Source: a virus
Length of the DNA stretch: 64,000 bases
Reading direction: 5' to 3' (one strand)
Virus record (IMG/VR): IMGVR_UViG_3300032282_006300
Location: 59,831 to 123,830 of that record
The position numbers were made by a program, and so were the translations under genes. The stretch's first letter is position 1. Each line of letters begins with the position of its first letter. Shown piece by piece: positions 1 through 64,000 of this stretch. The notes under the pieces are model-generated. The model was given only the letters and a program-made list of their open reading frames with translations. It did not search any database and was not told the DNA's origin.

Positions 1-349
1 TATTGCGTGCCCCGCTCGTACTTTGATGAGAACGGCTAATGGCGATCTCTATTTCATCATCCGTGGCCCCTTTGGAACCAGCATCTTGGATAGTATGAAA
101 AACTTTTGCTCTAATGGTGCCCGATTTTCCAGAAAATAATGCCAAGGTCATTTGGGAAGTATCTGGATGATTGGCAGATATCCAAGTTGCATCGTCTTGG
201 GGCATCCTTGCGGATTTAACTATGGCTTGCATCAATTGCTTGTTTTGTGCACTGCCGTTCTTTGACGGAATAGGTAAACCTTCCCAATAAGTCCCTGATG
301 GGTCGTGGGCATGCATGCCAAAAGGATGGGCTGGCTTTGTACAAGCCAT
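1..349 (-). CDS. Winged-helix DNA-binding protein, partial (C-terminus beyond left edge)
   Basis: Minus-strand reading frame open to the window edge; about 116 residues are visible. The second half (KVFHTIQDAGSKGATDDE, then SRSHQSTSGARN) has the helix-turn-helix layout of small winged-helix proteins common in actinophages, which end with a beta-wing that is missing here. I chose the ATG at 349 because AGGATGGG lies just before it; the ATG at 316 has no clear Shine-Dalgarno site. The function is likely DNA binding, with target unknown. It is the most distal gene of the block that starts with the multi-enzyme gene at 6.2 kb. Confidence 0.6.
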   Translation of the reverse strand, partial: MACTKPAHPFGMHAHDPSGTYWEGLPIPSKNGSAQNKQLMQAIVKSARMPQDDATWISANHPDTSQMTLALFSGKSGTIRAKVFHTIQDAGSKGATDDEIEIAISRSHQSTSGARN

Positions 350-371
350 CCCATCCTGATCGGGGTTTGCC

Positions 372-686
372 TCAGAACAGAGAATCATCTTCCTCCATTG
401 CTCGTTTCAGCAAATTTTGTAATTCGGGATCGTTGTCGTATTCATCCTGAGCGTGAACATAACCATGTTCTACATCAATGTCACGGTGGATGTCACGACG
501 GAGCCGGGGCAAAATGTAACCCTTGAAAAAAATCTTGTAGCCAAGCCAAAGGAGCACAAAGTCAAAGACAATGGTAAAAGTTAATTCGGCCAAAATGTGT
601 GCAGGGTCAAAAGAAACACTGACATAGTCTTGCCAAATTGACATGTTGCTTTCGGTTTCTTGTACTAGCATCGCTGTATTAATCAT
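372..686 (-). CDS. Small single-pass membrane protein
   Basis: A 104-residue protein with one strong hydrophobic segment (about residues 33-54, around FTIVFDFVLLWLGYKIFF), followed by a basic stretch (PRLRRDIHRDID) and an acidic tail (MEEDDSLF). This layout suggests an inner-membrane anchor with a cytoplasmic C-terminus. No family is recognised. No Shine-Dalgarno site precedes the first ATG; the internal ATG of MSIWQ at about 644 has GAAAG upstream and may be the true start. It lies 22 bases before the winged-helix gene and is probably cotranscribed. Confidence 0.55.
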   Translation of the reverse strand: MINTAMLVQETESNMSIWQDYVSVSFDPAHILAELTFTIVFDFVLLWLGYKIFFKGYILPRLRRDIHRDIDVEHGYVHAQDEYDNDPELQNLLKRAMEEDDSLF

Positions 687-723
687 GTTTAAAACTTAAT
701 GCAAAATTTCTACAAAGTCAAGC

Positions 724-1155
724 CTATAGCCATTGAATATCGTTTAAATTGTCTACGCCATCTAGGGCCTGACGTGCAATATCTTCAGCCACCCAATCAG
801 GGTCCATCAAAGCCGCAATTTCTTGCGAAATCAAGATAGCCATACCCGTGTCTAATTCGGTATCATATTTTAACGTAGCCAAACGGTTGGTTGCCAACCA
901 TGTTTGGAAATTGCAGATTTTATCTTCTAAATTATTTGAAATATTAAAATATTTAGGAATTTGTCCCAAAATACCACTTGTTGGAATGATGGCATTTGAT
1001 TCAGACAATACGATTGTTGGTTCACCAAGAATATCTAGAAAACGGTGGTAAATTTTATCAATCGTATTTACACCAAACGGCAATTTAAAAGCAACGACCG
1101 ACCATTCTGTACCATGCTCTTCACAAAAGTTTTTGCACAAACGATAGTCAATCAT
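724..1155 (-). CDS. Hypothetical protein
   Basis: A 143-residue soluble protein with a good ribosome site (AAAGAGGAATT before ATG). It has two cysteines near the N-terminus (LCKNFCEEHG) and an acidic, helical C-terminal third (PDWVAEDIARQALDG). No signal peptide or membrane segment is visible, and I recognise no family. It sits in a run of small genes downstream of the multi-enzyme gene, a typical place for accessory phage proteins of unknown role. Confidence 0.6.
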   Translation of the reverse strand: MIDYRLCKNFCEEHGTEWSVVAFKLPFGVNTIDKIYHRFLDILGEPTIVLSESNAIIPTSGILGQIPKYFNISNNLEDKICNFQTWLATNRLATLKYDTELDTGMAILISQEIAALMDPDWVAEDIARQALDGVDNLNDIQWL

Positions 1156-1164
1156 AATTCCTCT

Positions 1165-1368
1165 TTACAAAATAATATCTGCCGAAGTCATTTTTTCACG
1201 CCATTCAGGGTTCGCCTGTTCATAAACATCGCGGGCTTTTACACTGATTGCTGAAGAAAATGATGCACAAGGTCCAGGGTGGTTTAAAGGAAGTTCACAC
1301 CAATAGTTGTTGTGTTCTCCTGCGACACCTTCACGACAAGTTTTTTCTGGGTATTCGGCGGGCTTCAT
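1165..1368 (-). CDS. Small cysteine/histidine protein, possible zinc knuckle
   Basis: A 67-residue protein. It contains C-x10-C followed by L-x-x-H-P-G-P-C, a short Cys/His pattern seen in many tiny phage proteins and compatible with binding one zinc ion. Start codon is well supported by TTGAGGAGAGTTA upstream. Its ATG overlaps the stop of the preceding gene (TAATG), showing translational coupling. No catalytic role can be read from the sequence. Confidence 0.6.
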   Translation of the reverse strand: MKPAEYPEKTCREGVAGEHNNYWCELPLNHPGPCASFSSAISVKARDVYEQANPEWREKMTSADIIL

Positions 1369-1658
1369 TAACTCTCCTCAATTTGCGATATTTGAGACAG
1401 TGGGTCCAACGGTTTTGAAACTATAACACCATCGTATTTGTATACTACACCCTGGATCTGAGTGATCAAATTGGCAGGCAAATACTGTATTTGTGGGCTT
1501 AATTCTTCTGGCATCTCAATAATAACGAGAACGGGCCTATTTTGTTGTGGAATAACGTATTGGGGCCCAAAACAATCAAAAACATTTTCCAGAGCATAAA
1601 TAGCCCTATTTGCGTCATTAAAGTTGTTGAAATATGCTTTAAAAATTCTGTTATTCAT
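1368..1658 (-). CDS. Hypothetical protein
   Basis: A 96-residue protein with no recognisable motif, rich in Asn, Gln and Ile, with a hydrophobic strand PVLVIIEMPEEL near the middle. The ATG at 1658 is preferred over the upstream TTG because GAGAGG sits 5 bases ahead of it. It overlaps the end of the upstream gene by 8 bases and the start of the downstream gene by 1 base, so it is part of the same operon. Confidence 0.55.
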   Translation of the reverse strand: MNNRIFKAYFNNFNDANRAIYALENVFDCFGPQYVIPQQNRPVLVIIEMPEELSPQIQYLPANLITQIQGVVYKYDGVIVSKPLDPLSQISQIEES

Positions 1659-1881
1659 CAATACCTCTCAGCAATTCAATTTCATCATCGGGAGAAAATG
1701 ATTGTTTTTCGGTAACATCATTTGTTACAAAAGTAACGATAATCATGGATACGTGCCCTAAACTAGAATTGGCATTGTTAATATTGGTAACATAACTTCT
1801 ACCAAAATCTGTTTTAATAACTTGACCTTTTTTAATATCGCCAGCAAGAATTATCAAAGGGGTTTGGCGTTCTTCAGACAT
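1651..1881 (-). CDS. Hypothetical small beta-rich protein
   Basis: A 76-residue protein. The pattern of alternating hydrophobic residues (QTPLIILAGDIKKGQVIKT, then VSMIIVTFVTND) suggests a small beta-barrel or SH3-like fold, but no family is identified. The ATG at 1881 overlaps the TGA of the multi-enzyme gene (GTGATG) and GAGGGGG lies upstream, so it is translated in tandem with that gene. Confidence 0.55.
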   Translation of the reverse strand: MSEERQTPLIILAGDIKKGQVIKTDFGRSYVTNINNANSSLGHVSMIIVTFVTNDVTEKQSFSPDDEIELLRGIDE

Positions 1882-4800
1882 CACTGCGCCCCCTCTTTTT
1901 TATCAATACCAAAACGGGCATTTACAAGAGGTTGCCATAAACCTTTTTGATCTAAATATTTTTCGGCGGCATTGCGGTAGTCAAAAACCCCGCGACCAGA
2001 AGGTTTGAATGCGCCCTTGCGAGATTCGTGGATAAATTCCCACAGTTGTCGGGCACGGCGGTTGCGGGAAGGTTCTGGCAACTTGAGAATGTTCTCAATT
2101 TCTACAGCCAATCCTTCAAAATAATACCATTCGCTTTGATTAAACTGGTGACCTTCTGGTGCCTCAATCGGTCGCACTGCCCATTCATCGTCAGTTAAAT
2201 TATAAGCCGCGTAAGGTTTTAACACACTAATATCGTAAGAATGGGGATTGACGTAAAAAGTAGCAGACCAAGGGCCAACCTTAATTTTTCCACCAAATGG
2301 TTCACCGTTCCATTCCCATTCTGGAATGCCAATAAAAGGCACATTAAAATATGCTTCTTCAATGTTGCAGTGTTCGCGTAATTCTGCATTCATATGTGCA
2401 GAAATTTTTTCAGGAGACATTGTTGCAAATTGTGGATTGCTTTCAATCAAACCACCGTATTCAATTCCAATCAAGGTATCAAGATCATCATTAAGATGGT
2501 ATCCTTGAGATGCGCCGATTTCAGGATTTTTTACTGCGCTAGGATCTGCCCACCATTGGCTTACAGAAGAACCGGCAATATAAACTTTACTCCAGTTTTT
2601 CCATTCTTTGTATTGGCTGTCCCATAATTCAGCAATACGGTTTATAATGGATTCACGAATTTCTGGGCGAATCTTGTCATCTTCAAAAAGACGTGGATCT
2701 AGGCTACCAATAGTTGGCGCAAACAAGCGCTGGTTAGGTCGCCAAGAATCAAGGACTGCATTGCGTTCATTTGCATTCTTAGAAGCATGTGGGTGAAGTG
2801 TTTTTACAAGGTGGTCATGCCACGCCCTGCCTTCACTTGTTTTACGATTTGAATGAATAGGTTTGGTGTCGGCTAAACCTAACATGTGTGCTTCGTGCGC
2901 TTTTGTAAGCATTGTAGTAGCGATACCGTGATATTGATATCCTGGATCTACTTCAATCCAATCAATCTCACCTGGAGATAATTTAGAAAGATCGTCTCCA
3001 TGTCGATCTGTCCATGATAATACTCCAATTTGTTCGTTATTATGATGGACAGTTATTCTATGAGAACCTCCCTTTTCCGGCGATTCTTTAAAGCGATATT
3101 CAATATTTTGTGGGTGAGGGGCATTACTCATATTTTGTGTATAAGTTTTATTTGCCTCATCTAAATTTTTTTGAAAATCTAAAAATGCATCTTCAGATTT
3201 ACTTTTATAATACTCGTTTTCATGTTTATTTATTGCATTTTGAAGACGGGCATCTTCCTGTTTTTTAATAGTCAGGAAAGGATCTTCATCACTAGCAAAA
3301 TGCTGGAGTAGGCTTAGGCTTGGAGGTAATGAAGACACCCACGCTTCACCGTCATCACTCAGGATATCTGAGTGCTGGGGTTTAGTAATTGCTCTACCAG
3401 AATAATGGGCATCGCGAGCCTTTTCCATCATTTTTGTAGCAATACCATGACGTTGATATTCATCATCCACGTCAATGTTGCTGATTTCACCAGAAAAATA
3501 GCCAGAACTATATTTATCGTGGGTATCAGTCGCCCAACGAAGGTTGCCAACTTGTTTGCCATCATGGTTCGCAGTTACTTCATGCATGCTGCCAACCGTG
3601 CCAACAGCGCGATAAAACTTGTATTCTACGTTCATTGGGTGTGGTGCTTTTCGCATATTTTGTATATAAATTTTGTATGCATTTGAAAATTCTTCATTAG
3701 AACCACGCTTTGCCGCATTAAGTTTAGCCTTTTCCTGCTTTTTAATCGTCAGAAAAGGATCTTCATCACTAGCAAAATGCTGGAGTAAGGAAGCCAAGGT
3801 GGGATTTTTTTCAACCATGCGGTCATACCATGCTTGACCTTGAGTGGTTTTGTGATCGGAATGTTCAATACGTGTACTGGCATCACCAAATTCGTAAAAT
3901 TCCCGAGCCTTTTTAATAAGATTAGTAGCAATGCCATGACGTTGGTATTCCGGGGTTACTTGGATGTGGCCAATTTCCCCAGGAAAAAGACTATGACGTG
4001 TTTTTTTTTCATCATTAGCCCAGCGAACATGACCAACTTCTTCGCCATTATGGTAAGCAGTTACTTGATGCATTTGGTTTCCACCATGTTCAGAACGTTT
4101 ATTAAATTCGTATTCTACGTTCATTGGGTGTGGGGCTTTTCGCATATTTTGTATATAAATTTTGTATGCATTTGAAAATTCTTCATCAGAGCCACGCCTT
4201 GCCGAATTAAGTTTGGCATCCTCTTGCTTCTTAATTTTCAAAAAAGAATCTTCATAACTGGCAAAATATTGTAGCAAGGAAGCCATCCTTGGGTCTTTTT
4301 CAACCATGCGCTGATGCCATGCACGGCCTTGATCGGTTTTGTCATCGGAATGTTCAGCGCGAGTACTGGCTTCACCGGATTCGTAAAATTCCCGAGCCTT
4401 CTTGACAAGATTAGTCGCAATGCCATGACGTTCGTAAACAGGAATTACGCCGACGTATCCAATTTCTCCAGGAAAAAGTTTACGATGTGTTTGTATTTGA
4501 TCATTGGCCCAACGAATATGACCAACTTGTTCGCCATTATGGTGAGCAGTTACTGCATGCAATTGTTTTCCACCATGTTCAGAATATGAATGAAATTTGT
4601 ATTCTACATTTTGTGGGTCGGGGGCATTTTGCATTTGGGTACTAAAACGACTTAAGGTAGCAAAACGTTTTCTTTTTTCACGGCGCACAATTTCGGCTCG
4701 GCCACTATTTTCGTGCTCGTCTTCCGCATCACCAATTTTATCGTTTGCAATTTTCCTGGCTTCATCTAAAGAATCGTTGGCCTTTTTCATAGCAATATCG

Positions 4801-6206
4801 TATTTTTTTGCGTGGGGATCAAAAACATTTTCTGCTGCAGCATAAGCAGCGTCCCGCTTGTCCCTGTGGGGTTGCAGTTCCGCCAATAGTGCCTCTTGGC
4901 GTGCATTGTAGGCTTGTTTATGTGGCTCAAGTTCGGCGTTGGCTTCATCCATTGCTTTGTTGTGCTTAACTAAATAATCATCAAGGTTTTTATCAGCATT
5001 TGATTTTGCTTGATCAAGAATTTCTTTGTGCGGGCGAATTGCTTCCATTGCATCCGCAACGGCTTTTTTGTGTTCTGGACTATCTATAGAAAATGTTTGG
5101 TCAGCATGTCTTAGGGAACGACTAAATTTTTCTGAATGGGGGCCAAACGCAGCACCGGCGTTTCTTATTTTTGATTTGTGTTTATTTTCTTCATCAATAC
5201 GTTCATTTTTGAGTTCTTCTGTTTTGATTGTGTGTGGTTTATATTTTTCAAAAGCCTCGTTTATTAGACCCATAATGCGATCTTCGTGCGGAGCAAATTC
5301 TTTATTAGCCTTTTCTATAGAATCCCACCATACCCCACGGTGAACACTTAATTTTTGGTCAATTTCGAATTTGATTGGCCTTTGTTTTTCAAAAACAGCA
5401 TCGTATTCGGCCCTAGCAGCATTTCTAGCCGATTTAAGGGGGCGCTCAGCCTCTTCAATAACCGCATCATGCTTCTTATTGGCCCTATCCAACTCAAACT
5501 CGGCATTGGCCTTAGCCCGCAAGAAAGGATCTACACCTTCAGCAAAGAACTGGAACAGGTCGTTATCCGCAGCCTGGTAGAAGAAATCAACTACGCTGGC
5601 TTGAGCCTGGTTACGGCGCTTTACGGCACGAACAGAGCCATCGGAGCGTGCACTTACTTCTTGATTTTTTCCGCCTTTAAATGATATGTGATGCCAAGAA
5701 GGTTTCTCTCCCCAAAAACCAAACTCCCGAAAATCATCTGCATCAGTAAAAAGATCTTTGGCTTTTACAGTTGCACGAATTACGGGCCAATCATTCTTCG
5801 GATCTTCTTGCTTTCCGTGCTGGCGTGCATATTCTTTGCTAATAGAAACCCAATCTCCAGGTTTAATACCGTGATGTGCTTTTTCTGCGGGTAGCGATCG
5901 GTAAATGCGAATTTTTGTTTCAGGGTTATTGCGAATACGGCGCAAAATGTTGTGGGCTTCCCGGTTAGACGGCTCACTCATGTCTGAGTAGTAATGTGGG
6001 TGGGTATAAACATTCGCTGGCACACCTTGGGTTAAGTCCCAGGCGGGGATGCCCCCTTCAGGATCTCCGGGCCGGTGTGCCCAACCATAAGAATTGTCGG
6101 CAGTTGCCTTAACCCGCAAAAAAGGATCTACACCTTCAGCAAAGAACTGGAACAAAGATGCGTGCATAAACTCGGTCTGGCTAACCGTTTCATTCATCTG
6201 TTCCAT
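1881..6206 (-). CDS. Giant multi-enzyme protein: ADP-ribosyltransferase + 4 GNAT acetyltransferases + nucleotidyltransferase
   Basis: A 1441-residue polydomain protein. Residues about 35-185 look like an ADP-ribosyltransferase: R in KIRIYRSLP (103), the strand WVSISKEYA (119-127) and E161 in DDFREFGFW match an R-S-E type active site. Residues 230-510 are a charged, helical region with PH-containing repeats. Four GNAT-like acetyltransferase domains follow (about 533-640, 697-803, 860-960, 1034-1137), each with the acetyl-CoA loop as [RY]HGIAT. Residues 1205-1330 look like a nucleotidyltransferase (GSS at 1212-1214, DLD at 1241-1243). Domains are separated by five copies of a 15-residue motif ending in D[PS]FL. 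By analogy with T4 Alt, a packaged and injected host-modifying protein is plausible (inference). It follows the large terminase and carries the late-gene element. Start at 6206 or the next in-frame ATG at 6197. Confidence 0.75.
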   Translation of the reverse strand: MEQMNETVSQTEFMHASLFQFFAEGVDPFLRVKATADNSYGWAHRPGDPEGGIPAWDLTQGVPANVYTHPHYYSDMSEPSNREAHNILRRIRNNPETKIRIYRSLPAEKAHHGIKPGDWVSISKEYARQHGKQEDPKNDWPVIRATVKAKDLFTDADDFREFGFWGEKPSWHHISFKGGKNQEVSARSDGSVRAVKRRNQAQASVVDFFYQAADNDLFQFFAEGVDPFLRAKANAEFELDRANKKHDAVIEEAERPLKSARNAARAEYDAVFEKQRPIKFEIDQKLSVHRGVWWDSIEKANKEFAPHEDRIMGLINEAFEKYKPHTIKTEELKNERIDEENKHKSKIRNAGAAFGPHSEKFSRSLRHADQTFSIDSPEHKKAVADAMEAIRPHKEILDQAKSNADKNLDDYLVKHNKAMDEANAELEPHKQAYNARQEALLAELQPHRDKRDAAYAAAENVFDPHAKKYDIAMKKANDSLDEARKIANDKIGDAEDEHENSGRAEIVRREKRKRFATLSRFSTQMQNAPDPQNVEYKFHSYSEHGGKQLHAVTAHHNGEQVGHIRWANDQIQTHRKLFPGEIGYVGVIPVYERHGIATNLVKKAREFYESGEASTRAEHSDDKTDQGRAWHQRMVEKDPRMASLLQYFASYEDSFLKIKKQEDAKLNSARRGSDEEFSNAYKIYIQNMRKAPHPMNVEYEFNKRSEHGGNQMHQVTAYHNGEEVGHVRWANDEKKTRHSLFPGEIGHIQVTPEYQRHGIATNLIKKAREFYEFGDASTRIEHSDHKTTQGQAWYDRMVEKNPTLASLLQHFASDEDPFLTIKKQEKAKLNAAKRGSNEEFSNAYKIYIQNMRKAPHPMNVEYKFYRAVGTVGSMHEVTANHDGKQVGNLRWATDTHDKYSSGYFSGEISNIDVDDEYQRHGIATKMMEKARDAHYSGRAITKPQHSDILSDDGEAWVSSLPPSLSLLQHFASDEDPFLTIKKQEDARLQNAINKHENEYYKSKSEDAFLDFQKNLDEANKTYTQNMSNAPHPQNIEYRFKESPEKGGSHRITVHHNNEQIGVLSWTDRHGDDLSKLSPGEIDWIEVDPGYQYHGIATTMLTKAHEAHMLGLADTKPIHSNRKTSEGRAWHDHLVKTLHPHASKNANERNAVLDSWRPNQRLFAPTIGSLDPRLFEDDKIRPEIRESIINRIAELWDSQYKEWKNWSKVYIAGSSVSQWWADPSAVKNPEIGASQGYHLNDDLDTLIGIEYGGLIESNPQFATMSPEKISAHMNAELREHCNIEEAYFNVPFIGIPEWEWNGEPFGGKIKVGPWSATFYVNPHSYDISVLKPYAAYNLTDDEWAVRPIEAPEGHQFNQSEWYYFEGLAVEIENILKLPEPSRNRRARQLWEFIHESRKGAFKPSGRGVFDYRNAAEKYLDQKGLWQPLVNARFGIDKKEGAQ
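3270..6158 (-). repeat. Five copies of a 15-residue interdomain motif in the multi-enzyme gene
   Basis: Copies lie at 6114-6158, 5517-5561, 4236-4280, 3747-3791 and 3270-3314. Consensus is [SD]L[FL]Q[FYH]FA-x3-D[PS]FL. Each copy sits at a boundary: before the ADP-ribosyltransferase, before the coiled region, and before GNAT domains 2, 3 and 4. The last three copies are followed by an almost identical KIKKQE-type stretch and, in two cases, by NAYKIYIQNMRKAPHP, showing recent duplication of linker plus domain. Confidence 0.85.
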
Positions 6207-6240
6207 ACCCTTTCGGGGCCTAATATTAGGTGCTGACAGG
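6207..6240 (-). promoter_or_regulatory. Late-gene upstream element, copy A
   Basis: Read on the minus strand, CCTGTC is followed after 20 bases by GAAAGGGT, directly before the multi-enzyme gene. The spacer contains the palindrome CCTAATATTAGG. The same two boxes with 20-21 base spacing occur before four structural genes. It may be a phage-specific promoter or a 5' leader structure; the sequence does not decide between these. Confidence 0.6.
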
Positions 6241-6264
6241 CTTATAATAGTTTCTGGGCAAAAC

Positions 6265-6307
6265 GAGAGGGCTCCTGCAAGTCAATTCATTGACGAGAAG
6301 CCCTCTC
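6265..6307 (-). terminator. Terminator-like hairpin after the large terminase gene
   Basis: A 9-bp perfect stem (GAGAGGGCT with AGCCCTCTC) encloses a second 6-bp stem (GTCAAT/ATTGAC); on the minus strand it is followed by GTTTTG. The T-tract is short, so termination may be partial. A weaker stem (TTTAGGG/CCCTAAA, 6315-6349) lies just ahead of it. Together they separate the terminase transcript from the late element of the next gene. Confidence 0.55.
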
Positions 6308-6407
6308 TACCGCATTTAGGGGAACTCCCGCCAGAGATAGCGCCCTAAACCTCAACAACGCGGCTATAACATTATTATAGAGATATTTCAAAAATAGACA
6401 AATCGGG

Positions 6408-8405
6408 CTAATTTCGCCATCCGCGAGATGGGTTTCTGTTCTTACCTTTACCATCTTTACGATTAGAAGCAAATCCAGACATTGAAGACATTTTTTGGTT
6501 TTCGCTTAGATCGTTGCGCATTCTTCCAAACGGGTCAATACCTCCTTGGAGAGCCGCTGTTGGTCTAAAATTAGCCATGTCTGCATGAAGAAAGTTGTTC
6601 ACCTGTTCACCAATCAACACATGGATGCATTCTGTCATACAGTCTGCAATGTCTTTAGATTGAACTGGACCGGCAGATGGGTGGTCAACTCGACCGTTTA
6701 CCATTTGAAGGAATCGTAATTCTAACTCTGCCCGTTCATTGTAGGGGGCGTGAACCAATCCCAAGTTAATCGCGGCCTTAGAGTTTTCTTTTACCTGCCA
6801 ATCGTATTGGCGCGTTGCAGTTTTTTCAAAAACATTGATGCGTTTGGGAAGATTGCCATTACGAACCATTCTTTGAAGTTTTTGAATAGAAGATGTTGAG
6901 TTGTATTGGTCAAAAGTAAATTCTTCTGGATAAAATTTGGAAATAATATTGTTCCACAAAAAATCATCTACATATTCGTAATCAATAATACCATCTTCAA
7001 AAGATGCGGGATCAAAATGTCCCAAAACGTCAAACACACAATGTTGACGACCTTCTTCGTCAATTTCTGCGTGTGCAATGGCGTAACCAAATTTGTCGTT
7101 AACCTTTGAAGGGTCGGCATGGCCCTTGTAATTGTAAATCAATAAACCGCTTGTTTGTTGAACAATTTCTGGAGGTCCGTATTTTTCGGGACGTTCATTC
7201 CACGGGCGGAAAATTTGAGTAACTTTATCTGGGTTCAAATAAGCGTCAATGGTTGCCGCAAATTTAGATTCACGTTCAACTGCAAAAGTTTCAGGATTGG
7301 CTAATTTAAGCCTTTCCATCTGCTCGTCGAATGCTTGAATGGCTCCACGCAGAGGCTTAAACTTTGGCGGTGGATCATTTTTGTAAATGTAATCTGGTGC
7401 ATCTCCGTCAAACAAATAAGGAAACACATCTATTTCGTGGGCAATTTCCCAATCAACGTAAATGTCCCAAGAAGCCAATTGAACCATCATAATTTCTGGA
7501 TATACAGGTTTTCCTCTTAAATCAATTTCTAAAGAGTTTTTGTAATTTTCGTAGAATTGACCCATCATCTGCCAAGGGCTGGATGGTTCAATAATGAACC
7601 CGTATTTACCGAATTGGTCAAGGGCGGGGGTAGAAGCCTGATAAACCTCTTCAGCAGACCTGTTAGCGCCAGAGTTGACAACGTGTGCCATCTCGTCAAA
7701 AGCCATCATAAAAGCCGTAGGACCACGACCGGCCATCAAAGTTGATTCTTTTGGCAAAATTTCAAAAGTGGCTATATCAAGATCTGTTTTGATTCCCTGA
7801 GTTTTAAGTTTTTTCATTCTTAATTCATCGTTGGGAGCATAGATACTTACCTTTTCAGCAAGCAAATTTGAAACATAAGGCCCAAAACAAGTAGAGCCGG
7901 TAATAACATTTGCTAGGTCCCGCCACACCGTTGCTTTTGCCTGATCACGCTTACCGGCGAAAACTAGACCCACCAGTTTCTTGTCTCGGTCAACACCAAA
8001 ATGTGCTTGTGGGTCAGCATTTTGCATGTAATTCCATAAAACATATGCCATTGCTAGAGCCGCAATATGTCCTTTACCGGCACGACGGCCCATGACCAAC
8101 AATACTTCACGAAACCACGGATAGCCCTGTTCCCGCAGGTAATTCATCCGTTTTACAATTCCGGGGACAATACCGTTGTATCCCGTTTGCTTAAAGTTTG
8201 TTTCCCATTCGTTGATGACTTTGTAATCATATTCCGTCAAAAGGTCTGTACGAAGAAATATGATTTTTAATAGCGTTGCTTGACGTGGATATAAATTGGG
8301 TCGATTTAGATAATCCGGACTAATTACAAAAGTAATTGGGTCGGGAACTTTTACGCCCGTAATCTTAATATGGGCGTTTAATGCTTCGTTATCTAAAATA
8401 CTCAA
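6408..8405 (-). CDS. terL: Terminase large subunit
   Basis: A 665-residue DNA-packaging motor. The ATPase has Walker A as MGRRAGKGH (about residues 104-112) and Walker B as MMAFDEMAH (about 232-240), with the acidic glutamate following the aspartate. The C-terminal RNase H-like nuclease region includes FDQYNS (about 499) and DIADCMTE (about 585), where the metal-binding aspartates lie. It cuts concatemeric DNA and drives it into the prohead through the portal, which is outside this window. Its ATG directly abuts the stop of the upstream gene and a terminator-like hairpin follows. Size and motif order are normal for phage TerL. Confidence 0.92.
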   Translation of the reverse strand: MSILDNEALNAHIKITGVKVPDPITFVISPDYLNRPNLYPRQATLLKIIFLRTDLLTEYDYKVINEWETNFKQTGYNGIVPGIVKRMNYLREQGYPWFREVLLVMGRRAGKGHIAALAMAYVLWNYMQNADPQAHFGVDRDKKLVGLVFAGKRDQAKATVWRDLANVITGSTCFGPYVSNLLAEKVSIYAPNDELRMKKLKTQGIKTDLDIATFEILPKESTLMAGRGPTAFMMAFDEMAHVVNSGANRSAEEVYQASTPALDQFGKYGFIIEPSSPWQMMGQFYENYKNSLEIDLRGKPVYPEIMMVQLASWDIYVDWEIAHEIDVFPYLFDGDAPDYIYKNDPPPKFKPLRGAIQAFDEQMERLKLANPETFAVERESKFAATIDAYLNPDKVTQIFRPWNERPEKYGPPEIVQQTSGLLIYNYKGHADPSKVNDKFGYAIAHAEIDEEGRQHCVFDVLGHFDPASFEDGIIDYEYVDDFLWNNIISKFYPEEFTFDQYNSTSSIQKLQRMVRNGNLPKRINVFEKTATRQYDWQVKENSKAAINLGLVHAPYNERAELELRFLQMVNGRVDHPSAGPVQSKDIADCMTECIHVLIGEQVNNFLHADMANFRPTAALQGGIDPFGRMRNDLSENQKMSSMSGFASNRKDGKGKNRNPSRGWRN

Positions 8406-8642
8406 TTAAATATCCTCCATGTTTTCAAGCATACCGGCAATGGACCAAGGGTTGGCAAAAGAGTTTGGTACTCTATGTCCACAATCTTCAAATCTAACGA
8501 CTCCTTGAACACCCAAAAATTCGTTATCATCCGTAAAGATGATTTCATTACAGACACCCATTTTACCAGAAAAGATTTCACAAATAGGGCAAAATTGTTC
8601 AGGTAAATCTAAAACAATGTATTCACCTGGAACAAGTGCCAC
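8406..8642 (-). CDS. Small cysteine-rich protein, possible zinc binding
   Basis: A 78-residue protein with CPIC near residue 18, a third cysteine at about 31 and C-G-H at about 54-56, compatible with one zinc site. It starts with GTG (reading VALVPGEY) preceded by AAGGGG. Its stop touches the terminase ATG. Its function is unknown; zinc-containing small proteins next to terminase genes sometimes help packaging, but nothing here proves that. Confidence 0.6.
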   Translation of the reverse strand: MALVPGEYIVLDLPEQFCPICEIFSGKMGVCNEIIFTDDNEFLGVQGVVRFEDCGHRVPNSFANPWSIAGMLENMEDI

Positions 8643-8651
8643 TTTGACCCC

Positions 8652-9071
8652 TTAATGATTGTGTGACTGCTTGGCCAATGCTTCCATCATTGCCTTGTCC
8701 GCCTTAATGATACCACCGGTACCAAGATCCAAAATGTCATTAGTGACCTCGTGAACCTGACGGTCTCGGTCAAACACAAATTTGTTTTCGGTACGACCTT
8801 TGATGACAATTTCAGGCATCTTAACTTCTGCCATGTTCGTTTCATACCAAAGAACATCTACAACAAAGCCAATTTCGTAGAAACGTTCTTTAATCTCACG
8901 CTGAAAAGAATCATATTCAATACTGCCTTGCGCTGTACGCGCTTTGAGCATATTCAAAATTTTTTCAATCTCGAGAATTTCAGTATCGTGGATGTCCATA
9001 GTTTTAGTGACATCGTCAGCACCGGCATATCCACCTTCTGGCGGGGTTTGACCTAAAATAGGGATATTCAT
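8652..9071 (-). CDS. Hypothetical protein upstream of terminase
   Basis: A 139-residue protein with a helical middle (EILEIEKILNMLKARTAQ) and a mixed C-terminal half that includes PEIVIKGRTENKF. The ribosome site AAGGAAACTAA precedes the ATG. It lies between a possible small terminase and the large terminase. No family recognised. It could be a packaging or head-associated factor, but this is only positional inference. Confidence 0.6.
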   Translation of the reverse strand: MNIPILGQTPPEGGYAGADDVTKTMDIHDTEILEIEKILNMLKARTAQGSIEYDSFQREIKERFYEIGFVVDVLWYETNMAEVKMPEIVIKGRTENKFVFDRDRQVHEVTNDILDLGTGGIIKADKAMMEALAKQSHNH

Positions 9072-9080
9072 TTAGTTTCC

Positions 9081-9791
9081 TTAACTTTCTATGATTTCTG
9101 CATCTTGGATTGGCTCAATTGCAACTATTTTTTGAGCCTGAGTAATTGCGTCTTGATTTAGTTTTTCTCGCAAAGCAAGCATGATTGGATGTTGCTCAAT
9201 CTCTCGCCCGTATTCGGATAACATATCAATTGGAATATAGCGCATCGCTACATCCATGTGAACCATGAGAACATCGCGCCAAACTTGAACGTCAACGTTT
9301 TCATCCATATCTTTGTCTAGTTGTTGAAGCAGTCGGGCCGCCGCAATAACTTCTGTAACTGAGGGTTCAGCGGTGCCGTCACGCAACATCTCATAGCCAC
9401 GTTGAACAATCATCCGGGCTACAAGAGTTTTGTCTACAACAACGTCTTCATCTTCTGATAGATTTTGACCAATTGCCTCTCGGTGTTGATCAAGCATTGC
9501 TTGTCGCAATTCGTCGGTAAGAGACAAATGCTTATTTTTTCTGTGCGAAGCAATAGATTCCGCACTGGGAAAATCAATGGGGTCTTCCCCAGCAATGGTA
9601 GTGAAAGGCCTCAAGTGTCCTAAAATTGTCGGAGCAGACAATCCCGAAGCAAGTCCTTCTTCGATCTGGTCACGGTAAGGACTTTGACAAGTGTGGCATT
9701 GAGGCACACTTCTTTTGGTTTCATAAATACGATTGCCTGGAAGTGCTGTTCGCACTAAAGAATTGATTGTAAAATCTTCATCATCGCTCAT
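9081..9791 (-). CDS. Zinc-finger/helix-turn-helix protein, possible terminase small subunit
   Basis: About 236 residues from the ATG at 9791 (an upstream in-frame TTG at 9806 is an alternative). Near residue 30 it has CHTCQSPYRDQIEEGLASG followed by SAPTILGHL, which reads as a Cys-Cys-His-type metal site plus a helix-turn-helix. Similar layouts occur in DNA-binding phage proteins encoded beside terminases. The rest is acidic and helical. Its place three genes upstream of the large terminase suggests a DNA-recognition role in packaging, but no diagnostic small-terminase motif is visible. Confidence 0.5.
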   Translation of the reverse strand: MSDDEDFTINSLVRTALPGNRIYETKRSVPQCHTCQSPYRDQIEEGLASGLSAPTILGHLRPFTTIAGEDPIDFPSAESIASHRKNKHLSLTDELRQAMLDQHREAIGQNLSEDEDVVVDKTLVARMIVQRGYEMLRDGTAEPSVTEVIAAARLLQQLDKDMDENVDVQVWRDVLMVHMDVAMRYIPIDMLSEYGREIEQHPIMLALREKLNQDAITQAQKIVAIEPIQDAEIIES

Positions 9792-9796
9792 TTTGA

Positions 9797-10120
9797 TTAA
9801 GTCCAAATATCATAAGTAAATGAGCCCGCCGAATCGTAATCAACTTTTGTTGATTTTCTAGCGCCTCCGGGAACACCATCAACACTATTTAAATGAGGCT
9901 TTGTTCTGTTGATAGTTCGGTGGAACATGCCCGAACGAGTAGATGAATCTGGTGAACCACTACTTGTGTAAACTTCTTTTGATTTGCGGTTTTGTTCTTT
10001 CCACGGAGTCAAAATATCGCTTTTTGCACTCTGGCTGGTTACGCCTTCCAAAGATTCTTTAATCAAGCGATTTGCTTCTTCTTCTAATTGGGGGTGGATA
10101 CCTGAACGAACATAGTTCAT
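9797..10120 (-). CDS. Hypothetical protein
   Basis: A 107-residue hydrophilic protein, with an N-terminal helix (LEEEANRLIKESLEG) and a Ser/Thr/Gly-rich, probably disordered C-terminal part. AAAGGTAAACTT precedes the ATG, and it overlaps its neighbours at both ends. No family recognised. Confidence 0.55.
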   Translation of the reverse strand: MNYVRSGIHPQLEEEANRLIKESLEGVTSQSAKSDILTPWKEQNRKSKEVYTSSGSPDSSTRSGMFHRTINRTKPHLNSVDGVPGGARKSTKVDYDSAGSFTYDIWT

Positions 10121-10467
10121 AAGTTTACCTTTGCTTTTTCGGAATATCGAATAAGTTCTTTATTTTCGATCATGACGCATAATCGTTTCAATCCATCGGT
10201 TGCATACATAGCAACAGGATTAGTATCTGATACACCCATCATTCGTGCGACTTCTTTTTCTTTGATATTTTCATAAAGAAAAAGTTCAATGGCTTCTTGT
10301 TGACGTGGCGCCAATCTGTCTCTGCACGAATAAATATACTGAACATCAAAAAGGCAATAATCTAAACCGTCAGGTCCCAGGATAACTTCCGGTACTTCAG
10401 AAGCCTCATACAACGATTCCCAAGATTGAAGATTTCTCAATAATTCTCTGAGAATTCTTACTTCCAC
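10117..10467 (-). CDS. Sigma region 4-like DNA-binding protein
   Basis: A 116-residue protein starting with GTG. The second half (LAPRQQEAIELFLYENI, then KEKEVARMMGVSDTNPV) matches the helix-turn-helix of sigma factor region 4: a conserved L-x-P-R-Q start, an E-x-E-x-A turn and a recognition helix. There is no region 2, so it is not a complete sigma factor; it could act as an RNA polymerase-binding regulator or as a plain DNA-binding protein. It has its own candidate promoter, with an inverted repeat inside the spacer, suggesting it is itself regulated. It heads the terminase block. Confidence 0.65.
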   Translation of the reverse strand: MEVRILRELLRNLQSWESLYEASEVPEVILGPDGLDYCLFDVQYIYSCRDRLAPRQQEAIELFLYENIKEKEVARMMGVSDTNPVAMYATDGLKRLCVMIENKELIRYSEKAKVNL

Positions 10468-10543
10468 TTGTTACCAGCGTCACCTTCCCTGGCTCCGTAA
10501 ATTGATCCCCCTGTAGTCGGAGGTTGTGTATATCACTGTGCTA

Positions 10544-10573
10544 ATACTAAGGGTAGTTCTACCTTTTACGCAA
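10544..10573 (-). promoter_or_regulatory. Candidate promoter with internal operator for the sigma-like gene
   Basis: On the minus strand a -35-like TTGCGT (10568-10573) and a -10 TAGTAT (10544-10549) are separated by 18 bases. The spacer holds the inverted repeat GGTAG-AA-CTACC, a plausible repressor-binding site. The 117-base gap 10468-10584 holds no gene. Confidence 0.45.
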
Positions 10574-10584
10574 GGCGAGAAATA

Positions 10585-11253
10585 TCAATATGTCAACGTG
10601 TCTTTGAGCCTTTGTCCAAGAAGTTCTAAGATCCCAACAATGGCATCAGCCCTCTTGGAAAGAAGGGTTCTAAAAATGGCAAAATAACGTTCATCTTGAG
10701 AATAAAGACGGCCTTTTTGTGTGCGATCATCAACCGTCAAACGACCTTCAGGAATGCTAAAACCAAGAGCGAGCGCCTCTTCCCATTGAGCCTTTGCAAA
10801 CATGGCTTCTCCCCACAAATCTGCAGAAGTTTGCTTCCATTCGAACAAACCTGTGGTAATCCTGAACAAGAAATTCTCTTTTTGCCGATCTGTTAAAACA
10901 GAATAATCTTCAATGTAAGATCCAGCATCGTTTCTTTTCCACACAGGCAGTCCATAACGATCTACAGTAATTTCACCTGTTTCTGGATTGTATTCTTTTT
11001 CTCGGATCAGTTCCCAGACATCGTTCATCACAATAAAAGGTTCTGGCAATAATTTCAAAATCTGGGTATCCACGATGTTCTTTATATCATTGATTTTTTC
11101 CCGATCTTGGCCTCCCCAAGCGGTCCTCATACGAGAAAATCCCGGGGTTTTAAGTTCTTTGGTCTCGTCCTCGTGGACGCGAACTTCAGTTAGCCGATCT
11201 GATTCTTTTGAAATTTCGGCAACAACTTGGTCCATCGTTTTTTCATCGCTCAT
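10585..11253 (-). CDS. Hypothetical protein
   Basis: A 222-residue acidic protein. Residues 1-60 are highly charged; the centre contains an aromatic-rich helix region (FLFRITTGLFEWKQTSADLW). AAGGG precedes the ATG and the start overlaps the RuvC stop region. It is the last gene of the replication and recombination operon before a promoter-bearing gap. I recognise no family; it may be specific to this phage group. Confidence 0.6.
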   Translation of the reverse strand: MSDEKTMDQVVAEISKESDRLTEVRVHEDETKELKTPGFSRMRTAWGGQDREKINDIKNIVDTQILKLLPEPFIVMNDVWELIREKEYNPETGEITVDRYGLPVWKRNDAGSYIEDYSVLTDRQKENFLFRITTGLFEWKQTSADLWGEAMFAKAQWEEALALGFSIPEGRLTVDDRTQKGRLYSQDERYFAIFRTLLSKRADAIVGILELLGQRLKDTLTY

Positions 11254-11779
11254 TTTTAACCCTTAGATCGTGTAAGTAAGTCAACCCTAGCATAACCGCA
11301 TCCGAAGTGTGTTGGTTCCAGATTTTGGGTAAATTATTTTTGTCCAAACCCAGAATTTCTTCAACAGCCTTTTTAACTTCTGATTTGCTAGACCTAGTTT
11401 TTAGCCCAATTACCTTTTTTGCATGTGTATTAGAAACAGAAACAATTGGAATTTTTAATCCAATATTGTCTATCGCTTGATTGATCAAAAAAGCCGCGAG
11501 CAAAGACGATTCTGTTCTATATCCTCTAACCGCAGGCATCTCATAAATAATGGCGTCCACATTGTGTACGTGATCTGGTTCCATAAACCATTTATGAAGT
11601 TCGTTACCCAACTCTATGGCTCTTGCGATAGTAGAATCAAAACCTTTAAGTGGCTCAATTCTTTTAAAAACTTCGGTATAAATCAATTTTGGTTGATCTT
11701 TATTTTCGATAATAGCGATGCCTGTATTGCCAAGGGTTTGATCGAAAGCGATTAACTTTCCTTTAGCAAAATCATACAC
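11243..11779 (-). CDS. ruvC: RuvC-like Holliday junction resolvase
   Basis: A 178-residue RNase H-fold nuclease that would resolve four-way junctions left by recombination or clear branched DNA before packaging. Acidic residues are where RuvC needs them: D in IAFDQTLGNTG near the N-terminus, E in IIYEMPAVRG in the middle, and D in HTSDAVMLGL near the C-terminus, with lysines of SKSEVKKAV between. I chose the GTG at 11779: GGAG lies 8 bases upstream and it gives the family's normal length; longer starts would run into the upstream nuclease gene. Confidence 0.8.
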   Translation of the reverse strand: MYDFAKGKLIAFDQTLGNTGIAIIENKDQPKLIYTEVFKRIEPLKGFDSTIARAIELGNELHKWFMEPDHVHNVDAIIYEMPAVRGYRTESSLLAAFLINQAIDNIGLKIPIVSVSNTHAKKVIGLKTRSSKSEVKKAVEEILGLDKNNLPKIWNQHTSDAVMLGLTYLHDLRVKNER

Positions 11780-12629
11780 GGTCAATGCTCCGAGTAATCT
11801 GTCGAATCTCGCAAGAAGAAGCGGCGCAATTTCGCGCTTCTTTGCTTTGAATTGCACAACAAGGCTCTGGGGGAACGCCCATCTTAACGTGGTCTCGCAC
11901 TAAACGATATTTTTGTTCCGTAGCCAAAGCCACCTCTGGGTCATATTCAATATGAAATTCTTTAGTTGACCACGGATAAGATGTGGTCATAAACAAAACA
12001 ATAAAATTGGGTAGTTTGCTCATGCGCATGTATTCTTGAACCTGAGCATTATAAACTGGATACTTCTTTTTAAATGCCTCTATGTCGTTATCTGAAATCA
12101 TTTCTAGAGACCTTGGGTTGGAAGATTTAAATTCAAATCCAGCATTCATCAGGGCTGGATTGACAATGCCATCCATGTGTCCACGACTCATCAATTCATT
12201 ATCTGCGACACCATGCTCGTAGCATTGACCCTTTTTCTTGCCAATATCCTTAGAGCAAGCAGGACACAGACCTTCTTGTGGTGCCACCAATGCCCCACAG
12301 TCAAGCAACAATCGTTCCATAAAGGCGTGCATCATAGTTCCGATGGTGACAGACATACGACCTTCTGCCGAAAAGGGTTCTGGATCCCAATTCTCTCGTT
12401 CGGTGATGTAGTAATACAATTGCCTTGCGCCCATGAGTGGGTGAGTTGATGGGTGAAACCAGCCATCAACATGGCTTGCATCAAACTTCTTTTGTTTACG
12501 GGCCGGAATTTTCATTTCGAAAGATTCATACTCGCCCTTTTTTAACTGGGCAAGCAATAAGGGCGTAAGCACCAAATTGTTGGATGTTTGGGAAATTAAT
12601 TTGCGAAATGCTGGGCTTGGCTTTGTCAT
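11772..12629 (-). CDS. Cas4/RecB-like PD-(D/E)XK exonuclease
   Basis: A 285-residue nuclease. Core motifs are H in TIGTMMHAFME (about residue 101), D in SRGHMDGIV (about 153) and E-x-K in GFEFKSSN (about 168-170). Cysteines near the middle (LLDC, CPAC, QC) and at the C-terminus (CC, NC, SC) resemble the iron-sulphur cluster ligands of Cas4/AddB-type nucleases, though spacing is unusual. In phages this family processes DNA ends for recombination. GGAG lies before the ATG. It sits between RuvC and another nuclease, in a recombination block with RecA. Confidence 0.75.
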   Translation of the reverse strand: MTKPSPAFRKLISQTSNNLVLTPLLLAQLKKGEYESFEMKIPARKQKKFDASHVDGWFHPSTHPLMGARQLYYYITERENWDPEPFSAEGRMSVTIGTMMHAFMERLLLDCGALVAPQEGLCPACSKDIGKKKGQCYEHGVADNELMSRGHMDGIVNPALMNAGFEFKSSNPRSLEMISDNDIEAFKKKYPVYNAQVQEYMRMSKLPNFIVLFMTTSYPWSTKEFHIEYDPEVALATEQKYRLVRDHVKMGVPPEPCCAIQSKEARNCAASSCEIRQITRSIDRV

Positions 12630-12988
12630 TTTTCTACTCCATTAGCGCGGGCGATTAAAGCGGCGGCATCATGGGCATCCATGACAACGAGGTCTAAACC
12701 GATATCTAGTCTTTCTGAATCGTACCATCTTAACGCGAGCATCGGACGTTCACCATGTGCTTGTTCTACGGCTTTTTCCCACATCTCCCGGGTCACACCA
12801 ACGGACTTACCTAGCGTGCTCTTGCCGTCCCACGCAAAGGCAAATTCAACTTCCATGCGAGATGTACGGCCGTCCATTTGGTTGTGCCATTGATTGCCTG
12901 ATCCACGAGTCTGACGACCACCAAGGAGACCTACAAGATCTTCTTCGTGCTTGTCTGACATACGCCTTTTCAATTTACTATCGCTCAT
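12626..12988 (-). CDS. Putative PD-(D/E)XK endonuclease, Holliday-resolvase-like
   Basis: A 120-residue protein. It reads E-E-D near residue 15, then GRQTRGSGNQ, MDGR, and FAWDGKST (about 52-60), a D...D-x-K arrangement compatible with a small PD-(D/E)XK nuclease such as Hjc-like or branch-cutting phage enzymes. The rest (KSVGVTREMW, ALRWYDSERL) fits a compact alpha/beta fold. The start at 12988 uses an ATGA overlap with the upstream gene. The family assignment is tentative; the enzyme class is supported by motif spacing and by nuclease neighbours. Confidence 0.55.
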   Translation of the reverse strand: MSDSKLKRRMSDKHEEDLVGLLGGRQTRGSGNQWHNQMDGRTSRMEVEFAFAWDGKSTLGKSVGVTREMWEKAVEQAHGERPMLALRWYDSERLDIGLDLVVMDAHDAAALIARANGVEK

Positions 12989-13308
12989 TGAGCAACAACT
13001 TCCGCAACACCTTCTTGACAAAAAAACAAGGGTGATGATTTTTCTGTTGCTGGCCATAGCAAAACTTTCTGGCCTGGAACCAAACGTTCTCCGTGGCAAG
13101 CGCAATAAGCCTTGTGCGAAAGAGATGATGGGCTGTAGTTCATCCAGCGAGGAGGGTTGTTTTCATTGATGGCCAAAGGCTCATCTTCAAATTCAATTTT
13201 GCTCTCTTTGTTGCTCAATTTACCAAAAGAATTAAACAAAAGGATAAAGGCAACAAAAGCCAAACTGGTGACAACACCAAGCGCAAAACCGATCAGCGTA
13301 TTATTCAT
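12985..13308 (-). CDS. Small membrane-anchored protein with cysteine motif
   Basis: A 107-residue protein with an N-terminal membrane segment (LIGFALGVVTSLAFVAFILL), then a polar region and a C-terminal domain with C-x-C-H-G-E and a later F-F-C, compatible with metal binding. I chose the second of two adjacent ATGs because GAGG is at a better distance. It overlaps the last bases of recA. Its function is unknown; its position suggests membrane tethering near replication proteins. Confidence 0.6.
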   Translation of the reverse strand: MNNTLIGFALGVVTSLAFVAFILLFNSFGKLSNKESKIEFEDEPLAINENNPPRWMNYSPSSLSHKAYCACHGERLVPGQKVLLWPATEKSSPLFFCQEGVAEVVAQ

Positions 13309-14395
13309 CATCTTCCTCTTCAAAAGAATTTTCAACATCGGGGATAACAGTATTACTCATGGTTTCAACCGCGGCTTTGCGAATTTCTTCCATGACATCA
13401 GGGTTGGCTCGCAAATAATCTTTAACTTTTGAAGCACCCTGAAATTTTTCTCCATTGGGCAAAGTAAGCCAAGTAGAGCCTTGAATAACGCCAGACAATT
13501 TACCAATAGTTACGGCCTCGTCTGCACGGTCAATTCCAATAGGGCCATATTCTTCAGTGTTTTGGTTGATGATCCAAAACTCTGCTTTCTTACCCGGGGC
13601 TCCTACCTTTAACCGAGACACACGACCGGCTACAAGACGGCCAACAGCGATCTTGTCCCCATTGTCGTTAATGTAAAGAGGTGTTTCTCCAGTGCCTCGC
13701 ATTTCAACTTTGGCCGACGTTGCGTATTTAAGCGCCTTCGGACCGGCAGAAATATCTCCGCCCATACCTGAAAGGTTTGCTCGGTATTGGTTGATAAATA
13801 CAACTGCGACATTTTCTTGACGAATCACAGGAGCAATCTTTTTTACCATTCGGGTAATAACCTGAGCATTGTTGCCCATAACTGCATCTTCTGCATTTTT
13901 GTCAAACGCTTTCTTGGATTCCATGCCTCCGATTGAATCAACAATGATCATGCTGAATAATCCTGAACGACACATGCTACTGATCTGGTCTGACACATCT
14001 TCAGAATTGTCTGGATAAACGTGGAAAAAACGTTCGTCGGAAGTGTCAAGGCCATTTGCCTCAGCCCAATCCCAATCAAAAGTCTGCTCCATGTCAATGT
14101 ATCCGACAACCAGATTGGGACAGATTTTTTGAGCAGAAGCCATAGATGAAATTGCTAGGGTGGTTTTACCCACGCCCTCAACTCCAACAATTTCGCTAGA
14201 ACGACCGCGCACCCATCCGCCTACGCGAAGGGCATAATCCAAAGACAAAGAACCTGTAGGAATTACATCGTAAGGTTTGACATGCTCTCGGCGCGTCACT
14301 CGTTGTTCACCGTAAGTCTTAATCATGTCCTCTCGAAACGAGGCCAGAGAATTCGGCTTCTTGTAAGGCGCTTTTTTGGGTTTAACTGGCGGCAT
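13301..14395 (-). CDS. recA: RecA recombinase
   Basis: A 364-residue strand-exchange ATPase. Walker A is GVEGVGKTT (71-79), replacing the usual bacterial GPESSGKTT, and Walker B is MIIVDSIGG (149-157). The Q/FINQ region (VVFINQYRANLSG) and the basic DNA-binding loop follow. The C-terminus is acidic (FEEEDDE), as in bacterial RecA. It would pair homologous ends during replication-recombination and probably feeds RuvC and the two nucleases just downstream. AGAGGAACAAT precedes the ATG, and it overlaps the polymerase gene by 14 bases. Confidence 0.92.
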   Translation of the reverse strand: MPPVKPKKAPYKKPNSLASFREDMIKTYGEQRVTRREHVKPYDVIPTGSLSLDYALRVGGWVRGRSSEIVGVEGVGKTTLAISSMASAQKICPNLVVGYIDMEQTFDWDWAEANGLDTSDERFFHVYPDNSEDVSDQISSMCRSGLFSMIIVDSIGGMESKKAFDKNAEDAVMGNNAQVITRMVKKIAPVIRQENVAVVFINQYRANLSGMGGDISAGPKALKYATSAKVEMRGTGETPLYINDNGDKIAVGRLVAGRVSRLKVGAPGKKAEFWIINQNTEEYGPIGIDRADEAVTIGKLSGVIQGSTWLTLPNGEKFQGASKVKDYLRANPDVMEEIRKAAVETMSNTVIPDVENSFEEEDDE

Positions 14396-17300
14396 ATTGT
14401 TCCTCTATTTTTAACGGCATCAATGATTGCATCGTTGCGCCTTTTTCGGTTTTCTTGATTTCAACCACAAAGAGTTCACCCTTTGTGAGGTATTGCTGGT
14501 ATTGACGAAAATTTCCGGGGAAAATTGCAAAATCTACACTATCGGATTCTGTGTCTAATGTACAGAAAGCCATAGGATCGCCCTTGCTGGTCTTTGTGAA
14601 GGACACACGGGATAGTATGCCTCCCACCACGAAACTGCCTGTAAACGCCATCTGTGCCTTCTCAGCGGCATCTCTGAGGACCGCCCTGTGTTCTGGATCA
14701 AAAACCTCAAATGGGGTACTCGTGAGATAGATGCCCAACAATTCTTCCTCAATGTGGCGAATCTCAACCTTTGAATAGTTGGACAGATCCTCAGCCAAAA
14801 TCAAATCTGGCGCGGTGTAATTACGGCAAGCCAAAGAACAACGCTTAGGTGGGGCTTTGGGCTTTAAAACCTTGCCATTTCTTGGGTTAACTGGTACTGG
14901 CTCCGATGCCCAATCAAAAGAGCAAGGAAGGTTGTGTTCGTTAAGAACATCTGATTTTGAAATACAACGCTTATCCAACCCAGCCTTTTTATCCTCAAGC
15001 ATCTTTACCAGAGCGCGACGATTGGGTACGAGTGCGTCAAAAGCACCGATCTTGGCAAGCAGAAAACCAACCGCGGAATTTGCGCCACTACGTTCCTCAA
15101 AATCTTCCCAAGAAAAATAGGGCTGGTTTTTTACAATATTTTCAACAGCGGCCGGTCCAATGCCTTTAACTGAATCAATTCCATACAAAACAGAATTGCC
15201 AATGGCTCGAAAACCAGACTTGGACTGGTTAATGTCTGGTGGCAATACGTCAATGCCCAACTTCTGTGCCTCTTTGACAAATTCTGGAATACGGGTTTTA
15301 TCAACCGTGCTGAACACACCGGAAAGAAATTCAATTGGGTAATTGTACTTTAGCCATGCGCACCAATATGCCAAAATCGCATATCCGTAAGCGTGGGCGC
15401 GATTAAACGAATATTTTGCAAACTCAGCCATCTGGCTCCAAAGAGCCTCGGCTTGAACTTTATTCATTCCATTTTCTACAGCGCGGGAAACAAACTCTTT
15501 ACCCGCGGCTTCTACTTCATCAACCTTCTTCTTACCGAGAATCTTGCGTACGCCGTCTGCCTCGTTAGAGTCATAGTTGGCAAGGATCATGCAAGTTTGC
15601 ATAATGTCTTCTTGATAAATCAAAGCACCGTAAGTCTTTGACAAAACCTGAGCCAAACGTGGGTCTGGGAACTCAACCGGGATATCTCCGTCCCTACGTT
15701 TTAAATACAAATCCGTCAATCCAGAATTCATCGGGCCCGGACGGACAAGCGTGATCAAGTCTGCAAGTTCTGCAAGATTGCACGGACGCATTTTTTTTGA
15801 ATATTGGGTTCCTAGAGTGGTTTCAATCTGGAATAAACCCTTGGTTTGTCCCGCCGAAATCATTTCCCAAACATCGGAATTTTCATACTCTTTTGCGCCC
15901 CACTTATCAAAATTGATAATTTCACCGTGGTTCTCTTTAATCAGGTCAATGGTTTCCTGCAACGTGTCTAGGCTTCGCAAAGTCAAAAGGTCAAACTTAA
16001 TCAAACCCTGCTCTTCCAAAGCCTCCATGTCCCATTCAGCAACCATCTGGCCGTTTTCATCATCGCCATTACGTAAAGGCAATGTTCCAGTCAAAGGCTC
16101 TTCGGTTGAAATAACGACACCTGCGGCGTGTTTGCCATAGGTCTTTAAACGGCCTACAAGAGCGTCAGACATATCAAAAAGTTCTGGATACTTCTGGCGG
16201 TACACAGACAACTCGGTCTCGTGTACGCTCCACAACTCGTCCCAAGGCAATCCCAAACCAGCAGTGCCACGCTCTGCTTCTTCCACAAATTTAGAAAAAG
16301 CCTCAATGTCTGGAAAGTAATTGGAAGGCAAAGTGCTCTTTAACGCTCTGGCAACGTCTTTTACAACGCCCTTGCTCTTGAGCCTTAGATGGGTTCCAAC
16401 GGTAACAACGTGGTCTTCTCCGTACCGACTGCTGACATAAGAAAGCAATTCGGCTTTTTTAGATGCAGGAAAGTCTACGTCAAAGTCTGGAAGGCTTGTT
16501 CGCCCTTCTGTCAAAAATCGCTCAAACAACAAGTCTGATTCGACTGGATCAATGCCTGTGATTCCCATCAAATAAGCAACCAACGAGCCACCGCCTGAAC
16601 CACGGCCCGGCCCAACAAGAATGCCCTGCTCTTTTGCCCAACGACAATAATCTGCGACCATCAAAAAATAACCACAAAAGTTCTTATCAATAAGTAACTT
16701 GGCTTCACGTTCAAAACGTTGAATGTAGATTTCTTGAGACTCTCGTTTGCCTTCGGTCTTCTTTTCCCAAGATTCTAAACACATATCTACTAAACGCTCA
16801 GCATCACGATCTGTTCCTCCGACCTTGGAGTAAGTAGGCGTGGTCTTCTTAGTTACCATCTTTGCTTCACACATATCAGCGATTCGCTGGGTGTTAGCAA
16901 TAGCCTCGTCAACAGCATCTTGATCTAAATACGAAAGATTATTTCGCACTTCTTCTTCGGTTTGCAAATATGCGTGCAAATCTTCGCCAAATAATTCTCG
17001 CTCGTCGTTTACATCCTTGTTTGTCTGACAAGCAATCCAAACATCGTGAGACTGCTTGTGTTCATGTGTTGGGTAATGGGAATCAACTACGGCCACTAAA
17101 GGAACCTTGAACTCCCTGCTTAAACCCACAAGTGCTTTATTGACTACAAACTGCTTTTCTAATTGGTTGGAATGAATTTCCAAATAAAGGCGATCATCAA
17201 AAATATTCAACAATCGGGCGAGATTTGCTCGCGTAGTATCTTCATCACCCGCCAGAATGGGAACACTCAAAGGTCCTCGCAAACAAGCAGTGGAAACAAT

Positions 17301-17783
17301 GACGCCTTCTGAATGGCGTTCTAAAGTGTCCCAATCAATCCGAGGGCGGTAATAAAAACCTTCGCGGTAACCTTCTGTTGACATAGCCCAAATATTTTGC
17401 AAACCAATTTGGTTCTGGGCCAATAAAATAAGATGCTGATATCCGTGTTGCAATTCCTTTTGTTGTTCCTTTTGCTTTTCTACTGCAATCTCGTGCTCAC
17501 GCTTAGTGGCAAACTCTTTAACGGCAGGTCGCGGTAAAGGGCGAACAATACGGTCATTTACAAAATATGCCTCAATGCCAAAAATGGGCTTGAGGCCAAA
17601 ACTGTCTGCAACTTTTTGCAATTGGGGGTGACCGGCGCATGTGCCGTGGTCTGTTATGGCAAAAGCATTCTGGCCGTTCTTTTTGACCTGCTCTGCGATC
17701 TCAGCAATTTTAGAAAGTCCATCAAGTGGACTGTATTCACTGTGAGTGTGAAGGTGTACGAAACTCATATTCTCATCCATCAT
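14382..17783 (-). CDS. dnaE: DNA polymerase III alpha subunit (DnaE type)
   Basis: A 1133-residue C-family replicative polymerase. The N-terminal PHP domain has an intact metal-site start, VHLHTHSEYSPLDG (9-22). The palm carries GPGRGSGGGS (about 395) and the catalytic aspartates in PDFDVDF (about 430). Fingers motifs such as FNRAHAYGYA and a C-terminal OB-like region follow. It is close to full bacterial DnaE length. Other replisome genes (helicase, loader, primase) are in the same window. The start is ambiguous: the ATG at 17783 falls inside a long inverted repeat, while the ATG at 17768 (MSFVH) has GGATGAG just upstream. Confidence 0.92.
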   Translation of the reverse strand: MMDENMSFVHLHTHSEYSPLDGLSKIAEIAEQVKKNGQNAFAITDHGTCAGHPQLQKVADSFGLKPIFGIEAYFVNDRIVRPLPRPAVKEFATKREHEIAVEKQKEQQKELQHGYQHLILLAQNQIGLQNIWAMSTEGYREGFYYRPRIDWDTLERHSEGVIVSTACLRGPLSVPILAGDEDTTRANLARLLNIFDDRLYLEIHSNQLEKQFVVNKALVGLSREFKVPLVAVVDSHYPTHEHKQSHDVWIACQTNKDVNDERELFGEDLHAYLQTEEEVRNNLSYLDQDAVDEAIANTQRIADMCEAKMVTKKTTPTYSKVGGTDRDAERLVDMCLESWEKKTEGKRESQEIYIQRFEREAKLLIDKNFCGYFLMVADYCRWAKEQGILVGPGRGSGGGSLVAYLMGITGIDPVESDLLFERFLTEGRTSLPDFDVDFPASKKAELLSYVSSRYGEDHVVTVGTHLRLKSKGVVKDVARALKSTLPSNYFPDIEAFSKFVEEAERGTAGLGLPWDELWSVHETELSVYRQKYPELFDMSDALVGRLKTYGKHAAGVVISTEEPLTGTLPLRNGDDENGQMVAEWDMEALEEQGLIKFDLLTLRSLDTLQETIDLIKENHGEIINFDKWGAKEYENSDVWEMISAGQTKGLFQIETTLGTQYSKKMRPCNLAELADLITLVRPGPMNSGLTDLYLKRRDGDIPVEFPDPRLAQVLSKTYGALIYQEDIMQTCMILANYDSNEADGVRKILGKKKVDEVEAAGKEFVSRAVENGMNKVQAEALWSQMAEFAKYSFNRAHAYGYAILAYWCAWLKYNYPIEFLSGVFSTVDKTRIPEFVKEAQKLGIDVLPPDINQSKSGFRAIGNSVLYGIDSVKGIGPAAVENIVKNQPYFSWEDFEERSGANSAVGFLLAKIGAFDALVPNRRALVKMLEDKKAGLDKRCISKSDVLNEHNLPCSFDWASEPVPVNPRNGKVLKPKAPPKRCSLACRNYTAPDLILAEDLSNYSKVEIRHIEEELLGIYLTSTPFEVFDPEHRAVLRDAAEKAQMAFTGSFVVGGILSRVSFTKTSKGDPMAFCTLDTESDSVDFAIFPGNFRQYQQYLTKGELFVVEIKKTEKGATMQSLMPLKIEEQYAAS

Positions 17784-17852
17784 TAGTGGGGGCTAACCCT
17801 ATCCCCGCAAGCATAACACACAAGCAGGGATAGGGGAAGCCTATCCACTAAT
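17782..17852 (-). other. Nested 71-base inverted repeat spanning the putative SSB stop and the polymerase start
   Basis: The outer arms ATTAGTGG (17782-17789) and CCACTAAT (17845-17852) enclose inner arms CCCTATCCCCGC (17797-17808) and GCAGGGATAGGG (17824-17835) around a 15-base loop. It contains the stop of the upstream gene and the first ATG of the polymerase gene. No T-tract follows, so it looks more like an RNA structure controlling translation or mRNA stability than a simple terminator. The loop carries TATGCT, which could serve as a -10 box, but no good -35 is present. Confidence 0.7.
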
Positions 17853-18795
17853 CAATTTCGGGGCGGTAGCCCTTCATGCGCTCGCGGATGCTGGCCAACT
17901 TGTCTGTGTCCACATCGTTGGTGGCTTCTACTTCTTCCGTTACGGAAACGACCACATCAACTGCAGGAGCAGGCTTGCTGGTAACAATGCCTCCGGGAAC
18001 AAAATAGCGATCATAGTATTCATCGCTGGCGCGGTATCCGACAATCTCCGGCAAGGAAATCTTCTGTTCGGTCAAAGCGGTTTCGTAACGCTTCCAACCT
18101 TCAGATCCTGGCTTCAGTTTGCTTTCATCCTGGCGAATGAAAGTGTAAGAGGTGTCAATACTGCTACCGTCACGACGAACAATGAAATCGCGATCAAGAA
18201 TAGATCCGGTTTCTTGGTAGATGGCATCAAGGTTCTTGAAAAAAGTACCCAAAGCCTGATTGATGACAACAATGCGTGGTTCAATGCGAATCTCGCCAGA
18301 AGGCTTGCCATCTGGACCATAGACTTCTACTTCGCGCATTGCATCAGTAAACCCAATTGGCTTACCCTTCATCTTTTCGCCACCGAGTTCTTCGGTGCCA
18401 TCACCAAGTACACGCTCGCGAACAACAGCCAACGCCCAAATGCGGGACTTCGGCTTGGGAGTGTTGCCCCAATTGTCCTTGAGGTTATCTACGTTCTGGC
18501 AGATGTAGCACTCGTCGTAAATGCCATTGAATGCGCCATCAAGACGACACACAGAAGACATTGAAGACGGCCACTTGCCGGTGTAACCAGCAGGTGGGTT
18601 GGTGGTGGGAACAGACATGTGCATGTTCACGTTGATCAGTTCATCACCTTCGGTGATAAAACGCATACCTGTTGACTCGCCATCCTTCAGACTGAAGAAC
18701 TCGAGTCGTGGTGAGAAAGACTTGGTTTTGGCGGACGAAGTCTGCGTAATACCTCGGTTGAAATTTGGTGCGGTTTCTAACTCAGTTGCGGTCAT
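17848..18795 (-). CDS. Putative single-stranded DNA-binding protein
   Basis: A 315-residue protein placed between replication genes. Residues 30-60 (LEFFSLKDGESTGMRF) resemble the start of gp32-like ssDNA-binding proteins, and a Cys cluster, VC...ECYICQN (about residues 81-97), could bind zinc as gp32 does. The tail is acidic (VSVTEEVEATNDVDTDK). These points support a role in coating ssDNA at the replication fork, but no single diagnostic motif proves it. AAGGAATATC precedes the ATG. A long hairpin overlaps its stop. Confidence 0.5.
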   Translation of the reverse strand: MTATELETAPNFNRGITQTSSAKTKSFSPRLEFFSLKDGESTGMRFITEGDELINVNMHMSVPTTNPPAGYTGKWPSSMSSVCRLDGAFNGIYDECYICQNVDNLKDNWGNTPKPKSRIWALAVVRERVLGDGTEELGGEKMKGKPIGFTDAMREVEVYGPDGKPSGEIRIEPRIVVINQALGTFFKNLDAIYQETGSILDRDFIVRRDGSSIDTSYTFIRQDESKLKPGSEGWKRYETALTEQKISLPEIVGYRASDEYYDRYFVPGGIVTSKPAPAVDVVVSVTEEVEATNDVDTDKLASIRERMKGYRPEID

Positions 18796-18827
18796 GATAT
18801 TCCTTCATTTTTAGACAGATTGAATCA

Positions 18828-19724
18828 CTATTGGTTGTTGATTTGGATCAACTGACTGGCTGCCGTTGATGCCATCTTCTCGTCAATCGTACCAGTAAAA
18901 AGGCTCTCTGACAAGAAGACTACCCAAACATTATTAACTTTTTTTATGGTCCAGTATGGGGCTTCAGCGTCTCCACGCCACCCTACACCAAAATGGAGGA
19001 TAGCACCTTCTTTGACCAAATTGGCGTGGACGGCCCTTTGCCACAAGGCTAAGGGCTTTTCTATGATGGCAATGGATTTCCACAGATAATAAGCATAATC
19101 CCACCCTTCTTCAAAACCCTCAAATTCATCTTCAGGCTCATCGGGAGTTTCTTCTGTTTCGGAAACCTCTTCCGGCCCCTCAACGGGCTCTTCATCTTCA
19201 ACGTCAAAACCTTGTTCGTTCAAGACATCTTTAGCGGAAACGTCTTGTCCGTCTTTTTGCCTTTTATTGGCTTCTTTTTGGGCGGCTTGTTTGATTTCTT
19301 CTTGGATGTATGGATCATTCATGTACCTTTGACCCAAAGGTGTGGCATCGTATTCACGACGAATTTCGGGATTGATCAATTGCTTAAAAGCGTTTGTGAT
19401 CATGGGTGAAGAATGTCCATTGATTTCAGTAAAAAATTCACGCAATTCTTTTTTTGTTGCGCGATAATTTTTAACACCCAACAAACCGTAATAACTATTT
19501 ACGTCCCAAATGATTGTCGGGTGCAACATCAATTCAGTTACGGTAGAACAAGTTTCCGGCCCGTTGCCTACCAACAAAGGATTGATGGTATGGCCAAGTA
19601 CGATAGTGCTTTCTCTCGCACTACCGTAAGTTCCTTGATCTATATTTTTCTTGGAGCGACCATGTAACCAAGGTTCATAGGCGTCAATAAAATCTTCAAG
19701 ATCAAGGGCGGGACGGAAACCCAT
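18828..19724 (-). CDS. J-domain-like protein without the HPD motif
   Basis: A 298-residue protein. Around residues 75-125 it reads SYYGLLGVKNYRATKKELR and later LINPEIRREYD, the start and end of a DnaJ-type domain. The central HPD signature that activates Hsp70 is absent; the segment there is EINGHSSPM. A strongly acidic stretch (about residues 160-205) follows, then a C-terminal domain with many aromatic residues. It may be a scaffold or adaptor rather than a true co-chaperone. It is cotranscribed with primase and ssDNA-binding genes. Confidence 0.6.
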   Translation of the reverse strand: MGFRPALDLEDFIDAYEPWLHGRSKKNIDQGTYGSARESTIVLGHTINPLLVGNGPETCSTVTELMLHPTIIWDVNSYYGLLGVKNYRATKKELREFFTEINGHSSPMITNAFKQLINPEIRREYDATPLGQRYMNDPYIQEEIKQAAQKEANKRQKDGQDVSAKDVLNEQGFDVEDEEPVEGPEEVSETEETPDEPEDEFEGFEEGWDYAYYLWKSIAIIEKPLALWQRAVHANLVKEGAILHFGVGWRGDAEAPYWTIKKVNNVWVVFLSESLFTGTIDEKMASTAASQLIQINNQ

Positions 19725-19849
19725 TAATCTTGCTCCTCAAACTTGTTTTCTTCAGAAAGTTCTGCCTCATCTTTAGCAGTCCAATCTTTATCTGTCTTGG
19801 GCTCTTCTTCTTTAAGAATTTGGCCAGTTCCATGTTTACGCAACGCCAC
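19724..19849 (-). CDS. 41-residue acidic protein
   Basis: A short gene starting with GTG (VALRKHGTGQIL) with CGGAGGTGATTGACC just upstream, a strong ribosome site. It overlaps the primase gene's end by 14 bases, and its TAA overlaps the ATG of the next gene (TAATG), so it is tightly coupled. The C-terminal two thirds are rich in Glu, Lys and Asp. The function is unknown; coupling and the strong ribosome site argue it is real. Confidence 0.6.
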   Translation of the reverse strand: MALRKHGTGQILKEEEPKTDKDWTAKDEAELSEENKFEEQD

Positions 19850-20954
19850 GGTCAATCACCTCCGAACATTTTCCATTATGAACAATTTTCTCGCAAATGT
19901 GGCACAAAAGTTCTTTCGGCGGTTGCCAAACAGAATAAGGCAAAGCCAATTCAATCAAACCTTTGACCCAATTTGTATCTAAGTCGGCGGGATCTGCGTT
20001 GTATGGATTATCTACGACAAGAACGTTTGTAAATGGAGCAAGTTTTTCTGCCATACCTTCTTTGCGGTAACGACCTTTTCCTGAACCTTGTACGGCAGTC
20101 CATCCGGCTACATCGTTATCCATCCAGAGCACAACATTGGAAAATTTCTTCAATAGCCTAATCTGCTCATTGCTTACAGATGCACCGAAAGTAGAAACAA
20201 TGTTGGGGATCTCTGGATAATGGCGGATAACGCTCATGGGGGATTCAACTACCACCACGGTATCAAAAGTATCGTCATAATTGAACAAAGTTTGTTCTTT
20301 GGGAAAATCTGGGCTATTGAGATACTTAGGCGTTCCGTCATCTAAAAGACGACGTGTTTGCCACCCAACAAGTTCTTTGTTCCAAATGTGGGGAATGATG
20401 ATCCGCTCACTTGTTTTGTTGGCGCCCACACGGTAATCGTGCGCGTAACCAATCAAAAAATGTTTGTAAGTTTCTTCATCAATGCCACGACCCCCATCTT
20501 CAACTGGGTCTGTCATGTATGGGTGGATAAACATCCACGGTTCAAGAACCTTTTTTGAATAACGAGGAATAGGTGCTTTTTCTTTTTTGTCTTCCGCGTA
20601 CAGAGCATCAAACAATTTAAGCAAATCCGGCAACTCCATGACTTGCCCGTTAAGGCCCGTAGTCTTGTTAAACCATTCCCGCGCTTCAACAATTGTTTCG
20701 TGACGCAACGACGCAACAAACCAAAGCAGACTTCCACTAGCCTGACAACCAAGACACTTGTATGCCAACTTGTGGTAGTTGATTGATCCGGTCGGGTTCT
20801 TATCCTGATCTTTGTGTATGCCAAAAGGACAAGGAACGTGCATCTCGCCCTTATTGGTAATACGAACAACAGGAATACTGAACTCTTCCAACAAAGTCTC
20901 GCAAAGAGTTTGCTTCTCGCTATCCGGTAAATTAACCGGAGCGAACACCTTCAT
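19836..20954 (-). CDS. dnaG: DnaG-type DNA primase
   Basis: A 372-residue primase. The N-terminal CHC2 zinc finger has C42, H48, C67 and C70 (PCPFGIHKD, then YKCLGC). The TOPRIM catalytic domain has E in VVVVESPMSVI (about 235) and D-x-D in LWMDNDVAG (about 278-282). It is shorter than bacterial DnaG and lacks the usual helicase-binding C-domain, replaced by a short tail with C-x2-C and a final C that may bind zinc. It would make RNA primers for the DnaE polymerase, together with the DnaB helicase encoded 3 kb upstream. Confidence 0.88.
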   Translation of the reverse strand: MKVFAPVNLPDSEKQTLCETLLEEFSIPVVRITNKGEMHVPCPFGIHKDQDKNPTGSINYHKLAYKCLGCQASGSLLWFVASLRHETIVEAREWFNKTTGLNGQVMELPDLLKLFDALYAEDKKEKAPIPRYSKKVLEPWMFIHPYMTDPVEDGGRGIDEETYKHFLIGYAHDYRVGANKTSERIIIPHIWNKELVGWQTRRLLDDGTPKYLNSPDFPKEQTLFNYDDTFDTVVVVESPMSVIRHYPEIPNIVSTFGASVSNEQIRLLKKFSNVVLWMDNDVAGWTAVQGSGKGRYRKEGMAEKLAPFTNVLVVDNPYNADPADLDTNWVKGLIELALPYSVWQPPKELLCHICEKIVHNGKCSEVIDRGVA

Positions 20955-21109
20955 TAGTTGTCCTTCGGCTCTTGTTCGGGCAGATACCCCTCATATTCGC
21001 TGATCGTACCGTATGGGTCAAACATCTCATTTTCATGGCAATCTAAGCACAACCCAAGGTCGTTCGTTCTGGATACTTTTCCGCACCCATCGCAATAGGG
21101 ACGGCTCAT
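20954..21109 (-). CDS. Small zinc-ribbon protein
   Basis: A 51-residue protein with C-x2-C (YCDGCGK) and C-x2-C (LCLDCHE), spaced like a zinc ribbon. I chose the ATG at 21109: GGAGGTTGTAGC lies before it, and it overlaps the ribonucleotide reductase stop (ATGA). It may interact with nucleic acid or with the reductase or primase flanking it; nothing more specific can be read. Confidence 0.65.
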   Translation of the reverse strand: MSRPYCDGCGKVSRTNDLGLCLDCHENEMFDPYGTISEYEGYLPEQEPKDN

Positions 21110-23172
21110 GCTACAACCTCCGGTAATTCGATCAAACATACATCAGTGGTACAGAAAGCCTCTCCTATCGCTTCCTCAATCTTGTCGCCCTCATACAGGG
21201 CTGACATGTCTACGCGCTTTAGAGAGCCTTCTGAGGCCTCGTAAGAGGCACTATCTAGTTGTCCGTAAGGCAACTGAACGTAAGCCCCCTCCATCATCGG
21301 AAGGAATGAGATCGTCTTGAGTTGGCCGTCATGCATGTGCAGGAGCGTGCCGACGTGCTCACCTTCGGTTTCAGGGTCAAAGGAGACCGTTACCGAGACC
21401 GAGTTGTCTGACCAATAACGCTGAGCCAAGACTGCAAGGTTGGCCTTTTCAAAAATCGTTACATCCTTCTCGCTCCTCTTAGCCTTGGAGTGGATCGGAA
21501 AATAAGCGACCATTGTGTTTATGGGATCAGTTACGTCTGGCTCCAAATTGTACTTGGCCTTCTTCAAAGCCGCGACCAAAGGATCGTTGACACTCAAACG
21601 CATGGCTCGCAGGAAGTACTCTCCACCCGGAGACCAGTGGACTCCAGGGGATTCTCCAGCAAGGATGCTGACGGTTCCCGAAGGCTTGACTGTCGTGACC
21701 TTGACGGACTCGCGAACGCACAGCCATTCGGAATAGGTCTTGTCGTAGTACCGAACTGTTTCATAGCCGGTATTCAGCCAGTTACGAAGTTCAGTCATTC
21801 CTCGGGCATCAGCAAAATTTGCAATACCTGAAGCGCTGGTTCCAATTCGACGGTTGCGTTGCATGATTGCATTGGTCTTGTCCCAATGAGTCGGGAGCAA
21901 GGTAACGGTCTTGGCGTACATGAATGCGACCTTGAGGGTCTTCTTGTAATCGTCAAGATTCTCGTGACGGTTCAAGAACGTCTCCACAAGCGTACACATC
22001 TCGTAAGACTCTAAAGATTGTTCGGCGCAAGGATTGTAGCCAGCCACTCGAGCGTCTGCGTTCGTAGGAGGATCAATCAAACGACCATATTTACGAGATA
22101 CGTCCATCCAGATAACACCGGGTTCACCGTTACGCTTGATTCCGTCAATGATTGGTGCAAGGTCTTGACCTACTCCAACTTCTACCGAGTTATTGGACAT
22201 CCAACCCCAACTGCGTCGGTAATAAGACGGACCTTCTGAAACGTATTCGTAAGTATTCGGATCTTGCTGACCGAAGTTTTTCAAATCCAAGAAATCTGGA
22301 TCATCAATGGAGCCGATCAACAATTCGGCACTACGGCGAACGTTGCCAGAAACAACACACACACCAATCAAGTTTCCAATATCGGCAATATCGTTTCGCG
22401 TAAGCAATTGGCCTTCTCGTCCATCAAAAATATTGCAAATTTCATCGTGCAAACGCTTAAGAGGATCTGAGCCAGCGGCTGTTCCACCGAATGTTTTGAT
22501 CGGTTCTCCGGCGGGGCGAATTAAGGTGTAGCCAAACCCAACTGGGTGCTTGCCGTGAACCAAATAAGAGTTGATTAGCAAACGGACGCTTTCTACCCAA
22601 CCTTCGCGAGTGTCGGGGATTTCATAAATCTCTTTATCGCCTTCGGGCTTAAGAATTTCAAATTCGCGATCAGCACCCTTGGCATCAAAACCAACACCAA
22701 CACCAAGCATTGAGGCTTCCATCAAAAAGCAAAGAGGTTGCGCTGGGTCTAGACGAGTCATATCGCCTGTAGAAACAAAAGCGCAATTCTGGAGAGCCGC
22801 GGAATTCTTCTGTTCGTTAACCAACTCAGTACCCATGACCCAAAGACCACGACCGGGAGGAGTCCACTTAAACGAGAACAAACGCTCATAAGCATCTTGC
22901 GCAGTCTTCTGCGCCTTGTTGTCATTCCACGGAAGACGGTTCGTCTTAGCGTGATCTTTTTGAATGGAAAACATTCCCTCAATTACACGACGACAAGTTT
23001 CATGCCAACGTTCCTTAGTTCCATCCGGTTTAATACGACTATACGTTCTGATAAACGTAATTTCTCCAAGACTGTTTCCACCGGCGTCGGTGAAACCCCA
23101 ATCCACTGGTCGTTCCGTATATGAATCAATAAAATTATCCGGAAGTGTAAAACTAAGAATCCCCGATGTCAC
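21106..23172 (-). CDS. nrdJ: Class II (adenosylcobalamin-dependent) ribonucleotide reductase
   Basis: A 688-residue monomeric reductase converting ribonucleotides to deoxyribonucleotides using coenzyme B12. The catalytic barrel has NPCAEQSLESYEMC (about 379-392), with the active cysteine and glutamate plus a following cysteine. Other barrel features are NCAFVSTGD, and GNVRRSAELL. The C-terminal redox pair is F-C-x4-C (FCTTDVC). It lacks an ATP-cone and needs no separate small subunit. Similar enzymes are frequent in actinobacterial and cyanobacterial phages. The start is a GTG at 23172 overlapping the helicase stop by 4 bases. It supplies dNTPs for the adjacent replisome genes. Confidence 0.88.
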   Translation of the reverse strand: MTSGILSFTLPDNFIDSYTERPVDWGFTDAGGNSLGEITFIRTYSRIKPDGTKERWHETCRRVIEGMFSIQKDHAKTNRLPWNDNKAQKTAQDAYERLFSFKWTPPGRGLWVMGTELVNEQKNSAALQNCAFVSTGDMTRLDPAQPLCFLMEASMLGVGVGFDAKGADREFEILKPEGDKEIYEIPDTREGWVESVRLLINSYLVHGKHPVGFGYTLIRPAGEPIKTFGGTAAGSDPLKRLHDEICNIFDGREGQLLTRNDIADIGNLIGVCVVSGNVRRSAELLIGSIDDPDFLDLKNFGQQDPNTYEYVSEGPSYYRRSWGWMSNNSVEVGVGQDLAPIIDGIKRNGEPGVIWMDVSRKYGRLIDPPTNADARVAGYNPCAEQSLESYEMCTLVETFLNRHENLDDYKKTLKVAFMYAKTVTLLPTHWDKTNAIMQRNRRIGTSASGIANFADARGMTELRNWLNTGYETVRYYDKTYSEWLCVRESVKVTTVKPSGTVSILAGESPGVHWSPGGEYFLRAMRLSVNDPLVAALKKAKYNLEPDVTDPINTMVAYFPIHSKAKRSEKDVTIFEKANLAVLAQRYWSDNSVSVTVSFDPETEGEHVGTLLHMHDGQLKTISFLPMMEGAYVQLPYGQLDSASYEASEGSLKRVDMSALYEGDKIEEAIGEAFCTTDVCLIELPEVVA

Positions 23173-24476
23173 AGTAGTATTGCCTCTCTCATAGCGTTGA
23201 TAATTCCTTGTGGCGTTCGCCAATCCATTTCCCATGCTCGCAAATCTTCTCGCCTTGAAGCAAGAATTTGCAATGTTGCCTGAAAAACTTCTCTCTGTAT
23301 ATTACTCTGATAAAGCGAAAAAACCCAATCGGCGGCACGTTCAACTTCTGCGCCTTCCGCAAGCATATACATCTCAAACTTTCCTGTTTTTTCTGCGGCT
23401 TTAACACCTTCACGGTTGATCTGATGTGCTAAAACGCAAGGCATTTGATCTCGTCCTGTTGAGATGATTTGTTTTAACTCGCGCATAATGTCACCAATTA
23501 CAACATGACGACTGCGGTTAGCATTCGGGTTTGGGTGTTCAACAAAAGTAAGTTGATCAATGATGAGACTTTGTGCTCCGAGAGTTTGTGCTTCACGGTA
23601 CATAGATTCCGGCGTACGACGGCCGGGTTCTGGACTAATGATTCGCAAATTCTCTTTCAATTTTGGCAATTCATCATTTTGATACCAACGTACTCGCTCT
23701 TTATCTTCAGCAGAAAGATTTCCTCGTTGCCAATCTCGGCTATTGAGGCCAAGAGCAAAACAAACCAAACGGTCCACTGTCATTTCAATAGAGTTTTCCA
23801 AAGTAAACAAAGCCACAACCCGACCACGCATTGCCTCTTGCAAAGCAACGTAGTTCAAAAAGTAAGACTTGCCTGTTTTGGGCGGAGCCGCGACGACTGC
23901 GAGTTCTCCATCGTGAATTCCAAAAGTGTGAATGTCCACCAAAGGAATTCCAAAAGTTAAACCTCTGCTTGTGTTGCCTGCAATCTCTCGGCCTTCATAA
24001 AGGTTAAAACTCTCAGAAAAAATGTCTGCAAAATCCACACTGCGGTGACGAGGTTGCATATTCAAAGACAAATTCATCAAGCCGTCAATTTGCTCGTTGA
24101 GAACACGGATGCGATCAGGTGCCGAAGCAGAAGACATTGCCATAGCGGCGCTTTTTTGCCACTGCTGATACGTGTAATGAACATACTGGCTCTTTAAATG
24201 GTCAATAGCCCATTCAATGTTGTCAACCTGTTCATTTTCTGCCGGTACTTCAATCTCTGCATCTTCAAGATGTTGTTGCCAAACAGACATCAATGCGTTG
24301 CGAGAAGGTGCTTGTGTCCTACCTGATTCAAAGAAACGATCTAAAGACCAGGAAACTACGGGACGCAAGGCTTCAGTTGGGATGCACTCTAGATCCAAAC
24401 CTTCTTTAACCAAAGACTCAAGGGAGTCAGTGTCAAAAAGGGATGCAACAAGGGCGACTTCAGCCGTATTGCTCAT
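23169..24476 (-). CDS. dnaB: Replicative DNA helicase, DnaB-like
   Basis: A 435-residue ring helicase. The N-terminal helical domain (about residues 1-120) is followed by a RecA-type core with Walker A VVAAPPKTGKSYF (about 195-203) and Walker B SLIIDQLTF (about 303-308). Residues LAHQINREG near 345 match the sensor region. It would unwind DNA ahead of the DnaE polymerase and recruit primase. ATG at 24476 is preferred over the GTG two codons earlier because AGGTGG lies just upstream. It overlaps the helicase loader, its likely partner. Confidence 0.85.
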   Translation of the reverse strand: MSNTAEVALVASLFDTDSLESLVKEGLDLECIPTEALRPVVSWSLDRFFESGRTQAPSRNALMSVWQQHLEDAEIEVPAENEQVDNIEWAIDHLKSQYVHYTYQQWQKSAAMAMSSASAPDRIRVLNEQIDGLMNLSLNMQPRHRSVDFADIFSESFNLYEGREIAGNTSRGLTFGIPLVDIHTFGIHDGELAVVAAPPKTGKSYFLNYVALQEAMRGRVVALFTLENSIEMTVDRLVCFALGLNSRDWQRGNLSAEDKERVRWYQNDELPKLKENLRIISPEPGRRTPESMYREAQTLGAQSLIIDQLTFVEHPNPNANRSRHVVIGDIMRELKQIISTGRDQMPCVLAHQINREGVKAAEKTGKFEMYMLAEGAEVERAADWVFSLYQSNIQREVFQATLQILASRREDLRAWEMDWRTPQGIINAMREAILL

Positions 24477-25336
24477 GCCCACCTCAATGGTTCGACGATT
24501 TCGGGATTTTTGTTTTTCATTTCTTCGCTCATGGTTGCACGGAAATCTTTTCCAGTCATGCAGATAAAATCAGAAGATCCTGTAAGCCTTGAAATGATGT
24601 GCTTCTTGTACTTCTGTTCTAACTGTTCTGGCCTTAAATTCGTGGTCATCAATGTTGGAAGACCTGAGTTAATACGATTCTGGATAACAATGTCAAGTCC
24701 ATCAATGACTGAAGACTTTGAACGGTTCTCGGATTCAATACCAATGTCGTCAATAATGAGGACTTGGCAACTTGCGGCTTTCTTATAAAACCAGTCTCGG
24801 TCTTCGGCATCGCTCCAACCTTCCGCAAATGCGTCAAGCATCCGCGTAAAGGGAAAGAAGTATCCATCAAAGCCATTGACCATCAAACCTTTAAGAATCA
24901 AAGTTGCCAACAAAGTTTTGCCAACTCCATTGTTTCCGTAAAGAATGAGTCCACGACCGTTAGAAACATTCGCGTGGCAATTTTCAAGATACTCTAAAGC
25001 CGCCTGAGCCGCTTCAACATCAACCGCCTTCAGATCAGACCAAGACTTCTTTTGGTAATCAACGCCGATACCGGCATTGGTAAACCAAAGAGACAAAATC
25101 ATTTGCTCTAGGCAGTTGCAGTTGTACTCCACAACTTCGCCTTCAACAAGAGTCTTGAACCAGCCCTTGCCACCACAGGTGAGGCAAGTCTGTGAACGAG
25201 AACACCAAAGGGATTGGTTTTTTCGTCGAAGTCGTTCAAGTTCTGGATCGGTAATGATTCGTACTGTGGGCGGGTTGGGTGGCAACGTAAGTCGCTCTGA
25301 CACCGATTCTCCGTTCGTAGTTGTTTGGCGGAACAC
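24473..25336 (-). CDS. Helicase loader, DnaC-like AAA+ ATPase
   Basis: A 287-residue AAA+ protein. A zinc-binding region precedes the ATPase (CLTCGGKG, then YNCNC; about 51-75). Walker A is LYGNNGVGKT (132-141) and Walker B is VLIIDDIG (about 190-197); sensor-1 (TLMTTN) and an arginine-finger region (HIISRL) follow. DnaC-like proteins open and place the DnaB ring on DNA, and the helicase gene follows immediately with a 4-base overlap. The start is a GTG without a clear ribosome site, so an alternative start is possible. Confidence 0.85.
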   Translation of the reverse strand: MFRQTTTNGESVSERLTLPPNPPTVRIITDPELERLRRKNQSLWCSRSQTCLTCGGKGWFKTLVEGEVVEYNCNCLEQMILSLWFTNAGIGVDYQKKSWSDLKAVDVEAAQAALEYLENCHANVSNGRGLILYGNNGVGKTLLATLILKGLMVNGFDGYFFPFTRMLDAFAEGWSDAEDRDWFYKKAASCQVLIIDDIGIESENRSKSSVIDGLDIVIQNRINSGLPTLMTTNLRPEQLEQKYKKHIISRLTGSSDFICMTGKDFRATMSEEMKNKNPEIVEPLRWA

Positions 25337-25354
25337 TACAACACACTAACACAT

Positions 25355-25675
25355 TTATTCTTCAGCGCGTCCAAAAAACTCTTTTTCACAAAATTTCCAG
25401 AAAGGTTCTGCCACAGGAGTAACATTTTCAAGCGTTTCTCGGTCTTCTTGAAAAAGAAACTGGTTTGTAATTTCTAATAGTTCTACGTTGGTTTTGTGAA
25501 TTATGTGAGTCGTGCCACTTTTATTGACAACAAGCCAATTGTATGCATCCATGCCGGAAAGGTATCCCTCAAAGGCAGATCCTGATGTAAATTTAAATTT
25601 TATAAGTTGGCCTTCAATTGCGGCCCTAGCCATTTGCTTTTCTGAAACATACGAACCAGTTTTCTTAATAGCCAC
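25355..25675 (-). CDS. Sm/Hfq-like small protein
   Basis: A 106-residue protein. Residues about 18-75 follow the Sm fold: GQLIKFKFTSGSAFEGYLSG, then MDAYNWLVVN resembling Hfq's G-x-IESFDQFVILL strand pair, and THIIHKTNVELLEI resembling Hfq's V-Y-K-H-A-I-S-T. Hfq binds RNA as a ring. The C-terminal 35 residues are acidic. I chose the GTG at 25675, which has GAAAGG upstream; the first ATG would lie inside a terminator stem. Sm-like folds also occur in unrelated roles, so RNA binding is an inference. It precedes the helicase loader gene. Confidence 0.5.
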   Translation of the reverse strand: MAIKKTGSYVSEKQMARAAIEGQLIKFKFTSGSAFEGYLSGMDAYNWLVVNKSGTTHIIHKTNVELLEITNQFLFQEDRETLENVTPVAEPFWKFCEKEFFGRAEE

Positions 25676-25688
25676 AATCAAGCCTTTC

Positions 25689-25735
25689 AAAAAAAGACCC
25701 CGCATTATTCCGAGCCAGCGAGAATAATGCGGGGT
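25689..25735 (-). terminator. Rho-independent terminator
   Basis: A 14-bp perfect stem (ACCCCGCATTATTC / GAATAATGCGGGGT) with an 11-base loop, followed on the minus strand by C and seven T residues. It ends the transglycosylase gene transcript and insulates the replication operon that begins at the Sm-like gene. Confidence 0.9.
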
Positions 25736-25802
25736 AACGTTTATTCATTTACTCAATGACTGCGCCCAATCGTAGTGGCGTTTTTATATTTTGTAAAATC
25801 GG

Positions 25803-26438
25803 TTAGTACCAATGGTGTGATTGCCAATGGGCAAAGGCTCCGCAAGGAGATCCATAACGACTTTTAATGTAACCCAAACCCCATTTGATTTGGGTAGCAG
25901 CATTAGTTCGCCAATCACTTCCTGCAGATGCCATCTTACTGCCCGGCAAAGATTGAGGAATACCGAAGGATCCCCCATTAGGACTTCCTGAGCGGATACT
26001 CCAACCGGACTCGTGATACCAGAGTTTCTTCAAGCAGACCCATTGTCTGCCAGTCCAACCACGCTTGGAGGCCTGAGCCTTGCCGATGCGCTGATTCTTG
26101 CCACAAGCCTGAGTCCAGTCTTCCCAAGACTTACACTTGGAACGTGCCTTAGAATGGCTCTGTTGGCTTTTAACAGCCTTTTTAGAGACAGCCTTGTGCT
26201 TCTTAACCGGATTAGCCTTATTGGCCTTTTTCTTAACAACGACCGTTTTGGCCTTTACCTTTTTCTTTGGATGCTTTTTTACCAGCACTTTATGAGCCCC
26301 CGCCGTAGCCTTGGGTGCTTGTGATACCTCTGGAGCAGGGGCTTTAGAACACCCTTGCAAGGCAATCACGGGAATTAAAAAAACCGTCGCTAAGAATCTA
26401 GCAACGGCTCGTTTGTTCGGCCTTGTATGGCTTACCAA
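25803..26438 (-). CDS. Lipoprotein-like lytic transglycosylase / lysozyme-like protein
   Basis: A 211-residue protein. A TTG start at 26438 with AAGGA 7 bases upstream gives a signal peptide: basic n-region (RPNKRAVAR), hydrophobic core (FLATVFLIPVIAL), then LQGC, a lipobox-like site. A long Lys/Val/Ala-rich linker (about residues 40-100) precedes a C-terminal lysozyme-like domain with catalytic-type E in KLWYHESGWS, G-S-F-G-I-P-Q-S and a terminal AHWQSHHWY, typical of actinobacterial resuscitation/aggregation-factor-like transglycosylases. It would cut peptidoglycan from outside the membrane. A longer ATG-started form would overlap the exonuclease gene by 64 bases and is less likely. Confidence 0.75.
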   Translation of the reverse strand: MVSHTRPNKRAVARFLATVFLIPVIALQGCSKAPAPEVSQAPKATAGAHKVLVKKHPKKKVKAKTVVVKKKANKANPVKKHKAVSKKAVKSQQSHSKARSKCKSWEDWTQACGKNQRIGKAQASKRGWTGRQWVCLKKLWYHESGWSIRSGSPNGGSFGIPQSLPGSKMASAGSDWRTNAATQIKWGLGYIKSRYGSPCGAFAHWQSHHWY

Positions 26439-26524
26439 CTGTATATCCTTCCGTAGCAACCGTGGCGGCGATTGCGGCGATGAGACACGTTGCTGGCTTG
26501 CAACACTCTCTTTACAAGAATCTA

Positions 26525-27415
26525 CTATACACCATTGCCCCACAATTTTCTTTCCAAAACTTTTTCTAGGGTTGTTTTCATGCCCCATTCGGACAAAAAA
26601 GACACATAACTGTCAAATAATATGGAATCTGGGGCCGTGGGGCTGAAATTTGGGATTTTGGGTAAATTTGGAATAAAATCGGCATTTCTTAGGTCAACAA
26701 GGGCTAAATTGGCCAATACTTGGTTTTTATGCTCAATAAAACGTTCATCTTCAATCTTGTTCAAATCTCCTGCAGATTCTTTCAACATTTTAACTGCTTT
26801 TTTTGTGCCAATACCTTTAATGCCGATCACGTTATCTGAAACATCTCCGGTAATTGACATTACCGCGGGAACCCATTCCACCGGACAATTAAAAAATTCT
26901 TCTACGGTGTCTTGATCCCAGATTTCTGTTTTGGTGCTGGATGAAGACAGTCGTACTTGTTTTGTGCCATCTGTCAATAATTGCAAATAATCTTTGTCAT
27001 TTGAGACAATAATTATTTCAGCAGAATCTTTGTATGCTTTCCAATACCCAGCAATTACCTCATCGGCTTCTAAACCATCTATGGCAATTTGAGCAATATT
27101 GGCATACTCACAAAAAGTGTGGGCTAGTGAAAACGATGCTTGTTTTTTTGTATTAAAAGAATCAAAACTGTGTTCTGGAACTTCATTGCGATTGGCCTTG
27201 TAAGAAGCGTTTAATTGCGTTTTGTTCCTCTGACCTGCTCCATCCCAAATAATTGCCATATGGGTTGGTTTAAGTTCTCTTGCGTATTTGGTAACCGTGT
27301 TGATAAACACCGTTAAGGCTGATGTAGAAATGCCGTCAATTGACATTTTTGAATTCTCTGTGGCCATCAATCCACGAATCAATACATTTGATCCATCAAA
27401 TAGCAATAATTTCAT
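26525..27415 (-). CDS. 5'-3' exonuclease, FEN/PolI N-terminal type
   Basis: A 296-residue flap nuclease that would remove RNA primers or flaps during replication. Metal-site motifs are in order: LFDGSN (5-10), IWDGAG (about 56), GLEADEVI (about 116), SNDKDYLQL (about 138) and ITGDVSDN (about 188), followed by the helix-three-turn-helix GIKGIGTKKAV that grips DNA. It stands alone from any polymerase domain, as in T4 RNase H or T7 gp6, and complements the DnaE polymerase, which lacks this activity. Confidence 0.88.
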   Translation of the reverse strand: MKLLLFDGSNVLIRGLMATENSKMSIDGISTSALTVFINTVTKYARELKPTHMAIIWDGAGQRNKTQLNASYKANRNEVPEHSFDSFNTKKQASFSLAHTFCEYANIAQIAIDGLEADEVIAGYWKAYKDSAEIIIVSNDKDYLQLLTDGTKQVRLSSSSTKTEIWDQDTVEEFFNCPVEWVPAVMSITGDVSDNVIGIKGIGTKKAVKMLKESAGDLNKIEDERFIEHKNQVLANLALVDLRNADFIPNLPKIPNFSPTAPDSILFDSYVSFLSEWGMKTTLEKVLERKLWGNGV

Positions 27416-27420
27416 TTTGC

Positions 27421-28032
27421 TTATGCATTTTGTGTTTGTGGTTGAAAATCATCGTATTTGGGTGGTGCGTCTTTGAACAAGATTTTTGCTTTGAATTGCG
27501 AAAACGCAAACAAAACCTTTTTTTCAAAATCTTCTAGAGACCCATCATTGTCAATGACAAAATCAAACATATCTTCTGGCAATCCCGCATCTGAAGCATG
27601 GGTATTGATAGGTCCGACATTTGGTCTGCGAATTTTGATATTTAGGCCCTTGAGCGTTGACACAGCCTCTACCTCATTGGGAAAACGAACATCCGTAATC
27701 ACAATGTCTTGGTCTGGGGTGACATTGCGAAGGGCGAGATGTACCCAGATGTTTTCATCAATGAGTTCTCTCCCCACTTCTGTACCAATTACTTGAAGAA
27801 GTCGTCTGACTTCAGAATAATTGACTTTTGCATTTTCCCAACCGATATCATCAACCACTTGGCGAACTGTAATTAATTCACCGTTGATAAAACCAACTAC
27901 GGGGTTTAATCGGTAAATGGATTCCCTCAATACATCAGCAAATGCGATTCTTTGAAAACCAAATGAATCAATCAAAAATTTGGCCATAGTATCTTTGCCT
28001 GATTGAGCAAAACCGTGGAGACCCAAGATCAT
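27421..28032 (-). CDS. Deoxynucleoside monophosphate kinase
   Basis: A 203-residue P-loop kinase, likely converting dNMPs to dNDPs for replication. Walker A is HGFAQSGKDT (6-15). Features shared with T4 gp1-like kinases include the LID-type region and a conserved TDVRFPNEV (about 112-120). It overlaps the upstream gene by 4 bases (ATGA). Together with the class II reductase it supplies dNTPs. Confidence 0.82.
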   Translation of the reverse strand: MILGLHGFAQSGKDTMAKFLIDSFGFQRIAFADVLRESIYRLNPVVGFINGELITVRQVVDDIGWENAKVNYSEVRRLLQVIGTEVGRELIDENIWVHLALRNVTPDQDIVITDVRFPNEVEAVSTLKGLNIKIRRPNVGPINTHASDAGLPEDMFDFVIDNDGSLEDFEKKVLFAFSQFKAKILFKDAPPKYDDFQPQTQNA

Positions 28033-28403
28033 TCTTCTGTATCCTCTGGCTTATTCATAGCGGATTCAATTTCTTCTTCGGACACGTTAGCAATTTCTAG
28101 GCCAATTGCAAATCCATCGGTCATGGAAGCAATTGTGGCAAAAGACATTGCGGAAAGAAATTCCGACATATCTAAATTGTCCAAATCCATTTCTTGAATG
28201 GTCTGTTCAATAACTGCCAAATTGCGTTGAAAAGCAAAAGTAAAAAACGTTTCAATATCTACAGGAAAAGTATCCTTAGCGTTGGCGCCACGTTCATCAA
28301 TCTTATCTGCCGTTAAGCAAAGTTTGACGAAATCTTTTGTTGAAAATTCAGGTTCTTCAAAAATTTCATCAATTGCGTTTGCAATATCTTTTTCGGTATT
28401 CAT
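28029..28403 (-). CDS. Hypothetical acidic protein
   Basis: A 124-residue, strongly acidic, mostly helical protein (MNTEKDIANAIDEIFEEPEF at the start, EEEIESAMNKPEDTEE at the end). No motif recognised. AGGGATGTTATT precedes the ATG and there are ATGA overlaps on both sides, so it is cotranscribed with the kinase and a DNA-binding protein. Confidence 0.55.
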   Translation of the reverse strand: MNTEKDIANAIDEIFEEPEFSTKDFVKLCLTADKIDERGANAKDTFPVDIETFFTFAFQRNLAVIEQTIQEMDLDNLDMSEFLSAMSFATIASMTDGFAIGLEIANVSEEEIESAMNKPEDTEE

Positions 28404-28777
28404 AATAACATCCCTGCTAGTTGGGCGTGTGTTTTAACCATCAAAACAATTTTGCCTAGCCTATCACCATCAATATGACCGGCTTGAGCCAAGGCATGGC
28501 CCAACCTTTCAATATCGCCAATGGTAAATACTCGGTTCTTGTTTATCTGGCGAATAGCAAAAGGGCTTCCATCTAACTTAAGTCCACCCTTTAGGTTTTC
28601 TTTCCAGAGCCACCAACGTAAAGTTGTTACAGGGACTCCAAAAAACGCTTCTGCCACCGTTCCGGTAGCAAAAACAAAATTGTTCTCTGCTACAGAGACA
28701 ATCTCTGGAGTGATCCAGTAAGGCCGATTGTCTGGGGTCATGATTGATTGATTCACAACAACAATGTGATCAGCCAT
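28400..28777 (-). CDS. MerR-like/excisionase-like DNA-binding protein
   Basis: A 125-residue protein. The sequence from about residue 46 (FGVPVTTLRWWLWKENLKG, then INKNRVFTIGDIERLGHAL) has the winged-helix layout of MerR or excisionase-type proteins: a short recognition helix with aromatic residues and a following helix that reads an axis of the DNA. TAGGAG precedes the ATG. It heads a gene cluster just after a hairpin and may regulate it. No effector domain is present. Confidence 0.6.
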   Translation of the reverse strand: MADHIVVVNQSIMTPDNRPYWITPEIVSVAENNFVFATGTVAEAFFGVPVTTLRWWLWKENLKGGLKLDGSPFAIRQINKNRVFTIGDIERLGHALAQAGHIDGDRLGKIVLMVKTHAQLAGMLL

Positions 28778-28795
28778 TTTGACTCCTAAATAGTT

Positions 28796-28833
28796 GCGCC
28801 CCCTTGGATTCGGGGATTATCCAAGGGGAGCGC
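28796..28833 (-). other. Strong intergenic hairpin
   Basis: Arms GCGCCCCCTTGGA (28796-28808) and TCCAAGGGGAGCGC (28820-28833) pair almost perfectly (one bulged base), with an 11-base loop. No T-tract follows on the minus strand, so it may stabilise the 3' end of the upstream mRNA or terminate inefficiently. Confidence 0.65.
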
Positions 28834-28843
28834 AGTCTATAGT

Positions 28844-29560
28844 CTACTTCTTGGCCTTCCGAACCGTCAATGAAGTAGATGCATTACCTCGCTTGGTAAT
28901 GGATTTGATAATAGCAAGGCGTTCAGGCTTACTTGCAAGAGCCCTCAATGCCTTGTTTTCATCAAAAACTCGCTTCTCTTTGGTCATTGCAAGATAATCA
29001 TCGCGCTCAATTTCTCCACTTTCCGCCATTTGTTCCAACAGGTCTGTATCCACAGAAACAGTGCCTTCTCGGTACTCACTGCTCCATTCTTGGACCGTAC
29101 CTGCAATTGGAACTCTGTATGGTTGTTGTGGAGCACAAAGGATGTAATGGCCGTTGTTATCCAAATTGTTTGGATCGGCAATTCCTTTATTCTCTCCATC
29201 AATGTCAATGTGGTGGCGAATAGTTTCTGAGATCGCGGCATCACGATTTTTTAGAAGGTCTACAACTTGGCGTAGGGTCTCTCGTTCTTCATAGAGACTA
29301 GAGATTTCTTGTTCTTCCAAGATGCGACGTTCTGGGGGCATAACCACACCGAATACTGAAGGCAATTTTTTCAATGCTTCAACAAACTCTGGGGTAATAC
29401 TCATTGGTGCAGGTACGGTGGGCACGTTATTTGCCGGTGCAATTACTTCGGTTTCTGAAGCAAAAATGGTGGCGATTTCTTTGATTGACTTGTTTTCTTG
29501 AACTGCAATTTTGGCACGCTTGAGCGATTCATCATTGAGAACAACAGTAGTTTCTGTCAT
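28844..29560 (-). CDS. Hypothetical protein
   Basis: A 238-residue protein. The N-terminal part (ESLKRAKIAVQENKSIKEIA) could be a helix-turn-helix, and the middle has a coiled stretch (RRILEEQEISSLYEERETLR). The C-terminus is basic. I recognise no family. It is flanked by a divergent promoter region on one side and a hairpin on the other, so it is probably expressed as a single-gene unit. Confidence 0.6.
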   Translation of the reverse strand: MTETTVVLNDESLKRAKIAVQENKSIKEIATIFASETEVIAPANNVPTVPAPMSITPEFVEALKKLPSVFGVVMPPERRILEEQEISSLYEERETLRQVVDLLKNRDAAISETIRHHIDIDGENKGIADPNNLDNNGHYILCAPQQPYRVPIAGTVQEWSSEYREGTVSVDTDLLEQMAESGEIERDDYLAMTKEKRVFDENKALRALASKPERLAIIKSITKRGNASTSLTVRKAKK

Positions 29561-29596
29561 GGTTTTTCCTTACTTTCTGGCGGTTGATATTCCCAG

Positions 29597-29623
29597 CCTA
29601 TAACAAATGTCCGACAAGGGCAA
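29597..29623 (-). promoter_or_regulatory. Weak candidate promoter for the 28.8-29.6 kb gene
   Basis: On the minus strand TTGCCC (29618-29623) and TATAGG (29597-29602) are separated by 15 bases, shorter than ideal. It lies in a 99-base divergent gap (29561-29659) that must hold at least one promoter. Confidence 0.3.
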
Positions 29624-29649
29624 CTTTAATTATTTAGGCACATGTGTCA

Positions 29650-29655
29650 TACTAT
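29650..29655 (+). promoter_or_regulatory. Candidate -10 box of a leaderless promoter
   Basis: TACTAT lies 4 bases before the ATG of the zinc-ribbon gene, so transcription would begin at about the start codon, as in leaderless actinobacterial mRNAs. No convincing -35 box and no Shine-Dalgarno site are present. Confidence 0.45.
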
Positions 29656-29659
29656 ATAC

Positions 29660-29830
29660 ATGCCCACTTACGAATATCAATGCCTAGAGTGCAAACACCT
29701 CCAAGACCTTATCCGGTCAATTGCAAATCGGGACGAACCTGTTTCTTGCGAGGCTTGTTCAGGCAAAGCCGAAAGAATTTTATCTTCTCCCGGAATGGTC
29801 TGGGCACCTACTTCTGGTGGTTATAGGTAA
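29660..29830 (+). CDS. FmdB-family zinc-ribbon protein, the only plus-strand gene
   Basis: A 56-residue protein starting MPTYEYQCLECKH, the family's usual start. Two C-x2-C pairs (CLEC, CEAC) flank the connector typical of FmdB-type zinc ribbons, and SGKAERILSSPG matches the usual tail. The FmdB family is named for a putative regulator of formamidase genes, but most members have no known function. It is read against all its neighbours and ends at a strong terminator, so it looks like an independent insertion with its own leaderless promoter. Confidence 0.85.
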   Translation: MPTYEYQCLECKHLQDLIRSIANRDEPVSCEACSGKAERILSSPGMVWAPTSGGYR

Positions 29831-29841
29831 AAATTGCATAA

Positions 29842-29885
29842 AGAAGCGGTGCCAACCCATCCCGAAATGGCACCGCTTCTTTTTT
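29842..29885. terminator. Bidirectional terminator
   Basis: A 13-bp perfect stem (AGAAGCGGTGCCA / TGGCACCGCTTCT) with a 13-base loop. On the plus strand it is followed by TTTTT, ending the zinc-ribbon gene; on the minus strand it is followed by TTTATGC, ending the endolysin transcript. Confidence 0.9.
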
Positions 29886-29894
29886 AATGCGAAC

Positions 29895-30638
29895 TTACAC
29901 TTTGTACCGTGAGGTAACTCTGGAACCGCCTGCCAGAGAAGCGTAAGTCTTCGGGCCAACGACACCGTCGGCTGGCCACAACTTGGGACGTAGACGCTGG
30001 AATTTCTTCACATCGGCCACATCTTCTTTGGTCATAATTCCCGTAACAGGGTTTCCAAAAGCGGTCTGGATAACCTTGACTGCGGTATTGTTACTGCCGA
30101 CCTTAAACTTGTCTGCGCCGGGGTACTTAGGCAATGCAGGCTTAACCGCGGGCTTGGCCGGGGTAGGCTTGACAACTACTGGCTTTGCCGGTGCAGGTTT
30201 AGCGGGGGTTGGCTTGGCAACGGGCTTAGCAACAGGCTTGGGCTTAGCGGGTGCAGGAGCCGTGAACCAGTGAACCTTGCTTTGCTCAGCCTTCACCGTT
30301 TGCAAAATTGAGATATGCAAATGCTCGGTGTGTGGGCTTGCGCCAGTGTACTTTTCAGCCTTCCAGCCACTCTTACGTGAATAGATCTTGCGATCAAAAA
30401 TCACATAGTTGGCTGAAGGGTGCTTAGAAACTGCCTTGATAATTTCCTGAGCATCAACTCCGGGGAAAGTGATGTCAATGGCATTTACTGAATCACGAGA
30501 GTTCGGATTGTGATCTGATTTACGGGCGGCATGTGACGTATTGCCAATTGTGCCGTCAGATTTCTTGGAACGATTTGGCCATTTCTTATTGACCTCGTTG
30601 CGGAATTGCACCAAAGACGGTGCGAGATGCCAACTCAT
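29895..30638 (-). CDS. Endolysin: M15-type L-alanyl-D-glutamate/D-Ala peptidase + PG-binding domain
   Basis: A 247-residue cell-wall lytic enzyme. The N-terminal domain (about 1-120) has zinc-site motifs of the M15/VanY type: H-x6-... in SDHNPNSRDSVNAIDIT (about 41-57) and HTEHLHISI (about 104). A Pro/Ala/Lys-rich linker (about 125-170) follows, then a C-terminal peptidoglycan-binding domain (KVGSNNTAVKVIQTAFG, then DGVVGPKTYASL). There is no signal peptide, so release would depend on the holin encoded just upstream, whose stop overlaps this start (ATGA). Confidence 0.88.
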   Translation of the reverse strand: MSWHLAPSLVQFRNEVNKKWPNRSKKSDGTIGNTSHAARKSDHNPNSRDSVNAIDITFPGVDAQEIIKAVSKHPSANYVIFDRKIYSRKSGWKAEKYTGASPHTEHLHISILQTVKAEQSKVHWFTAPAPAKPKPVAKPVAKPTPAKPAPAKPVVVKPTPAKPAVKPALPKYPGADKFKVGSNNTAVKVIQTAFGNPVTGIMTKEDVADVKKFQRLRPKLWPADGVVGPKTYASLAGGSRVTSRYKV

Positions 30639-30874
30639 GCAGACTCGTCACCTTCGGTAGAAGCGTCTGTTTCAACGGCACCAATACCGTATGAGGTGTT
30701 GCCTGGATCAAGGTAGGCAACAATGGTGCGAATGGCGGTCAAAGCCGCAGAGATTGCGGCCGACTTGGCCCATCCAAAATCGTTGTTTGCGATTGCGCTC
30801 AATGGCACAAGAGCAATAAAAGCGGTAATAAAAGTCGTAGCGGCGCTACGTAGCAGTGAGGCAATGTTCGCCAT
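30635..30874 (-). CDS. Holin, r1t-like
   Basis: A 79-residue membrane protein with two hydrophobic helices (about 10-29, around FITAFIALVPLSAIA, and 36-54, around AISAALTAIRTIVAYL) and a charged C-terminus. The YLDPGNTSYG tail resembles r1t-type holins of actinophages. It would pore the membrane to let the endolysin out. It lies directly upstream of the endolysin, the expected order for a lysis pair. Confidence 0.8.
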   Translation of the reverse strand: MANIASLLRSAATTFITAFIALVPLSAIANNDFGWAKSAAISAALTAIRTIVAYLDPGNTSYGIGAVETDASTEGDESA

Positions 30875-30944
30875 TTATCCATCCTTACAGTTGGGATATC
30901 TTATGTACCATCTTACATAAGTTCTTTTATAAATCCAATCGGGG

Positions 30945-31577
30945 TTAGTACCAGACGTTTTCTTGCTCAAATTCAAACTTGTCTAGCCATCTTAGCCGAT
31001 CAAATTGCAATTCTTCGCCTGTAGCCCCAATAACAAGTTCTACAAACTCTCCAATATTTTCTACTCTGCGGAACAAACCTTTTGCGTCCCTGTTCCAGCC
31101 ACGGTCCACCAGAAAAGGAACGCTTCCGGATTCTTCCAACGTTTTGTAATTAAACGCATTGTCTTCAATAAAAGCGTCTGTTTTAATTAGCGCTTTGTTT
31201 TCACTAAACGTAAGAGAATGAAAAGGAATCTCGTGTTTAAGAATCCATTTCATTGTTGTTAAAGCCGCTTTTTTAGGGCGAGCGGTAATGATGTGGATTT
31301 TGTGACCGGCTTCGTACAAACGATTAATTTGGTTTGCGGCGTCATCTATCAAAGGTCCATTGTAAGCAAAACCTTTAATAATTGCATCATCATGCAAATT
31401 TTCATAAGTTTCGTGATCAATACCCCATTCGGTAAAGAAATCATATTTAACTTCTAGACCATCAAAATCTTTGGGGATGTTGGGATCATTATTGTGTAAA
31501 AGATAATCGTAAAAAGACACGGCAAAATTATGAACTACGCCGTCAAGGTCTACCCCAATAGTGGCTAATGTTTTCAT
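30945..31577 (-). CDS. HAD-family nucleotidase (5'(3')-deoxyribonucleotidase-like)
   Basis: A 210-residue phosphatase. The catalytic motif is GVDLDGVVHNF near residue 8, with the two aspartates of motif I; motif II is HIITARPKKA (about residues 110-119); motif III/IV is FIEDNAFNY (about residues 149-157). This fits 5'(3')-deoxyribonucleotidases that trim nucleotide pools. I chose the ATG at 31577 with AGGAAAACG upstream; longer starts would overlap the proteasome-like gene. It follows the peptidase closely, and the holin is just downstream. Confidence 0.75.
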   Translation of the reverse strand: MKTLATIGVDLDGVVHNFAVSFYDYLLHNNDPNIPKDFDGLEVKYDFFTEWGIDHETYENLHDDAIIKGFAYNGPLIDDAANQINRLYEAGHKIHIITARPKKAALTTMKWILKHEIPFHSLTFSENKALIKTDAFIEDNAFNYKTLEESGSVPFLVDRGWNRDAKGLFRRVENIGEFVELVIGATGEELQFDRLRWLDKFEFEQENVWY

Positions 31578-31584
31578 CGTTTTC

Positions 31585-32124
31585 CTACTTTTGCTCGAAC
31601 TTGAAATATTGAACAGGCCCTTTGACTCCTGGACTAAATTCAGAGGCGGCCTTAATTGCTTTTGTAACTCGTGATTTTGGTGCGGTTCCTTCTGTGCTAA
31701 ATAAAGAACCAAGAGCCGAAGTGACTCCTCCGCCAATTGCGGCATAAGCATAAGGGGTTTCATAAACGCTGTAATCGTGGCATACAACAAACAAGCGACC
31801 CATTACGCCTACTAAAATTTCCGTTCCATCTTCCATTTTTTCTTCTGTGGCAACTCCTGCAAGATTATCTAACGTATCCGCAATAGATTGCACAAACTCT
31901 AAACACATAAACGAAGATAAATGTTGCGGAGAAGGTATTGGTGGCAATGAGACATTGTGTAGAACATTGATGACCCGAATACTTTGCGAAACACCAATGA
32001 TGTAATCCCCATTGATTGCAATTTTGGGGCTTACCATACTGACGGTAGAAGTGTCGTCGCTGACTTCAGAATCTGATGCCATATGGATAACATCTTTATC
32101 TATGAGACCGACAATACAAGTCAT
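31585..32124 (-). CDS. Proteasome beta/HslV-like N-terminal threonine peptidase
   Basis: A 179-residue Ntn hydrolase. Counting from Thr after the initiator Met, the triad of proteasome beta subunits is in place: T1 (TCIVGLI), D17 (HMASDSEVS) and K33 (VSPKIAI). The glycine-rich AIGGGVTSALGS later matches the family's active-site wall, and EFSPGVKGPV ends it. If Met is removed, Thr1 would be the nucleophile. It has no clear ATPase partner in this window, and the substrate is unknown. It overlaps the metallophosphoesterase by one base (TAATG). Phages with such peptidases are uncommon, so this assignment is notable. Confidence 0.75.
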   Translation of the reverse strand: MTCIVGLIDKDVIHMASDSEVSDDTSTVSMVSPKIAINGDYIIGVSQSIRVINVLHNVSLPPIPSPQHLSSFMCLEFVQSIADTLDNLAGVATEEKMEDGTEILVGVMGRLFVVCHDYSVYETPYAYAAIGGGVTSALGSLFSTEGTAPKSRVTKAIKAASEFSPGVKGPVQYFKFEQK

Positions 32125-33500
32125 TACAACATCACCAAGTCTGACCAGCCAAATCTGTGACCCGCCCCAACCAATACCGTTACGATTCCGTGCTTAGCAC
32201 TATTGCCAAACGCGGCTTCAAAATATGTAGACCCGCCATCTAAAGATGGGGATTGGAACAATGTTGTTCCGCCAATATCTGAAATAAAACCGTGGTGCTT
32301 GTGTCCCATAAACATAACTTCCATACGGATATTCTTGTCGTACAAGAACATACCTCTTTGGTCACGAGCCCATTTTTCAATTCCACCCTTGGCTTTGTGA
32401 CCATGAGTAAGTCCGCATTGAACACCCGAAAGATCAAAGAATGTCCACCACTCGTCGTGAGGAATGAACCATTCAACTTGATCGGCAAGATTGCTTTCGT
32501 CAATCACTTCTTTGACCTGCTCGGCAATAATCAAATCGTAATTGTCCGAATCTGAGGTAAACGGGGCCGAACCAATTCCTTGACGAATCTCACCGTGGTT
32601 GGATGGCGTGTAAACCTTCTTGATCGGAAGATCAAATTCCGCAAACATTCGCGTCTTGCGAATTTCTGATTGACGGGCATAAGACATTTGGTTACGCAAA
32701 GTAGTGGTGGTTTTTGCTTGGCTGGGATAGTGACCAAAAATATTTTCAATCTTGTCTCCAGTTACCACATCTGCAATGCATTCAATATTTACACCGCGGT
32801 GCAATAATTCTTTCAAACGATCATAACTTTTCTGAAGGGCTTCTTCTTCTCGTTTTTCAAGACCCTCAATGCCACCTCCAGCACTTTTACCACCTTGCTC
32901 GTCACCTTGCACGTGTGCGTAAGTAACTTGAACACCAAGACCTGTTCCAAGAGTTTTTCGAATAAGAGGTTGCCAAGTTTTGGCTTCGTTAATTGCGTTT
33001 TCAATGTCTTCATCAAATCGGGCTTGATCAGGAACGATCCGAGCAAAACGTGCTTTGTACGACCAAAGCCAAACAACGTCACGATCACCATCTTCTGTTC
33101 TCTTAGAAGATTGCCATTTTGAAACCCTAACCGTGTCGTCCATAACCCTGAAAGTTTTGGAAGAAAGTCCAAAAAATTCCAGCAGGGGTGCAAAATCACC
33201 GTCAAGTTCTACAGGAATTTGTCCTACGCCAACCGAAAGTTCTCCTTCATCTCCGGTAATGGATACATAAGTATCTTGGCTCGGTCCTTCGTATTCACCA
33301 ACAGGAACCTTTAATTCACCGAGATTATTTTTTTTGCGGTACTTACGTACCGAAGATTCTCCAACTTTAAAACCAAGTTTTTCAATTTTGTTCGCCACAT
33401 CAACATGCCCCAAAGACATGTCTTCCAAGAAGTTTTTTATTGCTGGTTGATCATCTGCTAAATCCGAAAGCGAATAGTTGTTCCCAAGGGTAAATGTCAT
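32124..33500 (-). CDS. Metallophosphoesterase with N-terminal helix-turn-helix
   Basis: A 458-residue protein. The N-terminal segment (DMSLGHVDVANKIEKLGF, then ESSVRKYRKK) is a helix-turn-helix. The calcineurin-like phosphoesterase core has metal-site motifs IADVVTGD (about residues 241-248), SNHGE (about 304), GLTHGHK (about 367) and FMGHKHHG (about 401). Such phage proteins have been suggested to act in DNA repair or tRNA/nucleotide processing; the true substrate is unknown. A long leader (33501-33741) precedes the gene. Confidence 0.7.
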   Translation of the reverse strand: MTFTLGNNYSLSDLADDQPAIKNFLEDMSLGHVDVANKIEKLGFKVGESSVRKYRKKNNLGELKVPVGEYEGPSQDTYVSITGDEGELSVGVGQIPVELDGDFAPLLEFFGLSSKTFRVMDDTVRVSKWQSSKRTEDGDRDVVWLWSYKARFARIVPDQARFDEDIENAINEAKTWQPLIRKTLGTGLGVQVTYAHVQGDEQGGKSAGGGIEGLEKREEEALQKSYDRLKELLHRGVNIECIADVVTGDKIENIFGHYPSQAKTTTTLRNQMSYARQSEIRKTRMFAEFDLPIKKVYTPSNHGEIRQGIGSAPFTSDSDNYDLIIAEQVKEVIDESNLADQVEWFIPHDEWWTFFDLSGVQCGLTHGHKAKGGIEKWARDQRGMFLYDKNIRMEVMFMGHKHHGFISDIGGTTLFQSPSLDGGSTYFEAAFGNSAKHGIVTVLVGAGHRFGWSDLVML

Positions 33501-33582
33501 AAAACAAATGGCCTTTCAATAGGACGGCGGTAAGGCAGAAATAAATCCTACCACTAGATGGACCAAATAAGCCAATTTTGCC

Positions 33583-33614
33583 AAAAAAAATACATAGCCA
33601 ACAAGGTAGGCTAC
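33583..33614 (-). terminator. Terminator-like hairpin in the metallophosphoesterase leader
   Basis: A 6-bp stem, GTAGCC/GGCTAT (one G-U pair), with a 9-base loop, followed after three bases by eight T residues on the minus strand. It lies between the promoter and the metallophosphoesterase gene and could act as an attenuator. A weaker -35/-10 pair lies just downstream, so it may also serve to end upstream transcripts. Confidence 0.45.
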
Positions 33615-33716
33615 CTAGTAATAGTGATACGAGTTTATTTAGATAAAAACCATAATCATTTAACGGTTTAAACTACTCGGGGCCGATCCCCCCCAAACCC
33701 CCCACGCTAGACGCAT

Positions 33717-33745
33717 AATCTAGGTTCAATTTTGGGTCTTGTCAA
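33717..33745 (-). promoter_or_regulatory. Consensus-like promoter
   Basis: On the minus strand a perfect -35 TTGACA (33740-33745), 17 bases, and a -10 TAGATT (33717-33722). It overlaps the end of the upstream gene and would drive the metallophosphoesterase, peptidase, nucleotidase, holin and endolysin genes. The leader between it and the first gene is about 210 bases, with a tract of GGGGGGTTTGGGGGGG that could form a G-quadruplex and the hairpin above. No gene is visible between 33501 and 33741. Confidence 0.7.
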
Positions 33746-34062
33746 CTCGAAAACGGATTTTCTTTTGGAATTTCAGAAAGAGCCTTGGATCGTTCGGCAC
33801 GAAGGCCCTCAACGGACTCTGAAACGAGTTTGTCAATTTGCTCTTCCGGAAGGGCTAAATTGAAGTTAATTGAAACGCTTTGCGCTTTTTCACCAATCAC
33901 AATTCCCGGAAGAGTAATTACTGTAATCAAGGCAGGAACGAATTGACCGACTTGGTTACCGGGTAAAACGGTAAGAGAAATTGCATATTCTGCATCTTCC
34001 CCCTGGGAATACTTGATTAAAGATGCTTCTACGGTTTTTGAAACTTTGTCTAGCAAGTTCAT
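33742..34062 (-). CDS. Hypothetical protein
   Basis: A 106-residue protein from the ATG at 34062, which overlaps the SNF2 stop (TAATG) and has GGAAG upstream. It has an alternating hydrophobic pattern in the middle (AEYAISLTVLPGN, then VPALITVITLPG) suggesting beta-strands, and a charged helical C-terminus (EQIDKLVSESVEGL). No family recognised. It is coupled to the helicase. Confidence 0.55.
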   Translation of the reverse strand: MNLLDKVSKTVEASLIKYSQGEDAEYAISLTVLPGNQVGQFVPALITVITLPGIVIGEKAQSVSINFNLALPEEQIDKLVSESVEGLRAERSKALSEIPKENPFSS

Positions 34063-35639
34063 TATCTTCCATATCTGTAGATTTGTAATGATTCTTTTCG
34101 GTTGGCCGCCGAAATATGATTTTCTCCAGCATCGGTGTCTCCAAGCAAGATATCCGTCTGGTCGTTTCTCTTGATCATTTTTTCGGCAATTACATCCTCT
34201 ACTGTACCGTCTAGGAATAGGGTTAGACAAGTTACAGAAGGGGCTTTTGAGTCAATTCTGTGGATGCGGTCCAGCCTTTGGGTTCGGTTGGCAAAGGTCA
34301 GGGCTGATTCATATTCAATAACGTATGTGGCTTCTGGAAGGTTGATTCCCCGGGATCCAGCGTCAGATGTCAAAAAAATGGCTGGTTCTGGATCTGCCTT
34401 AAAAAGTTGGCGAGATTGTTGTTGTTGATTAATAGACATTTCCCCGTGGTTTATGTAAACCTTGTATCCAGCCTTGGTTAATTCTTTGTGGATATCTTTC
34501 AAAATGGATTGCCCAAAGAAAGTAAACACCACGGCTTTAGCCCCTTGGCCCTTGACGACCACGGAAAGATAGTCCAAAAGTGCTTCCATTTTGGCTGAAG
34601 ACGTGTTTTTAAAAATGTCTTCCCCGAATTCTTCAACCAACATTTTGGCAATCATTGAGCCTTCGGGATTTTCACTTCCGTAAAGCACGCTGGCCGGGTT
34701 GCCAGCAACTTGCCTGAGTACCGTCCAGAGGCCCTGTACGGGCTCCTCAGAGCCGTAACCGACCTGTTCGACCATCTCGTACAGTTTACGTTGGTCGTCC
34801 TTCATTTGGATGTGTTGGGCCTCCTCAATGCGCTTGGGGAATTGCTCAATAATGTCTGGGTCAGTTTTACGTTTGCGAATAAGCCCTTTTTGGACATTTC
34901 GGACAAATTCTGTAATTCGGACAGGTGCATAAGTTGGCCGACCAAATTGATCTCGGTTCAGAACATAAGTTTTTTCAAAATCTCCAATATTTGGTACTAA
35001 ATCTGGCCGGACAATCCGCATTTGGTTGAAAGCGTCTTCGTAATCTCGCTCTAAAGGAGTGGCCGTCAAACCAAGAACTCTTTGGTGAGGATTATTTTTA
35101 CGTAACATTTTTACAATGTGATAATGGGCTTTATAAGTCGCGGCGGTACGTTTACGAAGTTTGGCAACCTCGTCATAAACTACAAACACGTTTTTTGTGA
35201 TTAAATGGTCCAACAAAGCCGTGTTTTGAGCAGAGGTACCTCGTCTGCCAGGAGCCTTGTGAAAGTCCACCAAATCGGCTTTGGCGGTCTCGTAGGTGGT
35301 AATAAGGACCTGTGGTAGCCCGTTTTTTTCTAATCGTTTTTGCCTACCCGCACCGTGGTGGATAGCAGAAGTCAATTGGGTAAATTTATCAAAATCTTCT
35401 TTCCATTCTGAGACCTTGTTTTTTTCAACAACCATCAAGACTAGGTCTATCTGGTTATCTTCAAAAAGCATGGCACTTAGGCACATAGCGGCGTGAGATT
35501 TACCCGTGCCGGTATCCCAAACCATTAAGGCTGATTCCATTAGGTATGCCTTAGCAATACCTTCTTCTTGAAACGGATAAAGCCCAAGGTGCGAAAAATA
35601 CAATGGATCACCCTGAGACACCGTGACACGTTCTGACAT
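34062..35639 (-). CDS. SNF2-family DNA helicase/translocase
   Basis: A 525-residue superfamily 2 ATPase. Motifs: Walker A in VWDTGTGKSHAA (about 40-51), DEVA (about 155, the DEAH-like box), LTATPLERD (about 193) and, in lobe 2, QQQSRQLF, TSDAGSRGINL and RTQRLDRIHRID (about 453-464). There is no extra domain. It probably moves along double-stranded DNA and may help remodel protein-DNA complexes or fork structures. It has its own promoter and begins a new transcription unit after the tail genes. Confidence 0.85.
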   Translation of the reverse strand: MSERVTVSQGDPLYFSHLGLYPFQEEGIAKAYLMESALMVWDTGTGKSHAAMCLSAMLFEDNQIDLVLMVVEKNKVSEWKEDFDKFTQLTSAIHHGAGRQKRLEKNGLPQVLITTYETAKADLVDFHKAPGRRGTSAQNTALLDHLITKNVFVVYDEVAKLRKRTAATYKAHYHIVKMLRKNNPHQRVLGLTATPLERDYEDAFNQMRIVRPDLVPNIGDFEKTYVLNRDQFGRPTYAPVRITEFVRNVQKGLIRKRKTDPDIIEQFPKRIEEAQHIQMKDDQRKLYEMVEQVGYGSEEPVQGLWTVLRQVAGNPASVLYGSENPEGSMIAKMLVEEFGEDIFKNTSSAKMEALLDYLSVVVKGQGAKAVVFTFFGQSILKDIHKELTKAGYKVYINHGEMSINQQQQSRQLFKADPEPAIFLTSDAGSRGINLPEATYVIEYESALTFANRTQRLDRIHRIDSKAPSVTCLTLFLDGTVEDVIAEKMIKRNDQTDILLGDTDAGENHISAANRKESLQIYRYGR

Positions 35640-35645
35640 GTCCTG

Positions 35646-35674
35646 ATACTATCCCAAAACTTGCTATAAACCAA
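35646..35674 (-). promoter_or_regulatory. Promoter of the SNF2 helicase gene, near-leaderless
   Basis: On the minus strand a -35 TTGGTT (35669-35674), a 17-base spacer, and a -10 TAGTAT (35646-35651), followed by CAGGAC and the ATG. Transcription would start at or next to the start codon, giving a leaderless or nearly leaderless mRNA. Confidence 0.6.
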
Positions 35675-35691
35675 TTGCAATTAATGCAATA

Positions 35692-40324
<4,633 letters not shown>

Positions 40325-40328
<4 letters not shown>

Positions 40329-41641
40329 AGATCCTCCGCAACCGAACTGCGTGCACCGGAATATGAATGAGAAAGCAAAGCGTTGTTTTCAATCAACAAA
40401 GCCGCCCTGATAGTCTTTGGGTCGGTAACACCACGATCTGGAGTAAAAATATCTTGAATAGTGCCCCGGGGGCCTGTGTGGTCCCAATTGAAAGAGTTTG
40501 GGTCTTCCAAAGTATAACTGTTCACGGAAGATAAATTAGTCATAGCGGAATGCTTGTGTCCAATTTTTGAAGAAAAAGGTGGCACTGCTACAGAATGGGC
40601 TTGATCAACAATTGTTGAAACATTCAATGCCGACCCAGAAGAAAGAGCATAAACGTTCGATTTTTTGGGTGCAATTCGTGTGTGAACTTCCCAAAAATTG
40701 TCATCTGAATAGATGCCAGCCATTGGAACTTCTCTATGCATGGCTAGCCCATCGGTGTCTACCGTAATCAATACACCTGCAGGTTTAAATTTAGATAAAA
40801 CGCGAGTGATACTTAGTTTATCGACAATTTTTTCAGTATCTCCTGCGGCATCTTCTGTATATTTTTTCTTAACCCGAACAACAACTTCTGAAGGAGTAGG
40901 GGTTTCAGATAATCCAACAAAAATTTTTCCCGTTAAAACATTCCAAGAAGGGTTGTGCGTGGGGTCTCCACCAATGTAAAAATTATTCCAATTGGGGTAA
41001 CTGTCTGTAACGTCATCCCATGTATAAGTAACATTAAGGCCTTCCCCATAAAAATCAAGAATTTTCCAAATTTCATAAATATCGCAAGGTGCGCTAACCA
41101 AAGATTCTGCAATTTGCTTTAATCCGGGAATTGTTGCCCCAAGGGGAATACCTTTGGCCAGGGATTCAATTCTTGCACGAAATTGAGCGTCCCTTGCAAA
41201 AACTTCTTCCCATTCTTCGACAGTTGCTAAAGAATCCATTGGGTTAAAAGTAATTTTTTCAGAATCCCTGCGAAGTTCTCCCAGAATTGATCCGTAAAAC
41301 CCATCCAAATCGTAAAAATGGGATCCTGACAAAATAGATTCTAGTCGTGCAATTTGAGTTCTTTTATGCAATTGACCAACACCGGACGGGCCCAACAATG
41401 CTTGTAAAAAACGGTACAAGTGGGATTGTGGCCTTAAATCATAAAGATCTTCAGGAAAATGAGAAAGCAAATCTGCAAAAATTAACGGCGGGTTCAATAG
41501 CCCTGTTCCGCGTTCTAGACCTTCTACGTCTGGGGTAGATACGGGCGCTTGCAATGGAAGAAGTCCTGGAGCAGACTGGTTCCCTTGCACATAAAAACCG
41601 GCAAGTTGATCTAACTTATCAATGTTATCAAGGGTGGCCAT
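40325..41641 (-). CDS. Baseplate/tail protein, gpI-like position
   Basis: A 438-residue protein encoded directly after the J-like wedge protein, where P2-type phages have tail protein I. Its N-terminal half (FPEDLYDLRPQSHLYRFLQA, LRRDSEK) is helical; residues around 205-240 contain TYTWDDVTDSYPNWNNF and NPSWNVLTG, sharing the W-D-D motif with the downstream baseplate protein. The C-terminal part may bind a fibre. Assignment rests mainly on gene order. Confidence 0.6.
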
Positions 41642-43494
41642 TAGACAGCCCCAAAAGTATATTCTGATTTTTCAGTTGGTTTGAGGTCTCCATAAACTGC
41701 ATAAGCATTATCTGGCAAAAAGATACTTTTAGTTGCTCCAGAAGAGGTAATAAAAGTTTCAATTACGTTTGTCGAATCAGTTGGGTCAATGCGTTGAATT
41801 CCAATGTTGTATGTATCACGACTTCCGTAAGAAAAACCACCACCAATATCTGATGCATCAATAAAACGAACGGCATCTACTCCGGAAACGTTGTGTACAA
41901 TTTGCAAAATATCAGAGGCTTGAACAGTTTTTCCCACACCATTTGTTGTTAAAAACTTTCCAAGAGCAGTTCCAATATTTGTATTTGTATCTTCAATTGT
42001 TTGAGTTTGGTCATAAATAATAGCAAAACTAAAACGCAAAGACCATTTAACAGCCTGGTGTACTAAAGCATCTACCCCGACCAAACGCCAACTGTCAATA
42101 TTTGCTTGAATAGAAGCAGGCACTTCATTAAAAACATAATTATTAAAAGAACCCACAACAAAATGATCTGAATTTCCTGGATACGTTTGAGAAGCATTCC
42201 ATTCCATACCAAACAAAGATGTCGCACTATACCCATTTGCTGTTTTTAAATGAATAATATTGTAAGCATTTAAAAGATTTGATGAAGTTGCCGCTCCGGT
42301 GCCTGAAGCACCGCGTCGCCAATAAGTTTTTGCATTACAGGTAATACTGTCAGGCAATGTTGTAATAGGTCCGTAAGAAAGAGGAATAAAAATATTATTT
42401 GCGTCTGGAAGATCTCCATTTAAACGTTCCCAGTCCTCAACAAAATAAGTGCTTCCGGGAGAAGAATCATTGAAGACTTTTGTGTTTTTAAAATATACAT
42501 CTTGTCTTGCATATCCAGCACGTTCACCAGCAACCCAAATATCGACTTTGTTTACAATTCCGTTTTCTGGATCATTTCGAGAAGAAATTGGAACATATTC
42601 AAAAGATAGATCTGCTATGTCAAGATTGGAAACCAAAGCGGAATTAATATCGGTAACTTTAAGGTCTTCGGGGTCACTGCGATCCCAAACATAATCAACA
42701 TTTTGAATTAAAAGATTTGTGTCTGCTGAGTCAATATTAACGCCAAAAAATACATTAAATGGGTATGCATATTTGCATCCTTCCAATGTACTGTTTGCTT
42801 CAAAATCTACAACTTGAACTTTTTCTTTACGACGTTTAGAAGAACCCAAAACAATTGCAGAAGTTACTTGTGGATCGGAGTTTGCCAAACCTAAATAATT
42901 TTGTTCAGTTCCATTTAAAGAACGAAAAACGGTTGCTTTCCAGCGAGTACGTAATTCGCTATCAGATTCAGCATCTGAACCATTCGAAATTGCTGCCGAA
43001 TTATTGACACTAATTCCAGAAGAAATAGGTGATGGGATAAGTGTAATTTCATTAGCGCCAACGTTTCCAACACTGCCGCCCAAAACGCATTGAACAGACG
43101 CTTCTTCGAAGCCGTCGCCAACCCCCATTCTTACAGCACCGGTTGTTTGAAAAATAACAGCGCCACCAGCAGTTGCAACTTGGGTTCCAAAAGGAATGTC
43201 CACAATTGTAGTGGTAACTGAGCGAGTAAAAGTAACTTTTCCAGTTGAACGTTTTTCAGTTAATCGCGCAATACCGAACAATTGCGTAAATTGATCTAAA
43301 TCTCCAGCAGTTTTGGTGTCAATATCATAGTTATATGAAATAACATGATTGTCGACATATGCTTGAGAAATAGCGTAAGCAACAGAATCAATAATTTTGC
43401 GAGCAGGAGTGCCAACAGATGTATCTAGTTCTGGATCCAAAACTCTAAGGTTGTTTAAGATTTGTTCAGAAACTTGATCTAAAGTAACGGCCAT
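41641..43494 (-). CDS. Baseplate J-like wedge protein
   Basis: A 617-residue protein of the gpJ/Mu gp47/T4 gp6 group. The N-terminal half shows its pattern: SVGTPARKIIDSVAYAISQ, DQFTQLFGI, FTRSVTTTIVDIPFGTQVAT, then GSVGNVGANEITLI and SDSELRTRWKATVFRS. These proteins form the wedge ring of contractile-tail baseplates. An inserted region (about 230-440) is larger than in P2 gpJ. It sits between the gp25-like gene and the gpI-position gene, matching the conserved order. Confidence 0.85.
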   Translation of the reverse strand: MAVTLDQVSEQILNNLRVLDPELDTSVGTPARKIIDSVAYAISQAYVDNHVISYNYDIDTKTAGDLDQFTQLFGIARLTEKRSTGKVTFTRSVTTTIVDIPFGTQVATAGGAVIFQTTGAVRMGVGDGFEEASVQCVLGGSVGNVGANEITLIPSPISSGISVNNSAAISNGSDAESDSELRTRWKATVFRSLNGTEQNYLGLANSDPQVTSAIVLGSSKRRKEKVQVVDFEANSTLEGCKYAYPFNVFFGVNIDSADTNLLIQNVDYVWDRSDPEDLKVTDINSALVSNLDIADLSFEYVPISSRNDPENGIVNKVDIWVAGERAGYARQDVYFKNTKVFNDSSPGSTYFVEDWERLNGDLPDANNIFIPLSYGPITTLPDSITCNAKTYWRRGASGTGAATSSNLLNAYNIIHLKTANGYSATSLFGMEWNASQTYPGNSDHFVVGSFNNYVFNEVPASIQANIDSWRLVGVDALVHQAVKWSLRFSFAIIYDQTQTIEDTNTNIGTALGKFLTTNGVGKTVQASDILQIVHNVSGVDAVRFIDASDIGGGFSYGSRDTYNIGIQRIDPTDSTNVIETFITSSGATKSIFLPDNAYAVYGDLKPTEKSEYTFGAV

Positions 43495-43922
43495 TACAAG
43501 GTCACCGTCCTACTGATGGCAATATTGGTGCCCGAATAAGTTAACAAACTGGCCATAACGTAAATGGTGTCATAAGAGACTTTTACCGTAATGTCTTGAA
43601 CACTTTTGACAATATCTCCGGTATCTACCACTTGACGACTCCGATTTAAACCTGTCCGAATAATATTTTTATTTTGAATAGCGATATATTCTTTGAGCAC
43701 CCGGGCCACTTCTGCTTTAATTTGAAATTCCAGACTGGTGTCAATTGGCTGGCCAATAAAATTGACCAAAACCGACCCCCATTCAGGGTGAAAACGGTCG
43801 CTTTTTAAAATTTCGCCAAGTGCCAAAGCCAAATCCTGACGGATACGAGAAGCACCAGTTACGGTTTTATACCCCTGTGGCCCGACAGACAGATCTCCAT
43901 TGACTAACGCTAGGCTTTTCAT
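43494..43922 (-). CDS. Baseplate wedge protein, gp25/gpW-like
   Basis: A 142-residue protein. The core (RIRQDLALALGEILKSDRF, HPEWGSVLVNFIGQPID, then ARVLKEYIAI) matches the gp25-like family that starts sheath assembly and joins wedge to hub. The late-gene element (copy D) and a Shine-Dalgarno (AGAGGAGG) precede it, marking the start of the baseplate operon. Family members are related to a lysozyme-like fold but are not active lysozymes. Confidence 0.82.
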   Translation of the reverse strand: MKSLALVNGDLSVGPQGYKTVTGASRIRQDLALALGEILKSDRFHPEWGSVLVNFIGQPIDTSLEFQIKAEVARVLKEYIAIQNKNIIRTGLNRSRQVVDTGDIVKSVQDITVKVSYDTIYVMASLLTYSGTNIAISRTVTL

Positions 43923-43936
43923 TAACGACCTCCTCT

Positions 43937-43971
43937 ACCCTTTCAGGTGGCTTCTGAGGGGCCGTGACAGG
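43937..43971 (-). promoter_or_regulatory. Late-gene upstream element, copy D
   Basis: On the minus strand CCTGTC, 21 bases, GAAAGGGT, then AGAGGAGG and the ATG of the gp25-like gene. CTGTC and GGTAG could pair as RNA across the spacer. It matches copies A, B, C and E. Confidence 0.6.
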
Positions 43972-43992
43972 CCTCTAACGGGTTGGTTAGGG

Positions 43993-44349
43993 TTAAGTTG
44001 GAGCCCCAGTGGTTTCGTCTTTGATTATCCCCATTTTGTCAAGGTGGGCCAACAAATCAGAGAGGACTGTGGCCGGGTCGCCCATGCTTCCGGAGACTGT
44101 AAGGACGTCACTGTTTAGAGGGGCAACAAAAGACCAACCCCCAAATTTACGATCAATTACCCATTTTTCGTCAATATATGGCAATCGTCTCGCACGCAGT
44201 GGGTGTAAAGAAACCCGAACTTCATACCCAAAATCATCTACGCATGAGGCCGAGTTTTTTTCAGAATCCAAAGACAACACGGTTACTTGTTGAATGTTTA
44301 CACCGACGGACATGGAATTCGGGCTTGTAGGGGTAACTTCCCAAGACAT
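43993..44349 (-). CDS. Hypothetical baseplate-region protein
   Basis: A 118-residue protein. Residues 20-70 alternate in a way expected for an OB-fold barrel (QQVTVLSLDSEKNSA, YEVRVSLHPLRAR), as in the central part of spike proteins such as gpV. Such a small OB protein after a hub gene could be the tail-tip spike or a hub ring, but no apex metal motif is seen. It overlaps the hub gene by 1 base. Confidence 0.55.
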   Translation of the reverse strand: MSWEVTPTSPNSMSVGVNIQQVTVLSLDSEKNSASCVDDFGYEVRVSLHPLRARRLPYIDEKWVIDRKFGGWSFVAPLNSDVLTVSGSMGDPATVLSDLLAHLDKMGIIKDETTGAPT

Positions 44350-47168
44350 TAGACTCTCCTCGCGGCTTCTGCTTCAGGAGAATATCCTGGATCAGATTCT
44401 AGGTTTTTATTGTACTTATTTGTATCCAAACCGTCAACATTAATGCCACCAAAATCGGGCAATCCAATAAACGACCTAATTTGATCCGAGTCATTTTTGG
44501 GTAAGCGAGAAGGGGCGCAAATGTTAATTACGGTTCCAAAACTGCCACCTTGTCCAAATTGGAAAGTATGTGTTACACCCACAACGTAGGCTTGAAAATC
44601 CAAATATGGAATTTGAATAAGCATTCCTGGATACAATTCGGGCATAAAAGTTAGAGGAATGTCAGCAGTATATTGATAAACCCATTGCCTCATAAACAGA
44701 TATAAAGCCGCAAAAAACTCTGAACGTAGACCAACCAGTCCATCCATCATTTGAAAATCTGGCCTTGCTCCGAATTTTTTGTACACCCAGTTTTTAAATA
44801 CATCGCTATCATCTACATCAATTCCGAACAAACCTTTCATAATTGCCGGAATTTCAATAGTGGCAATGCCTAGAGTTTGAGTTCTGATGTCTGCACTACC
44901 GGTAAATGCTGGGTTTTGAGTTTCCACTTTACCTGTTGCAACATTAAGGTAGTTATACTGGCCAGCAATAACATATTGGTGTGTTACAAAAAAATCATCG
45001 CTCCAATAAACTTGAAAATCTTGTAATTCAATTGGTTCAATAATCATTTTTGCGGCGGTTCCCCAAATACCATAAAAATCAGGAAACCATGCGATAAAAT
45101 CTCCGTTGGGTGCAGAACAAAAAGATCTTTGAGTTGAAATCATCAAGTTTTGCAAAAATGGCAACAAAGGTTGGTCGTTCATTAATGCACGAATGCCGGT
45201 TAATGAAGCAGCGGCAGACTGTTCAGTTTCGCTAATGGGACCGGGGTACCACAAGGCTCCAAACAAATCGTCTTGGCCACCACCAGATCCAACATTTAAT
45301 CCTTCAGGCAAACTGACCGGAATTGAAGAATAATCGTATGAAGCAATTTTTGTAGATGGCGGGACTTTAGAAAAATAATCGGGATATTCATAACTGGTTG
45401 TTGAGGTGGTAACAAAAGAAGAATCTGTTCCTGAGCCACTAGACGCAAAATCAACATTTGGTGGAAAAAGAATGTGGGTCCAATTATCTGTTGCTACCCC
45501 CGCAGGATAACCCCTTTTTCTGGCTTGCATAGCCTTTTTGGTTCCATCGCCAATAGCAATACCTATATGGTTGTCACCTTCTTGACCACCCCGATTTTTT
45601 ACAAATAACAATGCCCCAGGAATTCTCCACAAAGGATCGGAAGAACTTTCGGGAGCCGCATAAACCGTGCCACCTTTATCTTTACAATAATTAAAAATAA
45701 TGGAAGTTTGAGGACCAAATCCAGGACTTTTACCCAAGGCTTGCCTAAATGTCCAATAAACAAGACCAGAACAATCTAAGCCTTTTGTTTTCAATTCAGC
45801 AATAGTCGCTGTTCCGTCGTGTGCTCCCCAAATATATGGAATATTTTGATTATTCAAAAGTAATGATTTTTCAAGAATTTGTGATCCGGTAATGTTTCCT
45901 GAAGAAGATCCGGGAGTAGACACACTGGAACTGGTTGTTGATTTTTTTCTAAATTCAGCAATAATAGCCCGAGCGGCTTTTACAATATTCGGATTGGGAA
46001 CATTCAGGTAATTACCATTTGCGTCTTTTTTAGCGTATTGGCCGGTTTTGCTAAATCTTTGAACAACTTGTGCAATTCTTAGCCAGTTAGGGTTATTACC
46101 GTACCGTTTTGCTCCATTTTTTCTTGCGTCATAGTAAATAAAGAATTTTCGGGTTTGATATTCGGGTGTATACCATTTATCTGTTTTGGGATATCTATCA
46201 GCATTGGTTAATTCTTGTTGAAACATGCCTAAAGACGCTTGTCCAGGATCATGGCTAAGATAATTTAAATTTGATTCACAAATGGCAACATATACGGTAA
46301 AAGCAAGAGTTTCATCATCTCTTCTTTGGTCAATACCGACATTCCAAATAGCGCTTACCGCTTTTATACGTTCTGCAGTAAAATCATAGCCACCGTATTT
46401 TCCCGGTGTTACGGTTGCATTGGAGTTTGTCCCGCTAGTTGTTGCAGTAACCGTTTTTTGAACGGGGTTAAGGATATTTGGCATTTGAGAATTAGCGGCT
46501 TCTTCTGCAGCGGCAGGAAGATCAATGGGGTTAAACATGGTTACAGGACCATTGGTGGTAATTGTAATAGTACTGGCGCTAGTACCTGTGCCATTTCCCA
46601 AAATAGTTGTTAAATCTGGTGCATCACCGTCTGCTTCTTTTTGAATAGATTGAGCAATTTCATAAGCCCAATCTAGCCATACCGAAGGAATTTTTCCAAT
46701 ATGTACTTTATTGGGGGACCAGCCAACAACTTTTTCTAAAACCGCCAAAGCCACACTGCTGGCTCCACCATCTCCGCGCCCTTGCGCACCCTGACCCAAA
46801 GCAATACGAATCATATTTTGGGTATAAGGAGCGTAAGAATCCCAGAACCAATATTGCAATCTTTTTAAAGAACAAGAAGACGAAAGGTTAATTGTAGTTG
46901 GCCACGCCGTAAACAATGGGGCCGAGTTTAAATATCCGGTAAACACCCGGACCCAAGCAACGCGTTTCATCATGACAACAATGCGATCATTAGGCATAAA
47001 TTTTTGATCATATTGCCTTTGGCGATTTTGAAGAGCAAATTCAAAGTTGCTAACACCATCACTTCGACGTTGCATACTGCCTTGAATTAGATCATCAGAA
47101 ACATCTAAAATACCGGTAGATGTTTCAATATAAACTTTGACGCCAGGAGCGTATACAAAAGTAGGCAT
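44349..47168 (-). CDS. Tail hub protein with embedded transglycosylase and NlpC/P60 peptidase
   Basis: A 939-residue protein. The ends (about 1-200 and 640-939) look like a gpD/gp27-type hub (FEFALQNRQRQYDQKF early; PELYPGMLIQIPYLD late). Inserted between are a lysozyme-like transglycosylase (about 265-400, with E in VAICESNLNY and G-M-F-Q-Q) and an NlpC/P60 cysteine peptidase (about 430-560, with C in GLDCSGLVYW and H in GDNHIGIAIGDG). Both would cut the cell wall locally during DNA injection. A Ser/Thr-rich linker joins the two enzyme domains. Confidence 0.85.
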   Translation of the reverse strand: MPTFVYAPGVKVYIETSTGILDVSDDLIQGSMQRRSDGVSNFEFALQNRQRQYDQKFMPNDRIVVMMKRVAWVRVFTGYLNSAPLFTAWPTTINLSSSCSLKRLQYWFWDSYAPYTQNMIRIALGQGAQGRGDGGASSVALAVLEKVVGWSPNKVHIGKIPSVWLDWAYEIAQSIQKEADGDAPDLTTILGNGTGTSASTITITTNGPVTMFNPIDLPAAAEEAANSQMPNILNPVQKTVTATTSGTNSNATVTPGKYGGYDFTAERIKAVSAIWNVGIDQRRDDETLAFTVYVAICESNLNYLSHDPGQASLGMFQQELTNADRYPKTDKWYTPEYQTRKFFIYYDARKNGAKRYGNNPNWLRIAQVVQRFSKTGQYAKKDANGNYLNVPNPNIVKAARAIIAEFRKKSTTSSSVSTPGSSSGNITGSQILEKSLLLNNQNIPYIWGAHDGTATIAELKTKGLDCSGLVYWTFRQALGKSPGFGPQTSIIFNYCKDKGGTVYAAPESSSDPLWRIPGALLFVKNRGGQEGDNHIGIAIGDGTKKAMQARKRGYPAGVATDNWTHILFPPNVDFASSGSGTDSSFVTTSTTSYEYPDYFSKVPPSTKIASYDYSSIPVSLPEGLNVGSGGGQDDLFGALWYPGPISETEQSAAASLTGIRALMNDQPLLPFLQNLMISTQRSFCSAPNGDFIAWFPDFYGIWGTAAKMIIEPIELQDFQVYWSDDFFVTHQYVIAGQYNYLNVATGKVETQNPAFTGSADIRTQTLGIATIEIPAIMKGLFGIDVDDSDVFKNWVYKKFGARPDFQMMDGLVGLRSEFFAALYLFMRQWVYQYTADIPLTFMPELYPGMLIQIPYLDFQAYVVGVTHTFQFGQGGSFGTVINICAPSRLPKNDSDQIRSFIGLPDFGGINVDGLDTNKYNKNLESDPGYSPEAEAARRV

Positions 47169-47776
47169 TATCCATTTACCACCTTTTGCAAATCAGAAAG
47201 CGTGCTGGGTTTTGACACAGTTTGGTATTGGTTGGATGACAAATCATTCCCATTTAACTGTGGCTGGGCAGGATAAAAAAACTTGCTATCTGAATCATTT
47301 TTTGAAGAAAGATTATCGTTAAATTCAGAAGTATAAATTTTGCCATCATCTCCAGGTTCCCCAACGGTTTGAAACACAATGGTGGGGGTCCATACCATAG
47401 AACCAATGTGGTCGCCCCATTCAAACGGACCCAAAGGAATTCCTTTACGAACAAAATCTCGAGATTCAACTGTAACATTCATTACGGGCCAAACGCCATT
47501 TTCGTAAGTTGAAGTCATAGAATATTTAACATAAGAAGCAAACCAGTTGTTCATTACTCGGTATTCTTCATAACCTTTAAGCAAAATACCAATAGAAAAT
47601 TGCGCTTGACTTCTCAAATGTGGGTAAAAAGTTTTATATGTTCGACCTTGGGTCTGTTGAGCAACTTGCGCATATTCATAGGTAACAGAAGCGGTTCTTA
47701 AACGAATGGCGCTATTAAAAAGATTCGTACCTTCATAGTACGACAATGTTGTATTTAGACCGCTTCTAGGAGGCAT
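47168..47776 (-). CDS. Tail protein of unknown function
   Basis: A 202-residue protein. It has the beta-rich, aromatic composition of small baseplate or tail-tip proteins (YTNLFNSAIRL-like start, TVESRDFVRKG, MVWTPTIVFQTVG). It is encoded between the hub and the other tail genes with 1-base overlaps. No exact family recognised. Confidence 0.6.
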   Translation of the reverse strand: MPPRSGLNTTLSYYEGTNLFNSAIRLRTASVTYEYAQVAQQTQGRTYKTFYPHLRSQAQFSIGILLKGYEEYRVMNNWFASYVKYSMTSTYENGVWPVMNVTVESRDFVRKGIPLGPFEWGDHIGSMVWTPTIVFQTVGEPGDDGKIYTSEFNDNLSSKNDSDSKFFYPAQPQLNGNDLSSNQYQTVSKPSTLSDLQKVVNG

Positions 47777-48000
47777 TATAGGTACTCCGTATTCGTTTTG
47801 TCCAAATGTTCATCTGCAAATATCGTATTGGAAGGGTCAACTGGTGGTTGTCGTGGCACGAAAAAACGAGTGTATTCAATTTCATTAATTTCATGTGCAA
47901 TACAAGAATCAGTAAAAACAAAACCAGACATGCTGATCATTGGCCTAAATTTGTGAGGTTCGGGTGCAGAAATTGGAACATCTGAATACCATTTAGACAT
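47776..48000 (-). CDS. Small tail-region protein
   Basis: A 74-residue protein (MSKWYSDVPISAPEPHKF start) without recognised motif. It is flanked by tail genes; a role as a small baseplate or tail-completion component is only inferred from position. No signal peptide or membrane segment. Confidence 0.55.
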   Translation of the reverse strand: MSKWYSDVPISAPEPHKFRPMISMSGFVFTDSCIAHEINEIEYTRFFVPRQPPVDPSNTIFADEHLDKTNTEYL

Positions 48001-48612
48001 TTAAACCACCGTCTTTATAATAGTTTGTGGGCCATTATATTCAGATTCTTTCCAACCAATACCATCTGAAATTCTGTTTAAATAAGCGTCAACAGCATCA
48101 GATGCTTTAGCAGCCATGATTCCGTGACTGCTTCCTACGCCAACGGTACTTGGCGAAAGATTTTCCACAATAAAAAGATCAAGAATGTATCCGTGCGAGA
48201 ATTTACCTACGCGATATTGAACAGAACCCCCACCATCGGGATCGCTAATAGATGAGATATAAACCAAAAATTTCCAGTCTTTTGGCGGATAAGAAAAAAT
48301 TGCAGGATCTTTAGTAGGCGTTCCCGTAGAATTATTGTTACTAGATTGGTAATCCATCATATCCCGAATTTTGGCGGTAAAAGCGTTTGCGAGCCTCCAA
48401 GACAAGCCTTCTTCGTCCGGCAAAGAATGGTCTTGCCCAAAATTTCCTTCAATCATCAAATCGCCCAAAGTGGTTCCAACTACTTGGACAACACGTCCAC
48501 CCAACGTTTGAATTTCGGCAGTTTCAATTTGAAATTGCCATTGCACATTGTTTGGATCAATGCGAAATAAAATAGATGGCCCATTTTCAAATCCCAGACT
48601 TGCGACACCCAT
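48001..48612 (-). CDS. Tail protein upstream of the hub block
   Basis: A 203-residue protein. The N-terminal part (PSILFRIDPNNVQWQFQIET, then GGRVVQVVGTTLGDLMIEG) resembles baseplate/tail-tip proteins that lie after the tape measure (gp53-like or LysM-bearing proteins), but without a diagnostic LysM repeat. It directly follows the tape measure gene in the transcript. Confidence 0.6.
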   Translation of the reverse strand: MGVASLGFENGPSILFRIDPNNVQWQFQIETAEIQTLGGRVVQVVGTTLGDLMIEGNFGQDHSLPDEEGLSWRLANAFTAKIRDMMDYQSSNNNSTGTPTKDPAIFSYPPKDWKFLVYISSISDPDGGGSVQYRVGKFSHGYILDLFIVENLSPSTVGVGSSHGIMAAKASDAVDAYLNRISDGIGWKESEYNGPQTIIKTVV

Positions 48613-50729
48613 TATACAGTCTTCTTACGGGGGGGATGAACGAGAGTTGCAGGAGAAATAGGTCTTGTTTTTGGTTTACCACCTCTGTCGGCTATTTTGG
48701 TTGTCTTTGAAGGATTAGAACCAGAACCATGATTATCTCTTATTTTAGTACCAGTGCTTGGTTTAATTGGGTGAACTCCACCGCTGTTGGGCAACAAAGA
48801 GAGCAATTTGGATGCTTCTGGTGTCAAACCAATTCGTCCAATAATTTCAGAACCATCAATTGTTACAGAAACTGAAGAACCTGAAGATCCAGTAGAATCG
48901 GATGTTCCACTAGCCGCCGAAGTTCCTGAATTACTGGTTCCAGCAAGTTCTGCAATTTTTTGTTCTTGTGTTGCATCTGCACCGCGTTCAGCCGCCATTT
49001 CGGCAATTGTTGCATCTTGATTGGCTTTTGTGGCGGTATTAATTTTAGCCAAAAATGCTCTTTGTTGTTCTGGTGTACTTATTTCTGCGGGCGTACTAAC
49101 TGGTGTAGTTGTACCTGATGCCCCATCGGCTCCCAAGTAATCACGAGCCGCATTGAAGGCAAGGAGGGCAGGAGAGTGATCAGCAGCCCAAGCAATCGCT
49201 TTTTTGTCTTTGTTCACTATAGAATTGACCGTTTTTTTGTCAAAGTTTACTGCAGAAGTAATCGCCTTTTTTTCAAAGTCCAGTACAGATGACAAGACAC
49301 TCTTACCTTGATTATTTTTACTTGTTAAAGGAGATGTTTTAATTCCAATGTCGCCTTTGCCTGCAATATTCATGACAATCCATGTCATTGCGGCATCGGG
49401 ATTTGCAAATGACCTACCACTCAAACCAGCGGCAACATCTTGAACAGCATCTGTGTTTTGTCCAGTTTTTTGAGCGGCATCAAAACCAATATTTGCCGCT
49501 AAAGCATCATTACCTTGAAGTTCACCGGCGCCACCTGCACTTTGAACGCCTTGTTTAACTGCTTCAACAAAAGGTGCCCCAAAAGATTCTAAAATTTGCG
49601 CTTGATCCACGGCACTGTTCATTGCCATATATTTAATTGGATCTTTTCTTTGCATTTGGATGGCTTCGACTTGACTCATGCCAAAACGAGAGGCAACCAT
49701 ATACCTTCGACTACGGCTAAACACTCCTGAATTGTCAACATTTTGTGCATAACCTCGGCCATACGATGTTGATGCTTTAGTTACAATGTTTGCAGCGGCA
49801 GTAGCCCCACCACCAAAACCGGAAGTAATTGCTGTATCCATTGTTCCCAAAAATTGTGTACGTGCCATTTGTGCATTTACACCCGCCCTACCTGCGGTGT
49901 CAGCAACTTCACCCAAAGATGCGGCTAATTTGGAAAAACTAACGTCTGCGGAGCGACTTGCTACTTGCAGGGCTTGCAAACCTTCTCCAACGGTTTGTCC
50001 ATACCTGGATTTGCCCGCATACAAAAAATCTAAAGCCGATTCTCGGTCTTGTCCATTTACAACACTTCCAATGCCAGAAGCAAACATTGATCCTACTTTA
50101 TGGCCCAAATCTTTATTTGTATCTCCGGCAAAAAAATTAGATTGAAAATTGCGTTTATTGTAACTGCTATAACCTAAAGATGTTACGCCTTTAAAAGCAG
50201 ACCTTGCTTCTTCTTCGCTAAAAACATTGGTACCACGAGCGGTTTGAGCATACATTTCTTCTTTACCGCGTTCCCAAAAACCTGCGGCATTAGATCCGCC
50301 AATCACATTTTGGTAAACTAAGTTTTTGTTTCGTTGATTGGCGGCTTCATTAAAAGTATCAAGCAACAAACCCACACCGGGAATTGATCGCCATACAGTA
50401 TCTACAAGACCTTCTTGTCTTCCCGAAGAACTTTCAGGTTTTCCTGCTCCAGTAGGCATTACAGATCCAGATCCGCCAGACCCTCCAGGTCCTCCGGAAT
50501 TTCCAGATCCGCCAGACCTTCCAGACCACCCGCCACCGGAATTTGTAGACAGAGCAGTGTTGTTGTATCCGGCATTAGTAGTCAAAACAGAGGCATTGCC
50601 ACCCATGCCAACTTTTTGCATATTACTCATACTGCCGCTGATAGAACTTAAAACATGGTTCATTTGTTGTAATTGTTGAACCAACATGTTGTTTTCTTGG
50701 GGCATCAAGCCGCCATTTTCTTCAGCCAT
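48612..50729 (-). CDS. Tail tape measure protein
   Basis: A 705-residue protein starting at the ATG at 50729 (MAEENGG), coupled to the upstream gene (TAATG). The N-terminal 100 residues contain a Gly/Ser-rich stretch; the rest is helical with many Ala, Gln and Asn residues, as in tape measure proteins. The tail and C-terminus are Thr/Ser-rich and basic. By the usual 1.5 Å per residue, it would set a tail of roughly 100 nm. Position right after the assembly chaperones is classic. Confidence 0.82.
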   Translation of the reverse strand: MAEENGGLMPQENNMLVQQLQQMNHVLSSISGSMSNMQKVGMGGNASVLTTNAGYNNTALSTNSGGGWSGRSGGSGNSGGPGGSGGSGSVMPTGAGKPESSSGRQEGLVDTVWRSIPGVGLLLDTFNEAANQRNKNLVYQNVIGGSNAAGFWERGKEEMYAQTARGTNVFSEEEARSAFKGVTSLGYSSYNKRNFQSNFFAGDTNKDLGHKVGSMFASGIGSVVNGQDRESALDFLYAGKSRYGQTVGEGLQALQVASRSADVSFSKLAASLGEVADTAGRAGVNAQMARTQFLGTMDTAITSGFGGGATAAANIVTKASTSYGRGYAQNVDNSGVFSRSRRYMVASRFGMSQVEAIQMQRKDPIKYMAMNSAVDQAQILESFGAPFVEAVKQGVQSAGGAGELQGNDALAANIGFDAAQKTGQNTDAVQDVAAGLSGRSFANPDAAMTWIVMNIAGKGDIGIKTSPLTSKNNQGKSVLSSVLDFEKKAITSAVNFDKKTVNSIVNKDKKAIAWAADHSPALLAFNAARDYLGADGASGTTTPVSTPAEISTPEQQRAFLAKINTATKANQDATIAEMAAERGADATQEQKIAELAGTSNSGTSAASGTSDSTGSSGSSVSVTIDGSEIIGRIGLTPEASKLLSLLPNSGGVHPIKPSTGTKIRDNHGSGSNPSKTTKIADRGGKPKTRPISPATLVHPPRKKTV

Positions 50730-51606
50730 TAAAACCACTCGCTTTCAACCGTATTATTTTCGGGTACGGATACGGTGGTATCAGAAAGCAATTCTTGAAG
50801 TTTTTCGAATTCAACAAAATCATTTTCAGTTGGGGATTCCCAAGCAACACCGGAAAAATCGTAATCGGCGTTTGGATCATCAATATCTGAAGTTGTTTCG
50901 CTTGTGTTTGAATTATACAATTTTTCTACATCATAATTACCAGAAGAAACAAGACTTCGTTTAAATTCTTCAAAATTTTTCTTGTTATTGTTCAAGTCAT
51001 CTGCAAATATAAGCATAGACAAACCTAGACTTTGTACGTTAGACAACTTGACCCCCTTATATAAACCCTGACGCTCGGCTAGACGGAGTTGGCGTTCAAG
51101 CCAAGGGTCTGTGATTCCGTCCAGCCCGATGCATTTCCCATGCTCTCAATGACCTTTTCGGCCCGAGCCTCGAGTTGCAAATACTCCTCGTAAATTTTTT
51201 TGATCGTATAAGTATACCAACGACCTTTGACAAAATTAAAACATTGATACGCCCACGCGTAACCCAAAGTTTCTTCTTGAATAGGTGTTGGCAAACTTTT
51301 ACCATCAATAGTTTCAACACATAGGGCCGCGATTGCAGTTTCGTATGCCCGAGTTACACCAATAGTTTCTTGGTAATCTTTGGTAAGTGTGGCCACCGCG
51401 AGATATTCATCAATGGTGAGGGTGCGGATAACAAATTTGTGGCCAAGCCATTCAAATTGCGAAGTCAACGCACCAAGGTAATTTAAACCATCAAAATCTT
51501 TTGCATATTGAGGGTCAAATTCCGGAAGTTCTTCTTCCAGGATCTCTTCTTCTTGATTTACTTCACTTTCAAGAGGAGTTTCAAGTTCCTCTTTGTCCAC
51601 CGGCAT
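50729..51606 (-). CDS. Tail assembly chaperone, long form made by -1 frameshift
   Basis: The short chaperone frame is read to the slip site GGGAAAT (51133-51139), where a shift of -1 enters a frame open down to the stop at 50729. The product would be about 292 residues. Just after the slip the new frame reads GLDGITDPWLERQL, then RQGLYKGVKLSNVQ, a coherent protein-like sequence that the short frame lacks. This arrangement equals lambda G/G-T: the shared N-terminal part and the extended form both assist tail tube polymerisation and are not in the virion. A TTG with GGGGG upstream at 51046 could also start the extension alone. Confidence 0.75.
51079..51606 (-). CDS. Tail assembly chaperone, short form (G-like)
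   Basis: A 175-residue acidic N-terminal chaperone (LEEELPEFDPQ near the start) with an ordered core (GALTSQFEWLGHKFVIRTL). Start is the ATG at 51606, with AAAGGAAATATC upstream; the earlier in-frame start is less likely. It lies between tube and tape measure, where chaperones belong. The late-gene style hairpin CCGGC-ATCTA-GCCGG (51621-51635) sits just before it. Confidence 0.78.
   Translation of the reverse strand: MPVDKEELETPLESEVNQEEEILEEELPEFDPQYAKDFDGLNYLGALTSQFEWLGHKFVIRTLTIDEYLAVATLTKDYQETIGVTRAYETAIAALCVETIDGKSLPTPIQEETLGYAWAYQCFNFVKGRWYTYTIKKIYEEYLQLEARAEKVIESMGNASGWTESQTLGLNANSV
51133..51139 (-). other. -1 ribosomal frameshift slippery site
   Basis: On the minus strand the heptamer reads G GGA AAT in the short frame, an exact X_XXY_YYZ site of the same class as lambda's GGGAAAG. 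It lies about 54 bases before the short-form stop, and both frames stay open across it in the direction required. Confidence 0.8.
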
Positions 51607-51644
51607 GATATTTCCTTTCCCCGGCATCTAGCCGGTGGTGAGAG

Positions 51645-52157
51645 TTACTTAGTTAGAGATGTGTAGTGCGTGTAAGCAATCGTAATCCCCTTGGTAACAG
51701 ACAAAGCGCCAACTGTAATAGCGTCACCATCGTTAATGTCAACAACAACACAGTTATGGTAATTTTTACCACGCCAACGAGAAGGTTGGTTTTCTGTACC
51801 CGGAGGTTTGATCACTGTTTGGCAAGTAACGTAGTTAGGATCGCGAGCAAGGCGTTGGAAAATTTCAACAATGTTGTAAGTTCCACTCAAACCAGCAAGT
51901 TGTTCCCAAACCGCAGTATTCCAAAGTTCGTTGATTTGCAAACTCAAAGTTCCACCCTGCAGAACGCGGGAAGTTGCAATCTCAACTGGGTGGATTTGAC
52001 CCAATGGGTGAATAAATTGGTACGGCTGGCCGGGACCGAGGTCCGACCATGCACGCTGACCGGTGTCTTCAATAGTCTGGCAAAACGCGATCGTTTTTCC
52101 ACGATATTTAAAGGTAGTATAACCACTACCTACTACACGTACCTTAGTTTGAGGCAT
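51645..52157 (-). CDS. Tail tube protein
   Basis: A 170-residue protein in the tube position directly downstream of the sheath gene. It reads as a beta-rich barrel (GGTLSLQINELWNTAVWE, then NCVVVDINDGDAITVG), the composition of contractile-tail tube proteins, which stack as hexamers inside the sheath. Size is typical (T4 gp19 163 residues). Shine-Dalgarno is weak but spacing and order support the call. Confidence 0.75.
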   Translation of the reverse strand: MPQTKVRVVGSGYTTFKYRGKTIAFCQTIEDTGQRAWSDLGPGQPYQFIHPLGQIHPVEIATSRVLQGGTLSLQINELWNTAVWEQLAGLSGTYNIVEIFQRLARDPNYVTCQTVIKPPGTENQPSRWRGKNYHNCVVVDINDGDAITVGALSVTKGITIAYTHYTSLTK

Positions 52158-52170
52158 TTTTTATACTCCC

Positions 52171-53871
52171 CTATGCCGGTGTTTCGGTGACGGTGCCAGA
52201 ATTCAAATCAATACTAAATTCAACATTAATGTAGTTCAAAGGAATTGCAGGCAAGTAAGCAAATTTACAGTCAATGACTGTAGGATCTCCCGTGGGAGCA
52301 GTTTCTTGGCGAACAAGCAAATTTTGCCAATCAACAATAATTTCGTCATCCTTGGCACGTTCCAGAATGCCGGACAAGATGCTCTTAACTTCACTTGTGG
52401 TTTCATAGGTAATTGGTTCACCAATAAGATCCGCATTTTCCAAACCATTGTAAACCGACTGGAAGAGAGCATCAGAAATACGGGTAAGACTGATTTCGCG
52501 GTAGTTAAGGGCCCGCATATCGGTCGAAACACCGTGGCGAATTGTAAACCGAGAAAGTCGGTCAATTTCAGTAACTGCCACACCACTAGAAGAAAGATTG
52601 TTCTTGTCGTTTTGTGTCCAAAGATTGATATCGTATGGAAAACTGGTAAAACCAGAAACGATTTGTTTGGTCAACCCGCGGTTTGGCTTATTGCTGGCCA
52701 ACATACCCGCGTACGCAACAGCAAGCCAAGATCCATCGGCGGCCAAAATTGGCTTAGCACCAGCGATAGCAAGATTTACGCGGTTGGGGTAAGCAACGAC
52801 GATGCGCTTGTCTTGCAAATTTTGTGCAAGTGCCGTATGCAATTCAATATTGGTTTTTGTTGTTAAGTCATCAACCAAGGTAGCAGGCGCACCAACAATC
52901 CCGATTCGACCAAAACCGGCGGTAGAGGCTGCATTAATTGAGGCTTGAAAACTTGTGCAAAATGCTTCAAAAGAAGAAGAATCGCCCATTGTGCTATCTG
53001 CACTTACAGTTAGCAAAGGAACTACAACGCCTACGTGATAATCAGATGAAATTTTTAAATAAGCATCTTCTAATTGGTCGGAATAATTTCCAATATTTGA
53101 ATTGGTCGCAACGAGCATAATTTGAGTAGCCCCATTGTCAAATGCAATTTTGGCTGCAGTTGTCAACGGAGAATTAATAGTTGCATCTTTGGTAATTGGG
53201 TCAATTGTAAAAGCATCGCCATATTGAGCCGAAACAGCAAAATAATCTGAATAAATTCCTGGAACAAAATAACCAAGATTTACGTAATTGTAAGAAACAA
53301 CAACTTTGTTTGTAGAGTCAATATTTGTAGGACTTCCACCATCAATACGTACAACAAGAGTTGTATCAGTTTCGGCACCCAAATCGGGAACATCGGGAAT
53401 AATCAACAAAGAATATTCACCATCAACCAGAGGGGTACCTGCGCTATTTTTTACAACCACTGTGTTAGCAATAACGCCCGTGTAATATAGATTTGCATAT
53501 CCAGCAACCGTAAGTTCTACTTCGGTATCTGTGTCTGTTGCGTTGTTGCTAAGAGTGATAGTATTTCCATCTTCTGGATCAACTGCAAAAGAATCAATTA
53601 CAGTGTCTACGGGAATTCCCGCCCCTGATATAGGAAGACCAACTTTTAACGATGAAATGTTTGAAACATTTGTAATAACATCGCTACCTGATGTAACATC
53701 ACCATTAATAGTAATGTCCGTTAGAGTAATTTCTTCAACGTATTGTTGGTATCCACGAGATGGTCCAATAATACAAGCGAGACTTGTAATTGCGCCACTT
53801 GCGGTCACAATAGGGCGAGATACGTCTTCGACATAAATGCCCGGTGGGTTATAACCTGTTCCGAATGCCAC
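52171..53871 (-). CDS. Tail sheath protein
   Basis: A 566-residue protein starting with GTG. The N-terminus PPGIYVEDVSRPI is the usual sheath start, and the C-terminal third (SRFTIRHGVSTD, YREISLTRISDAL) is the conserved sheath core that contracts around the tube. Residues 45-125 contain an inserted domain (TINGDVTSGSDVITNVS) with a repeated-motif look, probably exposed on the tail surface. AGGAGG and the late-gene element (copy B) precede it. This gene proves a contractile tail. Confidence 0.92.
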   Translation of the reverse strand: MAFGTGYNPPGIYVEDVSRPIVTASGAITSLACIIGPSRGYQQYVEEITLTDITINGDVTSGSDVITNVSNISSLKVGLPISGAGIPVDTVIDSFAVDPEDGNTITLSNNATDTDTEVELTVAGYANLYYTGVIANTVVVKNSAGTPLVDGEYSLLIIPDVPDLGAETDTTLVVRIDGGSPTNIDSTNKVVVSYNYVNLGYFVPGIYSDYFAVSAQYGDAFTIDPITKDATINSPLTTAAKIAFDNGATQIMLVATNSNIGNYSDQLEDAYLKISSDYHVGVVVPLLTVSADSTMGDSSSFEAFCTSFQASINAASTAGFGRIGIVGAPATLVDDLTTKTNIELHTALAQNLQDKRIVVAYPNRVNLAIAGAKPILAADGSWLAVAYAGMLASNKPNRGLTKQIVSGFTSFPYDINLWTQNDKNNLSSSGVAVTEIDRLSRFTIRHGVSTDMRALNYREISLTRISDALFQSVYNGLENADLIGEPITYETTSEVKSILSGILERAKDDEIIVDWQNLLVRQETAPTGDPTVIDCKFAYLPAIPLNYINVEFSIDLNSGTVTETPA

Positions 53872-53897
53872 CCTAAGCCTCCTATAGACTAACGGTT

Positions 53898-53935
53898 CCT
53901 ACCCTTTCGGCGGGATTAAAGGCAAGAGGGACAGG
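53898..53935 (-). promoter_or_regulatory. Late-gene upstream element, copy B
   Basis: CCTGTC, 21 bases, then GAAAGGGTAGG on the minus strand, 5 bases after the stop of the upstream gene and upstream of the sheath gene. CCUGUCC and GGGUAGG could pair as a 7-bp RNA stem including two G-U pairs. It is the most structured of the five copies. Confidence 0.65.
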
Positions 53936-53940
53936 ATAAA

Positions 53941-54594
53941 TTAATGCCAATCGTTGATTAGGCCGGTTGAGGGTGGATCTTCCGGAAAAGCGTCGGTAAT
54001 TGAAGGATCGTAATATGGTCGCATTTCAACAATTTTAATATCAGAAAGCCTGTAAAGTGCCCCATTTTGAACGTCGGGAATAAATTCTCCAATTACGTTA
54101 ACGTTCAAGGTTCGTTCATAAATAATCTCATCTGTGCCCCAAGGAGTTCCTGGGGCCGCATTGTTTCCACGAGGCTGAACGGTATCAAAATCAACGTTGG
54201 TTGCAATAAACTCATTGTCTTCAATTGTGTGGCGAAATACTGAAGTTTCTGGGGCAGATAGACCAAATGCTAAAATTTTAACCAATTCATCATACAAACG
54301 GTCGCGTTCATAAGAAGAAAGGGCGACTACCGTATATGAAGCATAACCAGAAAAACGCCAGCGGGTAAATGGTACTGGCCCCAAATTAGTTTCTTTAAAT
54401 TCGATATGTCCGGTTCCGGCAATTTTTAAAGCATCGGTATCGTCATAATCTACCCAAATTCCGGGATAATCTTGTTCTTGAATGGGGTATTCAATACCGA
54501 TTTTGGTGTTCTGCCATTCAGCGATCAAATAATCCTCATTCAAGGTATTTTTCAACGCTTCAACAAGCAACGTTTTAAGCGGTGCCAGATACAT
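53941..54594 (-). CDS. Neck/tail completion protein
   Basis: A 217-residue protein encoded just before the sheath, where tail terminator or neck proteins usually lie. It has a helical start (LKTLLVEALKNTLNED) and beta-rich C-terminal half (PDVQNGALYRLSDIKIVE). Assignment is positional; no diagnostic motif. Confidence 0.55.
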   Translation of the reverse strand: MYLAPLKTLLVEALKNTLNEDYLIAEWQNTKIGIEYPIQEQDYPGIWVDYDDTDALKIAGTGHIEFKETNLGPVPFTRWRFSGYASYTVVALSSYERDRLYDELVKILAFGLSAPETSVFRHTIEDNEFIATNVDFDTVQPRGNNAAPGTPWGTDEIIYERTLNVNVIGEFIPDVQNGALYRLSDIKIVEMRPYYDPSITDAFPEDPPSTGLINDWH

Positions 54595-54616
54595 CAGAAC
54601 ACATCCAATACACTAA

Positions 54617-55327
54617 TCATTTATCCATCCGCCCGGCCCAAGTTCCATCGGTTACATAGATAATTGTTGGCAAAAAACCGTATCGTTGTGAGACGGTGGT
54701 TAAAGAGTTGTTAAGGAACAGTCTAGGTTCTAAACCGGGATGGCGCCAACGCACACCAGTGTTGCCTTTTGAAATTTGACCACCAATACTGTTTCCATTT
54801 TCATCTTTTGTTCCGGCGGCATTTCTAGAACCGATTCTTCCGGGCGCTCCTGGATAAGAGGCAGGTTTGTCAGATACAAGATATTTGGCGCCGGTGTTGG
54901 GATCTTTATGAAATTTTTGAATTCTTGTACCTTTTTTGGCGGCTTTACGAAAAATCAAAGTTTGTTGGCGACCATCTACCGTTGTTCGAGTTTTAGCCTT
55001 TGGATTTTTAGCCTTAATAGCACCACCGGGATCGTTAACCCACATGGGAATAGTTTTGCCTGCCAAACTATTCATTGTAAAAGCACGAATACCTCGGTCT
55101 TGATACCAAACATATTTATCTTGCCACATAACACCAAAAAATCCTGGTCCGTAAACGGGTTCAATACGATCTGCGGCCGCACCAGTTACTTTTGGCATTT
55201 GTCTGCGTGCTTCACTTGTTGCTTGAAAAGCCATTTCGTAGGCTTTTGACATTTCTAACCCTTTGATCTTCATGATCAAACGATCAGGCGATTGAGAAAG
55301 AACGATCTCTGCGGTGGTAGATAGCAC
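54617..55327 (-). CDS. Head-tail connector-type protein
   Basis: A 236-residue protein with a helical N-terminal region (SKAYEMAFQATSEARRQM) and basic segments (KAKNPKAKTRTTVDGRQQ, FRKAAKKGTRIQ). This charge pattern fits proteins that sit at the head-tail junction or contact DNA. Gene order supports a connector, but no family motif is recognised. Confidence 0.5.
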   Translation of the reverse strand: MLSTTAEIVLSQSPDRLIMKIKGLEMSKAYEMAFQATSEARRQMPKVTGAAADRIEPVYGPGFFGVMWQDKYVWYQDRGIRAFTMNSLAGKTIPMWVNDPGGAIKAKNPKAKTRTTVDGRQQTLIFRKAAKKGTRIQKFHKDPNTGAKYLVSDKPASYPGAPGRIGSRNAAGTKDENGNSIGGQISKGNTGVRWRHPGLEPRLFLNNSLTTVSQRYGFLPTIIYVTDGTWAGRMDK

Positions 55328-55329
55328 AA

Positions 55330-56070
55330 TTAATCCTCATCGGCGGGAATTAACGGTGCACGGATAATCTCAAAATCAGAAAAATTTGCTGGTTGTTGAG
55401 GGTGAATATTTAAAATTCCGCGCAAAACGTCTTTTGAAAAAGGAATATCGTAAGCAGGCGAAGTTGGATCTTCTTCAGCAGCGCGAGTATGGTTATACGT
55501 TAAATTTGATTGTCGTTGCCAAGGGTGAGAAAAACCGGAACGAAGAGTCATACGCGCGGGGGTGCGCAAACGGTAACGAACATTGTTTGTGCGAAAAACG
55601 TAATCACCATTTAATACGCGAAAATCGGGGGTTGTTTCTACAGTTAGTTCTTGAGTGTGAACTACACCGCGGGCTTGAAATGCTTCAGAATCGTCGGCAT
55701 CTGTGAAAATCGCCGGACGAACGATAATGGCTCGAAAACCGCCTTCGAAAGTGGTACCAAAACAATCAGGGCACTTGAATTGGCTGGACTGCCCGTAAGC
55801 CTCCGCAATTTTGCCCTGAGACACATAACAAGTTGGGCAACGGCCGACTAAACCTTTTTGAAAATCTGGAAGGTGCCACATAAGGGCAAATACGCAATAT
55901 TCGCCGACCGAATATAGGGCTTGGATGTGCCTTTGGCGTTCTTGTTCCACAGCCCAGTTCTGGGTTTTACGGACGTAATAGGGGTTACGGTACTTTTCCG
56001 GCTGTCCGTCATTGGGGTCCTCAATAAGAACCTCGTTGCCTGGAACGATGTTTTCCGTCATTTTACCCAC
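55330..56070 (-). CDS. Head-tail adaptor-like protein with zinc site
   Basis: A 246-residue protein. A four-cysteine site, CPTC and CPDC (about residues 78-102), can bind zinc; flanking strands look like a rubredoxin-like knuckle. The C-terminus is rich in aromatic and charged residues. It is the first gene after the late element copy E and before connector-type genes. The start may be GTG (VGKMTEN) or the ATG three codons later; the latter has no clear ribosome site. Confidence 0.55.
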   Translation of the reverse strand: MGKMTENIVPGNEVLIEDPNDGQPEKYRNPYYVRKTQNWAVEQERQRHIQALYSVGEYCVFALMWHLPDFQKGLVGRCPTCYVSQGKIAEAYGQSSQFKCPDCFGTTFEGGFRAIIVRPAIFTDADDSEAFQARGVVHTQELTVETTPDFRVLNGDYVFRTNNVRYRLRTPARMTLRSGFSHPWQRQSNLTYNHTRAAEEDPTSPAYDIPFSKDVLRGILNIHPQQPANFSDFEIIRAPLIPADED

Positions 56071-56084
56071 TTAAATCGGCTCTA

Positions 56085-56118
56085 ACCTTTTCATAGCCAA
56101 AAAGGGGGTTGGAACAGG
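56085..56118 (-). promoter_or_regulatory. Late-gene upstream element, copy E
   Basis: A weaker copy: CCTGTT, 20 bases, GAAAAGGT on the minus strand, three bases after the stop of the lectin-like fibre gene, before the connector genes. Confidence 0.5.
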
Positions 56119-56121
56119 CTA

Positions 56122-57521
56122 TTAGCGGGATATGCCGTAGCCGCGCCTATAGCCAGATGGGGTTGGGTTTGGGTCTGGGTAATTCAAGACATAATTGCCG
56201 TAATCATCATCATTATAACCCCCAACGCGAATGTAATAGGTCTCTAAAGGTGTCGGGGTAAAAACAACTAGGGACGTATTGTTACCACCGCCTTCGTCGG
56301 CAGATGCGATCTCAACCAAATCTTCAATAGCAATTCCCGTGTAAATAAAAAGATAGGTGTCAAAATCTGAACCAATAGTGTGAATGATTGCGTCGCCAAC
56401 AAAATTTGCGTTTGGTACCCATTTAAACCAAACGCTATGTAATGTAGAACCTGGTTCGTTATCTTCAGGACCAGAATATGTATTATCTCCGCTTATTGAA
56501 GTACCGCTCAATAATGTGGCGTTGGCAAAATAATCATTTTCAACTGGGGGAATCGCAACAAAAGGAAGGGAATTGTCGGATATTTCGCTGGTGCCAATGG
56601 CGTTTGTTACAGTGTAATTAATGTATAAAGAACCAAATTGTGGATAATTTCGAACATCGTCTACAATACTTAACCCAGTGGGGTCTTGCCCATTATTAAT
56701 GTATTGAAAGTCAGAAATAAGTTCATTGGCTGAATTATAAAGATAAGAATGGAAATTTGTAATTGCAGATCCACCATTGTCGGGATAACCATAAGTTCTG
56801 ACAACATTGGGATAATAATCATAAATATCAAAAATTGGCGTGTTCGGTTTGGCGGGAACGCTAGACGCAGGAGTTGTTCCTCCAATCAAAGTTGCGCTAT
56901 TGAGATTCCATGTACCGTATGCTCCACCCGTCGCGGCGGCAATAAAAAATCTAACATTAACATTACGCGAAGGTAACGTAATGTTCGTCGGATTAAGAAT
57001 GTTGGTTCCATCTTTTAATAATTGAAAAGAATAGGTAGAACCGCTAACGTAATTAGCCACTAATTTATAATTATGTATTCCAGTAAAACTAAGACCGTTA
57101 ACGGTTGAAATAACGGTACTGTTATTTCCATGTGTTGTTCTTTTACGTACTTGAAGATTGCTGTACCATTGACTGCAAAGAAATCCAACACCTGCAGGAC
57201 GATTAAGAGAATTATAATAATTTTCCCAACCTAGATCTCCACCATCGCCACCAATAGAAAATTCGTTTTCTTGATCGGCATAATAAATTCCAACATTAAA
57301 ACCGTCTGCTAAACCGGAAGCGTTCATGTCAAAATTAAATTCAAATGGGCGCATTGAAAAAGCAGATTTTGTTACAATATTTCCAACTTGGGAAGTGCTG
57401 GCGGCTAAATTAGCACAAGCAACAGTAAGAGAAGCATTTCCATTGGCCTGCCACTGGGCGCTGTTGGAAGAGTTGGGCGGATTTACAATTGTAGTCCACG
57501 ATGGATCGGTAACATAAGGCA

Positions 57522-57522
<1 letters not shown>
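56122..57522 (-). CDS. Lectin-like tail fibre/adhesin
   Basis: A 466-residue protein. Residues about 40-215 look like a concanavalin-type carbohydrate-binding domain (PFEFNFDMNASGLADGFN, then GGAYGTWNLNS). A fibronectin-III-like segment follows (about 225-310), and the C-terminal 135 residues resemble a PPC-type domain (NDYFANATLLSG, VWFKWVPNA, DFDTYLFIYTG). All three are surface-binding folds, so it probably recognises host or capsular carbohydrate. It abuts the beta-propeller fibre gene with no gap. Confidence 0.7.
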
Positions 57523-59876
<2,354 letters not shown>

Positions 59877-59907
59877 TTCACGCCCTACCGGTGGGAGTTA
59901 CATCTAC

Positions 59908-59942
59908 ACTCTTTCAGGGGCCTAATTTGGGCCCGAGACAGG
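59908..59942 (-). promoter_or_regulatory. Late-gene upstream element, copy C
   Basis: CCTGTC, 21 bases, GAAAGAGT on the minus strand, with a GGGCC-CAAATTA-GGCCC hairpin between the boxes. It lies two bases after the stop of the upstream gene and before the beta-propeller fibre gene. Confidence 0.6.
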
Positions 59943-59944
59943 GT

Positions 59945-60313
59945 TTAGGCGGTCGGTGGGACAAACGGCTCAGGGACAATTTCGTCTCCCGTGACCACTC
60001 CAGCGATGTTGTCCCATACTTCTCCAGCAGCCGTTAAAAGGGTTGCATCAGAGACGGTGGGGTTACCATCTGTGTCGAAGGTGACTTCAGCCTGAACCGT
60101 AGAGTTCAATGCCAATGACCACGCGAAAGATTCAACCTTTTCACGGGCGTTAGCAATCACGGTTTGAGCCAAAGCATTACGCTTACGCGCCTTTGGAGAA
60201 CCGTCAAGAGCCACAGAGATAACCTCATTGGCCTTGATGACGCTCGCTACTTGAGCGAAGGTCTGGAAACTACCATTTCCTGCCAACGCTGCTACTTGTG
60301 TACTTGTTAACAT
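59945..60313 (-). CDS. Hypothetical helical protein in the fibre region
   Basis: A 122-residue protein from the ATG at 60313 (AGGAAGAAC upstream). It has a helical core (TFAQVASVIKANEVIS, NALAQTVIANAREKV) and a C-terminal part resembling short fibre-attachment proteins. No family recognised. It is probably a virion or assembly component given its place between fibre genes. Confidence 0.55.
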   Translation of the reverse strand: MLTSTQVAALAGNGSFQTFAQVASVIKANEVISVALDGSPKARKRNALAQTVIANAREKVESFAWSLALNSTVQAEVTFDTDGNPTVSDATLLTAAGEVWDNIAGVVTGDEIVPEPFVPPTA

Positions 60314-60320
60314 GTTCTTC

Positions 60321-61069
60321 CTATCTTCTAATGGATGGACCATATGCCGTTGGACCAACGGCTCCAACGCCAACTACAATTGTTGATGTTTGCCAAAATG
60401 GGAGTCCATAGGGTGTATCACTTACATATCCAGGTATTGTAAAAGTTTTAGACCCAGGATTTGTTGTTGACGATAACGTTTTATAGCATGTTAAATTATA
60501 ATGATCTATCCATGCTGACCCATAACCATTTTCATCAATTATTTCTTGATAATAACCAGTGTTTAGTTCTGTATACCCAGATGGTGCATTCATACCTGAA
60601 TCTGAAGGTTGGTAAACAACAAACCCACCACCAAAATCATAATAATATCCTTGAGTATCTCTTCTTGCCGTTATTATATGTAAACCATCTGAAGTAGATA
60701 AAGTTTGGTTATTTTTAGGTGGAACAGATACGGGAACCCAACCGTTTCCAGGCCCTTGATCTTCCTGAGCAAATGTTCCGGCAGCATAGTCAATATATGT
60801 TCCAGGAGTACTAAATGCGATGCCATTTCCATACAACCCCGGCCAATTTCCTGAAGCCCCATTTGGATTATCTGTGGATGTACCATTTGCAGTCCGTGTT
60901 AAAACACGACCAACACTGTCATTTAGTCCAGAATAAACAGTCCATCCAGTAGGTACTGTCTGGGTATTTGCTGGATTATTTGTTCCTATCCAAACCAAAA
61001 AGTCTCCAGCCACTGGACTTACTGACCAGCCACTATAATTGTGATATCCTCTAATTACTGGCGTAGTCA

Positions 61070-61070
<1 letters not shown>
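60321..61070 (-). CDS. Beta-rich fibre-region protein
   Basis: A 249-residue protein rich in Gly, Thr, Tyr and Trp (MTTPVIRGYHNYSGWSVS at the start; STIVVGVGAVGPT at the end), the composition of small virion adhesins. It overlaps the collagen-like fibre gene by one base and is in the same transcript. No family recognised. Confidence 0.6.

Positions 61071-64000
<2,930 letters not shown>

What the first reader, a model, noticed from the sequence alone, without database searches (positions are those of the whole stretch)
31585..32124. Phage-encoded proteasome-like peptidase with an intact Thr1-Asp17-Lys33 triad
Counting from Thr2 of the gene product, the residues at 1, 17 and 33 are T, D and K, just as in 20S beta subunits and HslV. 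The glycine-rich segment later is also as expected. A catalytically competent phage self-compartmentalising peptidase would be unusual. It may degrade host or phage proteins at lysis or evade host Pup-proteasome control. No unfoldase gene is present nearby, so it may use a host ATPase or act on unfolded peptides.
Basis: partly seen in the sequence, partly recalled or inferred. Interest (0 to 1): 0.72.

Follow-up and report, generated by a model that had tools for sequence, protein, structure and literature searches.

The report
Actinophage proteasome-like peptidase, known family
This bacterial-virus gene encodes a small relative of the proteasome's cutting subunit with its catalytic threonine, aspartate and lysine intact; such genes are already known in many phages, though nobody has yet shown what they do.

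Summary
The ORF at 31585-32124 (- strand, 179 aa, MTCIVG...) has T, D and K at positions 1, 17 and 33 counted from Thr2. This is homology, not chance: all three are invariant in a 76-sequence alignment, its profile finds BPH, HslV and 20S beta, and an AlphaFold2 model (pLDDT 94, pTM 0.90) matches BPH and HslV. It is not unusual for a phage: 27 GenBank phage records and 133 IMG/VR stretches encode relatives, PHROGs calls the family 'peptidase HslV family', and Fuchs, Alva & Lupas (2021) described phage-borne proteasome homologues. It best fits their AAH family. WhiB, an Mre11-like neighbour and the terminase point to an actinobacterial host, where the 2021 survey found no AAH phage. Competence is likely but unproven: the secondary 20S residues (Ser129, Asp166, Ser169) are absent, Ser129 being uniquely Gly here, and BPH, with an intact triad, is inert in vitro. 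No HslU/ClpX-type unfoldase was found in the 124-kb record. Lysis and Pup-evasion roles have no support. Most likely an unfoldase-independent ring peptidase with few substrates: a new member of a known, uncharacterised family.

The parts
31585..32124 (-). Proteasome-like (AAH-type, group I) peptidase gene, 179 aa, Met followed by the presumed nucleophile Thr1
   Evidence: phrog_1040 E=1.7e-16; profile to BPH/HslV/20S beta; model and Foldseek
32119..32121 (-). Codon of Thr1
   Evidence: sequence; 76/76 in A5
32071..32073 (-). Codon of Asp17
   Evidence: sequence; 76/76 in A5
32023..32025 (-). Codon of Lys33
   Evidence: sequence; 76/76 in A5
31984..31986 (-). Gln46, possible counterpart of the oxyanion Gly47 of 20S (Gly50 of BPH); register uncertain
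   Evidence: ungapped alignment with BPH; column counts
31729..31731 (-). Gly131, counterpart of 20S Ser129 (Cys 59, Ser 13, Gly only here)
32124..33500 (-). Upstream Mre11-like exonuclease with stop/start overlap TAATG onto the peptidase gene
   Evidence: phrog_284 exonuclease 1.6e-37; 478 of 479 phage records with a match are actinophages by name; overlap
30945..31577 (-). Downstream NT5C-type nucleotidase, part of the conserved gene order
   Evidence: Pfam NT5C 2.9e-13; same order in L021
24473..25336 (-). Only AAA-type match in the record; DnaC-like loader, not an HslU/ClpX unfoldase

Best explanation
The gene encodes a phage member of the experimentally uncharacterised group I proteasome-like proteins, most probably the AAH family, in a tailed phage whose host is very probably actinobacterial. 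After removal of the initiator Met, Thr1 becomes the nucleophile, activated by Lys33 and Asp17. The subunit has both helix pairs used for ring contacts, no propeptide and no insertions, so it most likely assembles into a BPH/HslV-like double ring with inward-facing active sites. With no HslU/ClpX-type partner gene, it most likely works without a dedicated phage unfoldase on a narrow set of unfolded, exposed or peptide substrates during infection. Shown here: homology, predicted fold, invariance of the triad, lack of a partner gene in the record, conserved coupled gene order. Inferred: Met removal, ring assembly, hydrolysis, substrates.
For: phrog_1040 'peptidase HslV family' E=1.7e-16. T1, D17, K33 each 76/76. 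Profile matches BPH 6.6e-8, HslV 6.5e-7, 20S beta 1.1e-5. Model pLDDT 93.8, pTM 0.90 with helices 49-57, 66-88, 134-143, 149-163. Foldseek best matches BPH (TM 0.76) then HslV. Relatives in alphaproteobacterial genomes and many phages. No AAA_2 in the record; 3 of 50 relatives' records over the cut-off. Acidic 14-residue loop, net -4, at the pore-loop site, recalling the acidic loop of BPH, which also has no known unfoldase (PMC5777263, PMC8665760). WhiB E=9.4e-22, actinophage-type terminase and Mre11-like neighbour. TAATG coupling and gene order kept in L021 at about 50-64% protein identity, so the gene is maintained.
Against: No paper with activity or assembly data for an AAH protein was found. 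The Ser129 counterpart is Gly here, and Asp166/Ser169 counterparts are absent family-wide; in the 20S, Ser129 and Asp166 are described as a second triad needed for efficient proteolysis (PMC4792962). The oxyanion Gly47 column may be Gln. The AAH assignment rests on features and distribution: the published AAH alignment was not available, and only the seed among 396 actinobacterial genomes had a match at E<=1e-10, although PMC8665760 calls AAH most abundant in Actinobacteria.
Confidence: 0.6

Rival explanations
1. It is a specific Ntn transferase or single-cut processing enzyme, not a ring peptidase: as in connectase, Thr1 forms an acyl-enzyme with one dedicated substrate.
For: Secondary 20S residues are missing and Ser129 is Gly; the oxyanion column may be Gln. 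R49 and P169 are invariant, which could mark a dedicated site. [quoted passage not shown]
Against: Connectase lacks H1-H2 and has a two-helix insertion; this protein has H1-H2 and no insertion. Closest fold is the ring-forming BPH.
Confidence: 0.18
2. It is a phage peptidase that docks on a host AAA+ unfoldase (for example ClpX, ClpC or Mpa) and redirects host degradation.
For: No unfoldase in the phage record while AAA_2 ATPases rang in all 14 control genomes.
Against: No docking motif tested; PMC8665760 found no co-occurring AAA+ interactor; predicted pore loop is longer and more acidic than the short HslV one (PMC8665760).
Confidence: 0.14
3. It is a catalytically dead or very weak relic kept as a scaffold.
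For: Unique Ser129 to Gly change; long stem in the tree; BPH is inert in vitro.
Against: T1, D17 and K33 are 76/76, including this divergent lineage; intact in both L001 and L021.
Confidence: 0.08

Closest known systems
[quoted passage not shown]
   Same: Compact group I subunit with H1-H4, no propeptide or insertion, found in alphaproteobacteria and phages
   Different: Here in a probable actinophage, where the 2021 survey found none; divergent lineage with Gly at the Ser129 position. Published AAH sequences could not be compared directly
BPH (betaproteobacterial proteasome homologue; PDB 5ovs, 5ovt, 5ovu)
   Same: Closest solved fold (TM 0.76), triad, Met-Thr start, acidic pore loop, no known unfoldase
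   Different: About 18% identity; BPH keeps the Ser129 counterpart (Ser139) and a Gly oxyanion residue (Gly50)
HslV (ClpQ)
   Same: T1/D17/K33 in register, same fold, no Asp166 counterpart by the profile alignment
   Different: No HslU partner gene in the record; about 15% identity; pore loop longer than in HslV
[quoted passage not shown]
   Same: Phage-borne group I proteasome homologue
   Different: PPH has about 140 residues and lacks H2; this protein has 179 residues and a long second helix (66-88)
PHROG 1040 'peptidase HslV family'
   Same: Direct match, E=1.7e-16
   Different: Broad family: its profile also rings in control genomes such as E. coli and Haloferax, so the name does not mean HslV proper

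Membership tests
Proteasome-like (Ntn) proteins | N-terminal Thr/Ser nucleophile with Asp17 and Lys33 | tested here: met
   76/76 at each position
Proteasome-like (Ntn) proteins | Proteasome beta-type fold | tested here: met
   Confident model; Foldseek matches BPH, HslV, 20S beta
Proteasome-like (Ntn) proteins | Oxyanion-hole Gly47 | tested here: inconclusive
   Ungapped BPH register puts Gln46 there; a nearly invariant Gly43 is three residues upstream; no coordinates available
AAH | Compact group I subunit with H1 and H2, no insertions, no C-terminal S12/H5 | tested here: met
   Secondary structure of the model against PMC8665760
AAH | Clusters with AAH sequences (KEGG OC.661151) | not testable with these tools
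   Published alignment not held; relatives are alphaproteobacterial and phage, as expected of AAH
PPH | About 140 residues, no H2 | tested here: not met
   179 residues, helix 66-88
HslV | HslU partner encoded with it | tested here: not met
   No AAA_2 match in the 123.8-kb record; the record may be incomplete
Pfam PF00227 Proteasome | Score over the curated cut-off | tested here: not met
   11.6 bits against 22.4; a divergent relative
20S beta subunit | Second triad Ser129/Asp166/Ser169 | tested here: not met
   Gly, Ser and Val at these columns
Self-compartmentalising peptidase | Ring assembly with inward active sites and peptide hydrolysis | not testable with these tools
   Only monomer prediction was possible

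The most novel reading that the evidence does not exclude
The actinophage lineage (window protein, L001, L021) is a chemically altered AAH: without Asp166/Ser169 counterparts, with Gly at the Ser129 position in the window phage and a possible non-Gly oxyanion residue, it could catalyse a specific transfer or a single processing cut in infected actinobacteria instead of general proteolysis.
Probability: 0.13. Interest if true: 0.6.

Novelty: new member of a known kind. Interest (0 to 1): 0.3.

Why it matters
Phage proteasome homologues are widespread and no job is known for any of them. This example adds a very probable actinophage to the distribution, where a 2021 survey found no AAH. It offers a small protein without a partner gene for testing whether such rings work alone, and a natural test of whether the Ser129/Asp166/Ser169 network is dispensable.

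Tried and rejected
Unusual-in-phages reading: rejected (PMC8665760). PPH: rejected on length and H2. Dedicated unfoldase in the phage: none found. Head-maturation role: in 32 of 77 viral relatives the gene lies within 6 genes of terminase, portal, S78 prohead protease or capsid genes, but after collapsing relatives at 60% identity (single linkage, conservative) the terminase adjacency is not significant (2 of 12 at offset -1, p=0.26), and many of those phages also carry an S78 prohead protease; no such role is claimed. Gly43 as the oxyanion glycine: first assumed, made doubtful by the BPH register. A single-protein scan of genome contigs found nothing; a 3-row alignment worked. A survey of 396 actinobacterial genomes found only the seed. 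No paper with experimental work on AAH or PPH was found.

Full report
Observation. The ORF at 31585-32124 (- strand) gives 179 residues starting MTCIVGLIDKDVIHMASDSEV. Counting from Thr2, positions 1, 17 and 33 are T, D and K, checked at codon level. The later glycine-rich stretch is AIGGGVTSALGSL. A second IMG/VR contig (L001) has the same protein with one conservative change and one silent change, so the ORF is not an assembly accident.

More than chance. PHROGs assigns phrog_1040 'peptidase HslV family' (E=1.7e-16); Pfam Proteasome is below its cut-off and no PDB chain is found with the single sequence. In a 76-row alignment of relatives (A5) T1, D17 and K33 are each 76/76; the rows were found by patterns that include the MTCI start, so T1 is partly selected for, D17 and K33 mostly are not. 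The A5 profile finds BPH (6.6e-8), T. maritima HslV (6.5e-7) and 20S beta (1.1e-5), with the triad columns and the GSG loop in register. AlphaFold2 on A5 gave pLDDT 93.8 and pTM 0.90. Foldseek ranks BPH first (E=7.2e-12, TM 0.76), then HslV, then 20S beta, and in the viral library finds phage proteins, one named HslV.

How common. tblastn finds relatives in 27 GenBank phage records (Vibrio, Moorella, Geobacillus, Tenacibaculum, Psychrobacter, Ochrobactrum, Microbacterium and others), many annotated as peptidase HslV family, proteasome subunit or Ntn hydrolase. A narrow pattern scan finds 133 IMG/VR stretches that encode relatives and 47 in GTDB genomes, mainly Azospirillum and other alphaproteobacteria. 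Fuchs, Alva & Lupas 2021 (PMC8665760) named AAH, PPH and CPH in phages and bacteria, and reported no suggestive gene context and no co-occurring AAA+ partner. The protein has helices 49-57 and 66-88, so it is not PPH, which lacks H2 and has about 140 residues. AAH is the best fit but could not be checked against the published alignment.

Host and gene context. The virus record is 123,830 bp. It encodes WhiB (E=9.4e-22). Its terminase matches Mycobacterium, Gordonia and Rhodococcus phages in nearly all of 215 records. The adjacent upstream gene is an Mre11-like exonuclease whose phage relatives are actinophages by name in 478 of 479 records. The host is therefore very probably actinobacterial. 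The 2021 survey stated that no Actinobacteria-specific phage with AAH was found. WhiB also occurs in the records of relatives L022, L023 and L080, and in DSL-LC01 and Pumpernickel, so several probable actinophages carry such genes; the last two are distant from the main body in the tree. Relative L021 (50% identity) keeps the order SNF2 helicase, Mre11-like, peptidase, NT5C and the same TAATG stop/start overlap.

Active site beyond the triad. The 20S Ser129 column is Cys in 59 rows, Ser in 13 and Gly only in the window protein; the Asp166 column is mostly Ser and the Ser169 column is Val in 75 of 76 (register). In the 20S, Ser129 and Asp166 are described as a proton shuttle; D166A prevents autolysis and catalysis, and D166N impairs activity (PMC4792962). 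HslV, which is active with HslU, lacks the Asp166 counterpart by my reading of the same alignments. The Gly47 oxyanion position is uncertain: ungapped with BPH it falls on Gln46 (Ser/Thr in most relatives), while an almost invariant Gly lies three residues earlier. R49 and P169 are invariant and unexplained. BPH, with triad, oxyanion Gly and Ser139, binds epoxomicin yet showed no peptidase activity (PMC5777263). An intact triad therefore supports a reactive Thr1 but does not prove a general peptidase.

Unfoldase. No AAA_2 match in the record; the only AAA match is the DnaC-type protein at 24473-25336. Among 50 relatives' records, 3 exceed the AAA_2 cut-off. The predicted pore loop AGVATEEKMEDGTE has net charge -4 against a family median of -1, a parallel to BPH's acidic loop.

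Evolution. In an 87-row tree the window protein and L021 form a well-supported pair (100/98) on a long stem (1.39 changes per column), apart from the main alphaproteobacterial/phage body; the root is only a midpoint and the bootstrap had not settled.

Verdict. A real, probably functional proteasome-family protein; a new member of a known but experimentally uncharacterised family. Its main points of interest are the probable actinophage host and the altered secondary active-site residues. Claims about lysis or Pup evasion have no evidence.

Noticed in passing
35692-36756, 57522-59876, 61070-63634 (- strand): Three proteins with long collagen-like G-x-T/P, GATG-type repeats, probably tail-fibre or appendage proteins.
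   Followed up: no
1881-6206 (- strand): 1441-aa protein with several internal repeats (HNGEQVGHIRW...GEIGYVGVIPVYERHGIATNLVKKA) that look like tandem GNAT acetyltransferase-type units; an unusual arrangement.
   Followed up: no
L021-L099, flanking genes: In 32 of 77 viral relatives the peptidase gene lies within 6 genes of terminase, portal, S78 prohead protease or capsid genes, on the same strand; terminase adjacency is not significant after dereplication.
   Followed up: partly
L054 5414-6001, L066 5402-6004, window 30945-31577: An NT5C-type nucleotidase gene is next to the peptidase gene in two phage groups (downstream in window and L021, upstream in L054 and L066).
   Followed up: partly
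L074 8597-9400, L008 4666-5379, window 32124-33500: A phosphoesterase or serine/threonine-phosphatase gene lies next to or near the peptidase gene in three phage groups; may be chance.
   Followed up: no
G060:C107:7783-8319 and 8662-9198 (L153, L152; Acidimicrobiia MAG of L142): Two AAH-type stretches in tandem on one contig.
   Followed up: no
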